DNA of 64,000 bases from Pontivivens insulae (lineage in GTDB: Bacteria; Pseudomonadota; Alphaproteobacteria; Rhodobacterales; Rhodobacteraceae): assembly GCF_900302495.1 (NCBI RefSeq), contig NZ_OMKW01000004.1:434001-498000 (forward strand). Direction: 5' to 3'. The notes under the pieces were generated by a model, which saw only the letters and a program-made list of their open reading frames with translations, was not told where the DNA came from and did not search any database. Numbering within the stretch: position 1 is the stretch's first letter; every line of letters starts with the position of its first letter. The position numbers and the translations under genes are program-made. Of this stretch, positions 1-64,000 are shown piece by piece.

Positions 1-1022
1 TAAGTTCCAGGGGGATTGGGCTCGCTCCGGATTAGAACCTTGGCGCCATCGATGCGCAGGTCATAGGTCGGCACCGTCTCTGTGAAAGGTTCGGGCGAAC
101 GGCCATTCGTGACGTTGTATTGAAAGCCATGCCACGGGCAGGTGACCAGGCAATCAATGATCCTGCCTTCGCCCAGCGGACCGTTCTGGTGGGAGCAGGC
201 GTTTGAGATCGCAGAAAGCTTTCCCTCTTGCCGAAAGACGGCGACGCGCTCTCCTGTTGAGAGAACGGCGACTTTTCCAAAGCCTTCTTCAACCTGATCT
301 GCGTGGCACGCGACCTCCCAGCCGTCCTGTGCGATCGATGCAGCCGGGTCGCCCGCCCTTCGATCTTTCATCACTGCGGCCAGATGCAGGGCAATGACAA
401 GTGCGCCAGACAGACCGAACGCAACCGTCAGCCCCGTTGCATGCCCATCTTGCAGAACGCCCAGGGCGACATGGCCTATCACGGCGGCATAGGCGGCGTA
501 GATCAGGAAGTGCAGAGCCTTCCAAATCGGTGGTGTCAGGAATTTCATCCAGAAATCATGGCTGGTCAGTGCGAGGACACCCAGACATAGCAGGGCAAAC
601 AGGCCAAGGATCTCAAAGGGGAAGCCGCGCACCCGGTCAAAGGATGTGTTGGTCGACAAAAGCGCCTCGTAGGTCTCGATCGGCGTAAAAGAGAAGTACC
701 ATCCAAGGATCGCGTAGGCGTGGGTCAGCGCGATGAAGAATGCCATGACCCCGAAATGCCGGCGATTGTAGAGCAATGGCAAAAACCGCGCATCGAGCCG
801 CGCGAGCGGGCCAATGCACAAAATGACCGTCAGCATAAAGAATGCGCACGCGCCAAAGGCGCGGGCTGTGCGGATCTGACCGGTGATCGGACGGTCATGG
901 GCCAGCAGGTCCGGGCTGACAAACATGAAGAACCACAGAAACGCTGCGACGGCTGCCAGCATGACGGCGTCGTAGACATACTTGTTCGGGTTCCACTGAA
1001 CAGGGATGTATTTGACGCTCAT
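1..1022 (-). CDS. Ferric-reductase-like membrane protein with C-terminal Rieske domain (3' end at window edge)
   Basis: Reading leftward from ATG at 1022 there are 340 open codons, followed by TA at the window edge, so the stop or the next codon lies just outside. Residues about 20-215 hold several hydrophobic helices with conserved-looking His (H101, H171, H184), resembling the ferric-reductase/MsrQ-like heme b membrane fold. Residues about 230-335 form a Rieske [2Fe-2S] domain: C276-x-H278 and C295-P-W-H298. Such a protein would pass electrons between a cytosolic Rieske centre and membrane heme. Its ATG overlaps the stop of the upstream gene (ATGA), so it is translationally coupled to the cluster starting at 5198. 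Donor, acceptor and physiological role are unknown; domain assignment is firm for the Rieske part and moderate for the membrane part. Confidence 0.8.
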   Translation of the reverse strand, partial: MSVKYIPVQWNPNKYVYDAVMLAAVAAFLWFFMFVSPDLLAHDRPITGQIRTARAFGACAFFMLTVILCIGPLARLDARFLPLLYNRRHFGVMAFFIALTHAYAILGWYFSFTPIETYEALLSTNTSFDRVRGFPFEILGLFALLCLGVLALTSHDFWMKFLTPPIWKALHFLIYAAYAAVIGHVALGVLQDGHATGLTVAFGLSGALVIALHLAAVMKDRRAGDPAASIAQDGWEVACHADQVEEGFGKVAVLSTGERVAVFRQEGKLSAISNACSHQNGPLGEGRIIDCLVTCPWHGFQYNVTNGRSPEPFTETVPTYDLRIDGAKVLIRSEPNPPGT

Positions 1023-1384
1023 TGAGGGGCCTCCAGCAGAACGGGTGGCGTGAGCAACTCCGTGCTTTGCCGCGCGGCGAGTGCTGCAAGAAAGATCAGG
1101 GGGATCACGACGGCCAGAACCATCCAGGCTTGCGCATGGAATGCGCGCGGTGGCTGATGCCTTTTTGCCCAGTCGTCGCGGCCCGTCTCAATGATCCACC
1201 AGCGCCACAGAACAAGCGGCCAGATCAGGATGATCCCCGGAACCAAGAGTGGGCGAAAGACATAGGCGCCGCGCGCATCTTCATCCACGCGACCTATGCC
1301 GATGGTCAGAAAAAGAGCAGAGATGGCGAGCCCGATCCAAACCCAGATCTCAGCCATCAGCACAAGGGTGGCGGCAAAGCTCAT
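1019..1384 (-). CDS. Small hydrophobic membrane protein in the Rieske cluster
   Basis: A 121-residue protein with about three membrane segments: near residues 10-30, a W-rich stretch near 40-65, and one near 85-110. I do not recognise the family. The start was placed at the ATG at 1384, which overlaps the stop of the upstream Rieske-glutamate synthase gene (ATGA); an upstream in-frame extension to 1435 lies inside that gene and is not needed. The stop overlaps the next start in the same way. The tight coupling on both sides suggests a small subunit of a membrane complex with the downstream Rieske/heme protein, but that is inference from position only. Confidence 0.75.
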   Translation of the reverse strand: MSFAATLVLMAEIWVWIGLAISALFLTIGIGRVDEDARGAYVFRPLLVPGIILIWPLVLWRWWIIETGRDDWAKRHQPPRAFHAQAWMVLAVVIPLIFLAALAARQSTELLTPPVLLEAPQ

Positions 1385-2991
1385 CGCACGCCCCCATAGG
1401 CAACCCCGGCCAGATCCGACATTTCGCGCTTCCACGTGGTCAGGTCATCGATGTTGAAATCGGACAGGTGCGCGTGGCCGCAGGCGCGCGCCATGACGGC
1501 CATAAGATGCGTGCTGGCCTCAAAGAAGTTGGTCAACTGCTTGGCAGAGCTTTCAACAACAATACGGCTGGCCAGATGGGGTTTCTGGCTGGCGATCCCG
1601 ACCGGGCAGTTATTCGTGTGGCAGGCACGCATTGCGATGCATCCAATGGCCTGCATGGCCGCATTCGAGACGGCAATCGCATCGGCCCCCATCGCCATTG
1701 CCTTTACGAAATCGGCGGGTTTGCGTAATCCACCGGTAATGACGAGTGAGACATCGCCCCGCCCGAGACTGTCCAGATGTCTGCGCGCCCGGGCCAGAGC
1801 TGGTATTGTCGGCACTGAGATATTGTCGCGGAAGATGATCGGGGCCGCACCCGTGCCGCCGCCGCGGCCGTCAAGAATGATGTAGTCGACACCTACCTCG
1901 AGGGCTGCGTCGATGTCCTTTTCAATGTGTTGGGCGGATAATTTGTAACCGATCGGGATGCCTCCGGTCCTGTCACGAACCTCATCGGCGAACTCTTTGA
2001 TCTGTGCAGGATCGGTCCAATCCGGGAACCGGGCTGGCGAGATTGCGTCCTGACCGGGTTCAAGCCCACGGACCTCAGCAATTTTTCCCTTAACCTTTTC
2101 CCCTGGCAGATGGCCGCCCGTGCCGGTCTTGGCCCCTTGTCCGCCTTTGAAATGGAATGCCTGCACCTTTGCCAGCTTGTCCCAATCGAAGCCAAACCGC
2201 CCCGATGCAAGCTCATAGAAATAGCGAGAGTTCGCCTCCTGCTCTTCGGGCATCATCCCGCCTTCGCCTGAACAAATGCCTGTCCCCGCGTTCTCTGCCC
2301 CAATGGCGAGGGCCAGCTTTGCAGGCTCTGACAAAGCGCCGAATGACATGTCCGAGACGAAGAGCGGGATATCCAGCCGCAACGGCTTTTGCGCATTCGG
2401 ACCGATCACGACATCCGTGCCGACCGGGTCGTCGTCCAGAAGCGGCGGACGATGGAGTTGTGCCGTCAGAAGCTGAATATCGTCCCAATCGGGCAGCTCC
2501 GCCCGTGGCACGCCCATCGCATCGACAACGCCATGATGTCCCGTCTTGCTGAGCCCGTTCTTGGCATAGCCCTGGATTAATCCCGTATACGGCTCTTCAG
2601 CCGTTCCGTGCGATGTGTCCGCATACAGGCCCAGATAGGCGTCGCGGTTGAAGGGTTGCGGGTTCTTGAGGGCCCACGCACCGATTTCATCGGCATCGAC
2701 GCAGATGTCGTCGCCTTCAAGCCAGCTTTCGAACTTGGGCAATTTCTCATCATTTGCGTATTCGGAAACACCGCTGTCGAGCCTGTAGTCCCAGTCATGA
2801 ACTCCGCAAATCAGGTTGTTGCCCCGCACAAATCCGTCAGACATCAGCGCGCCGCGATGCAGACATCGACCGTAGAAGACCGAGATTTCATCATCGAACC
2901 GAACGACGACGAGATCGACTTCCCCAACCAGCGCGTAAGCTGGCTTGCGGTCGGGAAGGTCAGAGAGTTGAGCGACGGTCGTTGGTGTCAT
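1381..2991 (-). CDS. Rieske domain fused to FMN-binding glutamate synthase-like domain
   Basis: A 536-residue protein. The N-terminal Rieske domain has C43-x-H45 and C62-x-x-H65, the second motif being CGVH instead of the usual CPWH. Residues about 150-520 match the FMN-dependent synthase domain of glutamate synthase, including the GGQGAKTGTGG and DGRGGGTGAAP loops, and the C-x5-C-x4-C cysteines (CIAMRACHTNNC) that bind the [3Fe-4S] cluster in GltB. There is no glutaminase (class II amidotransferase) domain and no beta subunit nearby, so it should not be called a classical glutamate synthase. Start chosen at ATG 2991, just before the first conserved sequence; the 49 residues upstream in frame look noncoding. 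Substrate unknown. Confidence 0.85.
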   Translation of the reverse strand: MTPTTVAQLSDLPDRKPAYALVGEVDLVVVRFDDEISVFYGRCLHRGALMSDGFVRGNNLICGVHDWDYRLDSGVSEYANDEKLPKFESWLEGDDICVDADEIGAWALKNPQPFNRDAYLGLYADTSHGTAEEPYTGLIQGYAKNGLSKTGHHGVVDAMGVPRAELPDWDDIQLLTAQLHRPPLLDDDPVGTDVVIGPNAQKPLRLDIPLFVSDMSFGALSEPAKLALAIGAENAGTGICSGEGGMMPEEQEANSRYFYELASGRFGFDWDKLAKVQAFHFKGGQGAKTGTGGHLPGEKVKGKIAEVRGLEPGQDAISPARFPDWTDPAQIKEFADEVRDRTGGIPIGYKLSAQHIEKDIDAALEVGVDYIILDGRGGGTGAAPIIFRDNISVPTIPALARARRHLDSLGRGDVSLVITGGLRKPADFVKAMAMGADAIAVSNAAMQAIGCIAMRACHTNNCPVGIASQKPHLASRIVVESSAKQLTNFFEASTHLMAVMARACGHAHLSDFNIDDLTTWKREMSDLAGVAYGGVR

Positions 2992-3224
2992 GGAGCTTTG
3001 CTTTCTTGATTTTGTGCGGACGGATTTCCCACAGCTAGACGGGTCACGATGATAGCGGGGGTGAATGGGATAGGGGGAAATACTTTCGGGGCGCATCGGC
3101 GGACCGCTGCCGTGGTTCGGGCCGATGTGCCATCGCAACGGGTTGCATCTGATTGCGCGGCGATTGGGTGAATGCCAAGCGCTGGGCTGCTTTCATTGCG
3201 GGGATCAGTCTGGTCCAACCCAAG

Positions 3225-5198
3225 TCAGACCAGCTCCATGTCGGTCATGATCTCGACAAGTGAGGGTCCGTCATGCGCCAGGGCCTGTTGCATGGCATCG
3301 GCGATCTGATCAGCTTCGGTGACCTTGATGCCGTGACCACCGCAAAGCCGTGCAAATGTTGCAAAGGATGGGTTCACCAAGTCGGTCTGCCAAGAGGGGA
3401 AATGCCCGGCACGCTGCTCTTTGGTGATCTTGCCCAATTGGCCGTTGTTCAACAGGATATGAGTGATGTTCATTCCGTATTTTACGGCTGTGGTGAACTC
3501 CATCGCATATTGGCCAAACCCGCCATCGCCAGAGATCGAGATTACGGGGCGGCCCGCATAGTCGGGGTCTTCCTGCGTCGCGGCCCAGGCACCCATCGCG
3601 GCCGGGAAGGAAAAGCCGATGGATCCCAGATAGCCCGACATCAGCACGCGCTGGCCCTTGGTCTCGAAATACCGACCGAAGGAATAGGTGTTGTTGCCGA
3701 CATCGACCGCAATCACGGCGTTTTCGGGGCAAAGGGCAGAAAGATGCTTGAACACCACAGCCGCGCCCAGACCCTTGCCCGCGTCATCGGTGATCCGGCT
3801 CTCTTTCTCTGCGCGCCAAATGGCCCAACGCTCTGCGATCTCTTCCGCTTGGTCAGCGTGTTGATGGGGGGTGGAAAGCATCGCATCGCAAAACGCGCCG
3901 ATCTCACCCCAGACTGGCAGGGCGACCGGGTGGAATTTACCGAGCTGCGCCCGCTCGAAATCCACCTGAATGATCGGCTTGCTTGGCTCGATCCCTGTAT
4001 GGTTCGCGAAAGAGGAGCCGAGTGTCAGGATCAGGTCACATTCATTCATGAACCAGCTTGCAATCGGGGTGCCGGAGCGGCCGAGGACACCGGCCGCGTA
4101 AGGGTGGCTGTCGGAGACGAGCCCCTTGCCCTTGAACGTTGTCACGACGGGGGCTTTCAGGGCCTCGACCAGCGACAGAACCTGATCCATCGCCCCGACT
4201 GCGCCATGTCCGACGACGATGAAGGGGCGTTTGGCGCCCGCGATCATCTCCCGCGCTTTCTCAAGATCGTCAGCCGCAGCCTGTATCACAGGTTGGCCAA
4301 GCCGCCCGGCAGGTGAGGTTGCGTCCGCGTCAGACGGAACTGTCTGCACATCATCGGGGAAGACGAGATGTGCCACGTCCCGTTCTACAATTGCGGATTT
4401 GCAGGCGAGCGAGGCCAGCTCTGCATGATTCGAGGTGGTGAGTACGGGCTGCGAGAATTTCGTCACAGGGGCGAAAGCCGCCAGCAGGTCGATATCCTGA
4501 AACGCGCCCGGTCCGAACACCTGTGTTTGCACTTGCCCGGTCAGTGCGAGCACTGGCGCGCGATCAACTTTGGCATCCCACAGGCCGGTTACCAGGTTCG
4601 TTGCACCCGGTCCGGCAATTGCAAGGCACGCGGCAGGCTTGCCTGTCAATTTGCCGTATCCCGATGCAGCGAACGCGGCTGCCCCCTCATGTCGCACGCC
4701 GATATAGCGCATGTTGCCTGCGACGGTCTGACGGCGCAGCGCATCGGCCAATCCCAGATTGGAATGGCCAACCATGCCAAAGACCGCGCGAATGCCCCAA
4801 TTCGAGAACGTTTCTGCCATGACATCGGTGACTGTTCTTTCGTGGTCCGGCTCAGGCTCTAGCCCGACAAAGACTTCTCCGTCTTCAACCTTCACATCGT
4901 AGAGTTGCTGCCCGGTATCCTCATGACCGCCCGGCGGGGCGCCGGTGATCGGGTCGAAGTCCCAACCATGCCAGGGGCACCGAATCCAGCAAGCGCCATC
5001 AACACCTTTCTCGATCGAGCCTTCGCCCAATGGGCCACCCTGGTGCGGGCAGCGATTGTCCATCGCGGCCCATTGGCCGTCGAAATGCGACAGGCAGATT
5101 GAGGTGGTCCGGGCCGTCACCGTCATTACGCGACCTTCCGGCAATTGCTCAACATCCGCCACCTTGATCCAGTCGAGCTCTGCCTGCTTTGTCGTCAT
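3225..5198 (-). CDS. Rieske domain fused to ThDP-dependent pyruvate oxidase/acetolactate synthase-like enzyme
   Basis: A 657-residue protein. Residues 1-115 are a Rieske domain with C50-x-H52 and C74-P-W-H77. The rest is a full three-domain ThDP enzyme: an N-terminal pyrimidine-binding domain with the RHEGAAAFAA motif whose Glu activates ThDP, a central domain, and a C-terminal pyrophosphate-binding domain with GDGGF...NN. This is the fold of acetolactate synthase, pyruvate oxidase and oxalyl-CoA decarboxylase; the reaction cannot be told. The fused iron-sulfur domain suggests an oxidative decarboxylation whose electrons leave through the Rieske centre. ATG 5198 is preceded by AGGGA. It is the first gene of the minus-strand cluster and diverges from the LacI gene; a 233-base gap separates it from the next gene, in which I see no convincing gene or terminator. 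Confidence 0.87.
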   Translation of the reverse strand: MTTKQAELDWIKVADVEQLPEGRVMTVTARTTSICLSHFDGQWAAMDNRCPHQGGPLGEGSIEKGVDGACWIRCPWHGWDFDPITGAPPGGHEDTGQQLYDVKVEDGEVFVGLEPEPDHERTVTDVMAETFSNWGIRAVFGMVGHSNLGLADALRRQTVAGNMRYIGVRHEGAAAFAASGYGKLTGKPAACLAIAGPGATNLVTGLWDAKVDRAPVLALTGQVQTQVFGPGAFQDIDLLAAFAPVTKFSQPVLTTSNHAELASLACKSAIVERDVAHLVFPDDVQTVPSDADATSPAGRLGQPVIQAAADDLEKAREMIAGAKRPFIVVGHGAVGAMDQVLSLVEALKAPVVTTFKGKGLVSDSHPYAAGVLGRSGTPIASWFMNECDLILTLGSSFANHTGIEPSKPIIQVDFERAQLGKFHPVALPVWGEIGAFCDAMLSTPHQHADQAEEIAERWAIWRAEKESRITDDAGKGLGAAVVFKHLSALCPENAVIAVDVGNNTYSFGRYFETKGQRVLMSGYLGSIGFSFPAAMGAWAATQEDPDYAGRPVISISGDGGFGQYAMEFTTAVKYGMNITHILLNNGQLGKITKEQRAGHFPSWQTDLVNPSFATFARLCGGHGIKVTEADQIADAMQQALAHDGPSLVEIMTDMELV

Positions 5199-5495
5199 GG
5201 TGGTCGTCCCTGTCTTGCGTATCACCGTGGTGATGATGTTGGTCGTGTCTCTTGAGTTTAGGCCCCAGCTTTCGCTCGGCAGAAATTACGCTTTCTCAAA
5301 ACCGTGCGCGGCGCTGTGATCGATTGCGAGGAAAAACTGCGGCCGGGCCGATCACTTTTTTCACTGCATTTGCGGACAATCTGCGGTGCTGGCAGCGTCA
5401 ATCATCAGAAATTTTCAGCAAGAAATTGATTTTTTGCGCGCGACAAGAAATTGTAAGGTTCGGAAAGAACGATTTTGACGGCAGAGAAGAATGCG
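5199..5495. promoter_or_regulatory. Divergent intergenic region between Rieske cluster and lacI-family gene
   Basis: This 297-base region must hold promoters for both directions. ATCACC-GT-GGTGAT (5221-5234) is a near-palindrome 23 bases from the Rieske-ThDP start. The A/T-rich part near the LacI gene carries an exact 10-base direct repeat, CAAGAAATTG, at 5419-5428 and 5444-5453, with further AGAAATT copies at 5281 and 5407. These are candidate regulator sites; no gene is evident here. Confidence 0.4.
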
Positions 5496-6521
5496 ATGAG
5501 CGAACAGAAAATCCGCAATATGGAGGAGTTCGCCCGGATCAGCGGAATCTCGCGGCCGACCGTCTCGAAATATTTCAACGATCCCGACAGCGTGCGCAGC
5601 ACAACCCGCGCCCGGATCGAGAGCGCGTTGGAGCAATATGACTATCGCCCCAACATCTATGCGATGAACCAGAACCGAAAGCTGACAAAGAATGTCGGCA
5701 TCGTTGTTCCGCTTCTGGCCGATCCATATTTTGCCGAGATAGCCCGTAATCTTGAGCAGCGTTGCATTGCGGCGGGGTACCGTCCGACCCTCTTCAGCTC
5801 CCATGGTGATCCCGCCTTCGAGGTCGAGGTTTTGGACACACTCCGCTCTCTCAAACCGGCGGGCGTGCTGCTTGCCCCCCTTGGGCGAGCCTCGGATGTT
5901 GCCGCGCTTGAACGTTTTTGCGAAGCCGTACCAACCGTGGTTTTCGACAGCAGCGTGGACGAGATCGGCCTAGCATTTGTTGGCTCTGACAACTTTCAGT
6001 TCACCCGTCACATCACCGACTATCTGTGCCGAACCGGAGAGCCGCCCTGCTTTTTCGAGATGCGGACCCCGGCCAACCCGAACGCTCATCGCAGACGACA
6101 CAGCTATCTGAGCGCAATGGCCGCGTTCGGGCACACACCTACGGTCATCTCGGTAGATGGTGAGGGGTGGGCGTTTGAGGAAATCGGGCGACTGGGGGCG
6201 CATGAGGCGTTCCGTCAGGATCGGTTCACGTCGAACACGATCCTGTGCAGCAATGACCGGCTTGCAATCGGCATGCTGACCGCCTGCTACGAGCAGGGCA
6301 TGAAAGTCGGGCGCGAAAACAAGGCTACGATTCGTGTCGCGGGGCAGGACGGTCATCCGTTTTCGCGCTACACCTGCCCACCGCTCACCACAATTTCCCA
6401 CAATTACGACGCCGTATCCCAAACGGCGGCAGAGGCCTTGTTTGAAGCAATCGAGGGCAACGTTACCCCTTGGAAAAGCACACGTCTTGAGGGGCGGCTC
6501 ATCCTGAGAGACTCCGCCTGA
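5496..6521 (+). CDS. LacI-family transcriptional regulator
   Basis: A 341-residue repressor: N-terminal helix-turn-helix (residues about 5-60, with the SRPTVSKYFNDP recognition region) followed by a periplasmic-binding-protein-like sensor domain with the usual CSNDRLAIG motif near the C terminus. ATG 5496 is preceded by AGAGAAGA; a TTG at 5475 with GGAAAG ahead of it is an alternative start adding 7 residues. The gene sits between the divergent Rieske cluster and the co-directional polyol operon 94 bases downstream, so it may control either or both. The palindromes in front of smoE (6533-6577) are of LacI-operator type, which favours the polyol operon. Confidence 0.9.
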   Translation: MSEQKIRNMEEFARISGISRPTVSKYFNDPDSVRSTTRARIESALEQYDYRPNIYAMNQNRKLTKNVGIVVPLLADPYFAEIARNLEQRCIAAGYRPTLFSSHGDPAFEVEVLDTLRSLKPAGVLLAPLGRASDVAALERFCEAVPTVVFDSSVDEIGLAFVGSDNFQFTRHITDYLCRTGEPPCFFEMRTPANPNAHRRRHSYLSAMAAFGHTPTVISVDGEGWAFEEIGRLGAHEAFRQDRFTSNTILCSNDRLAIGMLTACYEQGMKVGRENKATIRVAGQDGHPFSRYTCPPLTTISHNYDAVSQTAAEALFEAIEGNVTPWKSTRLEGRLILRDSA

Positions 6522-6532
6522 GAGGAATTTTC

Positions 6533-6577
6533 TTTACGCGCGTAAATTTTTAGTTGACGCCGCGTAGTCGCGTCTAC
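6533..6577. promoter_or_regulatory. Two candidate LacI-type operators
   Basis: TTTACGCGCGTAAA at 6533-6546 is a perfect 14-base palindrome with the central CG typical of LacI-family sites. GTAGTCGCGTCTAC at 6564-6577 is palindromic except for one pair and shares the CGCG core. Their centres are 31 bases apart, about three helical turns, placing both on one face of the helix and bracketing the smoE promoter. Confidence 0.65.
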
Positions 6578-6580
6578 TAG
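6554..6580 (+). promoter_or_regulatory. Candidate smoE promoter
   Basis: TTGACG (6554-6559) and TACTAG (6575-6580) with a 15-base spacer resemble sigma-70 boxes. The downstream operator overlaps the -10 box, as expected for repression. The transcription start has not been mapped. Confidence 0.45.
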
Positions 6581-6615
6581 CGTCAGCGGACTACATCCAA
6601 ACAGGGAGGTTCCGG

Positions 6616-7929
6616 ATGTCCATCAAGAGCACGCTTCGCGCGGCCACGGCATTGTCACTTATTTCGGCTGGAAGCGTCTTTGCTGACGGCCACTCTTCAA
6701 CGATCACAATCGCGACCGTGAACAACGGCGACATGATCCGTATGCAGGGCTACACCGATCAATTCACCGAGCAGACCGGCATCGCTGTCGAGTGGGTCAC
6801 CCTCGAAGAAAACGTTCTGCGTCAGCGCGTCACGACTGACATCACCACAAATGGTGGTCAGTTCGATATCATGACCATCGGCATGTACGAGACCCCGATC
6901 TGGGGTGCGAACGGCTGGCTGGTTCCGCTCGACAACCTGTCCGACGAGTATGACGTGGACGATATCCTGCCGGCGATGGCAGGTGGATTGAGCCATGACG
7001 GTACGCTCTATGCCGCACCATTCTACGGTGAGAGCTCCATGATCATGTATCGCACCGACCTGATGGAAGCGGCTGGCCTCGAAATGCCCGACGCACCCAC
7101 CTGGGAGTTTATCCGCGAGGCCGCAGCGGCCATGACGGACCGCGACGCCGAGATCAACGGCATCTGCCTGCGCGGCAAGGCCGGCTGGGGTGAGGGCGGC
7201 GCCTTCATCACTGCGATGTCCAACTCCTTCGGCGCACGTGTCTTTGACGAGAACTGGGTGCCCCAGCTCGACAGCGCAGAGTGGGCCGAGACGCTCAACT
7301 TCTTCGTCGACATGATGTCCGAGAGCGGCCCCGCGGGCTACGCGACCAACGGCTTCAACGAGAACCTGTCGCTGTTCCAGCAGGGCAAGTGCGGCATGTG
7401 GATTGACGCAACTGTTGCTGCATCGTTCGTGACCAACCCGAACGACTCTGACGTTGCGGACAGCGTGAGCTTCGCACTCGCACCTGACACCGGTCTGGGC
7501 AAGCGCTCTAACTGGCTGTGGGCATGGGCTCTGGGTATCCCAGCGGGTACTCAGCAGCAGGACGAAGCGATGCAGTTCATCGAGTGGGCGACGTCCAAGG
7601 ACTACATCGAGCTGATCGCAGAGAACGAGGGCTGGGCAAACGTACCGCCGGGCGCACGTACCTCTCTCTACGAAACGCCAGAGTACCAGGAAGTGCCGTT
7701 CGCGCAGATGACGCTCGACTCCATCCTCTCGGCTGATCCGAACCAGCCGACCGTGGATCCAGTTCCTTACGTTGGCGTTCAGTTCGCAGCTATCCCCGAG
7801 TGGGCTGGCATGTGGACCCAGGTCAGCCAGGAATTCTCGGCAGCATATGCGGGCCAGCAGACTGTCGAAGAAGCACTCGCCAACGCGCAGGCGATTGCAA
7901 CCGAAGAGATGGAAGCCGCAGGCTACTGA
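6616..7929 (+). CDS. smoE: Polyol ABC transporter, periplasmic substrate-binding protein (SmoE type)
   Basis: A 437-residue extracellular binding protein (family 1, CUT1) with an N-terminal signal peptide cleaved near residue 23 (SVFADG). It captures sorbitol/mannitol-type polyols and delivers them to the SmoFG permease. The identity rests on gene order, matching the Rhodobacter smoEFGK-smoS-mtlK operon, and on two polyol dehydrogenases downstream. ATG 6616 follows a strong AGGGAGGT. Codon choice in the coding strand looks highly biased towards C-ending codons, fitting strong expression. Confidence 0.85.
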   Translation: MSIKSTLRAATALSLISAGSVFADGHSSTITIATVNNGDMIRMQGYTDQFTEQTGIAVEWVTLEENVLRQRVTTDITTNGGQFDIMTIGMYETPIWGANGWLVPLDNLSDEYDVDDILPAMAGGLSHDGTLYAAPFYGESSMIMYRTDLMEAAGLEMPDAPTWEFIREAAAAMTDRDAEINGICLRGKAGWGEGGAFITAMSNSFGARVFDENWVPQLDSAEWAETLNFFVDMMSESGPAGYATNGFNENLSLFQQGKCGMWIDATVAASFVTNPNDSDVADSVSFALAPDTGLGKRSNWLWAWALGIPAGTQQQDEAMQFIEWATSKDYIELIAENEGWANVPPGARTSLYETPEYQEVPFAQMTLDSILSADPNQPTVDPVPYVGVQFAAIPEWAGMWTQVSQEFSAAYAGQQTVEEALANAQAIATEEMEAAGY

Positions 7930-7941
7930 TCTTTTCTCCCG

Positions 7942-7967
7942 GGGGCGGGCTGTTCGCGGCCTGCCCC
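7942..7967 (+). terminator. Intergenic hairpin between smoE and smoF
   Basis: GGGGCGGGC and GCCTGCCCC form a 9-base-pair stem (one G-U pair) round an 8-base loop, directly after the smoE stop. No T-run follows, so it is more likely an mRNA-stabilising or attenuating structure that keeps binding-protein transcript in excess than a full terminator. Confidence 0.6.
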
Positions 7968-8038
7968 ACCAAAATCCCTTTCCGAATTCTGCCGTTTTCT
8001 CGCAGGCTGCAAGTGCCTGAACAGAGAGGTATTGCGCC

Positions 8039-8905
8039 ATGGCGACCCAACATTCGAGATCAGCTGCCCGTATCATGATGGCACCGGCCGTCGTCCTTCT
8101 GCTCGGATGGATGCTGGTTCCGCTGACGATGACCCTCTACTTTTCCTTCAAACGGTATCTGCCGCTGCGCGGTGGCGATCTGGGGTGGACCGGTTTTGAC
8201 AACTATGTCCGTTTCGTTTCCTCCAGCGCCTTTTGGCCGGCTGTTCAGACGACGCTGCTGATCGTGGGCGGTGTGCTGGTAATCACCATCGCGCTGGGCA
8301 TTTTGCTGGCGATCTTGCTCGACCAGCCGATGTGGGGGCAGGGGATCGTCCGCATCCTCGTGATTGCACCGTTCTTCGTGATGCCAACGGTGTCTGCCCT
8401 CGTTTGGAAGAACATGTTCATGGATCCTGTGAACGGGCTGTTCGCTCACCTCTGGCGCTTTTTTGGAGCAGAGCCGATTTCATGGCTGTCAGAGGCGTCG
8501 CTTCCATCAATTGTCATGATCGTCTCCTGGCAGTGGCTGCCATTTGCGACGCTTATTCTTCTCACCGCGATCCAGTCGCTCGACAGTGAGCAGCTTGAAG
8601 CGGCCGAGATGGATGGTGCCTCACCGCTGAACCGGTTCTGGTTTATCATTCTGCCGCACCTGAGCCGTGCCGTGACAATTGTCCTGCTGATCCAGACGAT
8701 CTTTCTGCTGTCGATCTTCGCGGAGATTTTCGTGACCACGGGCGGTGCGTTTGGCACGCGAACACTCACCTACCTGATCTACCAGCGGGTTCTGGAAAGC
8801 CAGAACGTCGGTCTGGGATCTGCGGGTGGTGTCTATGCAATCATTCTGGCCAATATCGTTGCGATCTTCCTGATGCGCATCGTCGGCAAGAACCTGGACG
8901 CGTGA
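8039..8905 (+). CDS. smoF: Polyol ABC transporter permease (SmoF type)
   Basis: A 288-residue inner-membrane protein with six predicted helices and the EAA loop (EAAEMDGAS...LP near residues 190-210) that contacts the ATPase. It forms a heterodimeric channel with SmoG. ATG 8039 is preceded by AGAGAGGT. The 109-base gap after smoE contains the hairpin at 7942. Confidence 0.87.
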   Translation: MATQHSRSAARIMMAPAVVLLLGWMLVPLTMTLYFSFKRYLPLRGGDLGWTGFDNYVRFVSSSAFWPAVQTTLLIVGGVLVITIALGILLAILLDQPMWGQGIVRILVIAPFFVMPTVSALVWKNMFMDPVNGLFAHLWRFFGAEPISWLSEASLPSIVMIVSWQWLPFATLILLTAIQSLDSEQLEAAEMDGASPLNRFWFIILPHLSRAVTIVLLIQTIFLLSIFAEIFVTTGGAFGTRTLTYLIYQRVLESQNVGLGSAGGVYAIILANIVAIFLMRIVGKNLDA

Positions 8906-8918
8906 GGAGGACCTGACC

Positions 8919-9749
8919 ATGGCACGCGCCGTTACGACACAACGCAAGACACTCAACACAATATTGGCATGGGCAGTGGGTCTGTTGATCTTCTTCCCGA
9001 TCCTGTGGACCATCCTGACCTCGTTCAAGACCGAGGCACAGGCCATCGCGAGCCCGCCGATCTTTTTGAACTTTGATTGGACACTCGAAAACTATGCGGT
9101 CGTGCAGGAGCGCTCTGACTACATGCGCTTCCTGTGGAACTCGTTGATCATCGCTGGTGGGTCCACTGTGCTGGGGATCATCATTGCGGTTCCCGCGGCT
9201 TGGTCGATGGCATTCGTTCCTTCCAAGCGCACCAAAGACATTCTGCTTTGGATGCTGTCCACCAAGATGCTTCCAGCGGTTGGCGTGCTCTACCCGATCT
9301 ATCTGATCTGCATCGAGCTGGGCGTGCTGGACAACCGCGCTGCACTAGTCGTGATCCTGATGCTGATCAACCTGCCGATCATCGTCTGGATGCTCTACAC
9401 CTATTTCCGCGAAATTCCGGGTGAGATCCTGGAAGCCGCGCGGATGGATGGCGCGACGCTGAAAGAGGAGCTGCTCTACATCCTGACGCCCATGGCTGTG
9501 CCCGGGATCGCCTCGACCTTGCTGTTGAACTTCATCCTTGCGTGGAACGAGGCGTTCTGGACGCTCAATCTGACAGCAGTTGATGCAGCCCCGCTGACGG
9601 CGTTCATCGCGAGCTATTCGAGCCCCGAGGGCCTCTTCTTCGCGAAGCTCAGTGCAGCCTCGACCATGGCCATCGCGCCAATCCTCATCCTTGGCTGGTT
9701 CAGCCAGAAACAACTCGTCCGCGGCCTCACCTTCGGCGCAGTGAAGTAA
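8919..9749 (+). CDS. smoG: Polyol ABC transporter permease (SmoG type)
   Basis: A 276-residue inner-membrane permease of the MalG type with an EAA motif ([13 protein letters not shown] near residue 170). It pairs with SmoF. GAGGAGG lies ahead of ATG 8919, 13 bases after the smoF stop, and smoK follows 11 bases later, so the genes are co-transcribed. Confidence 0.87.
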
Positions 9750-9760
9750 GGAACAGACAC

Positions 9761-10765
9761 ATGGGACAAATCCAACTGAACCAGGTCACCAAAAGCTTCG
9801 GCGACGTACAGGTGATCCCGCCGCTCGATCTGACAATTGAAGACGGTGAGTTCGCAGTTTTCGTCGGTCCGTCGGGATGCGGTAAGTCCACGTTGCTGCG
9901 ACTGATCGCGGGGCTTGAGGACTTCACGACCGGTCATATTGAGATCGACGGCAAGGACGCGACAGCCGTTCCGCCCGCCAAGCGCGGACTGGCAATGGTG
10001 TTTCAAAGCTACGCCCTTTACCCGCACATGACCGTGCGCAAGAACATCGCGTTTCCTTTGCGGATGGCGAAGATGGATCAGGCCGAAATCGACCGGCGGG
10101 TAGAGAATGCAGCCAGTATTCTCAATCTTTCCGACTATCTCGACCGGCGTCCCGGGCAGCTGTCCGGCGGTCAGCGTCAGCGGGTCGCCATTGGCCGGGC
10201 CATCGTGCGTGAACCTGCGGCGTTCCTCTTCGACGAGCCGCTCTCGAACCTCGACGCGGCACTGCGTGTGGGAATGCGTATGGAAATCAGCGAGCTTCAT
10301 AAGAAGCTTGCGACCACGATGATCTATGTGACGCATGATCAGGTCGAAGCGATGACCATGGCTGACAAGATCGTCGTGCTGCGCGCCGGTCATATTGAAC
10401 AGGTCGGTTCGCCGCTCGAACTCTATCGCACCCCCCGCAACCTGTTCGTCGCAGGTTTCATTGGCTCACCCAAGATGAACTTCATCGAAGGGGCAGAGGC
10501 AGCAAAGCACGATGCGCACACAATTGGAGTGCGTCCTGAACATATTTCGGTCTCTGCTGAGGGTGGCGAATGGAAAGGTGTTGTCGGATTGTCGGAACAT
10601 CTGGGCTCGGACACGTTTTTCCATATTCATGAGACCGGATTGGCCGAGACCATCACCGTACGTGCAGATGGTGAGGTTGCGTTCCGTTCTGGTGATACGG
10701 TTTACCTTAACCCGCGCGCTGACGTTATTCACCGCTTTGACGCAAACGGATTGCGGATCGGATGA
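9761..10765 (+). CDS. smoK: Polyol ABC transporter ATP-binding protein (SmoK type)
   Basis: A 334-residue ATPase of the MalK/UgpC class. Walker [10 protein letters not shown] lies near residue 37, the Q-loop and signature LSGGQRQR near 135, and Walker B with the FDEP motif near 158, followed by a C-terminal regulatory (TOBE-like) domain. It energises SmoFG. The stop overlaps the start of smoS by ATGA. Confidence 0.9.
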
Positions 10766-11535
10766 GACGGTTAGAGGGCAAGGTTGCTCTAATCACCGGT
10801 GCGGCACGCGGTATCGGGCTCTCATTCGCGGAGGCTTATCTGCGCGAAGGGGCACGGGTTGTGCTTGCGGATATTGACCATGATCGGGCGCAGCAGGAAG
10901 CGCGGCGCCTTGGTGTAGGCGCTCTGGCTGTCGCACTTGATGTGACCCGTCAGGACAGCATCGACGCGGCCATTTCCGAAGCCAGTGAGGCGTTCGGGCC
11001 GATTGATATCCTAATCAACAACGCTGCGATTTTTACGGCAGCTCCTATTGTCGAGATTGAGCGCGCTGACACCGCGCGCGTTTTCGATATCAACGTGAAT
11101 GGAACGCTGTTCATGATGCAGGCCGTGGCCAAGCACATGATTGCGAACGGCCGGCGCGGCGCGATTATCAACATGGCCTCTCAGGCTGGGCGCCGTGGTG
11201 AACCCCTGGTCGCCGTCTATTGCGCCAGCAAAGCCGCGGTGATCTCGCTTACACAGTCCGCAGGCCTCAATTTGATTTCACACGGGATCAATGTGAACGC
11301 CATCGCGCCGGGTGTTGTGGATGGCGAGCATTGGGAGGGCGTTGACGCCTTCTTTGCCAAACATGAAGGCAAGGCGCCTGGCCAAAAAAAGCGCGAGGTT
11401 GGAGAGGCTGTTCCCTTTGGCCGGATGGGAACTGCTGACGATCTGACCGGTATGGCAATCTTTCTGGCAAGTGACGAGGCGGAGTACATCGTCGCGCAAA
11501 CCTATAATGTCGATGGCGGGAATTGGATGAGCTGA
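10762..11535 (+). CDS. smoS: Sorbitol (polyol) dehydrogenase, short-chain family
   Basis: A 257-residue short-chain dehydrogenase with NAD-binding GAARGIG near the N terminus, the NNA motif near residue 88 and catalytic YxxxK (YCASK). Members in this operon position oxidise D-glucitol to D-fructose and often galactitol. It overlaps smoK by four bases and mtlK by one base. Exact substrate is inferred from the operon. Confidence 0.83.
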
Positions 11536-13031
11536 TGGACGATCTGACGAAACCCAACGATCCCAGTCCGCTGAATGAGGCCAGTCTTTCGTCACTGGCC
11601 GCTACTCTTCCCGTTCCGACATATGATCGCTCGGCTTTGACGCCGGGGATCGTGCATATCGGACTTGGCAACTTTCACCGCGGGCATCAGGCGTGGTATC
11701 TGCACCGGCTGATGGAGCAGGGCAAGGCCCATGATTGGGCCATTGTCGGCGCGGGCGTTCGTTCCAATGACGCTGCGATGCGTGACCGCCTGTTGGCGCA
11801 AGATTGCCTGACGACACTGATCGAATTGCGGCCCGATGGGACGTCGGCAGAGATTTGTGGCTCCATGATTGATTTCCTTCCTGTGGAGGAGGGAAATGGC
11901 GCACTGATCGCCCAGATGGCGGAGCGCTCTATCCGGATCGTGTCCCTGACTGTGACAGAGGGTGGATATTTTCAGGACGCTGCAACAGGGTCGTTTACGC
12001 CCGAGCATGCCGATATTCAGCATGATGTTGCTTACCCCGACGCCCCGTGCACTGCGTTCGGTGCGATCGTTGCGGCACTCAAGCTGCGCCGTGCGTCCGG
12101 GGCCGGACCCTTCACAGTTCAAAGCTGTGATAACCTGCGCGGCAACGGAACGATCACAAAGGCAGCCGTGGTTGGCCTTGCACAGCTCACCGATTCTGAT
12201 CTGGCAAACTGGATTGAAGAGCATGTGAGCTTTCCCAATGCCATGGTGGATTGTATCGTTCCGGCGACTGGGCCGCAGGAGCTGGCGTTGGCCCGTGTCC
12301 TTGGTGTGGCCGACGCCGCCCCGGTCACTCATGAAAGCTTTCGGCAGTGGGTGATCGAAGATGATTTTTGTGCCGGGCGCCCTGATTGGGACCTCGTCGG
12401 TGCGACCTTCACCAACCATGTTCACGACTATGAGGCGATGAAGATCCGCATTCTGAATGCAGGTCATCAGGTTCTTGCAAATGCTGGCGAGCTACTGAAC
12501 GTCGGCACGATTTCAGACTGCATGGCCGATCCGTTGATTTCTGCGTTTTTCGCACGGGTCCAATCCGAAGAGATCGTGCCGCATGTCGCGGATGTTCCAG
12601 AGATGACGGCACCCGACTATTTGACGCTGATCACGGGTCGCTTCTCAAATGGAGCTATTCGCGACACGGTGCGCCGCGTGGCTTATGACGGGTCTTCCAG
12701 ACATAGTGGCTTCATCCTGCCAATCGTCCGCGACGCCCTTGAGGCGGGTACTCCGGTCAGTGGTCTTGCGCTTTGCGAAGCTCTGTGGTGCTTCATGTGT
12801 CTGGGAACGCGCGAGGATGGGAGTTCGATTGAGGCTAACGATCCAATCTGGGATCTGCTTCAGCGAACGGCTGCCGCGGCGAAGGACGATCCGCAGGCGT
12901 GGCTTGGTCTAAGCCAGATCTACGGTGATCTCGGCGCGAATGAGCGCTTTGCCAACGCGTTCGCGTCCTGGCTGTCGCATCTGCATGACAAGGGCCCCTC
13001 CCATACCCTTGCGCACTACGTGCAGAGCTGA
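11535..13031 (+). CDS. mtlK: Mannitol 2-dehydrogenase
   Basis: A 498-residue protein of the polyol-specific long-chain dehydrogenase family (mannitol dehydrogenase Rossmann domain, then C-terminal domain), with HIGLGNFHRGHQ near the N terminus and the KIRILNAGHQ motif near residue 310 that carries catalytic residues. It oxidises D-mannitol to D-fructose with NAD. The start was placed at ATG 11535, which shares its A with the smoS stop (TGATG); a TTG 12 bases upstream is possible. It is the last gene of the polyol operon; no fructokinase or xylulokinase follows. Confidence 0.9.
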   Translation: MDDLTKPNDPSPLNEASLSSLAATLPVPTYDRSALTPGIVHIGLGNFHRGHQAWYLHRLMEQGKAHDWAIVGAGVRSNDAAMRDRLLAQDCLTTLIELRPDGTSAEICGSMIDFLPVEEGNGALIAQMAERSIRIVSLTVTEGGYFQDAATGSFTPEHADIQHDVAYPDAPCTAFGAIVAALKLRRASGAGPFTVQSCDNLRGNGTITKAAVVGLAQLTDSDLANWIEEHVSFPNAMVDCIVPATGPQELALARVLGVADAAPVTHESFRQWVIEDDFCAGRPDWDLVGATFTNHVHDYEAMKIRILNAGHQVLANAGELLNVGTISDCMADPLISAFFARVQSEEIVPHVADVPEMTAPDYLTLITGRFSNGAIRDTVRRVAYDGSSRHSGFILPIVRDALEAGTPVSGLALCEALWCFMCLGTREDGSSIEANDPIWDLLQRTAAAAKDDPQAWLGLSQIYGDLGANERFANAFASWLSHLHDKGPSHTLAHYVQS

Positions 13032-13053
13032 CTTTGCCTGGCTGGGCGCGTGT

Positions 13054-13953
13054 TCACAGACGCGCGTCCCGCCCAACATAGGCGCCGCATTCAAGCAACG
13101 TGTCTTCAAATTCACGCATATGGGTTGTCGCGCCCTCGGATCGGCTGAGCATCGTCGCGACGAGCGCTTCAATCAGGGTGAAGGCTGCGACCAAGCTGGG
13201 CATTGCTTGCGGTCCGTCCATGCGCGGGATCAGGACGATGTCCGAACCATCTGCGATTGGGGCACGAATGTCATCGGTGATCGCGATGATCTTCAGTCCG
13301 CGCTGTCTTGCCAACGCATGTGCGCGGATCGTCTCGGTCGAATAATGTGAAAAGGTGATTGGCACGACGACATCGCCGGGCTGCGCGCGGGCCATGAGGT
13401 CGTAAATGTCGCCGGGTTCACTGCTGCGCCGCACGAAATTCTTGAACGCCATGCCCCCGCAATAGCTCAGGTAATGTGCGAGCGAGAAACAGCTTCTGAC
13501 ACCAATGATGTAGGCCTGACGGGCTTCGAGCAGCATTGTCGCCGCACGTTCCAGCTGACGCCGGGTTTCCACATCGAATACACCTTCGATGTTGCGCACA
13601 GCGCTTTGGTGCATTTCGTCGAACAGACGTTCGCTTGGCTCACCTTTCAGCTTTGCTGCGCGGTTTGTGTAGCTGCTGCTATTCTGCCGAAGGGCCTCCT
13701 GAAAGGCGCGGCGACAGGGATCGAAGCCGTCATAGCCCAGTGATTGTGCCAGTCGCACAACCGTGTTGGCATTGACATTGGCCAGGGTCGCAAGACTGCG
13801 CACAGAGTTAAAGGCAAGCTCTTGCGGGTGGCCCAAAGCCCAGTCTGCGAAACTGGCCACTTTCGGTGGGGCAGTCTTACGCAGCTCCAGCAGGCGGGCC
13901 CGTAATGTGTCGAGCTCTGAGGACCGGGCAATAAAACGGTTTTCGGTGTTCAT
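13054..13953 (-). CDS. RpiR/MurR-family transcriptional regulator (HTH + SIS)
   Basis: A 299-residue regulator: N-terminal RpiR helix-turn-helix (residues about 30-90, LANVNANTVVRLAQSLGY) and a C-terminal SIS sugar-phosphate-type sensor domain (about 130-270). It is divergent from the TRAP operon at 14049 and is its likely regulator, though RpiR proteins usually sense phosphosugars. ATG 13953 has no clear Shine-Dalgarno. Its 3' end faces mtlK, and GCGCGT/ACGCGC (13046-13065) may form a shared hairpin. Confidence 0.88.
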   Translation of the reverse strand: MNTENRFIARSSELDTLRARLLELRKTAPPKVASFADWALGHPQELAFNSVRSLATLANVNANTVVRLAQSLGYDGFDPCRRAFQEALRQNSSSYTNRAAKLKGEPSERLFDEMHQSAVRNIEGVFDVETRRQLERAATMLLEARQAYIIGVRSCFSLAHYLSYCGGMAFKNFVRRSSEPGDIYDLMARAQPGDVVVPITFSHYSTETIRAHALARQRGLKIIAITDDIRAPIADGSDIVLIPRMDGPQAMPSLVAAFTLIEALVATMLSRSEGATTHMREFEDTLLECGAYVGRDARL

Positions 13954-14048
13954 AATACGTTTGTATCATGCTCTTGACGTAATTCAATCGAATGTATCTT
14001 ATCGAAGTGCTGAATTTTTCATCAGCCTACTTCAGGGAGATTCGTCTT
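13954..14048. promoter_or_regulatory. Divergent promoter region rpiR-type gene / TRAP operon
   Basis: TTGACG at 13974-13979 with TCTTAT at 13997-14002 (17-base spacer) is a plausible promoter for the TRAP operon. TGTATC occurs at 13962-13967 and again at 13993-13998, 31 bases apart, and ATAC-GTTT-GTAT is an inverted repeat beside the regulator start; both are candidate RpiR sites. Confidence 0.4.
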
Positions 14049-15020
14049 ATGTCAAAGCCCATCGTCGGCGCGTTGGTCGCTGCTGCGACCGCATTCGGTG
14101 CAAGTGCTGCTACCGCACAGGATCAGACCTTTATCGCCATTGGCACCGGTGGTGTTACGGGCGTTTACTACCCCACGGGCGGTGCGATCTGCCGTCTGGT
14201 CAACCGCAACCGTTCCGAGCACGGCATTCGCTGTGGCGTCGAGTCGACCGGTGGTTCGGTGTTCAACATCAATGCAATTCGCGGTGGCGAACTGGAATTT
14301 GGTGTCGCTCAGTCCGACTGGCAGTACCATGCCTATAACGGTTCCTCCCGCTTTGAGGAGCAGGGCGCGTTCGAAGGCCTGCGCGCCGTCTTCTCCGTGC
14401 ACCCAGAGCCGTTCACGGTCGTCGCCCGGGCGGATGCGGGCATCGAGACCTTCATGGACCTCGAAGGCAAGCGTGTGAACGTCGGCAACCCTGGTTCGGG
14501 CCAGCGTGGCACGATGGAAGTTCTGATGGCCGAGCTTGGCTGGACCATGGACAATTTTGCAGTGGCATCCGAGCTTCAGGCCGCAGAGCAGTCTCAGGCC
14601 CTGTGCGACAACAACATCGACGCAATGGTCTACACCGTCGGTCACCCGTCCGGCTCCATTCAGGAAGCGACCACGGCCTGTGACTCCGTGCTGGTTGAGG
14701 TGTCCGGTGAGGCCGTCGACACGCTGGTTGCCGACAACCCATTCTATCGCACCGCGACTATCCCGGGCGGTATGTATCGTGGGAATGACGCTGACACGAT
14801 GACCTTCGGTGTCGGTGCAACCTTCGTCACCTCTGCGGATGTGTCTGAGGACGTGGTCTACGAAGTGGTCAAAGCAGTCTTCGACAATATCGACCAGTTC
14901 CGTGATCTGCACCCGGCCTTTGCGAATCTGGATCCGGCCGAGATGGCAAATGATGGTCTGTCCGCGCCGCTGCACCCTGGTGCAGAGCGCTACTACCGTG
15001 AAGCTGGCCTGATCGAGTAA
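14049..15020 (+). CDS. TAXI-family TRAP transporter solute-binding protein
   Basis: A 323-residue periplasmic protein of the TAXI type, with a signal peptide (cleavage after SAATAQ near residue 24) and the family hallmark [18 protein letters not shown] directly after it. It binds the solute for the fused permease at 15123. TAXI ligands are mostly glutamate/glutamine-like or other small acids; the ligand here is unknown but should fit the aminotransferase and BKACE enzyme downstream. ATG 14049 is preceded by AGGGAGA; upstream in-frame codons from 13992 overlap the promoter. Confidence 0.9.
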
Positions 15021-15041
15021 TCGTCTCGCCGCACAAGATTG

Positions 15042-15067
15042 CCGATGGCGGGGAGACCTGCCATCGG
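15042..15067 (+). terminator. Intergenic hairpin between TAXI binding protein and permease
   Basis: CCGATGGC and GCCATCGG form a perfect 8-base-pair stem round a 10-base loop, 21 bases after the binding-protein stop, without a T-run. Position and form parallel the smoE-smoF hairpin, suggesting the same stoichiometry control. Confidence 0.6.
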
Positions 15068-15122
15068 ACCTCCCATCCAAGGCGCCAGCAGAGCGCCCAC
15101 CACTGCACAGGGAATCGACCAG

Positions 15123-17774
15123 ATGAGCGGACCGACGGATCGTGAACAGATCACGCAAGGACAGCGGCAATTCAGTGACGATGAGTTGCAGGACCTTGTG
15201 GCCTCGACCGACAGCGGGGCGCGTGATCCGTCCAGTAAGGGCGTGGCGATGCTTATTGCCGGTCTCGCACTGGCGTGGTCCTTGTTCCAACTCTGGATCG
15301 CCCAGCCCCAGCTTTGGTTTGCAGAATATCTGCCGGTCCTGAACTCGTCGCAGACGCGGCCCATCCACCTGACCTTTGCCATTGTACTGGCGTTCCTTGC
15401 CTACCCGGCATTCAAGGGCTCCCCCCGTGATCGTGTTCCAGTCACGGATTGGATCCTGTTGATCGTTGGCGGCGGATGCGCTTTCTACGTCTTCTGGTTC
15501 TCAGATCATCTGGCCCTGACCGCGCGTTCGGGCCTTCCAACAGATACCCAAGTTTATATCGGTGCTGTGGGCTTATTGTGCCTGCTCGAAGCAAGCCGCC
15601 GCGCACTTGGCCCGGCACTCACCGTCGTCGGTTCACTCTTCTTGCTCTATGCCTATATGGGCACGGGCTGGCTGATCCCCGAATTGGTGGAGCATGAGGG
15701 GCTGAGCTTTACCGCCCTTATGAACGCTCAGTGGCTGGATACGGCTGGCGTGTTCGGCATTCCGTTGGGTGTTTCCACTGCGTTCGTGTTCCTGTTCGTT
15801 CTGTTCGGCTCCCTGCTCGATAAAGCGGGGGCCGGCAATTACTTCATCAAGCTGGCATTCGCAGGTCTGGGCCATTTGCGCGGTGGCCCAGCGAAAGCGG
15901 CGGTTGTCGGGTCCGCGATGACGGGCCTGATCTCAGGCTCTTCCATCGCAAACGTGGTGACCACGGGAACGTTTACCATCCCGCTGATGAAGCGGGTGGG
16001 CTTCACCTCTGAACAGGCCGGATCGGTCGAGGTTGCCTCCTCCGTCAACGGGCAGATCATGCCACCGGTCATGGGGGCCGCGGCCTTCCTGATGGTGGAG
16101 TTCATCGGGATTTCCTATGTCGAGGTGATCAAGCACGCCTTCATCCCGGCGGTGATCTCCTACATCGCGTTGGTCTATATTGTGCACCTTGAGGCACTGA
16201 AGAAGGACATGCCCGCATTGGGTGAGGCGAAAAGCTTCATCGGACTGATCCTGAACTTCTTCATCGGTTTTGCGATTGCCGGTGCTGCTTTCACCGCTTT
16301 GATCTATGCAATGGGGGCGCTGGAGTCGGCGCTGCCTGCACTCTCTGGCCCGATCGCGATTGTGGGGCTGTTGGCCGTTTACATCTATCTGGTGTCGGTT
16401 GCGGCCAAGCGGCCCGACCTTGAGGTGGATGATCCCAACGCGACGGAAATCAAGCTGCCGACCGTGAAAGAGGTCTATGCGACCGGTCTGCACTATGTGC
16501 TGCCCATCGTGGTGCTGGTCTGGTTCCTGATGGTCGAGCGGCAGAGCCCGGCGAAGTCGGCCTTCTACGCGACGTCCCTGATGCTATTCATCATTGTCAC
16601 GCAGCGCCCGCTGAAGGCGCTTTTCCGAGGGCAGGGCGGCCAACTCGCGGCGGAGTTCAAGGGCGGTTTTGACGATCTGATCGCGGGCCTGATCGGTGGT
16701 GCGCGGAACATGATTGGGATCGGTGTCGCAACCGCGGCTGCGGGCATCATCGTCGCAACCGTGACCAAGACCCCCATCGGAACGGAGCTTGCCGGATTGG
16801 TCGAGATGCTGTCAGGCGGCAATCTGTTGCTGATGCTGATGCTGATCGGCCTGTTCTCTCTGATCCTGGGCATGGGTCTGCCGACCACCGCGAACTACAT
16901 CGTCGTCTCGTCGCTGATGGCCTCGGTTGTGGTATCACTGGGCGCACAGGAGGGGCTGATCGTGCCGCTGATCGCGGCGCACTTGTTTGTGTTCTATTTC
17001 GGGATCATGGCCGATGTGACGCCGCCCGTGGGGCTTGCCAGTTTCGCGGCTGCTGCCGTATCGGGTGGGGATCCGATCAAGACCGGCTTCACGGCATTCT
17101 TCTACAGCCTGCGCACAGTCGCACTGCCGTTCCTGTTCATCTTCAATCCGACGCTGATCCTGTACGGTGTCGATCTGGGAACGTGGGCCGGGATATTTGA
17201 GGCGATCACCGTCTTCATTGTCGCGACGATTGCGATGCTGCTGTTCGCGGCGGCCACGCAGGGCTATTTCTTTGCCCGTTCGCGCATCTACGAAAGCGCG
17301 ATGTTGTTGCTGGTGGCGTTCACGCTGTTTGTGCCGAATGTCTGGCTGGACATGGTGCAAAGCCCGTTCCGCGACGCGCCCCCGGCGGAGTTTGAGAGCG
17401 CGCTGGCCGAAGCGGAAGCGGACAGTCAGCTTCGCCTCCTGATCTCAGGCCCCGATTTTGACACTGGCGAGATCGTAGAGCTGACCTTGCCCGTCACGGT
17501 AAGCGATGCGCCTGCCGCGCAACGTGTCTCTGACACGGGCATTCTGATGTTCGAAGAAGGCGACATCATGCGTCTCGATGAGCCGATGTTCGGATCGGAC
17601 GCAGGCGATGCGATGGCGGATTTCGATTTCTACTCCGATGAACCTGTGCAGCTCGTCTCGGTTCAGGTGCCGCAAAATCGGATGCCGAAAGAAGTCTTCT
17701 ATCTTCCCGCCTTGCTTTTGCTCGGGCTTGTGATCGCGCTTCAGCGTCGTCGCCAGACCAAACCCGCCTTCTAA
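15123..17774 (+). CDS. TRAP transporter fused permease (4TM + 12TM, TAXI type)
   Basis: An 883-residue inner-membrane protein joining the small (DctQ-like) and large (DctM-like) TRAP subunits, as is usual for TAXI systems. The large subunit shows the GSALTGLISGSS-like region near residue 270 and the GMGLPTTANYI motif near 585. The last roughly 200 residues form the DUF3394-type tail: a soluble stretch ending in one more membrane segment near the C terminus. Transport is driven by an ion gradient. ATG 15123 follows AGGGAA; 28 upstream in-frame codons overlap the intergenic hairpin and are rejected. Confidence 0.9.
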   Translation: MSGPTDREQITQGQRQFSDDELQDLVASTDSGARDPSSKGVAMLIAGLALAWSLFQLWIAQPQLWFAEYLPVLNSSQTRPIHLTFAIVLAFLAYPAFKGSPRDRVPVTDWILLIVGGGCAFYVFWFSDHLALTARSGLPTDTQVYIGAVGLLCLLEASRRALGPALTVVGSLFLLYAYMGTGWLIPELVEHEGLSFTALMNAQWLDTAGVFGIPLGVSTAFVFLFVLFGSLLDKAGAGNYFIKLAFAGLGHLRGGPAKAAVVGSAMTGLISGSSIANVVTTGTFTIPLMKRVGFTSEQAGSVEVASSVNGQIMPPVMGAAAFLMVEFIGISYVEVIKHAFIPAVISYIALVYIVHLEALKKDMPALGEAKSFIGLILNFFIGFAIAGAAFTALIYAMGALESALPALSGPIAIVGLLAVYIYLVSVAAKRPDLEVDDPNATEIKLPTVKEVYATGLHYVLPIVVLVWFLMVERQSPAKSAFYATSLMLFIIVTQRPLKALFRGQGGQLAAEFKGGFDDLIAGLIGGARNMIGIGVATAAAGIIVATVTKTPIGTELAGLVEMLSGGNLLLMLMLIGLFSLILGMGLPTTANYIVVSSLMASVVVSLGAQEGLIVPLIAAHLFVFYFGIMADVTPPVGLASFAAAAVSGGDPIKTGFTAFFYSLRTVALPFLFIFNPTLILYGVDLGTWAGIFEAITVFIVATIAMLLFAAATQGYFFARSRIYESAMLLLVAFTLFVPNVWLDMVQSPFRDAPPAEFESALAEAEADSQLRLLISGPDFDTGEIVELTLPVTVSDAPAAQRVSDTGILMFEEGDIMRLDEPMFGSDAGDAMADFDFYSDEPVQLVSVQVPQNRMPKEVFYLPALLLLGLVIALQRRRQTKPAF

Positions 17775-17786
17775 GGAACGCCTGCG

Positions 17787-18215
17787 ATGTTTGAGAAAAT
17801 CCTGCTGCCCATCGATCTGTCCGATCCTGCAAGCTGGAACCGCGCGCTGCCTGCAGCGCTGACGCTCGGCGCCGACAGCGGCGCGGTATTGCACGTGGTT
17901 ACGGTCGTGCCAGATTTTGGCCTCTCGGTCGTTGGCAGTTTCTTTGAAAAGGGCTTCGAGGAAATGGCGTTGAAAGAAATTGGCGGCAAGCTGACAGAGT
18001 GGGTGTCCGCCAATGTGCCTGACGGCGTGGCGGTGCAACCGCATGTCATGCATGGCCGGGTCTATGACCAGATCATCCACGCGGCGGATAAACTGGACGT
18101 GGACGCGATTGTCCTGGGCGCCCATGCGCCAGAGCTGAGCGACTATTTGCTGGGCCCGAATGCCGCGCGGGTTGTGCGGCACGCCAAGCAATCGGTCTTT
18201 GTTGTCAAAGGGTAG
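17787..18215 (+). CDS. Universal stress protein (UspA family) of the TRAP operon
   Basis: A 142-residue UspA-fold protein with the ATP-binding pattern near the C terminus (GAHAPELSDYLLGPNA). It lies 12 bases after the permease. UspA proteins encoded with TRAP systems (for example TeaD) bind ATP and modulate transporter activity; that role is inferred here from position. Confidence 0.85.
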   Translation: MFEKILLPIDLSDPASWNRALPAALTLGADSGAVLHVVTVVPDFGLSVVGSFFEKGFEEMALKEIGGKLTEWVSANVPDGVAVQPHVMHGRVYDQIIHAADKLDVDAIVLGAHAPELSDYLLGPNAARVVRHAKQSVFVVKG

Positions 18216-18223
18216 ATAAGACG

Positions 18224-19549
18224 ATGACAAGTCATGTGTTTGGCCGCAGCTCTGCCGCGCGGCCCGTTGCCGTGCGCGGTGAGGGATGCTTCATTTTTGA
18301 CCGAGACGGGAAAGCCTATCTCGATGGATCGGGGGGGGCTGCGGTGTCATGCCTTGGTCATTCTGACCCGGATGTACGTGCGGCAGTACATGGGCAACTC
18401 GATGACCTTGCCTTCGCCCATACTGGCTTTTTCACGTCAGACGCGGCAGAGACACTTTCGGATCTGTTGATCGAGCATGCGCCTGCCGGGATTGATCGCG
18501 CCTATCTGCTGTCTGGTGGCTCCGAAGCGGTCGAGGCCGCCCTGAAGCTGGCACGCCAGTACTTTCTGGAAATCGGTGAGCCTGGCCGCCACCGCGTCAT
18601 CGCGCGGCGGCAAAGCTATCACGGCAACACGCTCGGCGCGCTTGCCGCTGGCGGAAACGCGTGGCGCCGGGAAAAATATGCGCCAATGCTGGTTGAGACG
18701 ACACATATCGAACCGTGTTTCGAGTATCGTTACCGCGATGATGCCGAAAGCAGCCCGGCCTATGGACAGCGCGCGGCAAATGCACTGGAAGATGAAATCC
18801 AGCGCCTTGGGCCGGACAGCGTGATGGCCTTTATTGCCGAGCCGGTTGTTGGGGCGACGGCCGGGGCGGTTCCGGCGGTGGAAAGCTATTTCAAACGTAT
18901 CCGCGAAATCTGCGACAAGTACGGCGTCCTTCTGATCCTTGATGAGGTCATGTGCGGTATGGGGCGCACGGGCACGCTCTTTGCGTGTGAGCAGGATGGG
19001 ATATCGCCTGACATCGTCACGATCGCCAAGGGTCTTGGCGCGGGGTATATGCCAATTGGGGCGATGTTGTGCTCTGACACGATCTATGACGCAATCGCAA
19101 ATGGCTCCGGCAGTTTTCAGCACGGTCATACCTATCATGGACATCCCCTTGCGGCGGCGGCGGGTGCTGCCGTGCTCAAAGCCATTCTGGACCGCGACCT
19201 GCTGACCCGTGTGAAGGCGCAAGGCGCACTGTTGGCAGAGATGCTGGACTCACGCTTTGGGCAGCATCCGCACATTGGCGATCTGCGGGGCCGTGGCCTG
19301 TTTCGCGGGATTGAACTGGTCGCGGATCGCGCAGACAAAACCTGCTTCGATCCCGCCCGCAAGATTCATCTGAAAGTAAAGGCGGCAGCCATGCAGGAGG
19401 GCCTGATCTGCTATCCGGCGGGTGGTACGGTCGATGGCAAGCATGGGGATCACGTCTTGCTCGCGCCTCCGTATATCATCAGCGACGATGAGCTTGAGAT
19501 GCTTGTCACGCGTCTTGGCCGCGCCATCGACACGGCAATCGCGCAGTGA
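18224..19549 (+). CDS. Class III aminotransferase (PLP-dependent)
   Basis: A 441-residue fold-type I PLP enzyme. LDEVMCGMGRTG near residue 240 holds the Asp that pairs with the PLP ring nitrogen, and TIAKGLGAGYMP near 270 holds the Schiff-base Lys. The family moves an amino group from omega- or beta-amino acids to a keto acid. Eight bases after the usp gene and overlapping the GTG option of the BKACE gene, it should act on the solute taken up by the TRAP system, making a keto acid for the next enzyme. Confidence 0.85.
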   Translation: MTSHVFGRSSAARPVAVRGEGCFIFDRDGKAYLDGSGGAAVSCLGHSDPDVRAAVHGQLDDLAFAHTGFFTSDAAETLSDLLIEHAPAGIDRAYLLSGGSEAVEAALKLARQYFLEIGEPGRHRVIARRQSYHGNTLGALAAGGNAWRREKYAPMLVETTHIEPCFEYRYRDDAESSPAYGQRAANALEDEIQRLGPDSVMAFIAEPVVGATAGAVPAVESYFKRIREICDKYGVLLILDEVMCGMGRTGTLFACEQDGISPDIVTIAKGLGAGYMPIGAMLCSDTIYDAIANGSGSFQHGHTYHGHPLAAAAGAAVLKAILDRDLLTRVKAQGALLAEMLDSRFGQHPHIGDLRGRGLFRGIELVADRADKTCFDPARKIHLKVKAAAMQEGLICYPAGGTVDGKHGDHVLLAPPYIISDDELEMLVTRLGRAIDTAIAQ

Positions 19550-19563
19550 CAGGTGGCCTTCAA

Positions 19564-20349
19564 ATGCTGCCGCGGATCATGGTCGCCCCCAACGGCGCGC
19601 GACGGGGAAAGGCAGATCATCCGGCCTTGCCCATTAGTGTCAGTGAGACGGTGAATACGGCCGCGCGCTGTCATGCTGCCGGGGCGGATGCGTTGCATGC
19701 CCATGTGCGTGACGCGGATGGGGCGCATGTTCTGGATGCAGGGCTCTATCGCGAGTTGCTTGCCGAGATGGATCGCGCGGTGCCGTCGATGCCGGTCCAA
19801 ATTACAACCGAGGCGGTGGGCCGATACTCACCGCAGCAACAGCGCAGGCTTGTCTGGGATGTCGAACCCGAAGGCGTGTCGGTCGCTCTGCGGGAAATGT
19901 GGCCAGAGGATGGGCGAGATGCCGAGGCTGCGACGTTTTACAATGATGCGTCGGTTGCCGGGATAGCCGTCCAGCATATCCTCTATTCGCCAGATGATGT
20001 CGCGCGATTGGCAGATTTCGTGTCGAGAGGCTGGATCGCCAAGCCTGCGCAACTGCTCTTTGTTTTGGGGCGCTACAATCCGCCGCGCTTGGGACATCCG
20101 AATGATCTTGGCGCTTTTCGGGCGGCGCTGGGCCCACTTGCCGATTGCCAGTGGGCTGTCTGCGCATTTGGGCGGAATGAGCAGGCCTGTCTGCTTGAGG
20201 CCGCCGGAAATGGTGGCTGCATGCGCATTGGCTTTGAGAATAATATCGAGTTGGGTGATGGCCGCCCTTCGATCTCGAATGATGATCAGGTTCGCCGACT
20301 TATGCGCGCATTGGAAGATTTGAAACCGGTGGCGTCCCTCCCATCCTAG
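19564..20349 (+). CDS. Beta-keto acid cleavage enzyme (BKACE, DUF849 family)
   Basis: A 261-residue TIM-barrel protein of the BKACE family (3-keto-5-aminohexanoate cleavage protein and relatives). The HAHVRD motif near residue 50 supplies the two zinc-binding His, and RIGFENN near 222 the third ligand and substrate contacts. Known members condense a beta-keto acid with acetyl-CoA to give acetoacetate and a new CoA ester. Start set at ATG 19564 because AGGTGG sits 7 bases ahead; a GTG at 19546 overlapping the aminotransferase stop is possible. Last gene of the TRAP operon. Confidence 0.85.
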   Translation: MLPRIMVAPNGARRGKADHPALPISVSETVNTAARCHAAGADALHAHVRDADGAHVLDAGLYRELLAEMDRAVPSMPVQITTEAVGRYSPQQQRRLVWDVEPEGVSVALREMWPEDGRDAEAATFYNDASVAGIAVQHILYSPDDVARLADFVSRGWIAKPAQLLFVLGRYNPPRLGHPNDLGAFRAALGPLADCQWAVCAFGRNEQACLLEAAGNGGCMRIGFENNIELGDGRPSISNDDQVRRLMRALEDLKPVASLPS

Positions 20350-20352
20350 GCT

Positions 20353-21312
20353 ATGGTTCGCCTGATGAAGGCGCGCGACAAATCCATTCTGCTGCTAGGA
20401 GCAACCGGTACGATCGGCGCTGCTGTTCATGCGGCTTTGATTGACGAGGGCTATGTAGTCGTCGCCCCCACCCGAAGACCGGTCACGCTGGCCGGTGCGG
20501 TTCAAATCGATCATTCCCAGGCTGCATTTGAGCGACTGATGACTGAACATGATGTTGGCGCCGTCATCTCTTGCGTCGCGTCGCGCAACGGCTTGCCCAA
20601 AGATGCCTGGGCTATTGACTACGGTTTGAACAGCACGGCGTTGAAGGCAGCGGTTGCCTGCAACCTTTCCCAATTTGTGATGTTGTCAGCGATCTGCGTT
20701 CAGAAACCGGTTTTGGAGTTTCAGAAAGCGAAGTTGGCCTTCGAAGTGGAACTTCGGTTGGCCCCACTGATTTGGAGCATCATCCGCCCCACGGCCTTCT
20801 TTAAGTCATTGTCGGGCCAGATGAGGCGGTTGCAGAACGGCAAGCCATTTCTGCTGTTTGGCAATGGCGCTCTGACCAAGTGCAAGCCGATCAGTGACAG
20901 GGATCTGGCGCGCTTCATTGTACGGGCTCTCTCTGATCCTGAAATGAACAATCGAGTATTGCCGATCGGTGGGCCGGGGCCTGCAATATCGCCGCGGCAG
21001 CAAGGAGATTTGTTGTTCGAGGCGACTGGCGCGACGCCTCGGTTCAAGAGATTGCCAGTCGGCTTCCTGTCGACCATTATTGGTGTGCTCGGCATTTTGG
21101 GAATGGTCCTGCCGCGCCTGCGTGAGAAGGCCGAACTGGCGCGCATAGGTCGCTATTATGCGACAGAGTCGATGCTGCTCTGGGATGCAAAGGCGCAGCA
21201 ATATGATGCTGATGCCACCGCTGAATTTGGGCAGGACACACTTGCGGAGCACTATGCCGCACTTGCCGCAGGTGAGCGCGAGGATGACCGTGGAGCACAT
21301 GTGGTTTTCTGA
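20353..21312 (+). CDS. bciA: Divinyl (bacterio)chlorophyllide 8-vinyl-reductase, BciA type
   Basis: A 319-residue NAD(P)-binding protein of the NmrA/atypical SDR group. GATGTIG is the cofactor loop; LSAICVQKP, PTAFFKSLSGQ, KCKPISDRDLA, PIGGPGPAISP and IGRYYATESM match what I know of the BciA/DVR family, which reduces the 8-vinyl group of divinyl protochlorophyllide or chlorophyllide during bacteriochlorophyll synthesis. It starts three bases after the BKACE stop with a weak ribosome site (ATG 20365 is an alternative) but is functionally unrelated to that operon. No other photosynthesis gene lies in the window; in Rhodobacter bciA is also outside the main photosynthesis cluster. Confidence 0.87.
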   Translation: MVRLMKARDKSILLLGATGTIGAAVHAALIDEGYVVVAPTRRPVTLAGAVQIDHSQAAFERLMTEHDVGAVISCVASRNGLPKDAWAIDYGLNSTALKAAVACNLSQFVMLSAICVQKPVLEFQKAKLAFEVELRLAPLIWSIIRPTAFFKSLSGQMRRLQNGKPFLLFGNGALTKCKPISDRDLARFIVRALSDPEMNNRVLPIGGPGPAISPRQQGDLLFEATGATPRFKRLPVGFLSTIIGVLGILGMVLPRLREKAELARIGRYYATESMLLWDAKAQQYDADATAEFGQDTLAEHYAALAAGEREDDRGAHVVF

Positions 21313-21369
21313 CGGAAACGGGCGAAACGCGCATATCGGTGGATAAATTCACAAACGGTACACCTTTGC

Positions 21370-21471
21370 ATTCCGAAAGCCGGAATTGGACTCGACTAAA
21401 TGCCCGACAGGTTTTATCGCCTATGGCATCCAAGACCTGCCCGGGTTTCGCATGGCTTAGTATCGGGCAGG
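21370..21471 (+). promoter_or_regulatory. Structured region between bciA and icd (possible leader)
   Basis: The 227-base gap holds three inverted repeats: ATTCCG/CGGAAT (21370-21386, 5-base loop), CCTGCCCG/CGGGCAGG (21436-21443 with 21464-21471, perfect) and GCCCGA (about 21402) with TCGGGC (21463-21468). The last two use the same right arm and so exclude each other. The first may end bciA transcription, but no T-run follows; the rest may be an icd leader. Confidence 0.4.
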
Positions 21472-21539
21472 CCGTAGGCACATTGATGTGGCTTATGTGA
21501 ATCGAACCGGACCAGCGCAAACAAAGGCGAAGTGAGCTC

Positions 21540-23756
21540 ATGAGCGATACGACCCAGCAGACCGTCATCTATACCGTCACCGATGAAGCGCCCCAATTGG
21601 CGGCTGCATCCCTTCTTCCGATCATCCGACGCTTTGCGCGCGAAATCGGCATCGATATGGCGGAGCGCGACATTTCGCTCGCCGGACGGATTCTGGCGGT
21701 CTTTCCTGAGTACCTGGACGCAGACAAGGTGCAGTCCGACGATCTGGCCCGCCTCGGTGAATTGGTGACGACGGCTGACGCGAACGTCATCAAGCTTCCC
21801 AACATCTCCGCCTCTGTGCCGCAGCTGGTCGCCGCAGTCCGTGAACTTCAGGACAACGGCTTTGCAATTCCGGACTACCCCGAAGCGCCTAGCTCGGACG
21901 AAGAGCGCGACATCCGTTCCCGCTATGACAGTGTGAAGGGATCGGCCGTGAACCCGGTGCTGCGCGAAGGCAATTCCGACCGCCGCGCGCCCGCTGCTGT
22001 AAAGGCCTATGCTCAGGCCAATCCGCATTCGATGGGTAAATGGACCGCTGACAGCAAGACGCGTGTTAGCACGATGTCGGGTGGTGACTTCCGCTCGAAC
22101 GAGCGATCGGTCACGCTCGAAGCGGACGACACGCTTTCAATCATCCACGAAGGTGCGGGTGGCGCAACGACACTGAAGGACGGGCTTGCCCTGCCTGCGG
22201 GCACGATTGTCGATGCGACATTCATGTCCCGTAATGCGCTTCTGAGCTTTCTGAGCGATGCAATTGAAACGACAGCGCAGGATGGCACGCTATTTTCCCT
22301 TCACATGAAGGCGACGATGATGAAGGTCTCGGACCCCATCATCTTTGGTCATGCGGTCCGCGCCTATCTCGCACCGGTCTTTGAAGCGCATGGGCAGGCT
22401 CTTTCAGAGGCCGGTGTGAACCCGAATGCGGGTCTTGGCACGATGCTCGACCAGATTGCCGAGATGCCCAACGGCGATGCGATCCGATCGGAGATCGACG
22501 GGCTGCTGGCTGAGCGTCCGCCGCTTTACATGGTGAACTCTGATAAAGGTATCACCAACCTGCACGTTCCCTCAGATGTCATCATTGATGCGTCTATGCC
22601 CGCGGTTCTGCGCGCAGGCGGTAAGGGCTGGGGCCCCGATGGCAATGAAGCCGATACCAACTGCGTAATTCCGGACAGCTCCTACGCGCCGGTTTATGCA
22701 GAGGCGGTGAACTTCTTTAAGGAAAACGGTGCGCTCGACCCGACTACAGCCGGGACGGTTCAGAACATTGGCTTGATGGCGAAGAAGGCTGAGGAGTACG
22801 GCTCCCACCCGACTACATTCGAAATTCCCGCTGCGGGAACGGTGAAGGTTGTGGATGCGGCGGGCACTGTCCTGATCTCGCACGACGTTGAAGCGGGAGA
22901 CATCTGGCGCATGGCGACCACGCGTCGCGAGGCTGTTGTGAACTGGGTTGAGCTGACGCTCGCACGGCAGGCACTGACCGGCTACAAGACGGTCTTCTGG
23001 TTGGACAAGACGCGCGCGCACGACGCGGAACTTCTCAAGATGATCACGCCGCAGCTTGAAGCCGCAGGTGCTCTTGAAAAGGTCTCGATCATGGCCCCGG
23101 CAGAGGCCACACGTGATGCGTTCAAGACGATCTTTGCGGGTGAGAACACCATTGCCGTCACCGGTAACGTTCTGCGCGATTACCTGACAGACCTCTATCC
23201 GATCCTTGAAGTCGGCACTTCGGCCAAGATGCTGTCCGTCGTAAAGCTGATGAATGGCGGCGGTCTGTTCGAAACCGGTGCGGGCGGGTCGGCGCCCAAG
23301 CATGTTCAGCAGTTGGTGGAGCAGAATCACCTCCGCTGGGACTCCCTGGGTGAGTTCTGCGCCCTGGCGGAAAGCCTGCGCTTTGTGGGTGAAACTCAAG
23401 GCGAGGCGAAGGCGCTGGTTCTGGGTAACACCGCGGACGCGGCGATCACCAAGCTCTTGGCCGAAGGCAAATCTCCGGGTCGCAAGGTGGGGCAGGACGA
23501 CAATCGCGATAGCCACTTCCACTTTGCCCTCTATTGGGCGGAAGCACTTGCTGCTCAGACAGACTCCGCGGAGTTGGCAGAGGCATTCGCGCCCCTTGCA
23601 TCTGATCTGGCCAGCAAGGCAGATACGATTCGTGCGGAGCTGAAGGCCGGGCGTGGAGAGGCTGTCGATCTTGGCGGCTACTACTTCACCGATTTCGGCA
23701 AAGTGGCCGCCGTGATGCGCCCATCCGCGACACTGAACGCTCTGATCGACGCTTGA
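21540..23756 (+). CDS. icd: NADP-dependent isocitrate dehydrogenase, monomeric type
   Basis: A 738-residue protein of the monomeric IDH class, typical in length and recognisable from the N-terminal IYTVTDEAP through NPVLREGNSDRRAP (isocitrate binding, near residue 140) and the GSAPKHVQQ segment near residue 585. It converts isocitrate to 2-oxoglutarate in the TCA cycle with NADP. GAAGTGAG precedes ATG 21540. Single gene with its own terminator. Confidence 0.94.
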   Translation: MSDTTQQTVIYTVTDEAPQLAAASLLPIIRRFAREIGIDMAERDISLAGRILAVFPEYLDADKVQSDDLARLGELVTTADANVIKLPNISASVPQLVAAVRELQDNGFAIPDYPEAPSSDEERDIRSRYDSVKGSAVNPVLREGNSDRRAPAAVKAYAQANPHSMGKWTADSKTRVSTMSGGDFRSNERSVTLEADDTLSIIHEGAGGATTLKDGLALPAGTIVDATFMSRNALLSFLSDAIETTAQDGTLFSLHMKATMMKVSDPIIFGHAVRAYLAPVFEAHGQALSEAGVNPNAGLGTMLDQIAEMPNGDAIRSEIDGLLAERPPLYMVNSDKGITNLHVPSDVIIDASMPAVLRAGGKGWGPDGNEADTNCVIPDSSYAPVYAEAVNFFKENGALDPTTAGTVQNIGLMAKKAEEYGSHPTTFEIPAAGTVKVVDAAGTVLISHDVEAGDIWRMATTRREAVVNWVELTLARQALTGYKTVFWLDKTRAHDAELLKMITPQLEAAGALEKVSIMAPAEATRDAFKTIFAGENTIAVTGNVLRDYLTDLYPILEVGTSAKMLSVVKLMNGGGLFETGAGGSAPKHVQQLVEQNHLRWDSLGEFCALAESLRFVGETQGEAKALVLGNTADAAITKLLAEGKSPGRKVGQDDNRDSHFHFALYWAEALAAQTDSAELAEAFAPLASDLASKADTIRAELKAGRGEAVDLGGYYFTDFGKVAAVMRPSATLNALIDA

Positions 23757-23777
23757 TCAGAGCCAACCCATTGCGAG

Positions 23778-23807
23778 AGGCCATCGACATTCGTCGGTGG
23801 CCTTTTT
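23778..23807 (+). terminator. Rho-independent terminator of icd
   Basis: AGGCCATCGA and TCGGTGGCCT pair round CATTCG (one G-U pair) and are followed by TTTTT, 21 bases after the icd stop. Confidence 0.9.
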
Positions 23808-23874
23808 CGTTGCGCAGTGCAGGTGACCACGACGCATTCTCGGGCAAGCCCAAGCACTACAATCTAAGGGGAAA

Positions 23875-23950
<76 letters not shown>

Positions 23951-24022
23951 GGTGTCTTTCGAAGACAGCGGACGTTTAATCCGCCCGCTGCCAGTGTTCA
24001 AGCGCAAAAAGCGCAGAGACGA

Positions 24023-24352
24023 TCAGCTGTCGTCTTTGTCGTCGTCAGAGGACGCATCTGCGATCTCTTCAATGTCGACGGTATCATCATCATCGTCATC
24101 CAGCACGTCATCGGCCAGATCATCATCATCGTCGAGCACGTCATCATCCGTGTCCACGGCTGCCGCCTCTGCCTCTTTTGCCTTCTTGGCTGCGGCATCG
24201 GTTCGCGCATTGCGCGCCTTGGTCAACGTGAAGACACTCAGCTCATGCTCTGCACCACATGCGGGGCAGGTCGTTGGGTCGTTGTCGAGGTCATAGAAAC
24301 GCGTTGCGCAAGCTGGGCAAAGCCGCTTCGTGCCCCATTCCGGATTGGGCAT
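24023..24352 (-). CDS. TIGR02300 (FYDLN acid) zinc-ribbon protein
   Basis: A 109-residue protein. The N-terminal zinc ribbon has two CxxC pairs (CPAC and CPAC) round the family motif, here FYDLDND; the C-terminal half is very acidic, with long Asp runs. It is a conserved alphaproteobacterial family of unknown function. ATG 24352 starts at MPNPEWGTKR, as in relatives, and has AAGGGG ahead; an upstream in-frame ATG at 24400 is rejected. Confidence 0.88.
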   Translation of the reverse strand: MPNPEWGTKRLCPACATRFYDLDNDPTTCPACGAEHELSVFTLTKARNARTDAAAKKAKEAEAAAVDTDDDVLDDDDDLADDVLDDDDDDTVDIEEIADASSDDDKDDS

Positions 24353-24531
24353 TCTCAACCCCTTTGTAATGAAGTCAGAAAAGGTGTCGCCAAGTGCCAT
24401 AGCACGGGCGCGATGTCAAAGGGCAGATCACGGTTTGGCCATATGGTCGCCATAACGGTGGGGTTTGTGTTGCGTTGCGGCGATTTTCCGCGCACTTTCG
24501 CACTCGCAACGAAAAATAACGGGGACAAAAC

Positions 24532-25773
24532 ATGCTGTATCACGCGTATGAGTTCACGCATGCGGCCATCGGGCCAATGCGTCAGGCGGCCCGTATGGGC
24601 CAGGATATGCTGACCTCTCCGTTCAATCCTGCGGCTGGAACCTATCAGGCGCGTGCCACCGCTGCCGCATTTGAAATGTTCATCAATGCGACTCGCCGCT
24701 ATGGCAAGCCGTCCTTTGATCTGCCAACGACCGAGATTGATGGCGCGACCATCGCAATCGAGGAGGAGGTGGTTTGGTCGAAGCCGTTCTGTCAGCTTTT
24801 GCACTTCAAGAAGGTGGACGGACCCAAGGGGCAGCCGAAAGTTCTGATCGTGGCCCCGATGTCTGGGCATTTCGCGACGCTTCTGCGCGGGACGGTTAAG
24901 CAGATGTTGCCAGGGCACGACGTGTACATCACCGATTGGGTTGATGCGCGCGATGTGCCGCTCAGCGATGGCCGTTTCGATCTGGACGACTATTCTGACT
25001 ATGTCGTCGAAATGTGTGAGCATCTTGCCCTGGATGGGGAGCGGCCTGCGGTTCTGGCGGTCTGCCAGCCCGGTGTGCCGGTACTGGTCGCGGCTTCACT
25101 GATGGCCGAAGACAACAACCCTGCGCGTCCGGCATCCATCACGCTCATGGGCTCACCGATTGATGTGTCCTGCAATCCCAAGCAGCCGAATGAGCTTGCA
25201 ACAAACCGTCCGCTGAGCTGGTTCGAGAACAATGTCGTCGTCAGCGTGCCTTGGCCCAACAAGGGGTTCCTGCGGCGTGTCTATCCCGGCTTCCTGCAGC
25301 TATCCGGCTTCATGTCTATGAATCTGGATCGTCATGTCGATGCCCACGTCCGGCAGTTCCAGGATCTGATCAAAGGTGATGGAGACTCGGCCGAACAGCA
25401 TCGGACCTTCTATGACGAATATCTCGCCGTGATGGACCTGACGAAAGAGTTCTATCTTCAGACCATTGAACGCGTCTTCCAAAAGCGTCTGCTGGCGATC
25501 GGGAAGTACATCTATCGTGATCGGCGTGTTGATCCCTCTAAGATTACTGACATTGCCTTGATGACAATCGAAGGTGAGAAGGACGACATTACCGGACTTG
25601 GCCAGACCGAGGCGGCCCATCGCCTGACACCGGCGTTGCCTGACGAGAAGCGCGTGCATTTCGTGCAGGAGAAGGTGGGTCACTACGGCGTCTTTAACGG
25701 TTCACGCTGGCGCAGTTCCATCCAGCCGCGCGTGGCTGAGTTCGTTGAAAAACACCGGGTGCGGGTTGGCTGA
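24532..25773 (+). CDS. phaZ: Intracellular polyhydroxyalkanoate depolymerase
   Basis: A 413-residue protein matching the intracellular PHB depolymerase family: N-terminal PHB_depo_N region and an alpha/beta-hydrolase core with a Cys nucleophile in AVCQPGVP near residue 183, a His near the C terminus (GHYGVF) and Asp between. It mobilises stored PHB granules. GGGGA precedes ATG 24532. The 179-base gap upstream should hold its promoter and that of the divergent TIGR02300 gene; no certain boxes seen. The end overlaps the next gene. Confidence 0.9.
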   Translation: MLYHAYEFTHAAIGPMRQAARMGQDMLTSPFNPAAGTYQARATAAAFEMFINATRRYGKPSFDLPTTEIDGATIAIEEEVVWSKPFCQLLHFKKVDGPKGQPKVLIVAPMSGHFATLLRGTVKQMLPGHDVYITDWVDARDVPLSDGRFDLDDYSDYVVEMCEHLALDGERPAVLAVCQPGVPVLVAASLMAEDNNPARPASITLMGSPIDVSCNPKQPNELATNRPLSWFENNVVVSVPWPNKGFLRRVYPGFLQLSGFMSMNLDRHVDAHVRQFQDLIKGDGDSAEQHRTFYDEYLAVMDLTKEFYLQTIERVFQKRLLAIGKYIYRDRRVDPSKITDIALMTIEGEKDDITGLGQTEAAHRLTPALPDEKRVHFVQEKVGHYGVFNGSRWRSSIQPRVAEFVEKHRVRVG

Positions 25774-26449
25774 TACTATCGCGATCGGCGATCCTCTGAT
25801 TACGGTCAAGGTTCGTCGTACGCGCAATGCAAAGCGCCTCACATTACGCGTTCCGTCGATTGGAGGCGAACCCGTGCTGACCGCGCCTTTGCATGTGCGT
25901 GAGCATCTTTTGACGGACTTTCTGGAAGAGCGGACGGATTGGCTTCAGCAGGCCATGGAGCGCATTCCGCAGCCGCGCGGAATTCGTGATGGGATGGTGC
26001 TGCCGGTCGATGGCCAGGATATGAGGGTCGCGCTCACCCGCCGCCGCGGCATCCGCGTCGAGGGGCAATGCCTAGAACTGCCACAGTCGCGCCCTGGTCC
26101 TGCGGCGTTGGGGTGGCTTAAAACGGTTGCCCGTGATCGGATCATCACCTTGGCAGATCACTACGCCCGCAGGGTGGGCCGTCCGCATACCGGGCTCACC
26201 TTGCGGGATCCACGCTCTCGCTGGGGGAGTTGTTCCAGTGATGGGCGGCTAATGCTGAGCTGGAGGCTTATTCTCGCGCCGCCCGCCGTTTGCGACTATG
26301 TCGTGGCCCACGAAGCCGCGCATTTGATCGAGATGAACCACGGGCAGGATTTTTGGCGCCTGACAGAAGAACTCTGCCCGGACTGGCGCAGCCATCGGGA
26401 TTGGTTGCGCACCAATGGCAGCGAATTGCACCAATGGCGGTTTGACTAG
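25766..26449 (+). CDS. YgjP-like metallopeptidase domain protein (DUF45)
   Basis: A 227-residue protein of the YgjP/DUF45 family with the zinc motif HEAAH near residue 176, a further His in NHGQDFW, and the conserved RWGSCS segment. The role is unknown. No ATG is available at the N terminus; TTG 25766, inside the end of phaZ, fits relatives best, and TTG 25745 is an alternative. Its stop TAG and the stop of the opposite NlpC gene share the tetramer CTAG. Confidence 0.8.
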   Translation: MADTIAIGDPLITVKVRRTRNAKRLTLRVPSIGGEPVLTAPLHVREHLLTDFLEERTDWLQQAMERIPQPRGIRDGMVLPVDGQDMRVALTRRRGIRVEGQCLELPQSRPGPAALGWLKTVARDRIITLADHYARRVGRPHTGLTLRDPRSRWGSCSSDGRLMLSWRLILAPPAVCDYVVAHEAAHLIEMNHGQDFWRLTEELCPDWRSHRDWLRTNGSELHQWRFD

Positions 26450-27285
26450 AGGCGTTTGATCGAGGTGATGGGACCGCCATCTTGGGCCATGATCCGATCC
26501 CGGGCCAGATCGAGCCTCTCAATCGTCACGGCCATGGCGAACGCGTTCGCATGCAACATGCGAACATCATCCAGCATGATCCCGACATGGCCTTTCCAGA
26601 AAATCAGATCGCCACGTTCTCTCGGGCTGGTTTGGTTAACTTCAACACCAAGCTCTGCTTCCTGCATATCGCTGTCGCGGGGACAGCGCTTTCGTGCGGC
26701 GTGTAATGCTGTCTGCACCAATGCAGAGCAGTCTAGACCGAGGCTTGATTTGCCGCCCCATAGGTATGGCACGCCGAGGAAGCGCTCCGCAGTCCCAACC
26801 CAGTCTGGTTCGTCCAAGTCCGGTTCGAGATGCCGCCCATATACAAATCCACCGCTTGCCAGCTCTAGCCACTTCCCCTCCTGTCCGGTCACCGCGACCT
26901 CCGCAAGAAAGGGAAGGGCGTCAAATGCACGGCATTTCAATTCGGGTTCCGGGTAGACATGCGTGAAATTGGCCTTCACGCGATGGGTCGCCTCCTCCGG
27001 TTTTTCAAGCGCGAAGCGCGGCGTCCAGCCGACATAGCCGTCCCGTTCAGCCTGTCCCCAGGCCAGTCCGGTCGCATCGTCCACATCGTAAACGGTGAAA
27101 ATCTCACCCAACATCATCTGCGACGTAAGGGAGCCCTCAGGATCGGGTGTTCCGGTCACCGGAACCACGGATGTGCCAACCTGCATGCGGCGACCATCAA
27201 CGAAACGGTCACTTTTCACGGTTCCCTCAAGATGGCGCGCCGCCAGATCGCGTCTGTAAGGGTGCAGGCGGGGATCAAGTGTCAT
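26446..27285 (-). CDS. NlpC/P60-family cell-wall hydrolase with SH3 domains
   Basis: A 279-residue protein. Residues about 30-150 are bacterial SH3-like; residues about 155-275 form an NlpC/P60 cysteine peptidase with the Cys in LDCSALVQ, His in GHVGIML and a third polar residue in HAN. Relatives cut gamma-D-Glu-diaminopimelate bonds in peptidoglycan peptides. No signal peptide is visible, so it may act on recycled muropeptides in the cytosol. The start overlaps the M17 peptidase stop by four bases, so the two peptide hydrolases are one operon. Confidence 0.88.
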   Translation of the reverse strand: MTLDPRLHPYRRDLAARHLEGTVKSDRFVDGRRMQVGTSVVPVTGTPDPEGSLTSQMMLGEIFTVYDVDDATGLAWGQAERDGYVGWTPRFALEKPEEATHRVKANFTHVYPEPELKCRAFDALPFLAEVAVTGQEGKWLELASGGFVYGRHLEPDLDEPDWVGTAERFLGVPYLWGGKSSLGLDCSALVQTALHAARKRCPRDSDMQEAELGVEVNQTSPRERGDLIFWKGHVGIMLDDVRMLHANAFAMAVTIERLDLARDRIMAQDGGPITSIKRL

Positions 27286-28640
27286 GAATACCGCTCCTCA
27301 ATGACGGCGAGCATCGCTCTGATCCCCTGATGCGCTCCACCTTTTGGGCGGGCTGGCTTCGCACTTGGGGTCCAGCCGTACAGATCGAAATGGGCAAAGC
27401 TTCCTGCGTCTTCCACGAACCGTCGTAGAAAAAGTGCAGCGGTGATTGCCCCGGCAAATCCGCCCTTGGGCGCATTGTCGAGGTCGGCAATACCCGGCTC
27501 AATCATCGCCTCATAGGGATCCCAGAATGGCATTCGCCAGAGGGGATCGGCCGACTGCGCACTCGCATGACCCAGCTGTGTCGCCAATTCCTCATCATCG
27601 GTAAAGAACGGGGGCAAGTCAGGCCCTAGGGCGACACGGGCCGCACCTGTCAGGGTCGCAAGGCAAAGCAGCAGATCGGGTGCTTCCTCATCAGCGAGGG
27701 CCAAGGCATCGGCCAGAACAAGCCGCCCTTCCGCATCTGTATTGTTGATTTCAACGCTTAGGCCCTTGCGGCTCGTCAGAATGTCCTGGGGGCGGAACGC
27801 ATTGCCACTGACACTATTTTCGACCGCCGGGATCAAAAGCCTCAGCCGAACTGGCAGATTGAGTGCCATGATCATCTTAGCAAGGCCGATCGCGTTTGCC
27901 GCTCCGCCCATGTCTTTCTTCATCAGACCCATGGAGCCTGCGGGCTTTAAATTCAGGCCGCCTGTGTCGAAGCAGACACCCTTTCCAACCAACGTGACCT
28001 TTGCAGCGTCCTCGGCCCCCCATCGAAGATCAATCAGACGCGGAGCATCGTCAGACGCACGACCAACCGCATGGATCATGGGGTAATTTTCTGTGAGAAG
28101 TGCATCCCCGACAACCGTCGTGATCTCTGCACCGTGGTCCGCGGCAAGCTGCGTGACCGCTGCTTCCAATTGGCTCGGACCCATATCAGCGGCTGGGGTG
28201 TCGATCAGCGATTGTGTCAGCAGCGCGCCATCTACGATTGCAGAGAGACGGGGGGCGTTCTCAAGATCAACCAGTGTTGCAGTCGGCGCGCTTTGCGTGC
28301 GGTAGCGGTCAAAACGGTAGGCCGCCAAACCCCATCCGAGTATTTCCGTATCGTGGTCAAAATCTTCAGGGTGCAGGCCAATCGCGTAGTTCCCGTCTGG
28401 CAGAGCGCTGGAATGGGCTGCCAGATGAAATCGGCCACGCATCCGTGCGCTTCCAGTCCCCCAGCCAATCAAAACGCCGTTAATCTGGCCCGTATCGTCA
28501 GCCAGGATCAGTCTTTGGCCCAGTGCACCGGTGAACCCGTTTGCGCCGGCCCAAGACACATCACGCGCGACCGCAGCGTCACGCCACGCTTCGAAATCGT
28601 CGGGTTGCAAAATATGAAGCGGTATCGGCGTCTCTGTCAT
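27282..28640 (-). CDS. Leucyl aminopeptidase family (M17) protein
   Basis: A 452-residue M17 metallopeptidase: variable N-terminal domain, then the catalytic domain with the Lys/Asp metal ligands in VGKGVCFDTGG and KKDMGG, and NTDAEGRLVLADAL. It removes N-terminal residues from peptides. It is encoded directly before the NlpC/P60 gene (ATGA overlap), which suggests joint turnover of wall or dietary peptides. Confidence 0.92.
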   Translation of the reverse strand: MTETPIPLHILQPDDFEAWRDAAVARDVSWAGANGFTGALGQRLILADDTGQINGVLIGWGTGSARMRGRFHLAAHSSALPDGNYAIGLHPEDFDHDTEILGWGLAAYRFDRYRTQSAPTATLVDLENAPRLSAIVDGALLTQSLIDTPAADMGPSQLEAAVTQLAADHGAEITTVVGDALLTENYPMIHAVGRASDDAPRLIDLRWGAEDAAKVTLVGKGVCFDTGGLNLKPAGSMGLMKKDMGGAANAIGLAKMIMALNLPVRLRLLIPAVENSVSGNAFRPQDILTSRKGLSVEINNTDAEGRLVLADALALADEEAPDLLLCLATLTGAARVALGPDLPPFFTDDEELATQLGHASAQSADPLWRMPFWDPYEAMIEPGIADLDNAPKGGFAGAITAALFLRRFVEDAGSFAHFDLYGWTPSAKPARPKGGAHQGIRAMLAVIEERYS

Positions 28641-28700
28641 GGGGCCCTCGACTAGTGCATCGACGTGAACCTAGTGACTTGACCGATACATGTCACCCGG

Positions 28701-29084
28701 TCAGACGCCGTCGCCCCCAAGCCGTACAAGCGAGAACAGGGACTCTTCACCCAAGCGGATAAGGCGGGACCCCACGGCATGTGCTGCCGTCAAATCTTCT
28801 TGACCCAAAACCTCGATCAGATCAGAGGCGACCATACCCATGCGGATCAGCCCGATGCGGGCAGACAGGCCAATCAGAGAAACCGTGTAATCATGCGCAG
28901 ACTTCAGGTCTTCGCGTCCCAATGCGCCTTCGAGCTTCGCCAACTTCTCGGTGATCTGGAAGATCGTCTCCTCTACGTACTCGCGACACCGCACGGTTCC
29001 AAGGCTGCGCTCCAGCCCCATGACCGCGGTTGTATCTACGAGCGCAGAGTTCCGCGCCGTAATCTGGATCGTTGGATCCGACAT
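28701..29084 (-). CDS. Conserved-looking hypothetical helical protein
   Basis: A 127-residue, mostly helical protein without signal peptide. ATG 29084 is chosen because AGGAG lies 7 bases ahead; the ATG six bases upstream has it too close, and a longer frame to 29342 overlaps the carbonic anhydrase gene. The stretch near residues 65-95 (AHDYTVSLIGLSARIG) vaguely resembles an Hpt four-helix domain, but I would not assign it. Divergent from carbonic anhydrase. Confidence 0.65.
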   Translation of the reverse strand: MSDPTIQITARNSALVDTTAVMGLERSLGTVRCREYVEETIFQITEKLAKLEGALGREDLKSAHDYTVSLIGLSARIGLIRMGMVASDLIEVLGQEDLTAAHAVGSRLIRLGEESLFSLVRLGGDGV

Positions 29085-29221
29085 ACCCATACTCCTAAAC
29101 TGTCTTTGACCATACCCGATTGTGCGGCTTTTGTCAGCATGTTGTCGAAACGCGCATTCGGATTGAAAGGTTGCATGGCACCGGCTATTTCTGGCGACCA
29201 GAGTTAACGAATGGGGACAGG

Positions 29222-29875
29222 ATGCACAGGGTTCGACCGCTTCCAACCTACCTTGCCAAACGTCTGGATCGCTGGCGTGCGACAACGTTTTCAGAGAACA
29301 AGGAATGGTTCTCTCACCTGGCTGCACATGGCCAGCATCCACGGGCGATGTTCATCTCGTGCTGTGACAGCCGAGTTGATCCGGTCGCGATGTTCGAAGG
29401 GGAGCCGGGGGACTTTTTCCTGGTGCGTAACGTCGCAAATCTTGTGCCTCGTTATGCCCCGGATGAGGAAATGCACGGGACATCCGCCGCGATTGAATAT
29501 GCAGTCACGGTTCTGGGCGTCAGCCATATCGTCGTCATGGGCCATTCAGGTTGCGGCGGCGTTGCCGCGTGCCTCGACAAATGTGAGGGCAATGCCCCCG
29601 CGCTGACCGATCCGAAAAGCTTCATCGGACGCTGGATGGATGTTCTGAAACCCGGCTATGAGCGGATCAAGGATCAGGGCAAGACCCGTGAAGATCGGAT
29701 CGACCTGCTTGAGAAAGAAGGGGTCAAGGTGTCGATTCAGAATCTGCTGAGCTTCCCCTTCGTCGCCGAAGCTGTCGAGGAAAAGCGGCTTAGCCTTCAT
29801 GGGCTGTGGACGAATATTGGTTCGGGCGAGATGGTCATGTATGACGGAGATGGTCAGGCTTTCCGGGAAGTGTGA
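29222..29875 (+). CDS. Beta-class carbonic anhydrase
   Basis: A 217-residue enzyme with the zinc ligands of the beta class: Cys in SCCDSRVD near residue 43, and His and Cys in GHSGCGG near residues 104-107, plus the CDSR Asp-Arg dyad. It interconverts CO2 and bicarbonate in the cytosol. Start at ATG 29222, after GGGGACAGG; the upstream in-frame 34 codons are not conserved in type. Confidence 0.92.
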   Translation: MHRVRPLPTYLAKRLDRWRATTFSENKEWFSHLAAHGQHPRAMFISCCDSRVDPVAMFEGEPGDFFLVRNVANLVPRYAPDEEMHGTSAAIEYAVTVLGVSHIVVMGHSGCGGVAACLDKCEGNAPALTDPKSFIGRWMDVLKPGYERIKDQGKTREDRIDLLEKEGVKVSIQNLLSFPFVAEAVEEKRLSLHGLWTNIGSGEMVMYDGDGQAFREV

Positions 29876-29908
29876 GATCCGGTCACCAGCCCGACCGTGG
29901 CAACCTGT

Positions 29909-30790
29909 CTATTCGTAGTTTGTGCCTGTCCAGCTTAGCACATGCGCACCGGCATTTGACCACGCTATCAAATCCCGCCACCCTGCTGTTTCGCTGGCGC
30001 CGACCTCCAGATTGCCTTGGGCCGTCGCCTCGCCAACCAGCAGGGCTTGGCCATCAGTTATCGTAAAGATCCAGGCCATGCACCCGGACCCGTCACATAG
30101 TTCGGGTGCGACGCCCTGAAGGACCACTTCCGGTACGTCATCTGCATTCAGGCTGGTCAGTGAGGCTTCGACCGCCGCGGGGGGCACGGCGCGAAGCTCT
30201 GACAGGGCCTGAAGCGCCAGCACTGCCTCGCCGTTCGGACCTGCGGATCCTGTTGCAAGCCCTACAAACCCGGATGCGTCAGGCTGCCAGCCGTCGGCGC
30301 TGGGCAATTCGAAGACTTCGCCGTAGATCAGTCCGTCAAGCGCATCACGCCACATGGTGCCGTCATATTTGTGGACGATTTCCGGCTGACCCGCTTCCCA
30401 GAAGATCAGGTCTGCACGACCCATCGATGTCGAGCCTGCAACGCGCATTTCGCCTGTGCCTGCCAAGACGACTTCCCAGAGTTGAGCGCGTTCTTCCAAA
30501 CCCCATAGGCCACATTCCGCTTCGCAAAAGGGGGCACCCGTTGCCCGTATCAGGAGAGTGGGCTGTTCATCTTCATTCAGGCGACAACGGCCGAACCGGA
30601 AAGCGTCCCCGACGGTAAGTCCGGCATCGTTGAGGATGCGCAGCTCGTGTTGAAAAGCGGCCTCGAACCCTTGCAGCTCTTGCGTCATGAGTGCGTCTGG
30701 ACCGAGCGAGGCCTCAAATGGCTGACCGTCGAGGCAGGCCAGCGCAGGCCCAGGCATGGCGAGGGCTGCTAGGGTTGCGATTAGGCGCAT
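29909..30790 (-). CDS. Periplasmic hypothetical protein
   Basis: A 293-residue protein with an N-terminal signal peptide (LIATLAALAMPGPALA, cut before CLDG). It holds six or more Cys, suggesting disulfides. No family recognised. GAGGAG lies before two adjacent ATGs (30793, 30790); spacing favours 30790. It follows the asd terminator on the same strand. Confidence 0.75.
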   Translation of the reverse strand: MRLIATLAALAMPGPALACLDGQPFEASLGPDALMTQELQGFEAAFQHELRILNDAGLTVGDAFRFGRCRLNEDEQPTLLIRATGAPFCEAECGLWGLEERAQLWEVVLAGTGEMRVAGSTSMGRADLIFWEAGQPEIVHKYDGTMWRDALDGLIYGEVFELPSADGWQPDASGFVGLATGSAGPNGEAVLALQALSELRAVPPAAVEASLTSLNADDVPEVVLQGVAPELCDGSGCMAWIFTITDGQALLVGEATAQGNLEVGASETAGWRDLIAWSNAGAHVLSWTGTNYE

Positions 30791-30803
30791 CATGCTCTCC
30801 TCA

Positions 30804-30837
30804 AAGAAAGGGCCCCGGATGCAGCATCCGAGGCCCC
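30804..30837 (-). terminator. Rho-independent terminator after asd
   Basis: On the minus strand, GGGGCC-T-CGGATGC folds on GCATCCG-G-GGCCC and is followed by TTTCTTT. A smaller hairpin, TTCTCA-GTT-TGAGAA, lies between it and the asd stop. Confidence 0.8.
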
Positions 30838-30869
30838 AAGTCTTCTCAAACTGAGAAAAAAAAGGCAAC

Positions 30870-31892
30870 TTAGCCTTTCTTGAGCACACGCCGCCCCAGC
30901 AATTCCGCGATCTGCACGGCGTTGAGTGCGGCGCCTTTGCGCAAGTTGTCGCTGACGCACCAGAAGTTCAGGCCGTTCTCAATCGTCGAATCCTGACGAA
31001 TGCGGCTGATGAACGTTGCGAAGTCGCCCACACACTCGATCGGAGTGATATAGCCGCCATCCTCACGCTTATCGACGACCATGATGCCCGGTGCCTCGCG
31101 CAGGATGTCGCGGGCCTCGTCCTCGTCGAGGAAGTCCTCGGTCTCGATATTGATCGACTCAGAGTGGCCGACGAAGACCGGGACGCGCACGCAGGTCGCG
31201 GTGACCTTGATGTCCTTGTCCACGATCTTCTTTGTCTCCGCGACCATCTTCCACTCTTCTTTGGTGGAGCCGTCCTCCATGAAGACATCGATGTGCGGAA
31301 TCACGTTAAAGGCGATCTGCTTGGTATAGACCTCGGGCTCACGTTCCTGCCCCGGCACGTACATGCCCTTCGTCTGGAGCCAAAGTTCATCCATCGCCTC
31401 TTTGCCCGAGCCGGACACAGACTGGTAGGTCGAAACGACGACGCGCTTGATCTTTGCGCGGTCATGCAGCGGCTTCAGAGCGACAACCATCTGAGCGGTC
31501 GAACAGTTGGGGTTCGCGATAATATTCTTCTTCGCATAGCCTTCAATCGCGTCCGGATTCACCTCTGGCACGATCAGCGGCACATCCGGGTCATAGCGGT
31601 AGAGCGACGAATTATCGATCACCACACAGCCAGCCTTTGCAGCAATGGGTGCGTATTTCTTCGTCGCTTCCGAGCCGATGGCAAACAGCGCCATGTCCCA
31701 ACCTGTGAAGTCGAATGTGTCGAGGTCCTGGGTTTTCAACGTTCGCTCACCAAACGCGGCCTCGGAACCAAGGCTCCGACGGCTTGCAAGGGCTGCAATC
31801 TCGTCCACGGGGAATTCCCGCTCTGCGAGGATGTTCAGCATTTCGCGGCCCACATTGCCTGTGGCACCAACGACGGCGATCCGATAACCCAT
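30870..31892 (-). CDS. asd: Aspartate-semialdehyde dehydrogenase
   Basis: A 340-residue enzyme with NADP-binding GATGNVGREM at the N terminus and the catalytic Cys in NPNCSTAQM near residue 132. It reduces aspartyl phosphate to aspartate semialdehyde for lysine, diaminopimelate, threonine and methionine synthesis. AAGGAG precedes ATG 31892 by 9 bases; the longer frame to 31946 is not used. Confidence 0.95.
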   Translation of the reverse strand: MGYRIAVVGATGNVGREMLNILAEREFPVDEIAALASRRSLGSEAAFGERTLKTQDLDTFDFTGWDMALFAIGSEATKKYAPIAAKAGCVVIDNSSLYRYDPDVPLIVPEVNPDAIEGYAKKNIIANPNCSTAQMVVALKPLHDRAKIKRVVVSTYQSVSGSGKEAMDELWLQTKGMYVPGQEREPEVYTKQIAFNVIPHIDVFMEDGSTKEEWKMVAETKKIVDKDIKVTATCVRVPVFVGHSESINIETEDFLDEDEARDILREAPGIMVVDKREDGGYITPIECVGDFATFISRIRQDSTIENGLNFWCVSDNLRKGAALNAVQIAELLGRRVLKKG

Positions 31893-31973
31893 CTCCCTTA
31901 TCTCCTTAACAGGGGGTTCAACGGGGCGTCTGATAGACCATTGCATGCGGAAAGGAAACGGCCCGCGCGCAAC

Positions 31974-32582
31974 CTATCGCCAAAGCGTGAACGTCAGGAC
32001 ACGCGAAACCCCCAGGACATACCTTGACGGGCCGATTTCACGTTCACGGGTCAGGGTGAAGCCGAGTGCACGATAGAACCTGATAGCGCCTTCGTTGCGG
32101 GCATCGACGTCTAAACGCAATCCGTTGAGGCCACGCCGGGCGACTTCGCCCATTGCCGCGTTGATTAGCGCGCGGCCGATACCGCCCCTCCGCATCGCCG
32201 GATCAACGGCGATACCATCGATCAACAGGACCGGATCGTACTCATGGGAATCCAGGCCGCTCATAGCCAGCCTTCGCCAACCCGTGCCGACTTGGCCGTA
32301 TCGCGCGCGCAAGCCCGGTGAGATACCGTTGGTGAAAGATCCCTTTGCATGGCGCAGCCCCAGAATTCCGCAAGGCAGACCATTGTCTCGCGCAATCACT
32401 GCATTGCTCCAGTCGGCCACGGCCTCCAAAACGGCGATCCGATCATCGGACGTATTGAAGAGGCGATGAAAGCCTATGGGAAATGAGTGCTGAAAGATGC
32501 GCAGCACATCAGCGGCATCATGTGGCGCGGACAGGCCGGGGCCCTCAACCGATTGCTTTGTTCCTGTTTCGGAAACGGACAT
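31974..32582 (-). CDS. GNAT-family N-acetyltransferase
   Basis: A 202-residue acetyltransferase with the acetyl-CoA loop RRGGIGRAL (Q/RxxGxG/A) near residue 132 and the RFYRALGF segment near 168. The substrate is unknown. GAGGGA precedes ATG 32582. It lies upstream of asd on the same strand. Confidence 0.85.
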   Translation of the reverse strand: MSVSETGTKQSVEGPGLSAPHDAADVLRIFQHSFPIGFHRLFNTSDDRIAVLEAVADWSNAVIARDNGLPCGILGLRHAKGSFTNGISPGLRARYGQVGTGWRRLAMSGLDSHEYDPVLLIDGIAVDPAMRRGGIGRALINAAMGEVARRGLNGLRLDVDARNEGAIRFYRALGFTLTREREIGPSRYVLGVSRVLTFTLWR

Positions 32583-32609
32583 GTGCCGCGATCCCTCGAC
32601 TTTTCGCGG

Positions 32610-32635
32610 TTTCGTGAATCCCCTGTAACACGAAA
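32610..32635. promoter_or_regulatory. Inverted repeat upstream of the Cys/His small ORF
   Basis: TTTCGTG and CACGAAA are a perfect 7-base inverted repeat with a 12-base spacer in the divergent gap between the GNAT gene and the small ORF. It could be a regulator site or an mRNA hairpin. Confidence 0.4.
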
Positions 32636-32671
32636 TGCTGTATGGTGGGATCAGACACAGGAGGTCTTGTC

Positions 32672-32791
32672 ATGATCCGCCATCGCTTCTCGATCACCCG
32701 ATTTATCGAACTCTTTTTGAGCAGCAAGTGTTCCGAGCGTACTGGCTTTGACCGGATGGCATGCTTGTCCCACCACTGCCACTGTTCCTGA
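32672..32791 (+). CDS. Cys/His-rich 39-residue small ORF (possible leader peptide)
   Basis: ATG 32672 has a near-ideal AGGAGGT 6 bases ahead. The frame runs 39 codons and ends with a cluster of Cys and His codons (CLSHHCHCS then TGA). The stop is followed after one base by the ATG of the periplasmic protein at 32793 (TGAGATG), so translation of the two should be coupled. The first half is basic and amphipathic. I infer a regulatory upstream ORF sensing a metal such as copper, or cysteine supply, by analogy with short Cys-rich upstream ORFs known to control copper genes; this is not proven by the sequence. It is too short to be found by usual length cut-offs. Confidence 0.55.
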   Translation: MIRHRFSITRFIELFLSSKCSERTGFDRMACLSHHCHCS

Positions 32792-32792
32792 G

Positions 32793-33149
32793 ATGCGGCT
32801 GATCGGCTGGGTTTGTGCGACGCTTTTAGGTAGCGCCGCGATCGCGCATGCGGATGGGCCTGTTGTACAGGCCGTTGAGGCGCGCGAGCAGGGGGGGGCG
32901 TGGCGGTTCTCGGTCACGCTATCGCACCCTGATACCGGCTGGGATCACTACGCAGATGGGTGGGAGGTTGTTGCACCGGACGGAACGCGTCTGGGCTATC
33001 GACCGCTTGCACATCCACATGTGAATGAGCAACCGTTCACACGCTCGCAATCGGGGATAGAGATTCCCAACGGCCTGGAAACGGTACTTGTTCGCGGTCG
33101 CGACAATGGTGGCGATTGGGGACCCAGTTTCGAGTTTGAGTTGCCCTGA
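32793..33149 (+). CDS. Small secreted periplasmic protein
   Basis: A 118-residue protein with a signal peptide (LLGSAAIAHAD, cut near residue 20). The mature part is rich in His, Trp and Asp (HPDTGWDHYADGW, HPHVNEQPF), which would suit metal binding, but I do not recognise a family. ATG 32793 lies one base after the small ORF stop and lacks its own good ribosome site, which fits coupling to it. It precedes fnrL by 57 bases. Confidence 0.75.
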   Translation: MRLIGWVCATLLGSAAIAHADGPVVQAVEAREQGGAWRFSVTLSHPDTGWDHYADGWEVVAPDGTRLGYRPLAHPHVNEQPFTRSQSGIEIPNGLETVLVRGRDNGGDWGPSFEFELP

Positions 33150-33206
33150 TCCATTGCGCGCTTGGGTTCGCTGCGCGATAGTCCTTCTCGGGAGTAGGAG
33201 GATCGG

Positions 33207-33929
33207 TTGCGCAAAGATATCCACAATTCGGAGATCCCGGTTGTTTGCCGGGCCTGCGAGGCACGACATCGCGGTGTTTGCGGCGCGTTGAATCCCGACC
33301 AACTTCTTGCGCTGTCAAAGCATACGACCAGAAAGCAGTATGCTGATCACGGTGAGTTGGTTGCGGCGGGTGAAGTGTCCAACCAATACTCGAACATTCT
33401 GCGTGGTGTCGTAAAGCTGACCAAGCTGATGCCCGACGGTCGCCAACAGATCGTCGGCTTGCAATTTGCCCCAGATTTCATGGGCCGCCCCTTCCGTGCG
33501 GACAGCGAATTGACAGCTGAGGCGAGTGGTGAGGTGCAACTCTGCTCGTTCCCGCGCGACATCCTCGACAAGCTCATCCAGCAAAGCCCGGAACTGGAAC
33601 ATGCGCTGCATGAGCAGAGCCTGAGGGAACTGGATGAAGCCCGCGATTGGATGATGACGCTTGGCCGCAAGACCGCGATCGAGAAAGTCGCGTCATTCCT
33701 GTTGCTCATTGCCGCTCATCTCGACCCGGAGCGGGAAGAAGCGGCTGCTGTGACCTTCGACATACCACTTACGCGCGCGGATATGGCGGATTTTCTGGGC
33801 CTCACCATCGAGACCGTCAGCCGCCAGATGACCCGATTGCGAAAGCTCGATCTGATCACCATCAAACAGAACCGGACGATCACGATCCCCGATGTCGATC
33901 GACTCGCCGAGATTGCAGACGGGATCTGA
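33207..33929 (+). CDS. fnrL: Fnr-type oxygen-sensing regulator FnrL
   Basis: A 240-residue Crp/Fnr protein. C14, C17, C25 and C113 are placed to bind an oxygen-labile [4Fe-4S] cluster; a cyclic-nucleotide-like domain is followed by a C-terminal helix-turn-helix with the ETVSRQM recognition segment near residue 200. It activates microoxic genes through TTGAT-N4-ATCAA sites, two of which lie in this window (35796 perfect, 39421 near-perfect). The start is TTG at 33207 with AGGAGG 5 bases ahead; no ATG fits. Its TGA abuts the reversed stop of hemN with no gap. Confidence 0.93.
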   Translation: MRKDIHNSEIPVVCRACEARHRGVCGALNPDQLLALSKHTTRKQYADHGELVAAGEVSNQYSNILRGVVKLTKLMPDGRQQIVGLQFAPDFMGRPFRADSELTAEASGEVQLCSFPRDILDKLIQQSPELEHALHEQSLRELDEARDWMMTLGRKTAIEKVASFLLLIAAHLDPEREEAAAVTFDIPLTRADMADFLGLTIETVSRQMTRLRKLDLITIKQNRTITIPDVDRLAEIADGI

Positions 33930-35282
33930 TCATACGGCCTGCGAATATCGCGCGGGACCTTGATCAAGATACGCATCAAGACGAGCGGCCACGATCCGAG
34001 TAAATGCTCTTGCATCATCTGGGATTATGAAGCGGCCATCTGAGATTTCACATAGTCCGTCCTGCTCCCGCGCGGCAAGCTCGGCCAATTCCTCTGCCAG
34101 ATCTGCGCCGGTGGAACCGAACCGTTCGCTGAGGTCCAGCATTGGAATAGCGAAGTCACACATCAGGCGCTCAATGGCCCAGCCGCGCAAATGATCGTCA
34201 TCGTCGAGCTGACAGGATTTGGCAGCGGCCATGGCTCCGGCTTCGACGCGCGCCCGCCAGTTGGCGGTTGCTGGCTCATTCTGTACAAAGCAGGTCGGAA
34301 AACGGCTGATCGCGGACGCGCCCAACCCGATCAACGTTTCGCAAGGGTCCGTGGTGTAGCCTTGGAAGTTGCGGTGTAGCTGATCGGTACTTGCCGCAAG
34401 CGCCAGTTCTTCGTCCCATTTCGCAAAATGGTCGATACCGACCGGAACGTATCCTGCCCCGATCAATCGGTCAGAGGCCGCTTTTGACTGTTCATAGCGG
34501 GTGAGCGCGTCCGGAAGTGCCGCTTGCGGGATCATTTTCTGATGCGGTTTCATCCAAGGCACGTGTGCATAACCGAACAGCGCGATGCGGTTAGGAGCAA
34601 GGCTGACGACCTGATCCATTGTCGACTGCACCGTTTCGACAGTCTGGAAAGGCAAGCCGTACAATGCATCGAGATTGAGGGACCGGACTCCCAGCGACCG
34701 CAACTGCTGGATCACATCAGCGGTGTCTTCGTAGGACTGCGGACGGTTGATGGCCTGCTGCACCTTCGGCGCAAAATCCTGGACGCCGAGGCTTGCCCGG
34801 TTCATGCCGATAGAGCGATAGGCGCCCAGGGTTCCGCTTGGAATTGCCGCCGGATCCAGTTCCACACTGATTTCAGCATCGTATCGAATGCTGAACGCAT
34901 GCTCCAACGCCTCCCCGATGCGCAAGACGTCCTCTGGCTGCAAAATCGACGGGGAGCCGCCCCCGAAATGGATCCGCGCAAGATCGGCTTTGTGCTGCAT
35001 TTTTCCAGCAACCTGTTCAATCTCCAGCAAGAGCGTATCGACATAGGCACGCACGGGCGCATAGCGCAGCGTGTGCTTGGTATTGCAGCCGCAAAACCAG
35101 CAGAGCCGGTTGCAATACGGAATGTGCACGTAGAGTGAGACGGGCTGGCTGCCGACATTTCCCAGCGTATGTTCCATATCCCGCTGTGCGGTGCCGGGGC
35201 GAAACTGAGGCGCTGTCGGGTAGCTGGTATAGCGTGGAACCGGATGAGAGAATTTTGTCAGCAGGGCTTTGGCATCAACCAT
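33930..35282 (-). CDS. hemN: Oxygen-independent coproporphyrinogen III oxidase
   Basis: A 450-residue radical-SAM enzyme; C57-x3-C61-x2-C64 binds the [4Fe-4S] cluster (with C66 next to it), and the C-terminal HemN domain follows. It oxidatively decarboxylates coproporphyrinogen III without oxygen, for heme and bacteriochlorophyll. Its ATG follows the hemerythrin stop by one base, so the pair is one operon, probably FnrL-activated through 35796. Confidence 0.93.
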   Translation of the reverse strand: MVDAKALLTKFSHPVPRYTSYPTAPQFRPGTAQRDMEHTLGNVGSQPVSLYVHIPYCNRLCWFCGCNTKHTLRYAPVRAYVDTLLLEIEQVAGKMQHKADLARIHFGGGSPSILQPEDVLRIGEALEHAFSIRYDAEISVELDPAAIPSGTLGAYRSIGMNRASLGVQDFAPKVQQAINRPQSYEDTADVIQQLRSLGVRSLNLDALYGLPFQTVETVQSTMDQVVSLAPNRIALFGYAHVPWMKPHQKMIPQAALPDALTRYEQSKAASDRLIGAGYVPVGIDHFAKWDEELALAASTDQLHRNFQGYTTDPCETLIGLGASAISRFPTCFVQNEPATANWRARVEAGAMAAAKSCQLDDDDHLRGWAIERLMCDFAIPMLDLSERFGSTGADLAEELAELAAREQDGLCEISDGRFIIPDDARAFTRIVAARLDAYLDQGPARYSQAV

Positions 35283-35283
35283 C

Positions 35284-35736
35284 TTAATGCGCCCTTTCGT
35301 GTTTCAACATTGGGATAAGATGTTCCTTTTCGAACGCGAGATGCCGTCGGAGCCCCTCGAAAAAGCCGCGCAGCATGTAGCCCAAGCGTTCGGCATCCCG
35401 CGCAACCTGACCGGTCGCAAAGCCGATCATCTCGTCGTAGAGTTCTTGGGCGAACCCCTCATCCTCAAGATGCTCGAAGTGCAAACGGTTCAGCGTCTCG
35501 GAGAGCGCTTCGGTGTCGGCCTCAGCTTGCTCAAGCGCAGGAAACAGAACCTGTTCTTCAAAGCGATGTGCGCTGTGGATCGTCGGGTGAATCGTGCGCG
35601 CCAGATGCAAAAGACGTTGCGCATTGGTTGTCTCAGGCAAGCCGTCGGCGATTTTTTCCAATGCATCGCAGAGCGCCGACTGCATCTCGATGTGTCGGGT
35701 CAGCTGACGTGTGATGGTGTCGTGATCCAAGGGCAC
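35284..35736 (-). CDS. Hemerythrin-like HHE domain protein
   Basis: A 150-residue four-helix protein with His/Glu pattern of HHE cation-binding domains (H15, HRFEEQ near residue 57, HFEHLEDE near 85, HLAFEKEH near 135). It may bind a di-iron centre and sense or carry O2 or NO. First gene of the hemN operon, divergent from ccoN, with the FNR box 60-73 bases ahead of its start. Confidence 0.85.
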
Positions 35737-35795
35737 GGCGGCCTCCCTGTCAAAGTGAACTGACAGGAAGATGGCCTGCGCGATCCGATGATGCG

Positions 35796-35809
35796 TTGAT
35801 CTGGATCAA
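35796..35809. promoter_or_regulatory. FNR box (shared)
   Basis: TTGATCTGGATCAA is a perfect FNR/FnrL consensus site (TTGAT-N4-ATCAA). Its centre is 66 bases from the hemerythrin start and 71 from the ccoN start, so a class II (-41.5) position would give short leaders in both directions. Confidence 0.9.
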
Positions 35810-35873
35810 GGTTGCTTTGCCCGCGTCGTGTTCAGTCTGCCCCATCGAAAACCGTGAAAAGGGGACAGAACTC

Positions 35874-37493
35874 ATGAGACACGGGAACACTGTTATCGCG
35901 CTGGCGGTCGCGACATTCCTCTCCATATTGGGGATCGCATTCGCTGCCGACCGTGCATTTGAGGCCCATATGTGGGTTCTGACCGGCGTGCTCGTGATCA
36001 CGATGTTGATCATGATGGGCAAGACGCAGGTGGCCCCGGCCGGACGGCTGGCGGCAGAGGTCAAGCCAACCGGCTATAAGGATGATGTGATCCGCTGGGG
36101 CGTGATCGCGATCGTCTTTTGGGGCGTCATCGGCTTTCTGGTTGGCGTTGTCGCGGCTGCGCAGCTCGCATGGCCAGCGCTGAATATCGAACCGTGGTTC
36201 AACTTCGGTCGCGTTCGGCCCTTGCACACATCGGCGGTTGTTTTTGCCTTTGGCGGGAACGCGCTGCTCGCAACGTCTTTCTTCATCGTGCAGCGCACCT
36301 GCCGTGCCCGGTTGTGGGGCGGTGAGCTGGCAACGTTCGTCTTCTGGGGATACCAGCTCTTCATCGTCCTCGCCGCAACCGGCTACCTTCTGGGTATCAC
36401 CGAAGGCCGCGAATATGCTGAGCCTGAGTGGTATGTCGATCTGTTCCTGACCGTCGTTTGGGTCGCCTATCTGGCGGTCTTTGTGGGCACAATCGTGAAG
36501 CGCTCCGAGCCGCACATCTATGTCGCGAACTGGTTCTTCCTCGCCTTCATCATCACAGTGGCAATGCTGCACGTGGTCAACAATCTGTCGCTGCCGGTCA
36601 GCCTGCTGGGCGCGAAATCCTACAGCCTGTTTGCCGGTGTGCAGGATGCGCTTACGCAGTGGTGGTATGGGCATAATGCGGTCGGCTTTTTCCTGACGGC
36701 AGGCTTCCTGGGCATGATGTACTATTTCATCCCAAAGCAAGCGGAACGTCCGGTCTACAGCTATCGCCTCTCGATCATCCACTTCTGGTCGCTGATCTTC
36801 CTCTACATCTGGGCGGGACCCCACCACCTGCATTACACAGCACTTCCCGACTGGGCGCAGACGCTTGGCATGGTGTTCTCGATCATGCTTTGGATGCCCA
36901 GCTGGGGTGGCATGATCAACGGCCTGATGACCCTATCGGGGGCATGGGACAAGCTGCGCACCGACCCGATCTTGCGGATGCTGGTGGTCAGTGTCGCCTT
37001 CTACGGCATGTCGACCTTCGAAGGTCCGATGATGTCAATCAAGACAGTCAACTCGCTCAGCCACTATACCGATTGGACGATTGGCCACGTGCATTCCGGT
37101 GCGCTGGGCTGGGTCGGCATGATCTCCTTCGGCGCGGTCTACTATCTTGTTCCCAAGCTTTGGCAGCGTGACAGGCTCTACAGTCTGCAATTGGTGAACT
37201 ATCACTTCTGGCTCGCCACGCTTGGGATCGTGGTCTACGCCGCCGTCATGTGGGTGTCCGGGATCATGCAGGGCCTGATGTGGCGCGAGTATGATGCCGA
37301 GGGTTACCTCGTCTACTCCTTCGTGGAGAGTACGGCGGCCATGTATCCCTACTACGTAATGCGCGTCTTCGGTGGGCTGCTCTACCTCGCGGGTGGCGTG
37401 ATCATGGCGTGGAACGTTTTCAAAACCATCAGGGGCGATCTGCGCTCGGAGGCATCCATGGACGGTGCCGCTGAACCGATCCCCGCGGAATAA
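35874..37493 (+). CDS. ccoN: cbb3-type cytochrome c oxidase subunit I
   Basis: A 539-residue membrane protein with about 12-14 helices. [10 protein letters not shown] holds a CuB-ligand His, PHHLHY the His pair of the binuclear centre, and [11 protein letters not shown] the heme-ligand His pair. It is the catalytic subunit that reduces O2 at low concentrations. ATG 35874 follows AGGGG; the 26 codons upstream overlap the FNR box and are rejected. First gene of ccoNOQP. Confidence 0.96.
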
Positions 37494-37506
37494 GGAGGGC
37501 TGGCTG

Positions 37507-38259
37507 ATGAGCACACCCAACGAGAACCCGGGCCTTTTGGCCAAGCATGGCGCAATTGAAAAGAACGTGACCCTGCTCCTGGCGCTAAGCTTCGTAACCG
37601 TCAGCATTGGTGGCATCGTGGAGATCGCACCGCTCTTCTACCTGGAGAACACCATTGAGGATGTGGAGGGCATGCGGCCCTACTCGCCGCTGGAGCTTGC
37701 GGGCCGCAACATCTACGTGCGCGAAGGCTGCTATGTCTGCCATTCGCAGATGATCCGCCCGTTCCGCGATGAGGTAGAGCGTTACGGCCACTACTCACTC
37801 GCGGCAGAAAGTCAGTATGACCACCCGTTCCAATGGGGGTCAAAGCGGACGGGGCCTGATCTGGCGCGTGTCGGGGGGCGCTACTCAAACGACTGGCATG
37901 TCCAGCACCTGATCGACCCGCAATCCGTCGTGCCTGAGAGCATCATGCCATCCTATGCCTTCCTCATGGAGGCACAGTTCGACATGGAGGATCCGGCCGC
38001 GCACCTTAATGCAAATCGGTTGGTCGGGGTGCCTTACACGGACGAGATGCTGGAGAACGCGGTGTTTGACCTGCGCGGTCAGGCCGATCCTGACGGCGAC
38101 CACGACGGGATCCTCGAACGGTATCCCAATGCGGTTATTGGTGATTTCGACGGCAATCCCGATCGTCTGTCCGAGATGGACGCCTTGGTTGCCTATTTGC
38201 AGATGATGGGCACGCTGGTGGATTTCTCTGCCTACGAACCTCTTGAAAACATTCGCTAA
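37507..38259 (+). CDS. ccoO: cbb3-type cytochrome c oxidase subunit II (monoheme cytochrome c)
   Basis: A 250-residue protein with one N-terminal membrane anchor and a heme c site, C75-Y-V-C78-H79. It carries electrons from CcoP to CcoN. AAGGAGGG precedes ATG 37507. Confidence 0.96.
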
Positions 38260-38270
38260 AGGAGGGTGTG

Positions 38271-38444
38271 ATGCATAGCGATTATCAAGTTTTGCGCACC
38301 TTTGCCGACAGTTGGGGTCTTGCCTACATGTTCGCGGTCTTTGTGATCGTGGTGTGCTGGACCCTGCGACCGGGTGGTAAGGTGCTGAGCAATGATGCCG
38401 CTCAGGTGCCCTTCCGTGAGAAGGAGGATATCACAGATGTCTGA
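38271..38444 (+). CDS. ccoQ: cbb3-type cytochrome c oxidase subunit CcoQ
   Basis: A 57-residue protein with one membrane helix (residues about 17-35, AYMFAVFVIVVCW) and a short cytosolic tail. CcoQ stabilises the oxidase against oxygen. AAAGGAGGG precedes ATG 38271; the end overlaps ccoP by 8 bases. Confidence 0.92.
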   Translation: MHSDYQVLRTFADSWGLAYMFAVFVIVVCWTLRPGGKVLSNDAAQVPFREKEDITDV

Positions 38445-39312
38445 TGATCAGAGACGCGTCGATGAGATCAGTGGAACCGAAACGACGGGCCATAGCTGGG
38501 ATGGGATTGAAGAGCTCAATACGCCATTGCCCCGCTGGTGGCTGTGGACCTTCTACGCCTGTATCGCGTTTTCAGCGGTTTATGTTGTGCTGTTTCCGGC
38601 TATCCCGCTGGTCAACGAGGCGACGCAGGGCGTGCTCGGCTGGTCGAGCCGTGGCAACCTGAGTGAAGAGTTGGATGAGGTCGCGGCCACGAACCTGGAA
38701 CGGACCGAGCTGCTGCAAGCCGTATCGATTGAAGATGCCGCCGCTGATCCGTCGTTGCGCGCCTTCGCAATTGCAGGCGGCCGTGCGGCTTTTCAGGTAA
38801 ACTGCGTGCAGTGTCACGGTTCAGGTGCCGCCGGCGGGGCCGGATATCCCAACCTCAATGACGATGACTGGTTGTGGGGAGGCTCACTTGCCCAGATCGA
38901 GGAGACGCTGCTCTATGGCATTCGCCATGATCAGTACGATTTCACGCGGTGGTCCGAGATGCCTGCCTTCGGTGCGGGTATCCTGACGCGGGCCGAAATC
39001 TCCGACGTCGCGTGGCACGTTTTGGACCTGGCTGGCTTGGACGTCGACGATGTGGAGGCAGCGGCGCGCGGCGCGACGCTCTACTACGATCAATGTGCGT
39101 CGTGCCATGGGGATATCGGCGAAGGGATGGATGATCTCGGCGCGCCGACGCTCAATGATGCGATCTGGCTGTTTGGCGATACCCACGCGGATATTGCAAA
39201 GCAAATCACGGCGCCGCGTCACGGTGTGATGCCCGGATGGCAAGATCGGCTAGGCGAAGCAACCGTACGGCAGCTTGCGATCTATGTTCACGGATTGGGC
39301 GGGGGCGAATAG
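38437..39312 (+). CDS. ccoP: cbb3-type cytochrome c oxidase subunit III (diheme cytochrome c)
   Basis: A 291-residue protein: one membrane helix near residues 36-58, then two cytochrome c domains with C123-V-Q-C126-H127 and C220-A-S-C223-H224. It takes electrons from soluble or membrane cytochromes. AAGGAGG inside the end of ccoQ precedes ATG 38437. Confidence 0.95.
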   Translation: MSDDQRRVDEISGTETTGHSWDGIEELNTPLPRWWLWTFYACIAFSAVYVVLFPAIPLVNEATQGVLGWSSRGNLSEELDEVAATNLERTELLQAVSIEDAAADPSLRAFAIAGGRAAFQVNCVQCHGSGAAGGAGYPNLNDDDWLWGGSLAQIEETLLYGIRHDQYDFTRWSEMPAFGAGILTRAEISDVAWHVLDLAGLDVDDVEAAARGATLYYDQCASCHGDIGEGMDDLGAPTLNDAIWLFGDTHADIAKQITAPRHGVMPGWQDRLGEATVRQLAIYVHGLGGGE

Positions 39313-39324
39313 CGCTTGCCCAAC

Positions 39325-39394
39325 GGGAACCACGCACCGTCTGCCCCCTTGTTCGTTCCCCTCTAGACCGAGGCCTAACGGGCGCGTGGTTCCC
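39325..39394 (+). terminator. Long-loop perfect inverted repeat after ccoP
   Basis: GGGAACCACGC (39325-39335) and GCGTGGTTCCC (39384-39394) are an exact 11-base inverted repeat with a 48-base loop, 13 bases after the ccoP stop, followed by ATCTTTTC. It may act as a terminator or mRNA 3' structure separating ccoNOQP from ccoGHIS. Confidence 0.5.
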
Positions 39395-39420
39395 ATCTTT
39401 TCTCCAGAACGCCCTGAACT

Positions 39421-39434
39421 TTGACACGGATCAA
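39421..39434 (+). promoter_or_regulatory. FNR box upstream of ccoG
   Basis: TTGACACGGATCAA matches TTGAT-N4-ATCAA except for one base. Its centre is 61 bases before ATG 39489, giving ccoGHIS its own FnrL control. Confidence 0.75.
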
Positions 39435-39488
39435 GGTTCGGGGCGTTTCAGTCTGCCATGCAGAGGTCAGGTTCAAGGAATGACTTCG

Positions 39489-41054
39489 ATGACGAACGAT
39501 CCAAATCCACCCAGGCTCGATGTTGCTGCCGTGAATACCGGTGCGGCTGCCGAGGGGCCGGTCCAGCTCTACGCCGCACGCGAGAAGATCCACCCCAAGC
39601 GGGCAGAGGGGGACTTTCGCCGGTTCAAGTGGATCGTCATGTTTGTCACGTTGGGCATCTACTACGTCACGCCTTGGTTGCGATGGAATCGTGGCGAGTT
39701 CGCACCCGATCAGGCGGTCCTGATCGATATGGCGAACCGCCGGTTCTATTTCTTCTTCGTGGAAATCTGGCCGCAGGAATTTCCATATGTCGCAGGGCTG
39801 CTTGTCATGGCAGGCGTTGGGCTTTTCCTCGTAACATCCGTCGTCGGACGGGCGTGGTGTGGCTATACCTGCCCACAAACAGTCTGGACCGATCTCTTTC
39901 TGGTCGTGGAACGTGCAATCGAGGGCGATCGCAACGCCCGCATCCGACTTGATCGCGCGCCCCTGAGCGCGGGCAAGCTTACCAAACGGGTCTCAAAACA
40001 CCTGATCTGGCTATTGATTGCGGTTGCGACCGGCGGGGCCTGGATCTTCTACTTTGCCGACGCACCAACCTTGTTTGGTCAATTCGTCACGGGCCAGGCT
40101 GCCTTCGTTGCTTATGCAACTGTCGCGGTGCTGACGGCCACGACCTACGTTTTCGGCGGACTGATGCGCGAACAGGTCTGCATCTATATGTGCCCTTGGC
40201 CACGCATTCAGGCCGCTATGACAGACGCCGACACCCTGATCGTAACCTATAATGACTGGCGCGGTGAGCCGCGCACCCGCGGCCGCAAGCGAGCCGCGGG
40301 CCTGACGGTCGCCGGGGATTGCATTGATTGCAATGCCTGCGTTGCGGTCTGCCCGACCGGTATTGATATCCGCGATGGGCAGCAGCTTGAATGCATTTCC
40401 TGCGCGCTGTGTATCGATGCCTGTGACGGGATGATGGACAAGGTGGGACGCCCGCGTGGCCTGATTTCTTACGCCACGCTCCGCGACTATAATCACAACA
40501 TGGCCCTCGCGACGGATCCAGAAACCGGCGCGCTGAACCCCGATAGGGTGCGGGACGGCGCGGGCGGTTATATTCAGAAAATTCGCCACATTGGCGCCGG
40601 TATCCTGATACGTCCGCGCACCCTGATCTATTTCGGCATCTGGGCTGCGATTGGCGTGGGCATGGTCGTCGCCCTTGGTCTGCGTGACAGGCTTGAAATC
40701 AATGTTCAGCACGATCGCAATCCACTCTTCGTGGCGCTGTCGGATGGATCCATTCGAAACGGCTACACGGTGAAATTGCTCAACATGATCCCGGAGCCGC
40801 GCGTTGTCGAGTTGAGCGTGGACGGTCTGGCCGGTGCAGTGATGACCAGCCCGGATCTGGGGCTTTCCCCGGCGCCGCGCGTCGCAATCCAGCTTCAGCC
40901 GGACCAGGTGCGCAGCCTCCGGGTCTTTGTGCAGCAGCCGCCTTGGTTTCTGGCGCCGGGCAATGAAGACTTCCAATTGATCGTCCGAGATCCCGCATCG
41001 GGAGAGGTCGACATCTATGACGCCACCTTCAACCGCCGCGATGCCGGTCCCTGA
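39489..41054 (+). CDS. ccoG: Cytochrome cbb3 oxidase accessory protein CcoG
   Basis: A 521-residue membrane iron-sulfur protein: several helices, a GYTCPQTVW cysteine segment and two 4Fe-4S motifs, CIDCNACVAVCP and CISCALCIDACD, then a C-terminal Ig-like soluble domain. CcoG reduces Cu(II) for insertion into CcoN. AAGGA suits ATG 39489; an ATG nine bases earlier sits directly on it. A far longer open frame from 39237 is not coding. Confidence 0.93.
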   Translation: MTNDPNPPRLDVAAVNTGAAAEGPVQLYAAREKIHPKRAEGDFRRFKWIVMFVTLGIYYVTPWLRWNRGEFAPDQAVLIDMANRRFYFFFVEIWPQEFPYVAGLLVMAGVGLFLVTSVVGRAWCGYTCPQTVWTDLFLVVERAIEGDRNARIRLDRAPLSAGKLTKRVSKHLIWLLIAVATGGAWIFYFADAPTLFGQFVTGQAAFVAYATVAVLTATTYVFGGLMREQVCIYMCPWPRIQAAMTDADTLIVTYNDWRGEPRTRGRKRAAGLTVAGDCIDCNACVAVCPTGIDIRDGQQLECISCALCIDACDGMMDKVGRPRGLISYATLRDYNHNMALATDPETGALNPDRVRDGAGGYIQKIRHIGAGILIRPRTLIYFGIWAAIGVGMVVALGLRDRLEINVQHDRNPLFVALSDGSIRNGYTVKLLNMIPEPRVVELSVDGLAGAVMTSPDLGLSPAPRVAIQLQPDQVRSLRVFVQQPPWFLAPGNEDFQLIVRDPASGEVDIYDATFNRRDAGP

Positions 41055-41067
41055 ATTGGAGAGACAG

Positions 41068-41556
41068 ATGCTTGCACGTATTTTTGCCCCGAACCCCTTT
41101 ACCGGTTGGCATATGGCCGGTGTCATTGGGCTGTTCTTTGGCACGATCATTACCGTCAATCTGATCATGGCCACCTTTGCCGCCAACAGTTGGACAGGGC
41201 TGGTTGTTCGCAACTCCTATGTTGCCAGTCAGGGCTTTGATGAGCGCACAGCGCGTCGCCGGGCGGAACAAGCTCAGGGCTGGCAGCTGACTGGCGATGT
41301 GGCTGCAACGGGTATTCATTTCGAACTTCGCGATGCAGATGGGGTTGCAATTGAGGATGCGGCCATTGTGGTGAGCATCGGGCGCCCTGCGCACGAACAT
41401 GACGATCAGGTCCTGACAATGCGCCACGGCGGGGAGCCGGGGCTCTATCTGCTCGAAACACCCTTTGCCGCAGGTCTTTGGGCCGCCGAGGTGTCGGTTG
41501 CACGTGCGGACGGCAGCACATGGACCACCGCCCTGCGCCTGACGGTGACGGAGTAG
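41068..41556 (+). CDS. ccoH: Cytochrome cbb3 oxidase assembly protein CcoH (FixH)
   Basis: A 162-residue FixH-family protein with one N-terminal membrane helix (TGWHMAGVIGLFFGTIITVNL) and a periplasmic domain. Needed for oxidase assembly. GGAGAG precedes ATG 41068, 13 bases after ccoG. Confidence 0.92.
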   Translation: MLARIFAPNPFTGWHMAGVIGLFFGTIITVNLIMATFAANSWTGLVVRNSYVASQGFDERTARRRAEQAQGWQLTGDVAATGIHFELRDADGVAIEDAAIVVSIGRPAHEHDDQVLTMRHGGEPGLYLLETPFAAGLWAAEVSVARADGSTWTTALRLTVTE

Positions 41557-41561
41557 ATGGG

Positions 41562-43823
41562 ATGAGTTGTTGTGCAAACCTTGTTGATACCACGGTTGCG
41601 GGATCAGCGGCGGACGCGCCGCGCAACAGTCATCTGGAAGATATCGCCCGGTCGGCACAGATCGACGCAGATGGCACAGCCCATCTGGTCGTAAGTGCCA
41701 CGGCGATCAACTGCGGTGCTTGCGTGCGGACGTTGGAGCGTGGTTTGGCGGCGCTGGATGGTGTGCAGGCGGTGCGGGTCAATCTCACCCTGCGCCGGAT
41801 AACACTGCAACTGGCCAATGCCGCGCAGATCGGTGCGGTTTTGGATGAGATGCAGCGACTTGGATATCCTGCCACTCTGGTCGATGACGCTGCACTGGGC
41901 CGGGAAGATGCGGAGGCCAAGACGCTCCTGCAGGCCCTCGCCGTATCGGGTTTTGCGGCGGGGAATGTCATGTTGTTGAGCGTCTCGGTCTGGGCCGGCG
42001 CCGAGGGTGCAACACGGGATTTGTTCCATATGCTCTCTGCGATGATTGCGGTGCCGATCGTCGGATGGGCCGGACAGACCTTTTTCCGCTCGGCGATCGC
42101 TGCCTTGCGCGCGGGTCGGCTCAATATGGATGTGCCCATCGCGCTTGCGTTGATCCTTTCTTTGACAATGAGTGTTGTTGAGACTGCGCGGGGCGGTGAA
42201 GAAGTCTATTTCGACGCCGCGCTGACGCTGACCTTCTTCCTTCTTGTCGGACGATATCTCGACCGTTTGATGCGGGCGCGGGCGCGGCGCGCAGTGGTAA
42301 GCCTTGGCCGATTGGCCGCGCGTGGGGCCTACCGCGTTGACCCGGAACACGGGCTTGAGTGGATCGCGGTCGAGGACATCCAACCTGGCATGGTTCTGCG
42401 TCTGGCCGTGGGGGATCGAGCGCCCGTCAACGGCGTGATTTGCAATGGGCGGACCACACTTGATCGGGCGCTCGTTTCAGGTGAAAGCGAGCCCGTCGCG
42501 GGCGAAATCGGTTCCGAAGTTGAAGCCGGTGTCTTGAACCTTTCCGGACCAATTGAACTGAGGGCGACAGCCCGTGCCGAGGATTCCTTCCTCGCCGACG
42601 TCATGAAGATGATGGATGTGGCAGAGCAGGGCCGGGCAGGGTGCCGGCGGATCGCGGACCGTGCGGCGGCATTATACGCACCCGTCGTTCATTTGCTGGC
42701 TCTGATCACGTTTGCAGGCTGGATGATTGCGGGAGCGGGCGCACATGAATCGCTCTTCATCGCGATATCGGTCCTGATCATCACCTGCCCATGTGCATTG
42801 GCACTGGCTGTGCCAGTGGTGCAGGTCATCGCGGCGGCCCGACTATTCGAGGCCGGTATTCTGCTGAAGGATGGCAGCGGGTTGGAACGGCTGGCGCAGG
42901 CAGACACAGTTGTGTTTGACAAAACTGGAACACTCACAACCGGAATACCGGGCATCCGGGCGCTGGGCACACTCACAATGCCAGACGTGGCCCTGACCCT
43001 CGCGCGGCATTCCAGCCATCCAGCGTCACGTGCGCTGGCGCGCGAACTTAACAGCGCCCGTGAAGTCGAGTTGGTCGACATATTCGAAGAGGCCGGGCAG
43101 GGGATCGAAGGGCGTCTTCCCGATGGTCGCGTTGCACGTTTGGGCAGACCCGAATGGGTTGCAAAGATCGCCTTGGACCTTCCCTCCGCGCAGGCCTCAA
43201 CGGCCTTCGCCATTGCGGGTGAACGGGCGTGCGGTTTTGCGTTGGCCGAAGTCCTGCGCCCGGGCGCACATCAGACAATTTGGGAGCTTGTGGCGGATGT
43301 TGAGGGGGTTGCCCTGCTGTCTGGCGACGCGCCACATGCCGTGAACAAGGTCGCACGTCAGTTGGGGATTGAGGCGGCTCAGGCGCGGCTGACCCCGCAG
43401 GCCAAAGTGGCGCGCATCGCGGAACTGCAAGCTGATGGTGCACGTGTTGTCATGGTGGGGGACGGTTTGAATGATAGCCCGGCCCTCGCGGCGGCGCATG
43501 TGTCCATCGCTCCGTCGAGCGCATCGGATGTGGGTCGGATGGCGGCAGACTTTGTGTTCACACGTCCGTCCCTGCGGGCTGTTCCGCAGGCCATGGACAT
43601 TGCCCGCCGTGCGGCACGTTTGGTGCGGCAGAACCTTGGCATCGCCGTAGTCTATAACTGCATTGCGATCCCGATCGCCGTGTCGGGCCATGTCACACCG
43701 CTCGTGGCCGCTCTGGCCATGTCGGGATCGTCAATCGTTGTCGTCGCCAATGCTCTGCGCCTTGCCGGAGTGAAAGAGGCGAAGACAGTGGGTGTGCAAA
43801 CCATCCCGGAGCAACTGGTATGA
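41562..43823 (+). CDS. ccoI: Copper-translocating P-type ATPase CcoI
   Basis: A 753-residue P1B-type ATPase with one heavy-metal domain (NCGAC near residue 47), eight helices, the CPC motif (ITCPCALAL near 410), phosphorylation site DKTGTLT near 455 and the GDGLNDSPAL hinge near 635. It supplies copper for the cbb3 oxidase, distinct from the detoxifying CopA at 49898. Starts 5 bases after ccoH and overlaps ccoS by four. Confidence 0.94.
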   Translation: MSCCANLVDTTVAGSAADAPRNSHLEDIARSAQIDADGTAHLVVSATAINCGACVRTLERGLAALDGVQAVRVNLTLRRITLQLANAAQIGAVLDEMQRLGYPATLVDDAALGREDAEAKTLLQALAVSGFAAGNVMLLSVSVWAGAEGATRDLFHMLSAMIAVPIVGWAGQTFFRSAIAALRAGRLNMDVPIALALILSLTMSVVETARGGEEVYFDAALTLTFFLLVGRYLDRLMRARARRAVVSLGRLAARGAYRVDPEHGLEWIAVEDIQPGMVLRLAVGDRAPVNGVICNGRTTLDRALVSGESEPVAGEIGSEVEAGVLNLSGPIELRATARAEDSFLADVMKMMDVAEQGRAGCRRIADRAAALYAPVVHLLALITFAGWMIAGAGAHESLFIAISVLIITCPCALALAVPVVQVIAAARLFEAGILLKDGSGLERLAQADTVVFDKTGTLTTGIPGIRALGTLTMPDVALTLARHSSHPASRALARELNSAREVELVDIFEEAGQGIEGRLPDGRVARLGRPEWVAKIALDLPSAQASTAFAIAGERACGFALAEVLRPGAHQTIWELVADVEGVALLSGDAPHAVNKVARQLGIEAAQARLTPQAKVARIAELQADGARVVMVGDGLNDSPALAAAHVSIAPSSASDVGRMAADFVFTRPSLRAVPQAMDIARRAARLVRQNLGIAVVYNCIAIPIAVSGHVTPLVAALAMSGSSIVVVANALRLAGVKEAKTVGVQTIPEQLV

Positions 43824-43963
43824 GTGTGTTGATTTTTCTGATCCCGATTGCCCTTTTTCTGGGAGGGTTGGGGATCGTCGCCTTCCTATGGTCTCTGGGT
43901 GCCGGACAGTTCGATGATCTGACCGGTGCGGCAGAGCGGATCCTTGAGGATGAGCCGCTATGA
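43820..43963 (+). CDS. ccoS: Cytochrome cbb3 oxidase maturation protein CcoS
   Basis: A 47-residue protein with one membrane helix (residues about 3-25) and an acidic tail, as usual for CcoS, which is needed for cofactor insertion into CcoN. ATG overlaps the ccoI stop (ATGA). Its 3' end overlaps the convergent aldehyde dehydrogenase gene by 6 bases. Confidence 0.93.
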   Translation: MSVLIFLIPIALFLGGLGIVAFLWSLGAGQFDDLTGAAERILEDEPL

Positions 43964-45388
43964 CCTGCGGGCGGCCCCGCTGATTGACTTGGTGTATTGA
44001 AACGCACGGATCCCGGCGAGGCCCGCTTCGCGTCCGTGGCCACTGGCATCAACTCCGCCAAATGGTGTGCCCGGCGCACGAGAGGTTCCATTGACCTGAA
44101 CCATACCCGCGCGGAGGGCACGGCTGACCCTGTCGGCCCGATCCGGGTCCCCCGTCTGGACATAGGCGGCAAGCCCGTAAGGCGTCGAGTTTGCGAGTTT
44201 GATCGCCTCTGCTTCGGTGCCAAAGGGTGTGATTGTCAGGACGGGACCGAAGATCTCCTCCTGCAAGAGCGTTGTGCCCGGCCTTACATCGGCAAGGATT
44301 GTTGGCTTTGGAAAGAAACCTGCGGGCCGTGCAAGCCCTGGCCCACCGAAAATACAACGTGCGCCTTCGTCTAGACCCGTCTCGAGCAGACGCTGTATGC
44401 GCTCCATTTGCGTTGCGCTTATGACAGGCCCGATCTCCAGATCCCCGCCGGGCACGTAGCGAGCTGCTTCGCTTGCGGCCCGTTCTAACGTCTGGTCGTA
44501 GATGGACTGTTCGACCAGCATCCAGCTGGCGGCATTGCAGCTTTGCCCGCTATTCCGAAAACAGTGGGCCACACCCTGTGCAACCGCTGTTTCGAGATTG
44601 CAATCGGTGAAAAGCAAATTGGGCGACTTGCCGCCAAGCTCCAGGATCGTGGGGCGCAGACCGGCAGCTTGCTGCACGTCGCGCCCAGCACGCGTGGACC
44701 CAGTAAAGCTGACCACGGCGATCCGTGGATCACTCACGAGTATCTCGCCAATCGTGCCATCCCCCGGCACAATGTTGATCACGCCCGCTGGAATTCCGGC
44801 TTCCAAGCACAGATTTCCCAGATGCAGGGCCGTAAGCGGTGTCAATTCGGAGGGTTTCAATACGCTTGTGCAGCCAGCGGCCATCGCGGCACCAAGTTTC
44901 AGGATCACCTGATTGAGCGGCCAATTCCACGGCGTGATCAGGGCCGCAACACCGAAAGGTTCATAGCGTAGCCGATGTGCGGGGTCGGTTTGGGCATCGT
45001 CAAAGCTTGCAGTTTTCTGCGCAATGAAGGCGTCGAGATGAGCCAGAGCGCCACCCACCTGCTGCGCCCGCGCAAAGGGCAAGGGTGCCCCCATCTCGTG
45101 GGCGATGAGCTTGGCAAAGCACTCGGCATCCCGCGCGATCAAGTCCCGCAATGTCTCAAGATAGCTGAACCGTGTCTCGACAGGCAGCTGTGCCCAATCG
45201 TCTTGAACGCTGTCGGCAGCCGCAATCGCTGCAAGCATCTGCGAGGGCGACCCGACCTGCCTGTTCGCACGCGCTATCCCGGTAGAAGGGTCAACGCGCC
45301 GCACAGTGTCGCCCGCGCATGCTTTCCAATGGCCGTCGATCAAACACTGCCATGGCGCATTTTCGTATTGAGAGACGATGTCATCCAT
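43958..45388 (-). CDS. Aldehyde dehydrogenase family protein
   Basis: A 476-residue NAD(P)-dependent enzyme with TPWNWPLNQ (near residue 155), FTGSTRAG, the general-base Glu in LELGGKSPN and the catalytic Cys in NSGQSCNA near residue 283. The aldehyde is unknown. The gene stands alone, convergent with ccoS and divergent from the sulfatase-like gene 92 bases away, with which it might share a role. Confidence 0.92.
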   Translation of the reverse strand: MDDIVSQYENAPWQCLIDGHWKACAGDTVRRVDPSTGIARANRQVGSPSQMLAAIAAADSVQDDWAQLPVETRFSYLETLRDLIARDAECFAKLIAHEMGAPLPFARAQQVGGALAHLDAFIAQKTASFDDAQTDPAHRLRYEPFGVAALITPWNWPLNQVILKLGAAMAAGCTSVLKPSELTPLTALHLGNLCLEAGIPAGVINIVPGDGTIGEILVSDPRIAVVSFTGSTRAGRDVQQAAGLRPTILELGGKSPNLLFTDCNLETAVAQGVAHCFRNSGQSCNAASWMLVEQSIYDQTLERAASEAARYVPGGDLEIGPVISATQMERIQRLLETGLDEGARCIFGGPGLARPAGFFPKPTILADVRPGTTLLQEEIFGPVLTITPFGTEAEAIKLANSTPYGLAAYVQTGDPDRADRVSRALRAGMVQVNGTSRAPGTPFGGVDASGHGREAGLAGIRAFQYTKSISGAARRS

Positions 45389-45480
45389 GATCCCATCGAC
45401 CGTGCGCGCGCCCGGTTAGTCAAGCGATGCAAGCGCGTCGAATTGTAGCCGGAACAAGATCGTTGCGCCGCTGACAGGAG

Positions 45481-47157
45481 GTGCGGACGAAACACGCCGC
45501 GTCAAAGGAGGCCGCCATCAACATTCTCTTCATCATGTATGATCAGCTGCGCTTCGATTACCTCTCTTGCGCAGGCCATCCGCATATTCACACGCCGAAC
45601 TTTGATCGGGTTGCTGCGATGGGGGTGAGGTTCACGAACGCATATTGCCAGTCTCCCATCTGTGGCGCGAGCCGCATGAGCTTCTACACCGGACGCTATG
45701 TCTCCTCTCACGGGTCGCAGTGGAATGGATATCCGCTGCGGGTTGGGGAGCAGACGATGGGTGACCATCTGCGCGCAGCGGGCATGGAAACCTGGCTGAT
45801 CGGCAAGACCCATATGAAGGCGGATGCAGAGGGTATGGCCCGGCTTGGACTGTCCGCCGACAGCATCATCGGCGCGCGGCAAGCGGAATGTGGCTTCGAT
45901 GTCTGGGTGCGCGATGATGGCCTATGGGGAGAGGGGCCAGACGGCTTCTATGATGAGAAGCGCTCTCCCTATAATGAGTATCTGAAGTCGCAGGGATACC
46001 AGGCATCCAATCCCTGGCAGGATTTTGCGAATGCTGGCATTGAGAACGGCCAGATAGCCTCGGGCTGGATGTTCGATAATGCAGACAAGCCCGCCAACGT
46101 TCTTGAAGAACATAGCGAGACTCCGTGGCTGACCACTAAGACACTGGAGTTCATGGCTCAGGCAAAGGGCCCATGGTGTGCTCATGTCAGCTACATCAAA
46201 CCGCACTGGCCCTATATCGTGCCGGCGCCCTATCACGCGATGTACGGCCTCGAGCATATTCTGCCAGCGGTTCGGGATGAAGCGGAGCGGGAGGACCCAC
46301 ACCCAGTCTATGGAGCTTTCATGGGCAACCGCATTGCTGCGGCATTCCAGCAAGAGGACGTCCGGCAGAAGGTGATCCCGGCTTACATGGGGCTGATCAA
46401 GCAATGCGATGATCAGCTTGGCCGCATTCTGACCCATCTGGAAGAAACCGGCACGCTTGATCAAACCATGATCGTGCTGACGTCAGACCACGGTGACTAT
46501 CTGGGGGACCATTGGCTGGGTGAGAAAGACCTGTTTCACGCCCCGTCGGTGAAGATCCCGATGATCATTTTCGACCCTCGGGCCGAAGCCGATGCCACGC
46601 GCGGCACCACATGTGACGCGCTTGTCGAGAGCATCGATTTGGCCCCCACATTCGTGGAGGCGGCTGGCGGTGCCGTTGCAGATCACATCCTCGAAGGGCG
46701 CAGCCTTTTGCCGTGGCTACGAGGAGAGGTACCGGAGTGGCGTGATGCTGCAATCAGTGAATACGATTACTCCTCAACGCCCATGCGAGACACTGTTGGC
46801 GTATCGATCCGTGATGCGCGGCTCTTCATGGTGTTTGACGGGCGCTACAAGCTGATTCATGCCGAGGGCGGTTTGCCGTCCATGTTGTTTGACACCCACA
46901 ACGACCCGCACGAGTTCGTCGATCTCGGTACGTGCCCGGAACATGAGGCGGTGCGGACCACGCTCTACGATCATCTTGCCCGCTGGGGGCGCAGGATGTC
47001 GCAGCGCGTGACCCGTTCTGATGCTCAGATCGACGCAGCCCGTGGATCGTCGGCACGTCGCGGCATTTTGCCGTTTCTCAAGGACGGATCCGAAGTCCCG
47101 GAGGAATTGACGGCGAAGTTTCGCGGGCCAGCAGCGCGAGATTATACGCCCGAATAG
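45481..47157 (+). CDS. Sulfatase/phosphonate monoester hydrolase-like enzyme (alkaline phosphatase superfamily)
   Basis: A protein of up to 558 residues. MYDQLRFDYLSC gives the N-terminal metal site, C61-G-A-S-R65 fits the CxAxR pattern whose Cys becomes formylglycine, and SDHGDYLGDH near residue 338 supplies further metal ligands. The class hydrolyses sulfate or phosphonate esters; substrate unknown. There is no signal peptide, so it is cytosolic. The start is doubtful: GTG 45481 has its AGGAG immediately adjacent, while an excellent AAAGGAGG (45504-45511) stands 5 bases before an ATC codon at 45517, where relatives begin. Confidence 0.82.
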   Translation: MRTKHAASKEAAINILFIMYDQLRFDYLSCAGHPHIHTPNFDRVAAMGVRFTNAYCQSPICGASRMSFYTGRYVSSHGSQWNGYPLRVGEQTMGDHLRAAGMETWLIGKTHMKADAEGMARLGLSADSIIGARQAECGFDVWVRDDGLWGEGPDGFYDEKRSPYNEYLKSQGYQASNPWQDFANAGIENGQIASGWMFDNADKPANVLEEHSETPWLTTKTLEFMAQAKGPWCAHVSYIKPHWPYIVPAPYHAMYGLEHILPAVRDEAEREDPHPVYGAFMGNRIAAAFQQEDVRQKVIPAYMGLIKQCDDQLGRILTHLEETGTLDQTMIVLTSDHGDYLGDHWLGEKDLFHAPSVKIPMIIFDPRAEADATRGTTCDALVESIDLAPTFVEAAGGAVADHILEGRSLLPWLRGEVPEWRDAAISEYDYSSTPMRDTVGVSIRDARLFMVFDGRYKLIHAEGGLPSMLFDTHNDPHEFVDLGTCPEHEAVRTTLYDHLARWGRRMSQRVTRSDAQIDAARGSSARRGILPFLKDGSEVPEELTAKFRGPAARDYTPE

Positions 47158-47171
47158 TACGGGCACTGACT

Positions 47172-47798
47172 TCACGCGCGCTTTCTGGCGACTATGAAAT
47201 GTGCAGGAGGCGCTTTGGGGAAATTGCCGGTTTCGAGGATGTCGAAACCCGCATCGCGAATATGCTGCGCCATCTCCTGAGTGCGTAAAAACCGAACATA
47301 GGGCGCCTTTCCAAATAGTCGCATGGTGCCAACCATTGGCATCAAAATGCGGTATCGACCGCCGAGACATGGCGTCTTGCTGATCAGCAAACCGCCCGGT
47401 CTGACCTTTTGCGCCACCAGCGCGAGGTCAGCCTCGAGATCGGGGATCAGGTGAAAGAGGTTGAACGCCAGCACGGCATCGAAGGTGCCGGGCGCAAGGT
47501 CCAGGTCTTGCAGCCCCGCAGCCACGAACTCTGCATTCATGATCATTTGATCGTCCGCCTTGCTGCGAGCAATCTCGACCATCTTGCCAGAGATATCTGT
47601 TCCCGTGATCTGGTGAACGCCATCAGCCAGATGGAGTGCGGTCGTGCCGGTTCCGCATCCGACCTCCAGCACATGATCGGTCTTGCTCAGATGCGCAGCC
47701 ACGCGAGACAGGGTATGTTCATATGCTGGCACATCGCTGATCGGGGACTTGGCATATTTTGGGGCCACGTTGTCCCAAAATGCAGCTGGGGTCGCCAT
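47172..47798 (-). CDS. Class I SAM-dependent methyltransferase
   Basis: A 208-residue methyltransferase: motif I EVGCGTGTTAL near residue 43, the acidic loop TDIS near 63 and motif IV FNLFHLIPD near 110. The acceptor is unknown; the N-terminal FWDNVAPKYAKSPI is like that of small-molecule and lipid methyltransferases. ATG 47798 follows GAGGA. Divergent from the LysR gene. Confidence 0.87.
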   Translation of the reverse strand: MATPAAFWDNVAPKYAKSPISDVPAYEHTLSRVAAHLSKTDHVLEVGCGTGTTALHLADGVHQITGTDISGKMVEIARSKADDQMIMNAEFVAAGLQDLDLAPGTFDAVLAFNLFHLIPDLEADLALVAQKVRPGGLLISKTPCLGGRYRILMPMVGTMRLFGKAPYVRFLRTQEMAQHIRDAGFDILETGNFPKAPPAHFIVARKRA

Positions 47799-47886
47799 CG
47801 TTCTTTCCTCAATTTCTACTTTCCATTCACAAATGTGATAGCGCGCGACGTATGTGATGAATATTGCGTAAATTCGGAACCAAGGT

Positions 47887-47900
47887 ATGCATATATGCAT
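47887..47900. promoter_or_regulatory. Perfect palindrome at LysR gene start
   Basis: ATGCATATATGCAT is an exact 14-base palindrome that covers the first base of the likely LysR start codon. TCACA-AA-TGTGA (47827-47838) and repeats ATGTGATA/ATGTGATG (47833, 47852) lie further up in the same 100-base divergent gap. Likely autoregulatory or methyltransferase-control sites. Confidence 0.45.
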
Positions 47901-48813
47901 GAATTGGAATTCTATCGCCTTCGATTGGAATCAGGCTCGTGCCTTTCTGGCCACCGCCGAGACCGGCTCGCTGACCGCTGCGGCAAAAGTGCTGAACATG
48001 ACGCAACCTACGCTCAGCCGTCAGGTCGCTGCACTAGAGGAAACTTTGGGTGTCACGCTTTTTGAGCGCTCCGGCCGTGCCATGACCTTGACCCAATCCG
48101 GAGCGGATCTTGTCGAGCATGTCCGCGACATGGGCCTGGCCGCAAGTCGTTTCTCGCTGGGCGCGAGCGGCCACGCACAAGATGTAACGGGCACGATCAG
48201 TTTGTCTGTAGTGGATGTGCTGGCGGCCTACGTTTTGCCAGACATCCTCGCCGACATTCGGAAAATCGCCCCAGGTGTCACGTTTGAGGTGATTGTCTCC
48301 AACGAGCTCAGCAATTTGGCACGCAGGGAGGCTGACATTGCGATCCGCCATCTGCCGCCCACACAGTCAGAGTTGATCGCACGCCGCCTGCCGGATTGTG
48401 AGGCCTATCTGTACGGACATCGCAGCTACGTTGGGCAACGCGGTGGGGCGGAGCAGCTTTACGAGAGCGGCAAGTTCGAGCTAGTGGGATTTGGCTTGCC
48501 CGATCAGTCAGAGCGTGTGCTCGCTGAACGGGGGATCCACATCCCTGCACAGTTGATCACCAGCTATTCCCAGAATGGCGTTGCGTCGTGGGAGATGGCC
48601 CGGCGAGGTCTGGGCCTATGCATCATGATGGCCGAGATTGCGGAGATCGAACCAGACATGGTGCGTGTGCACGGGGATTATCCAGCCATCGATGTGCCCA
48701 CATGGTTGATAGCGCACCGCGAACTTCGGACCAGCATGCGCATGCGACTGGTGTTTGACGCATTGGCTGAGCGCTTGTCGGCCAGGCTTCGCGGGAAATC
48801 CGTTGCAAACTAA
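47899..48813 (+). CDS. LysR-family transcriptional regulator
   Basis: A 304-residue LysR protein: winged helix-turn-helix (residues about 5-65, GSLTAAAKVLNMTQPTLSRQ) and an effector-binding domain. ATG 47899 gives the usual N terminus; ATG 47887 would add four residues. Its probable target is the divergent methyltransferase gene; the effector is unknown. Confidence 0.9.
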   Translation: MNWNSIAFDWNQARAFLATAETGSLTAAAKVLNMTQPTLSRQVAALEETLGVTLFERSGRAMTLTQSGADLVEHVRDMGLAASRFSLGASGHAQDVTGTISLSVVDVLAAYVLPDILADIRKIAPGVTFEVIVSNELSNLARREADIAIRHLPPTQSELIARRLPDCEAYLYGHRSYVGQRGGAEQLYESGKFELVGFGLPDQSERVLAERGIHIPAQLITSYSQNGVASWEMARRGLGLCIMMAEIAEIEPDMVRVHGDYPAIDVPTWLIAHRELRTSMRMRLVFDALAERLSARLRGKSVAN

Positions 48814-48833
48814 CTGAAATCGGTTGCAAGATT

Positions 48834-48863
48834 TTGACGCATTCTGCAAAAGGCGTGCAGAAT
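48834..48863 (+). promoter_or_regulatory. Promoter and operator of the lacI-family gene at 48889
   Basis: TTGACG (48834-48839) and CAGAAT (48858-48863) with an 18-base spacer resemble a sigma-70 promoter. ATTCTGCA (48841-48848) and TGCAGAAT (48856-48863) are a perfect inverted repeat with a 7-base spacer over the spacer and -10 box, fitting autorepression. TTGCAA occurs several times around it. Confidence 0.5.
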
Positions 48864-48888
48864 CTGTTGCAAAAAGGTGCGATGAACG

Positions 48889-49893
48889 ATGAGGGCCACG
48901 CTAAAGGATGTTGCGGAGCGCGCGGGCGTCTCTCGTTCGGCGGTCTCGCGCACATTCACCGACGGCGCGTCGGTCTCTCCGAAAATGCGACGCAAGGTCG
49001 AAAAGGCTGCTGCCGAGCTTGGCTACAGCCCGAATGCGTTGGCCTCCAGCCTGACCACCGGGCGAACGAAGCTGATCGGGTTGGTGCTGAACAACTTTCG
49101 AAACCCCATCTTCCTGGAGGTATTCGATCTGTTCACCCGCGCATTGCAGGAAAAGGGGCTGCGACCGCTTCTCGTCAACCTGACCGATGAAACAGATCCC
49201 GCGGCGTCGGTTCGGATGCTGCGTCAATATTCCGTGGATGGGGTCGTGGTTGCGTCTTCGACATTGCCCGAGGCGTTCGCCAAGGCCTTCAAGGATGCAG
49301 GCGTTCCGGTTGTTCACAGTTTCGGACGTAATCTCAGTTCGCCGCAGGTCCATGTTGTGGGCATCGACAACGTAGAGTGCGGTCGGATGGCTGCGCGGGA
49401 ATTGATGGCGCGCAATTATCGCAAGGTCGGCTTTCTTGGTGGACCAGAGGCGGCCACCTCGACGCAGGATCGCTATTCTGGCTTCATGTCTGAGTTGTCC
49501 AAGGATCCGGCGATTGCGGTGACCTATTCCTTTGCGGACGACTACACTTTCGACTCAGGCCGGCGGGAGATGCTGCGGCTCGCTAATGCGGGACCTGCGG
49601 AGGCTTATTTCTGCGGTGATGATGTGTTGTCGATCGGTGCAATCAGCGCGTTGAGGGATTCGGGATTCGCGGTGCCGGAGGATGTTGGTGTCATTGGTCT
49701 GAACGACATGGAGATCTCGGGCTGGTCCAATGTCGATCTCACGACCATCCGTCAGCCGGTGCGCCAAATCATCGGATCATCTGTCGAGTTGATGGTCGCC
49801 ATGCTCGATGACCCGGACAGGTATCCAGAGGCTCGCTTGTTCCCCTGCACGGTTGTGGAGCGGGGCACCTTACGCCCAATGCCGGACGCGTAG
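48889..49893 (+). CDS. LacI-family transcriptional regulator (orphan)
   Basis: A 334-residue repressor: helix-turn-helix (TLKDVAERAGVSRSAVSRTF, residues 4-23) and sensor domain. No metabolic gene lies next to it in the same direction; the next gene, copA, is convergent 4 bases away. Its regulon must lie elsewhere or include itself through the repeat at 48841-48863. Confidence 0.9.
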   Translation: MRATLKDVAERAGVSRSAVSRTFTDGASVSPKMRRKVEKAAAELGYSPNALASSLTTGRTKLIGLVLNNFRNPIFLEVFDLFTRALQEKGLRPLLVNLTDETDPAASVRMLRQYSVDGVVVASSTLPEAFAKAFKDAGVPVVHSFGRNLSSPQVHVVGIDNVECGRMAARELMARNYRKVGFLGGPEAATSTQDRYSGFMSELSKDPAIAVTYSFADDYTFDSGRREMLRLANAGPAEAYFCGDDVLSIGAISALRDSGFAVPEDVGVIGLNDMEISGWSNVDLTTIRQPVRQIIGSSVELMVAMLDDPDRYPEARLFPCTVVERGTLRPMPDA

Positions 49894-49897
49894 AGGG

Positions 49898-52276
49898 TCA
49901 TCCGGCCCGCCTCAGCCGCAGGGCGTTGCTCAAGACAAAGACGCTCGACAAGGCCATGGCCCCCGCTGCGAGCGCCGGGGAGAGCATTGGACCACCGAAC
50001 GGAACCAGCCCTCCCGCGGCGACAGGAAGGAGGGCGACATTGTAGCCGAATGCCCAGAAGAGGTTCTGATAGATATTGCGCATCGTGGCGCGGCTCAGCC
50101 GAAGCGCTGCTGGAACGGAGTTCAGGTCGGGCCGCATCAGAACAACCTGAGCGGCTCCAATCGCCGCGTCCGTGCCTGAGCCTAGCGCGATCCCGACGTC
50201 CGACGCGGCCAGGACCGGCGCATCGTTGATGCCATCTCCAACAAATGCGGTTGGTTCGGGGAGATCTTTGAGGGAAGCAATCTTGCCGTCAGGCAATTGC
50301 TCGGCGTGCACTCTGGACAGACCGATCTGAGCAGCGACCGATTGTGCGGCCGCTTTGCGGTCTCCGCTGATCAAGGCCGTTTCTATGCCCGCCGCACTCA
50401 GCCACGTCACGGCGTCGGCTGCTTCGGGTCGGATCGTGTCAGAGATGTGAAGTGTTCCTGTCCAGGCACCATCGCGGGCAAGATGGACGAGCGTTTCCGA
50501 CGAATTGTCCGGAACGCTGGGCTGCGCAATTCCCAACTCACGCATGAATTCCTGATTTCCCAATGCGATTTCAGCCCCATCAACACGCGCAGTGATCCCG
50601 AACCCGGGGCGTTCGACGAGATCTGTCGCGGTTGGCAATATGCCTGTACTCGCATCTAAAATTGCTTGTGCAAGCGGGTGGTTGGAGCCACGCTCCGCCG
50701 CGCCGGCAAGTTCGAGCACGGTTTGCTGCGAAATGCCGTCAGCTGCGGTTACGTTGCTCACAACTGGTGCGCCCTTTGTCAGAGTCCCAGTCTTATCAAA
50801 TGCAACCGATCGGACCGTGGCCAGCCTTTGCAATGCGCTGCCATCCCGGAAGAGGATACCTTGCCGCGCAGCCCGTCCCATGCCGACCATGATAGAGACT
50901 GGCACCGCAAGGCCCATGGCGCACGGACATGCGACGATCAGAACACTCACGGACGCGACAAGCGCTTGGGTCACGTCACCTGTCAGCGCAATCCATATGA
51001 TCGCCGTAACAACAGCAAGGGCGAGCACGACCGGCACGAACCAGGCCGCAATCCTGTTGACGAGATCCTGAACAGGAAGCTTTGTTGACTGTGCGGCACG
51101 CACCATCTCGATTATTCGGGCAAGTGCCGTGTCCGCGCCTACATGGGTTGCCGTCATGATGAGCCGCGCGGATCCATTGATCGTCCCAGCCTTCAATTCA
51201 TCGTCTTTGGACTTGAGGACGGGCAGCGGCTCACCGGTGAGCATGCTTTCATCCACCGAACCGGTCCCCTGCGACACCATTCCGTCGACAGGAACCTTTG
51301 CGCCCGCACGCAGTTCCAGGATGTCACCGGGTTGAACGGCGGCAAGCGGCGTCTCTTCGAACGATCCATCTGCGTTTTGGCGCAGTGCGGTCGGCGGTTG
51401 CAGGTCCGACAGTGCGCGGATGGCGTCGCCGGTGCGAGCACGGGCCCGCGCCTCCAGCCACCGGCCGGTGAGGATCAGCGTGACGATCAGCGCTGCAGCC
51501 TCGAAGTAGACGGCCCGCGCTGTCTCGGGCAAAAGGACGGGCACAAAGGTCGCGATGGTCGAGTATGCAAAGGCCGCACCAGTTCCGACCGCGACCAACG
51601 CGTTCATATCCGGGGTGCCACGCAAAAGGCTTGGCCATCCCTTCAAATGAAACCGCGTGCCGGGTCCGGCCATGACGACAAGCGCCAATCCGAATTGAAT
51701 CACCCACAGGGTGCGCATCCCAATCAACTCGTGCAGCCACATGTGGAATGCTGGGACGAGATGCCCACCCATCTCCAGCACAAAGAGCGGAAGGGTGAAG
51801 ATGGCGGCGAGCAGCGTCGCACGTTTCAGCTCGGCTATTTCATCATTCGGTTCCGGGGCGTCCGGGGCACCGGTCTCATCCGCCGGATAACCAGCCTGCC
51901 GGAGGGCCGTGTGCAAGGTCGCGATTGCATCTGCATTGATAGCTTTGATCGTTAGGGATCGTTCAGCGAGATTCGCATTCGCATCCAGAATGCCGGAAAC
52001 TGATCTTGCGGCGGCTTCAACACGCGATACGCAAGATCCGCAGCTAAGCCCCGGCACGGACAGTGTTCGTGATGTTGTCGTCGCTGGGTATCCTGCAGCA
52101 TCAAGCCGTTTGAGGAGCTCATGCGGATCGTTGGCCTCGCTGACGACGCGCGCCGTTCTTTCCGCAAGATTTGCGCTGACACCGGAAACGCCCGGCGCAT
52201 CAGCCAGCGCCCGCTCAACCCGCGAGACGCAGCCGCCGCATGACATTCCTTCGATGCTGAATGTCCAAGTCTTCAC
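49898..52276 (-). CDS. copA: Copper-exporting P-type ATPase
   Basis: A 792-residue P1B-1 ATPase with two N-terminal heavy-metal domains (GMSCGGC near residue 10, GLSCGSC near 77), eight helices, CPC (ACPCAMGL), DKTGTLT and GDGINDAPVL. It exports Cu(I) to the periplasm. GAGGA stands 7 bases before GTG 52276, making that the preferred start; ATG 52294 would add six residues. A typical CueR site upstream was not seen. Confidence 0.92.
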   Translation of the reverse strand: MKTWTFSIEGMSCGGCVSRVERALADAPGVSGVSANLAERTARVVSEANDPHELLKRLDAAGYPATTTSRTLSVPGLSCGSCVSRVEAAARSVSGILDANANLAERSLTIKAINADAIATLHTALRQAGYPADETGAPDAPEPNDEIAELKRATLLAAIFTLPLFVLEMGGHLVPAFHMWLHELIGMRTLWVIQFGLALVVMAGPGTRFHLKGWPSLLRGTPDMNALVAVGTGAAFAYSTIATFVPVLLPETARAVYFEAAALIVTLILTGRWLEARARARTGDAIRALSDLQPPTALRQNADGSFEETPLAAVQPGDILELRAGAKVPVDGMVSQGTGSVDESMLTGEPLPVLKSKDDELKAGTINGSARLIMTATHVGADTALARIIEMVRAAQSTKLPVQDLVNRIAAWFVPVVLALAVVTAIIWIALTGDVTQALVASVSVLIVACPCAMGLAVPVSIMVGMGRAARQGILFRDGSALQRLATVRSVAFDKTGTLTKGAPVVSNVTAADGISQQTVLELAGAAERGSNHPLAQAILDASTGILPTATDLVERPGFGITARVDGAEIALGNQEFMRELGIAQPSVPDNSSETLVHLARDGAWTGTLHISDTIRPEAADAVTWLSAAGIETALISGDRKAAAQSVAAQIGLSRVHAEQLPDGKIASLKDLPEPTAFVGDGINDAPVLAASDVGIALGSGTDAAIGAAQVVLMRPDLNSVPAALRLSRATMRNIYQNLFWAFGYNVALLPVAAGGLVPFGGPMLSPALAAGAMALSSVFVLSNALRLRRAG

Positions 52277-52344
52277 GTGCCGATCCTCTGCCATGCCCGT
52301 AGACCTAGATAGGTGCCCCAGCACGCGCTACACAAGTCTGCGCC

Positions 52345-53433
52345 TTAATCGGGCATGACCACCACGATGCCGCGATCTGCATCAAGTCTTCCTGACAAGA
52401 TCTCCGGGTAAGTTCTTCTTAGGTCATCCAGCCCATCCAGGTGATGGATTTCCAGCCAAGCACCGATCCGCCGTGTCGTCTCGATTAGATAGTTTTGCGT
52501 CCGTTCCTGAAACCCAGCAGGTCCCCAATCACTCAGCCGTTTCTGGATGTGACCGGGCGCGAAGAAGAATTCGGAGCGTTCCACGATGAAGCCAGGCTGT
52601 TTGCCGATCTCCTCACGATGGGTAAGGCCAACGTTGATGGTTTGGCGCATCTGTGCGCCAAGCATTGTATGCAGCCGAGCCAGCAGATGACCGTTGCCTG
52701 ACATGTCGATGATCAGAGTTGGAAGGGACGCGTCGATTGCGTCAACAGCTTCGTAGCTGAGCACATCGTCATAGAGATCGAGCTTTGCCACCTTCGCCAG
52801 ATTGCGCGCTGACGTCAGGCCAATGACCTTTGGCGAAGTTGCATCGTCGGCCAGTGCGTAGGCGAGCCCGATGCTGGTCTTGCTCGATCCACTCAGAACA
52901 AGGATTTGCTCGGCGTCGAACCAATCCGCGGCCTGTGCAGCGTCCCAAAGGCAGAATGAAGTGATCAATAGCGGCCACAAGAGTGCGCGAAGGTCATCAC
53001 CTTTCGGGTCATAGCCGACCTCGGCACGAACGCGCTGGTATCCGTTATATCCTGAAGGAAGCTCCGTACGATGCGCCGTCGCGTCGACAAAGCGGTTCTC
53101 GCTCACGCGTTCAGGCAGCATCACCAATGAGGTCGAAGGCGGGAAATACCCGTAAATGCGATCTCCGACCGGCACGTCGGGATGTGTGCTCTCCACAATA
53201 TCGGCAAAGCCCCAGACCGGGATGATGCCCCAGTTGGTTTCATTATCCTGTGCGGCAGAAAAGAAGTCCCAATAGCGCATTTGATCACCAACTTGGCCGT
53301 AGGTGATATTGTTTGCGGTGAAGGAAAAGCGGTCAATCCGCGCCCTGACATGTCCTGTTTCGAGCAGCGTCTCGGGCGCCGGGGCGATCCGCGTTTGCGC
53401 GATGTCATTTTTCAGCACCTGAAACTCAGGCAT
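52345..53433 (-). CDS. DUF2855 family protein
   Basis: A 362-residue protein that matches the DUF2855 family as I know it; the layout recalls a medium-chain dehydrogenase/quinone reductase, with FTANNITYG early and VLSGSSKTSIGLA as a nucleotide-binding-like loop near residue 178. No function is established. Its start overlaps the end of the upstream FAD oxidoreductase by 8 bases, so the two proteins should work together. Confidence 0.8.
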   Translation of the reverse strand: MPEFQVLKNDIAQTRIAPAPETLLETGHVRARIDRFSFTANNITYGQVGDQMRYWDFFSAAQDNETNWGIIPVWGFADIVESTHPDVPVGDRIYGYFPPSTSLVMLPERVSENRFVDATAHRTELPSGYNGYQRVRAEVGYDPKGDDLRALLWPLLITSFCLWDAAQAADWFDAEQILVLSGSSKTSIGLAYALADDATSPKVIGLTSARNLAKVAKLDLYDDVLSYEAVDAIDASLPTLIIDMSGNGHLLARLHTMLGAQMRQTINVGLTHREEIGKQPGFIVERSEFFFAPGHIQKRLSDWGPAGFQERTQNYLIETTRRIGAWLEIHHLDGLDDLRRTYPEILSGRLDADRGIVVVMPD

Positions 53434-54844
53434 GGCGTTCTCCCTTCGCTTTCAGTTCGGCGTTATATTGTTGAAGCTTGGCCATCGCTGGCATTGAGGC
53501 CGCCTTGATCCGTCCAATGATGGCGCGCTTCTCACTGTCTTCTTCAGGGATGCCGGACACGAGCTTGGCAAATCCGTCGAGACGACTTGCCTTCAGCCAG
53601 GCGCGCAATTCTGGATCTTGTCCCCAGTTGAATTGGTTCATCATGAATTGGATGGTCAGTGGAATGTAGTCGTCGGCCTTGTTGGGCAGGGGGATCACAT
53701 TGCAGGTCCGGTTCTTGTCCTCCTCCGGTTTCGTTGCCTCGACATGCGCAATGAACGCGGCAGAGAAGACGGGCTGATATGGGCGCACGGTTTGCGGGGT
53801 AATGCGTTCTCCCTCAAAAACCGGCCGCATCTCCAAATTTGTGATCGCGCTCGCCGTGCAATCAATATGGAGCGTTTTGGGGGTCGTCGGGATCGTGCCG
53901 TGCTCGAGGGATATTTCGGTTGTCCCAACGGCCCTGACCCGTCCCATTCTGACCCGCTGCGTGATGCGCCGCAGTTCGTCAATTTCAGCTCGGCTGACGG
54001 TGGCCGCGTGGAACATCGTGGGGCGCGTATTGGGATCGATCCGCAAGAAATAGCCTGAGGCCTCTAACCGATCAAACATGTCTTCCCGCGACGTGGACGC
54101 GGCAATCGCCTCGAATTGCAAAGCTTGTGAGCCAATGGAGGATTTGAAAAAGGCCGGATCGGTCTGTGCATTCTCGCGATCTAGCAGCCAACCATCCCGG
54201 GGCTTAATCCAACGGATGTTGTCCGGTTCGATCCCCTGCGCCAACAGCCAGAGGCATGTGTCGATTGCCGTCTTTCCGGCCCCCATAACGACAAATCCGT
54301 CGGGCTTTTCGGAGATGTGCATCAAATCGTTGGGCGGCACCACGCGTGCCCCTTCGGCAATCTCGAAGGCGGGGGTGTGCATAGATGGTGTTGAGGTCTT
54401 CAGATAGGTGGCATCGACGAGTTTCCGGGTGATCTCGATCTCCCAGCGTTCGCCGGTCAGCCGGGATGTGAAGGCCTTGTCTCCATCAAAGTCACACATC
54501 GGAAAGTATCGAACCCGTCCAGATGGGAGGAACGTGTTCCGCATTACATCGTCGAAATAGGCGGCAACCTCTGCTCCGCTTGCCAGATCCCCCAGACCTG
54601 CGTTCAGGCCGGTCGCATCCTTCACACCGCGGCTCAACTCCTTGGAATTAACACCATAGAACGTTGAGGGTTGATGCAGCGTCACGAACGGATAGGCGAC
54701 GTTCCAGTGGCCGCCTGGCTTTGCGTGGCGATCCACAATCGTGATCGTCGCATCCGTTTCGCTAAGCAGAGTATCAGCGAAAGCCATGCCGACAGCACCC
54801 GCTCCGGCGATCAGGTAGTCGGTCTTCAAACGGGTCGCTTGCAC
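53426..54844 (-). CDS. FAD/NAD(P)-binding oxidoreductase
   Basis: A 472-residue flavoprotein with an N-terminal FAD loop GAGAVGMAF near residue 14, DRHAKPGGHWN, and a second dinucleotide loop VVMGAGKTAID near residue 185, as in flavin monooxygenase-like enzymes. Reaction unknown. Start GTG 54844 follows GGAGGGAACC. Forms a two-gene operon with DUF2855. Confidence 0.83.
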   Translation of the reverse strand: MQATRLKTDYLIAGAGAVGMAFADTLLSETDATITIVDRHAKPGGHWNVAYPFVTLHQPSTFYGVNSKELSRGVKDATGLNAGLGDLASGAEVAAYFDDVMRNTFLPSGRVRYFPMCDFDGDKAFTSRLTGERWEIEITRKLVDATYLKTSTPSMHTPAFEIAEGARVVPPNDLMHISEKPDGFVVMGAGKTAIDTCLWLLAQGIEPDNIRWIKPRDGWLLDRENAQTDPAFFKSSIGSQALQFEAIAASTSREDMFDRLEASGYFLRIDPNTRPTMFHAATVSRAEIDELRRITQRVRMGRVRAVGTTEISLEHGTIPTTPKTLHIDCTASAITNLEMRPVFEGERITPQTVRPYQPVFSAAFIAHVEATKPEEDKNRTCNVIPLPNKADDYIPLTIQFMMNQFNWGQDPELRAWLKASRLDGFAKLVSGIPEEDSEKRAIIGRIKAASMPAMAKLQQYNAELKAKGERHA

Positions 54845-54971
54845 GGTTCCCTCCGTGATTACGTAACGAAGTGTTCACCATCTGGAACGAAATCGCGAAA
54901 CAAAACCACCCGTTCGACCGTTCTTTAGCTGAGCGCCCTTACGTCACGCGCTTGAACGAATGGAGAATGAG

Positions 54972-56537
54972 ATGAGGTTGATCGGTATTGCGCTGCTCGC
55001 GTTCCTATTGGCAGGTGTTGCTTTCCTGCTGACAGAGCGGCGTGCGGAAGTGCTTGCAGCTGTCCCGCTTCTGTCTGGGAGCGAACGGATCGTGCATCGT
55101 TTTGATCAATCCGGTGCGCCCAACCTCCAAGATGTGGACGAAAGTTTCGAGCGGGTGTGGATCGCGGCGGAGGGCACGGACCGATGGACCGCGCTGAGCG
55201 GTGTCCCCTCCTATGCGACGCTTCGCTTCAATCTGCCTCGCGACGTGGTGGGGCTGGCCGGGGAACTGACCCTCGATCTGCGCAGTGATATTGCTGAAGG
55301 AACAGAAGGGGAGTTTCGGATCAATGTGAACGGCATCCGCCGCGGCGTCCTGACCATTCGACCGGGTATGGACGACTATACGGTCAAATTGCCCTTGAGT
55401 GCTGATGATCTGATCCGCCGACAGCTCGTCGTGTCCATGGCCATGATCGGAGATACGCCAAGTGCAGTATGCTCCACGGACGAGGGCTATGGTGCCCTTT
55501 TGCATGTTGAGCCGACAAGCCGTTTGACGCTTGCGCTCGAAGAACCGATCACGACCTTCGCGGATCAGCTTTTGGTCGCAGGTGAACCAGCGGAACTGCT
55601 CTGGCCTGTTGCGGATCGCGACGCCCAGGCGCAGGCGCTTGCGACGGCCGTTAGTGCGCAGGTCACCGGGCATGCCGTCCGGTTTGTCCGCCCAGATCAG
55701 GCAACTGAAGCGACGATTGATCCGGCAGATTACGATGGCACGTTGCCCCCGTCTGCATCCGCGGTTTTGCCGCTTAACTGGCCGGTTCAGGCCGAGGAGG
55801 CAGGCGCGTCAACGGACGCGGTCACGTTTGAGCGCGGAGCAAACTGGACCTTTGCTTTGGCCCGTAGCGCCCTTCAAGATCGTACCTTGCCGAACCGGCT
55901 CGATCTGAATTTGCGTCTACAGCCTCTACCTGGCGAAGCCGCGTGGATGCTGAACGTCCAGCACGCAGGGTCCATCCTGTATCAGGAGCGTATTGCAGGC
56001 AGCCGCACAGACTACCGAGCAATTATCCCACTCGGGGAAGCGGACGACGCTGAGCTGCTTCGCTACGAGGTTAACCTACAGGCCGATTGGGAAGGTCGCG
56101 GCCCATGCTTGATCCGGCCGGAGTTGACGGCACAACTCCTGCCGTCAACCCAGATTTCCGGCGGGCAAGTCGCGCCCGCCAGTGCGATGGAACCTTTGCT
56201 CGCAGCGCTCGGCAGCACTCCGTCCATTGGCATCCAATTATGGACGGAGACAGATGTAACGACCGCAAATGCGATGATGGGGTTGGCGCAGGACCTGATT
56301 GTCGGAGCCGCGGGTGTTGAGGCGGAATCTGATCGCGATGTGATCTTAGCCATGGCCGAACCGAACGAAGCACTGGAATTCGCGCGCACCCGTCCCGGTC
56401 CGGCATGGGTGCGTGGCTATTTCACGCCCGGCGATGCGGCCGAAACTCTGCCGCTTGAGGGGACGATGCTTGACGTATTGGCCAGCAGCGATGCACCGCG
56501 TGCAGTGATGGTTATCGTTCTGGGCTCCGGAAGCTGA
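54972..56537 (+). CDS. BcsB-like periplasmic polysaccharide synthase subunit
   Basis: A 521-residue protein with an N-terminal membrane/signal segment (residues 1-22) and a large periplasmic part. The order of beta-sandwich-like segments and the Cys-containing CSTDEGYGALLHVEP region resemble BcsB, the cellulose synthase partner subunit, though it is shorter and lacks an obvious C-terminal membrane anchor. GGAG precedes ATG 54972 by 6 bases (ATG 54960 is the alternative). The glycosyltransferase starts 3 bases after it. Confidence 0.65.
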   Translation: MRLIGIALLAFLLAGVAFLLTERRAEVLAAVPLLSGSERIVHRFDQSGAPNLQDVDESFERVWIAAEGTDRWTALSGVPSYATLRFNLPRDVVGLAGELTLDLRSDIAEGTEGEFRINVNGIRRGVLTIRPGMDDYTVKLPLSADDLIRRQLVVSMAMIGDTPSAVCSTDEGYGALLHVEPTSRLTLALEEPITTFADQLLVAGEPAELLWPVADRDAQAQALATAVSAQVTGHAVRFVRPDQATEATIDPADYDGTLPPSASAVLPLNWPVQAEEAGASTDAVTFERGANWTFALARSALQDRTLPNRLDLNLRLQPLPGEAAWMLNVQHAGSILYQERIAGSRTDYRAIIPLGEADDAELLRYEVNLQADWEGRGPCLIRPELTAQLLPSTQISGGQVAPASAMEPLLAALGSTPSIGIQLWTETDVTTANAMMGLAQDLIVGAAGVEAESDRDVILAMAEPNEALEFARTRPGPAWVRGYFTPGDAAETLPLEGTMLDVLASSDAPRAVMVIVLGSGS

Positions 56538-56540
56538 TCC

Positions 56541-58376
56541 ATGGCATCGGATGACCTGCGATCCCAGAATGAATACTGGTCCGTGGATTCGGCGCCCCGG
56601 CGTTTCTCCGGTCGGGTCGCACCCTGGCGCGCCTTTGCAGTGGTCGGAGCATTTCTGCTTCTCGGCACGTTCGGCTTGTGGGGCATCAATGAGCTGCACC
56701 TGCTAAACGCCATCTTTCCAAATGATGATCTGATCTTTTCGCCCTATAGCGGTGCTCACTCGATCCCAATGCGGATTTTCACACTGAGCTTTTTCATCGC
56801 GTTTGCATTGTTTTGCAACGGAACGGCGAAGGCCCGCTTTCTTTTCTGGTTCGATCTTACAGCGACCTACGTTGCGCTGTGCGGCTTGCTGGATGTTGCG
56901 AATATCGTGATCAGCTTCGCCCTGGGGATCACGTTCAGCCTCCACCTGATTGAGATTGAAAGCGGCCTGTTGGGGTTCGCGGTCTTTTCCTGGAAGCTCC
57001 TCGAACGTGGACGGATGCCCTCGCGTATTGATGTTGATACGGGACGGGGGCGGAGCATTCGGCCGCTTCTCAGGTTGATTGCGGTAACCATCTTCGCTGC
57101 GGCTGTTTCGATCTATGTCGCATCACTCGATCTGGCCGTGATCCACTACATGCGAGGCGTCGGACTGTTGGGTGGCATTGGGCCAGGCGTTTTCCTGTTT
57201 CTGCCCGTGTTCTTTGTGACCCTCTACGTCTTGGCGCGCCTGTCCTATCGGCGGGTGGCCGATGCGGATCACGCGCCTGCAATGACGGTGATCGTTCCTG
57301 CGCATAACGAGGAATATATCATCCAGCGCACGATTGCCGCGCTTGATCAGGCGGCGGCGCACTACGCGGGCGACGTGCATCTGCTCGTGCTCGACAACAA
57401 TTCCGAGGATGCGACCGACCAGCTGGCTCGCGTCGCTCTTTCGCAGTGTGAAGCACTGACGGGTGAGGTTGTGTTCGTCGAACGTCCGGGCAAGGCCAAC
57501 GCCTTGAATGCGGGCTTGCGCCTGACAAAGACGCCTCTTCTGGTGCGCGTTGATGCGGACACCCAAGTTTCCGAGGATGCATTCACATTGGCCGCTGCAT
57601 ATTTCGCTGAGCCGGACGTCGGCGTTGTTGGTGGCATCCCGTTGCCACCCGGTGGCGGGCCATTCGACAAGGCCCGATTGATGGAGGTGGTTACCAAGCA
57701 CGGTTTCTATCAAATCGGTATGGCCAGCATTAACGCGGTCGTCGGCGTTCCGGGCATGTTTGCCGTCTACCGAACCGAACTTCCAAGGCGTCTCGGCGGC
57801 TTTGTCGGTGGCATGAATGGCGAAGATACCGATATCTCGCTACGGATTGGCGAGCTCGGCTATCGGCTGATCGTGGAACCGCGCATTCGCTATATCTCCG
57901 AGGTGCCGGTCACCCTCAGCCACATGCGGGAACAGCGGATGCGCTGGTTTCGTTCAATCTACCACATCTGTTCGCGCTGCCGCGACGTGATCTTTCGCCG
58001 TAAGTCGAGTACGCGGGGACGCATCATCCTGCCCTATATGCTGATCAACTCAGCCAGGCGCACGATGATGGTGCCCATGATTGTCTTCGGCGTGGTCGAG
58101 TACGTGACCCATTTCGATTCATCCTCCGATCTGGCCTGGCAGGCGATTTTTGCCGTGATTGTTGGAATGCCGACACTGGTTGCTATTTTTGCTGCATTGG
58201 TCAACGGCATGCCACGCGGGCTGCTCTACTTGCCGCAATACTTGCTGTTCCGCATGCTTCGCAGCTGGTTCACGCTGGAGTCCATGCTCTCGATCTCCAT
58301 CGATGAAAAGGGGCGGCACATTTTCTCGAAAGAGGCGCTTTCCGAACCTCGGCCAGCTGACATACGGGTCGCCTAG
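56541..58376 (+). CDS. Membrane glycosyltransferase family 2 (BcsA-like, no PilZ)
   Basis: A 611-residue protein: about six N-terminal helices, a cytosolic GT2 domain (residues about 250-480) with VDADT (DxD), GED and QRMRW (QxxRW) motifs of processive synthases, and C-terminal helices. It should polymerise and export a polysaccharide with the BcsB-like protein. No PilZ domain is visible, so direct c-di-GMP activation is not expected. No outer-membrane BcsC or cellulase gene is nearby. Confidence 0.85.
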   Translation: MASDDLRSQNEYWSVDSAPRRFSGRVAPWRAFAVVGAFLLLGTFGLWGINELHLLNAIFPNDDLIFSPYSGAHSIPMRIFTLSFFIAFALFCNGTAKARFLFWFDLTATYVALCGLLDVANIVISFALGITFSLHLIEIESGLLGFAVFSWKLLERGRMPSRIDVDTGRGRSIRPLLRLIAVTIFAAAVSIYVASLDLAVIHYMRGVGLLGGIGPGVFLFLPVFFVTLYVLARLSYRRVADADHAPAMTVIVPAHNEEYIIQRTIAALDQAAAHYAGDVHLLVLDNNSEDATDQLARVALSQCEALTGEVVFVERPGKANALNAGLRLTKTPLLVRVDADTQVSEDAFTLAAAYFAEPDVGVVGGIPLPPGGGPFDKARLMEVVTKHGFYQIGMASINAVVGVPGMFAVYRTELPRRLGGFVGGMNGEDTDISLRIGELGYRLIVEPRIRYISEVPVTLSHMREQRMRWFRSIYHICSRCRDVIFRRKSSTRGRIILPYMLINSARRTMMVPMIVFGVVEYVTHFDSSSDLAWQAIFAVIVGMPTLVAIFAALVNGMPRGLLYLPQYLLFRMLRSWFTLESMLSISIDEKGRHIFSKEALSEPRPADIRVA

Positions 58377-58407
58377 ATCGGTCCGCACCTTGTTTCACTA
58401 TTTGAGG

Positions 58408-58437
58408 TTGTGAATTGTCATGATGGCACGCTATTCC
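58408..58437 (+). promoter_or_regulatory. Candidate rnpB promoter
   Basis: TTGTGA (58408-58413) and TATTCC (58432-58437) with an 18-base spacer end 6 bases before the RNase P RNA. Confidence 0.4.
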
Positions 58438-58443
58438 AACCAA

Positions 58444-58817
58444 TGTGCGGATGGCTGGATGATCGCGCCGGGAAATCGGTGAGGAAAGTCCGGACTCCTT
58501 GAAGCGACGGCGCCGGATAACGTCCGGCCAGGGCAACCTGAGGGAAAGCGCCACAGAAATCAGACCTCCCGGCGACGGGGAAGGGTGAAACGGTGGAGTA
58601 AGAGACCACCGCCGGGCTGGCAACAGACCGGGCACGGCAAGCCCCGCCGGGAGCAAGGCCAAATAGGGATCGCGCGCCTTTCGGGGCATGGCTGCTTCAC
58701 CACAGCGATCCGGGTTGGCTGCGTGAGGCGTTGCGCAAGCAACGTCCCAGACGAATGGTCATCCATGGGATTCGATGGAATCCCGGGACAAAATCCGGCT
58801 TACAGGCCATCCGCACA
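58444..58817 (+). ncRNA. rnpB: RNase P RNA (class A)
   Basis: The hallmark GAGGAAAGTCCGGACTCC lies at 58482, with GGTGAAACGGTGGAGTAAGAG, GCAAGCCCCGCCGGGAGCAA and, near the end, a GGCTTAC segment. TGTGCGGATGGC (58444) and GCCATCCGCACA (ending 58817) pair perfectly over 12 bases as helix P1, which sets both ends. It is the catalytic RNA that matures tRNA 5' ends. Confidence 0.96.
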
Positions 58818-59235
58818 GAGTTTTCGGAAATTTCCCCATAAATGAGCGTCTATATTTAGCGTTCAAAATTTGACGACCCTCAAATTGTGGCAAAAATGCG
58901 CACGAGGGCACAGAATGGCATAAAAAACCATTGCTAGGCATACGGTGTCGCTGCATAGTGATCCTCAAGAGAAAGAGAGCAGCGCAAATGAGGTCCACAA
59001 GGATCCGGGCGTAATCCGAGGCAGGTTTCTACAGGCTCTCCCTCTCGCAAAAGGGCGTTGGCAGTGGAGTAGGTAATCGGTGCGACGACAAACAGCACCG
59101 TAGCTTCATAGAACACGTTGGGACAGTTACGGCGGGTCGTGTGAGCATCACGCCCGCCGTTTCCAATTCAGCCCCCGCCCAGACAGGTGATCGGTCCAGC
59201 CAATTCGGCATGGACTGGAACAGAAAGATGGGGCG
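58818..59235 (+). promoter_or_regulatory. Intergenic region rnpB-mraZ
   Basis: No gene seen in these 418 bases. TTGCTA (58931-58936) and CATAGT (58954-58959), 17 bases apart, are the best promoter candidate for the division cluster. ACGGCGGG-T-CGTG (59129-59141) folds on CACG-CCCGCCGT (59149-59160), a 12-pair hairpin with one bulge, about 75 bases before mraZ; it may end upstream transcripts or shape the mraZ leader. Clear MraZ-type TGGG repeats were not found. Confidence 0.5.
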
Positions 59236-59793
59236 GTGGAGCAGAGCTTTCGCGGCGAGTTCGAGATGAAGGCAGATGCCAAGGGTCGTATGTCGATCCC
59301 GGCTGCCTTTCGCCGTGTCATAGAGGCTCAGATCCCCGGATGGTCCCAGGGGCAGCCCGTGAAGTGCGTCTTGATGCAGAATGCAGATCGTCGGCCTTGC
59401 CTACAGTTCTACGGGCAAGAGCGGTTCAAGACGCTTGAGAAATATGTCGACCGGCTTCCGCAATTCTCCAAAAAGCACAAGAAACTCGCCCGCAAGTTCG
59501 GCTCGGCACATGATCTGCTGATTGATGACAGTGGCCGGGTCGTCTTGAGCGAAAAGTTCCGCGCAAAAGTTGGGATTGCCGCAGGCGTTCCCCTGATCGG
59601 CGTGGGCATGGTTCGGTGGTTCGAGCTTTGGACGGCGGACAACTACGCTCTGGATGAGGATGATGAAGGCTGGTGGAACGATGATGAGGAAGATCCGACT
59701 GACGTCTACCGGCTGATTGAGGAGATCGAAGAGGAAGCCCGGCTTGATCGGGTCGCGCAGATGCGGTTGCAGTCGGAGCCCCGGCATGAGTGA
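59236..59793 (+). CDS. mraZ: Transcriptional regulator MraZ
   Basis: A 185-residue protein with two SpoVT/AbrB-like domains ([13 protein letters not shown] near residue 14, [13 protein letters not shown] near 97) and a longer than usual acidic C-terminal tail. MraZ controls the division and wall (dcw) cluster. Start GTG 59236; the ATG at 59228 is in another frame. Overlaps rsmH by 8 bases. Confidence 0.93.
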
Positions 59794-60784
59794 CGCGCCC
59801 CACATTCCCGTCCTGCTGAATGAGGTTCTGAGCGCCGCCACGCCCGTGGGCGGCGTTTGGCTTGATGGCACTCTGGGTGCAGGTGGATATACCCGCGCGC
59901 TGCTCGATCATGGGGCGGAGCATGTTTATGGGGTTGATCGCGATCCTCGTGCGGCTCGCGAGATGGCACGCTGGTCAGCCGACTATTCAGATCGCTTCAC
60001 TTTCCTGCCGGGCACGTTTGGCCAACTCGATACACTGGCGCGCGAGGCCGGTGCGACGGCGCTTGACGGTATCGTGTTGGATATCGGTGTGTCGTCGATG
60101 CAGATTGATGAGGCGGATCGGGGGTTTTCGTTTCAGAAGGACGGCCCCCTGGACATGCGCATGAGCGACGCCGGACCATCCGCCGCAGATCTCGTAAATG
60201 GAGCGAGCGAAGCAGAACTTGCCGATATCCTGTTCCAATATGGTGAGGAACGGGCCTCTCGCCGGATTGCCCAGGCGATTGTTGCCGCTCGTCCGGTGGC
60301 AGATTCCACCCTGCGTCTGGCCGAGATTGTCAGTGGTGTTCTGCCACGCCAGAAGCCTGGCCAGCCGCATCCAGCCACGCGCAGTTTTCAGGCGCTACGC
60401 ATCGCGGTGAATGAAGAACTGGCCGAGCTTGCCCGCGCGCTCTTGGCTGCGGAACAGATGTTGCGCCCCGGCGGCGTTCTGATCGTGGTCACATTCCACT
60501 CGCTGGAAGATCGCATCGTGAAGCGTTTTTTGGCGGATCGCTCCGGCAAGGGAGGCGGCGGAAACCGGTATGCGCCGCCAACGGATGTGACCCCTCCCAG
60601 CTTCGAATTGCTCAACCGTAAAGCGGTCACCGCCAGCAAGGACGAGTTGGAGCGCAATCCGCGGTCCCGATCCGCGAAGTTGCGCGCCGCGCGCCGCACA
60701 GATGCCGCCGCTCATCCGGCGGATGTGAAAGGTCTCGGCCTACCGAGGCTTGATTTGATTCAACTTGGCGCAGGGAGATCGTGA
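59786..60784 (+). CDS. rsmH: 16S rRNA (cytosine-1402-N4) methyltransferase RsmH
   Basis: A 332-residue SAM enzyme (MraW): [10 protein letters not shown] at the N terminus, [17 protein letters not shown] loop, and the [12 protein letters not shown] motif near residue 240. It methylates C1402 in the decoding centre. ATG 59786 lies within the end of mraZ; GGAG precedes it. Confidence 0.96.
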
Positions 60785-61176
60785 TGCGCAGTCCAGCCTA
60801 TCTTGTCGCCTTCGCCATGGTTCTGTCCTCAGCTGTTTGGGCGTACAGCGTCAACAGTGACACGAAAGACGGTTTGCGAGAGATCGAGCGCCTTCAAACG
60901 CGGATCGCGGCAGAGCGTGAGGCGCTGGATGTCCTGCGTGTGGAATGGGCCTTTCTCAACCGTCCGCAGCGGCTCGACCGCCTTGTTGCCATGCATTTCG
61001 ACGAATTGGGTTTGATCCCGCTTGATCCGCAGCATTTTGGCGGCATGCAAATGGTCGCCTATCCGACCGAGGTGCCATCTGCGCTGCCGGATGTGCTGGC
61101 GCGGGCTGACAGAAATCAGTTCCAGTTGCCGATGACGGTGCAAGAAGTCGTCGCCTTCAACGGGTATGAGCCATGA
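60784..61176 (+). CDS. ftsL: Cell division protein FtsL
   Basis: A 130-residue bitopic membrane protein: N-terminal helix (residues about 3-20) and a coiled-coil (about 25-60) ending in the RPQRLDRLV segment. It links FtsB and FtsI in the divisome. The start shares its A with the rsmH stop (TGATG); the end overlaps ftsI by four bases. Confidence 0.85.
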   Translation: MRSPAYLVAFAMVLSSAVWAYSVNSDTKDGLREIERLQTRIAAEREALDVLRVEWAFLNRPQRLDRLVAMHFDELGLIPLDPQHFGGMQMVAYPTEVPSALPDVLARADRNQFQLPMTVQEVVAFNGYEP

Positions 61177-62957
61177 TCCGCGTCCCGCTCAGACCACTTG
61201 CCCGCGTCATTGCGGCGCGCAACCAGGGCATCGACCCGGATGTCGTCGATGCCGAGCGGCGCGCTGCTGCCTGCCGTCTGCGCAGGGCAGAGGAAACGCG
61301 GCGTGCGCAGCGCAGGCTGTGGTTGTTGAGCGCTGTCTTCGTGATGGGATTTGGCGCAGTGGCGGGAAAGATGGCCGTCATCTCGGCAAGTGATGTTCCA
61401 CAGCAGGAGCAGAGCGCGACCGCCGATCCCCTGCGTGCGCACCGTGCTGATATCGTAGACGTGAATGGAGAGCTTCTGGCCACGAACATCGTGACCTCGG
61501 CCCTTTATGTGGAAACGCGCCGGATGGTTGATCCGGAAGGCGTTGCCATCGGTCTTGCCAACATCTTCCCGGATCTGGAAGCAGAGGCCTTGATGACGCT
61601 GTTTGCGCGTCCGGGCAACTTTCATTGGATTCAGAGCCAAGTGAGCCCTGAGCAGCTTCAGGCCGTCCACGATCTTGGTCAACCGGGCGTATTCTACGGG
61701 CCGCGTGAGACGCGGGTTTATCCGCAGGGACGGCGGCTGGGCCACATTCTTGGCGGCTCCCGCTTTGAACGTGAAGCTGCCCGCGCGGCAGAAACCGCGG
61801 GCACTGCTGGCGTTGAACTGATGTTCAATGAAAGGCTTGGGGATCCCGAGCGCATTGATGAGCCGCTACGCCTGTCGATTGATCTGCGGGCACAGAACGC
61901 GATGCGCGATGTGTTGGCCCAACAGATGGAGCGGTTTGACGCGATCGGAGCAACGGGAATTCTGATGCGGGCCGACAATGGAGAGATCGTCTCCATGGTC
62001 TCTCTGCCGGACTTTGATCCGAATGATCGGCCCGCGCCGCGTGGCCCGGATGCCGATCAGCTCTTCAGCCGTGCATCCCAAGGGGTCTACGAGCTTGGCT
62101 CGACCTTCAAGACACTGACCGTGGCGCAAAGCCTTGAGCTTGGGCTGGTCAATCCAGAGACGATGATCGACACGCGCGGTCCTTTGCAGTGGGGGCGATT
62201 CCGGATCCGGGATTTTCACAACTACGGACCCGAGCTGTCTGTCACCGAGGTTATGGAGCACAGCTCGAACATCGGGACGGCACGTATCGCACTCGATATC
62301 GGCATTGAACGTCATCAGGAGTTCCTGCGAGAGCTTGGGTTTTTCGACCCGGTTGAGGTCGAATTGCCCGAAAGCCGCTCTGCCCGCCCATTGCTTCCAC
62401 CGCGTTGGTCCGATCTTTCCACGATGACAATCAGTTACGGCCACGGGCTTGCAGCCACCCCACTTCATCTGGCCAGCGCTTACGCGACGGTCGCGAATGG
62501 CGGCCTGCGGGTCACGCCGACACTATTGGCCGATGCGGCCATGCCGACCGAGGCGGATCGCGTGATCTCCGAACGGACGTCGGGCATGGTGAACCGCATG
62601 TTGCGCGCAGTTGTGTCTGACGGCACGGCTGGGTTCGCGGATGTTGAAGGATATGAAGTCGGCGGAAAGACCGGGACGGCTGATAAACCCTCCCAAGGCG
62701 GCTATGCCGAAGACCGGGTCATCGCAACTTTTGCCGCGGTCTTCCCAGCAAGCGATCCAGAATATGTTCTAGTCGTGACACTTGATGAACCCGAAGACAG
62801 ATCCGGCCCGGTCGTACGCCGTACGGCAGGATGGACAGCGGCCCCGACGGCCGGGATGATCATTCGGCGCGTCGCCCCCGTTCTGGGCCTGCGCCCGCAA
62901 TCGCGCCAGTCGGATCCGGAAATTCCGGGGATGGCCCTTGCAGGGGGGCGCGGCTAG
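61173..62957 (+). CDS. ftsI: Peptidoglycan D,D-transpeptidase FtsI (PBP3)
   Basis: A 594-residue class B penicillin-binding protein: cytosolic basic N terminus, membrane helix near 50-66, dimerisation domain, and transpeptidase domain with active-site STFK (about residue 311), SSN (about 366) and KTGT (about 498). It cross-links septal peptidoglycan. ATG overlaps the ftsL stop. Confidence 0.96.
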   Translation: MIRVPLRPLARVIAARNQGIDPDVVDAERRAAACRLRRAEETRRAQRRLWLLSAVFVMGFGAVAGKMAVISASDVPQQEQSATADPLRAHRADIVDVNGELLATNIVTSALYVETRRMVDPEGVAIGLANIFPDLEAEALMTLFARPGNFHWIQSQVSPEQLQAVHDLGQPGVFYGPRETRVYPQGRRLGHILGGSRFEREAARAAETAGTAGVELMFNERLGDPERIDEPLRLSIDLRAQNAMRDVLAQQMERFDAIGATGILMRADNGEIVSMVSLPDFDPNDRPAPRGPDADQLFSRASQGVYELGSTFKTLTVAQSLELGLVNPETMIDTRGPLQWGRFRIRDFHNYGPELSVTEVMEHSSNIGTARIALDIGIERHQEFLRELGFFDPVEVELPESRSARPLLPPRWSDLSTMTISYGHGLAATPLHLASAYATVANGGLRVTPTLLADAAMPTEADRVISERTSGMVNRMLRAVVSDGTAGFADVEGYEVGGKTGTADKPSQGGYAEDRVIATFAAVFPASDPEYVLVVTLDEPEDRSGPVVRRTAGWTAAPTAGMIIRRVAPVLGLRPQSRQSDPEIPGMALAGGRG

Positions 62958-62998
62958 ATCATGTTGCTCTTCAGCATTTGAAATCAGCCGAGGTCACT

Positions 62999-64000
62999 AT
63001 GCGCGCGCTGTTGCCAATATTGCCGGACACTCTCGACGCCGTCGTCAATCTTGCGGACGATCACCAGATAGCTGGACTGACCCCCGACAGTCGCGCGGTC
63101 GAGGCTGACTTTCTGTTTGCCGCACTGCCCGGCGTGAATGCACACGGCATCACATTTATAGGCAAAGCGCTCCAACAAGGCGCGAGTGTCGTGCTGACCG
63201 ATGCAGAAGGGTTTGCGCGCGCGGCGCAGGACAATTTGCATTCGCGATGCGGCTGGTTGGTGTCGGATGACCCGCGCGCCGTACTCGCCCATATCGCTGC
63301 TGGCTTCTTTGGCGTGCAGCCTGAAACGGTTGTCGCTGTGACCGGCACCAACGGAAAGACCTCCGTCGCGACATTCACGCGCCAACTCTGGCGGGCCATG
63401 GGGTTGGCAGGTGTCAATTTCGGGACTGCAGGTGTTGAAGGACAAGTCAACGCCCCGCTCAGCCACACCACACCAGAGCCAGTGGAGCTGCACCGTTTGC
63501 TTGCCAGTCTGGCAGAGCAGGGTGTGACACATGCCGCGATGGAAGCGTCCAGCCACGGGCTGGCCCAACGTCGCCTGGATGGCGTAACGCTGGCTGCAGC
63601 AGGGTTCACCCACCTCACCCGCGATCACCTCGATTATCACGAAACGCCGGAGGCTTATGAGGCTGCAAAGGCGCTATTGTTTAATCGCGTGCTCACAATG
63701 GGCGCACCGGCAGTCGTCAATATCGACACCGAGGTGGGATGCCGCATGGCCGATGTCGCGCGCGGCGCGGGTCATCCTGTCTTCTCAGTCGGACAGAGCG
63801 AGGGCGCGGATCTGCGCATCCTTTCGGTTCGTTACGCCACAACTGGTCAGCGCGTGACGTTCCGCCATGAGGATCGGGAATACGGCGCGGAGCTGTCCTT
63901 GATTGGCGCTTTTCAGGTTGAAAACGCCATGCTTGCGGCCGGCTTGGCCGTTGCTGCTGGGGCTGAGCCAACACGTGTCTTTGCGGCATTGCCACAGCTT
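62999..64000 (+). CDS. murE: UDP-MurNAc-tripeptide synthetase MurE (5' part)
   Basis: 334 codons are present and open to the window edge; the full protein is usually about 490. The N-terminal UDP-binding domain holds TPDSRAV near residue 23, the central domain the ATP loop GTNGKTS near 117, then TTPE and EASSHG. It adds diaminopimelate to UDP-MurNAc-L-Ala-D-Glu. GAGGT precedes ATG 62999; an ATG at 62961 meets a stop after six codons. Confidence 0.95.
   Translation, partial: MRALLPILPDTLDAVVNLADDHQIAGLTPDSRAVEADFLFAALPGVNAHGITFIGKALQQGASVVLTDAEGFARAAQDNLHSRCGWLVSDDPRAVLAHIAAGFFGVQPETVVAVTGTNGKTSVATFTRQLWRAMGLAGVNFGTAGVEGQVNAPLSHTTPEPVELHRLLASLAEQGVTHAAMEASSHGLAQRRLDGVTLAAAGFTHLTRDHLDYHETPEAYEAAKALLFNRVLTMGAPAVVNIDTEVGCRMADVARGAGHPVFSVGQSEGADLRILSVRYATTGQRVTFRHEDREYGAELSLIGAFQVENAMLAAGLAVAAGAEPTRVFAALPQL

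Follow-up and report, generated by a model that had tools for sequence, protein, structure and literature searches.

A conserved Cys-ended small ORF, very likely coupled in translation to an exported-protein gene, in Pontivivens insulae and its relatives

In the window (the whole 64,000-nucleotide stretch of Pontivivens insulae DNA analysed here), a 39-codon open reading frame (ORF) with a Cys-rich end adjoins the start of a gene for a 118-residue protein with a signal-peptide-like start. By sequence comparison the small ORF is conserved at a common locus, its frame is selected, its stop is adjacent to the next start, and there is no second Shine-Dalgarno sequence. Translation of the two genes is very likely coupled, because the stop of the first adjoins or overlaps a start that lacks a Shine-Dalgarno sequence, and the exported-protein gene probably needs translation of the small ORF to be made. 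We tentatively propose, with somewhat less than an even chance that the whole reading is right, that the small ORF is a Cys-codon leader that passes its ribosomes on to the exported-protein gene through termination and reinitiation, with an output that falls when cysteinyl-tRNA is short. The small ORF would then be a genuine translated first cistron whose strong Shine-Dalgarno sequence would recruit ribosomes, and those terminating at its TGA would reinitiate at the adjoining exported-protein start, which has no such sequence of its own. Completion of the small ORF would fall at a shortage of cysteinyl-tRNA because it contains four Cys codons, three of them within the last nine, and less completion would mean less exported protein. 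A Cys-tRNA response is possible, and that this response is the reason why the peptide is kept is our conjecture.

The small ORF opens with ATG at 32672, has 39 sense codons (MIRHRFSITRFIELFLSSKCSERTGFDRMACLSHHCHCS) and closes with TGA at 32789-32791, with its peptide ending in CLSHHCHCS. The sequence AGGAGG at 32659-32664 lies 7 nt 5' of the ATG, and a single G separates the TGA from the ATG at 32793 of the 118-residue protein (Table 1). The first-pass annotation of this DNA had described a 39-codon ORF with a strong ribosome site, this peptide end and a stop one base before the next ATG, all of which the sequence confirmed. The window has 508 ORFs with lengths of 25-60 aa, of which the small ORF alone has at least six Cys or His in its last nine residues, while at least three Cys in that stretch are found in three, the small ORF included. 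It gave no match in Pfam at E-values up to 1, so none to DUF2946, and likewise none in NCBIfam or in the plasmid collection, and none of the titles listed by a search of open-licence literature concerned it.

Table 1. Features of the small ORF locus, in window positions.
Feature	Position	Strand	Basis or remark
TCGTGA box (TTGTGA in relatives), probably part of the promoter region	32612..32617	+	60-65 nt before the ATG of the small ORF in 5/5 genomes
7-base inverted repeat TTTCGTG/CACGAAA, arms 32610-32616 and 32629-32635	32610..32635	.	Overlaps the box; not conserved
Shine-Dalgarno sequence AGGAGG of the small ORF	32659..32664	+	Sequence; duplex energy -11.0
Conserved Cys-ended candidate leader ORF, 39 codons + TGA	32672..32791	+	Same-locus homologs in G001, G003 and G018, altered in G002; purifying selection
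Junction TGA-G-ATG	32789..32795	+	NTGCTGA overlaps in three intact relatives
118-aa protein, signal-peptide-like start, Ig-like predicted fold, conserved-His family	32793..33149	+	No Pfam match, no NCBIfam match above cut-off

A homologous ORF was found at the same place, near asd, in all four genomes of the genus that were compared (the window's included, with an altered copy in G002), and at the same locus in G018, which belongs to another genus, giving a set of five homologs from two genera. In the window, G001, G003 and G018, asd on the minus strand is followed by two plus-strand genes, the small ORF and that for the exported protein, with a GNAT gene between asd and the small ORF in the first three and no GNAT ORF listed there in G018. 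When the single peptide was searched against 61 genomes, the matches besides the window's own were G003 (E 0.0012), G018 (E 0.0029) and G001 (E 0.0031), with weaker matches only in 15 more genomes (best E 0.09), and among the relatives of G018 the small ORF was found in G018 itself only (1/61 genomes). A profile of the four intact peptides, run against 394 genomes of the family (nearly one per genus, a listing without G001 and G002), recovered only its own members G000, G003 and G018, with E 0.009 for the best non-member, and against 385 genomes of the class it recovered G000 alone at E up to 0.003; members score well because the profile was built from them, and in most genomes the scoring covered no more than 19 first-look candidates. 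The weak matches in these searches (in 19/61 genomes at E up to 10 and in 160/394 at E up to 0.5) were, named members excepted, rejected as noise, and the two inspected, L093 and L100, did not share the locus. Furthermore, no relative of the small ORF was found at 80 other loci of the exported protein, and among the 77 loci with enough flanking sequence six have another Shine-Dalgarno-led short ORF ending near the start, none of them alike. The small ORF thus appears to be lineage-restricted, to two genera of one family so far.

Using BLOSUM scores summed over six pairs and codons 2-32, we obtained 418 in frame versus 175 and 109 in the other frames. Two independent pairs scored 160 in the true frame against a null of 46.7 +/- 17.6, and none of the 10,000 simulations, in which the observed substitutions were placed at random, scored as high; the two weakest single pairs gave P values of 0.007 and 0.02 in the BLOSUM simulation. 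Likewise, dN/dS was 0.22, 0.34, 0.37, 0.64 and 0.73 in five of the six pairs, the sixth being saturated. These substitution patterns indicate that the frame of the small ORF is under purifying selection. A frame not conserved in relatives had been named at first pass as a finding that would speak against the leader, and on checking the frame proved conserved. That this is a chance ORF without function is a next to negligible prospect, which its occurrence in only two genera among those searched would suit, and which the common locus and a frame-specific selection reached in 0/10,000 simulations oppose.

The four intact peptides (G002 left out) have M1, I2, R3, R5, S7, T9, C20, R28, C31, L32 and C36 in common. 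Cys20, Cys31 and Cys36 are invariant in these copies, with only the C-terminal Cys kept in G002, and the terminal His residues of CLSHHCHCS are private to the window and absent from the four homologs, so that the conservation of a Cys/His end, proposed earlier as a check, holds for the Cys and fails for the His. The main rival to the leader reading is a stand-alone functional peptide, formed of a short basic helix and a Cys-rich tail that perhaps binds metal or membrane and is merely cotranscribed and coupled, and we regard this as possible, if rather doubtful. Conservation that spans the whole peptide and is best at the N-terminus (MIR[RH]R.S.T) fits such a peptide, as does a spacing from Met1 to Cys20 and Cys31 that is fixed while the distance from Cys31 to the stop varies. 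A helix at residues 6-19 was also modelled, with low confidence, but the model gave no confident fold (pLDDT 57.6 from a 4-row alignment), and it counts further against a stand-alone peptide that no copy was found away from the locus in the 394 genomes of the family and 385 of the class, with up to 19 first-look candidates scored per genome.

The altered copy in G002 bears on both explanations. It has 36 codons (MFRRRISLTRIFEVFILRALRAARTSCNMARCPGQC) at the same place, with Shine-Dalgarno sequence, box and terminal Cys codons, and it has lost Cys20, with codons ~17 to 26 looking rewritten by eye. The exported-protein gene, present in three of the four genomes of the genus, is absent from G002, and a tRNA-Pro stands on the other strand where the next gene would be. 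An open small ORF kept without its partner gene argues against a termination-reinitiation leader, since a pure cis element would not need that, and in favour of a stand-alone peptide, although the loss of Cys20 and of the original middle argues against the latter. The G002 ORF beside its tRNA-Pro (L140, minus strand, about 640-751) is a natural test for function of the ORF itself.

For the leader reading, the junction carries much of the argument. Stop and start are adjacent in all four intact operons, as overlaps in three and with a 1-nt gap in one: the three intact relatives share the overlap NTGCTGA, with GTG, GTG and TTG as the next start, and TGA and ATG are 1 nt apart in the window, in a relative frame that differs from that of the relatives. 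Because of this difference in frame, adjacency is conserved and a frameshift fusion is not. Shine-Dalgarno duplex energies of the small ORF were -11.0 in the window, -8.9 in G003, -11.5 in G001 and -7.3 in G018, and those of the adjoining start were +1.5, +0.4, -1.5 and +1.3, respectively, so that the second gene has no independent Shine-Dalgarno sequence, with no energy better than -1.5, in any of the four intact operons. Other in-frame starts in G003, a GTG 6 nt upstream and an ATG 12 nt downstream, gave +0.4 and -0.9. Where the small ORF is lacking, the exported-protein gene had a median energy of -5.6, with 42/79 at -5 or better (79 of 80 relatives scored, one being dropped for an ambiguous residue). 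The earlier proposal of a leader-type ORF before a gene without a good ribosome site was thereby supported, in conserved frame, adjacency and the energy of +1.5.

A plainer coupling device, in which translation of the ORF opens a structured next start and the peptide and its Cys are incidental, would draw on the same junction. Folding predictions place most of the region around the next start in pairs (mean unpaired 0.31-0.44), the three intact relatives form their NTG start out of the final bases of the ORF, TGC-TGA, and open frames of more than 90 codons that end near the same start were counted 26 times among 77 relatives, a count in which loci may figure twice and some frames may not be genes. 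We consider this account unlikely, with the amino acid sequence clearly selected and Cys20 and Cys31 far from the junction. A ribosome modelled as stalled at codon 31 raised accessibility of the start from 0.35 to 0.48 in G003 and from 0.44 to 0.76 in G018, with no rise in the window (0.31 to 0.28) or G001 (0.34 to 0.32), and unmasking of the next start by a stalled ribosome was rejected because the modelled stall opens it in only two of four.

Upstream, a T[TC]GTGA box lies before the small ORF at 60 nt in the window and G003, 64 nt in G001, 65 nt in G018 and 61 nt in G002. In relatives without the small ORF, it occurs within 120 nt of the exported-gene start in 24/79 and in none of the other 55; it stands at 59-63 nt in eight of the 24 (L008, L009, L013, with its start set by alignment, L021, L025, L031, L057 and L067), and in the remainder mostly at 41-43 nt, the rest being scattered. 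In seven of the eight, all but L057, asd is directly upstream of the exported-protein gene. In these seven loci, six of them named Amylibacter, the gene for the exported protein diverges directly from asd, with the box ~60 nt before its start. Such loci look like the arrangement before the small ORF, and because the asd-adjacent genes start 59-63 nt past the box, where the small ORF starts here, the simplest history we infer is that the small ORF came between the expression signals and the gene.

Among other signals, a promoter scan gave no sigma-70 consensus match, and no terminator-like site was found in the window at 32540-33260. The inverted repeat reported at first pass is present, but the three relatives in the alignment do not preserve it, and it was rejected as an operator for that reason. 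The RNAalifold consensus of four sequences was weak (-4.2 kcal/mol, 16 pairs, of which four changed on both sides and seven were broken in at least one sequence), and with this fold and no terminator-like site in the window we also rejected a transcription attenuator. Both observations, like the modelled stall, weigh against the cysteine-leader explanation as well.

Cys-containing leaders are known elsewhere. Mycobacterial polycysteine leader ORFs resemble the small ORF as short first ORFs with Cys codons towards their ends, and differ from it in that they contain polycysteine tracts, are leaderless, stand before sulfur genes and release the downstream gene on Cys shortage. If translation is coupled as proposed, Cys-tRNA shortage would instead turn the exported-protein gene down, and neither the 4-sequence consensus fold nor stall modelling revealed a conserved alternative RNA structure for the opposite, upward response. 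To our knowledge, the exported-protein family has no link to sulfur, which we count against the cysteine-leader explanation. Closer in phylogeny is uORFC-8-2, described as a predicted cysteine attenuator before cysS in Rhodobacterales, with two stems and a terminator and with cysS released on Cys shortage in the authors' model (PMC8632094). We recognised what seem to be such leaders by position and tandem Cys, rather than by model, in G003 (MTNQMQIIRCCIIR) and G002 (MTNPTPLIRCCIIR), where 88 nt separate their ends from cysS. For the window's genome (L135), the stretch before cysS (MTNANIIFRICITA) seemingly has one Cys codon by eye, compared with the tandem Cys of the two relatives. uORFC-8-2 and the small ORF are alike as short ORFs with conserved Cys codons in the same bacterial order; however, the former has two stems and a terminator and precedes cysS (PMC8632094), whereas for the small ORF the window showed no terminator-like site, and the gene it precedes has no known cysteine role. 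In addition, the cysS leader has tandem Cys in 14 codons and a stop 88 nt before cysS, while the small ORF has 37-40 codons and adjoins the next start.

The 118-residue protein had been described as exported and His-rich, of which the first part agrees with a signal-peptide-like N-terminus seen by eye, while the second is generous for five His in 118 aa. Four His lie in the mature part: in an alignment of 45 members, taken from the window, G003 and 43 of the 80 loci, all sequences have H45, H74 and H76, and at least 90% have H52; this conservation suggests a metal site, and a metal-binding role of the protein is a guess. Relatives were found as at least 457 confirmed candidate stretches, of which 80 were kept (L001-L080), and together with the window gene they form a widespread Ig-like family with the motif H.DTGWDHYADGW ... 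HPHV.EQPFTRS and no Pfam entry found. The protein was modelled with a mean pLDDT of 89.0 and seven strands, and because many unrelated Ig/FnIII-type domains matched at a similar level in VIA-align (Z 8.3 to 10.2), only "Ig-like" was retained. The HP..H motifs, presumably akin to those of SoxZ and superoxide reductase, had suggested kinship with these proteins, which ranked weakly in Foldseek; this was rejected for want of hhalign support (probability 0.3 and 2.2, with templates of 12 and 3 rows). An AsnC-family PDB sequence match (E 0.0027) and scattered Pfam matches of single family members look like chance and were set aside. In a poorly resolved tree of the exported protein (120 columns), used to test for a single origin of the small ORF, the four ORF-bearing members were not united and three changes were needed, at least two of them forced by supported branches, which we count against the leader reading.

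The first-pass annotation had also hinted at copper or redox sensing from the closeness of fnrL and cco genes. An FnrL-type regulator is present at 33207-33929 (NCBIfam FnrL, E 5.7e-64, below the model's curated cut-off), with cco genes beyond it by eye in the ORF list, but in the three intact relatives the next gene after the pair is a different one on the opposite strand, and the hint finds no support. Metal binding by the nascent chain fares no better. At termination, the ribosome tunnel encloses most or all of a chain of 37-40 residues, and counted back from the C-terminus the Cys of the four intact peptides occupy positions from the last to the 21st. As these Cys are still in the tunnel at chain completion, and none of the four homologs has the His of CLSHHCHCS, it is implausible that an exposed nascent chain captures metal.

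A copper or redox switch of the CutF or CruR kind, with nascent Cys/His binding metal, does have in its favour the Cys cluster and two precedents for metal-sensing upstream ORFs (PMC9973294, PMC9426467). CutF of Rhodobacter capsulatus is reported to be an exported DUF2946 protein with a CxxxC motif, a proline-rich end and a stem-loop that hides the following Shine-Dalgarno sequence (PMC9973294), while CruR of Bordetella pertussis has 145 aa, 45 residues between CXXC and a RAPP arrest motif, a 162-bp intergenic region and Rho-dependent termination (PMC9426467). Both resemble the small ORF as upstream ORFs with a Cys motif, in the case of CutF before the gene of an extracytoplasmic protein in a related bacterium. 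However, the small ORF has no DUF2946 match and adjoins the next start, no signal peptide was seen in its peptide by eye, and neither a proline-rich nor a RAPP C-terminus was seen by eye in the five homologous peptides. With only 37-40 aa, compared with the 45 residues that set CXXC apart from the arrest motif in CruR, Cys still in the tunnel, and neither His nor neighbour genes conserved, we consider such a switch very unlikely.

A bolder version of the leader reading, which we judge improbable, is that of a new short leader-peptide family whose Cys20, Cys31 and Cys-rich end, at fixed distance from the N-terminus, would pause translation in the tunnel on thiol, sulfur or cysteine status, with coupling relaying the signal to an exported, possibly metal-binding Ig-like protein. 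At the least, the locus adds a small and clearly selected ORF family without Pfam or NCBIfam match, before a widespread exported family with four conserved His. If its Cys codons are regulatory, it would be a cysteine-dependent leader that acts via reinitiation and not attenuation, and whose effect would run counter to that of the predicted cysS leader in this order. A possible origin for the leader ORF is also suggested, since its start site is where the main gene itself starts in some relatives.
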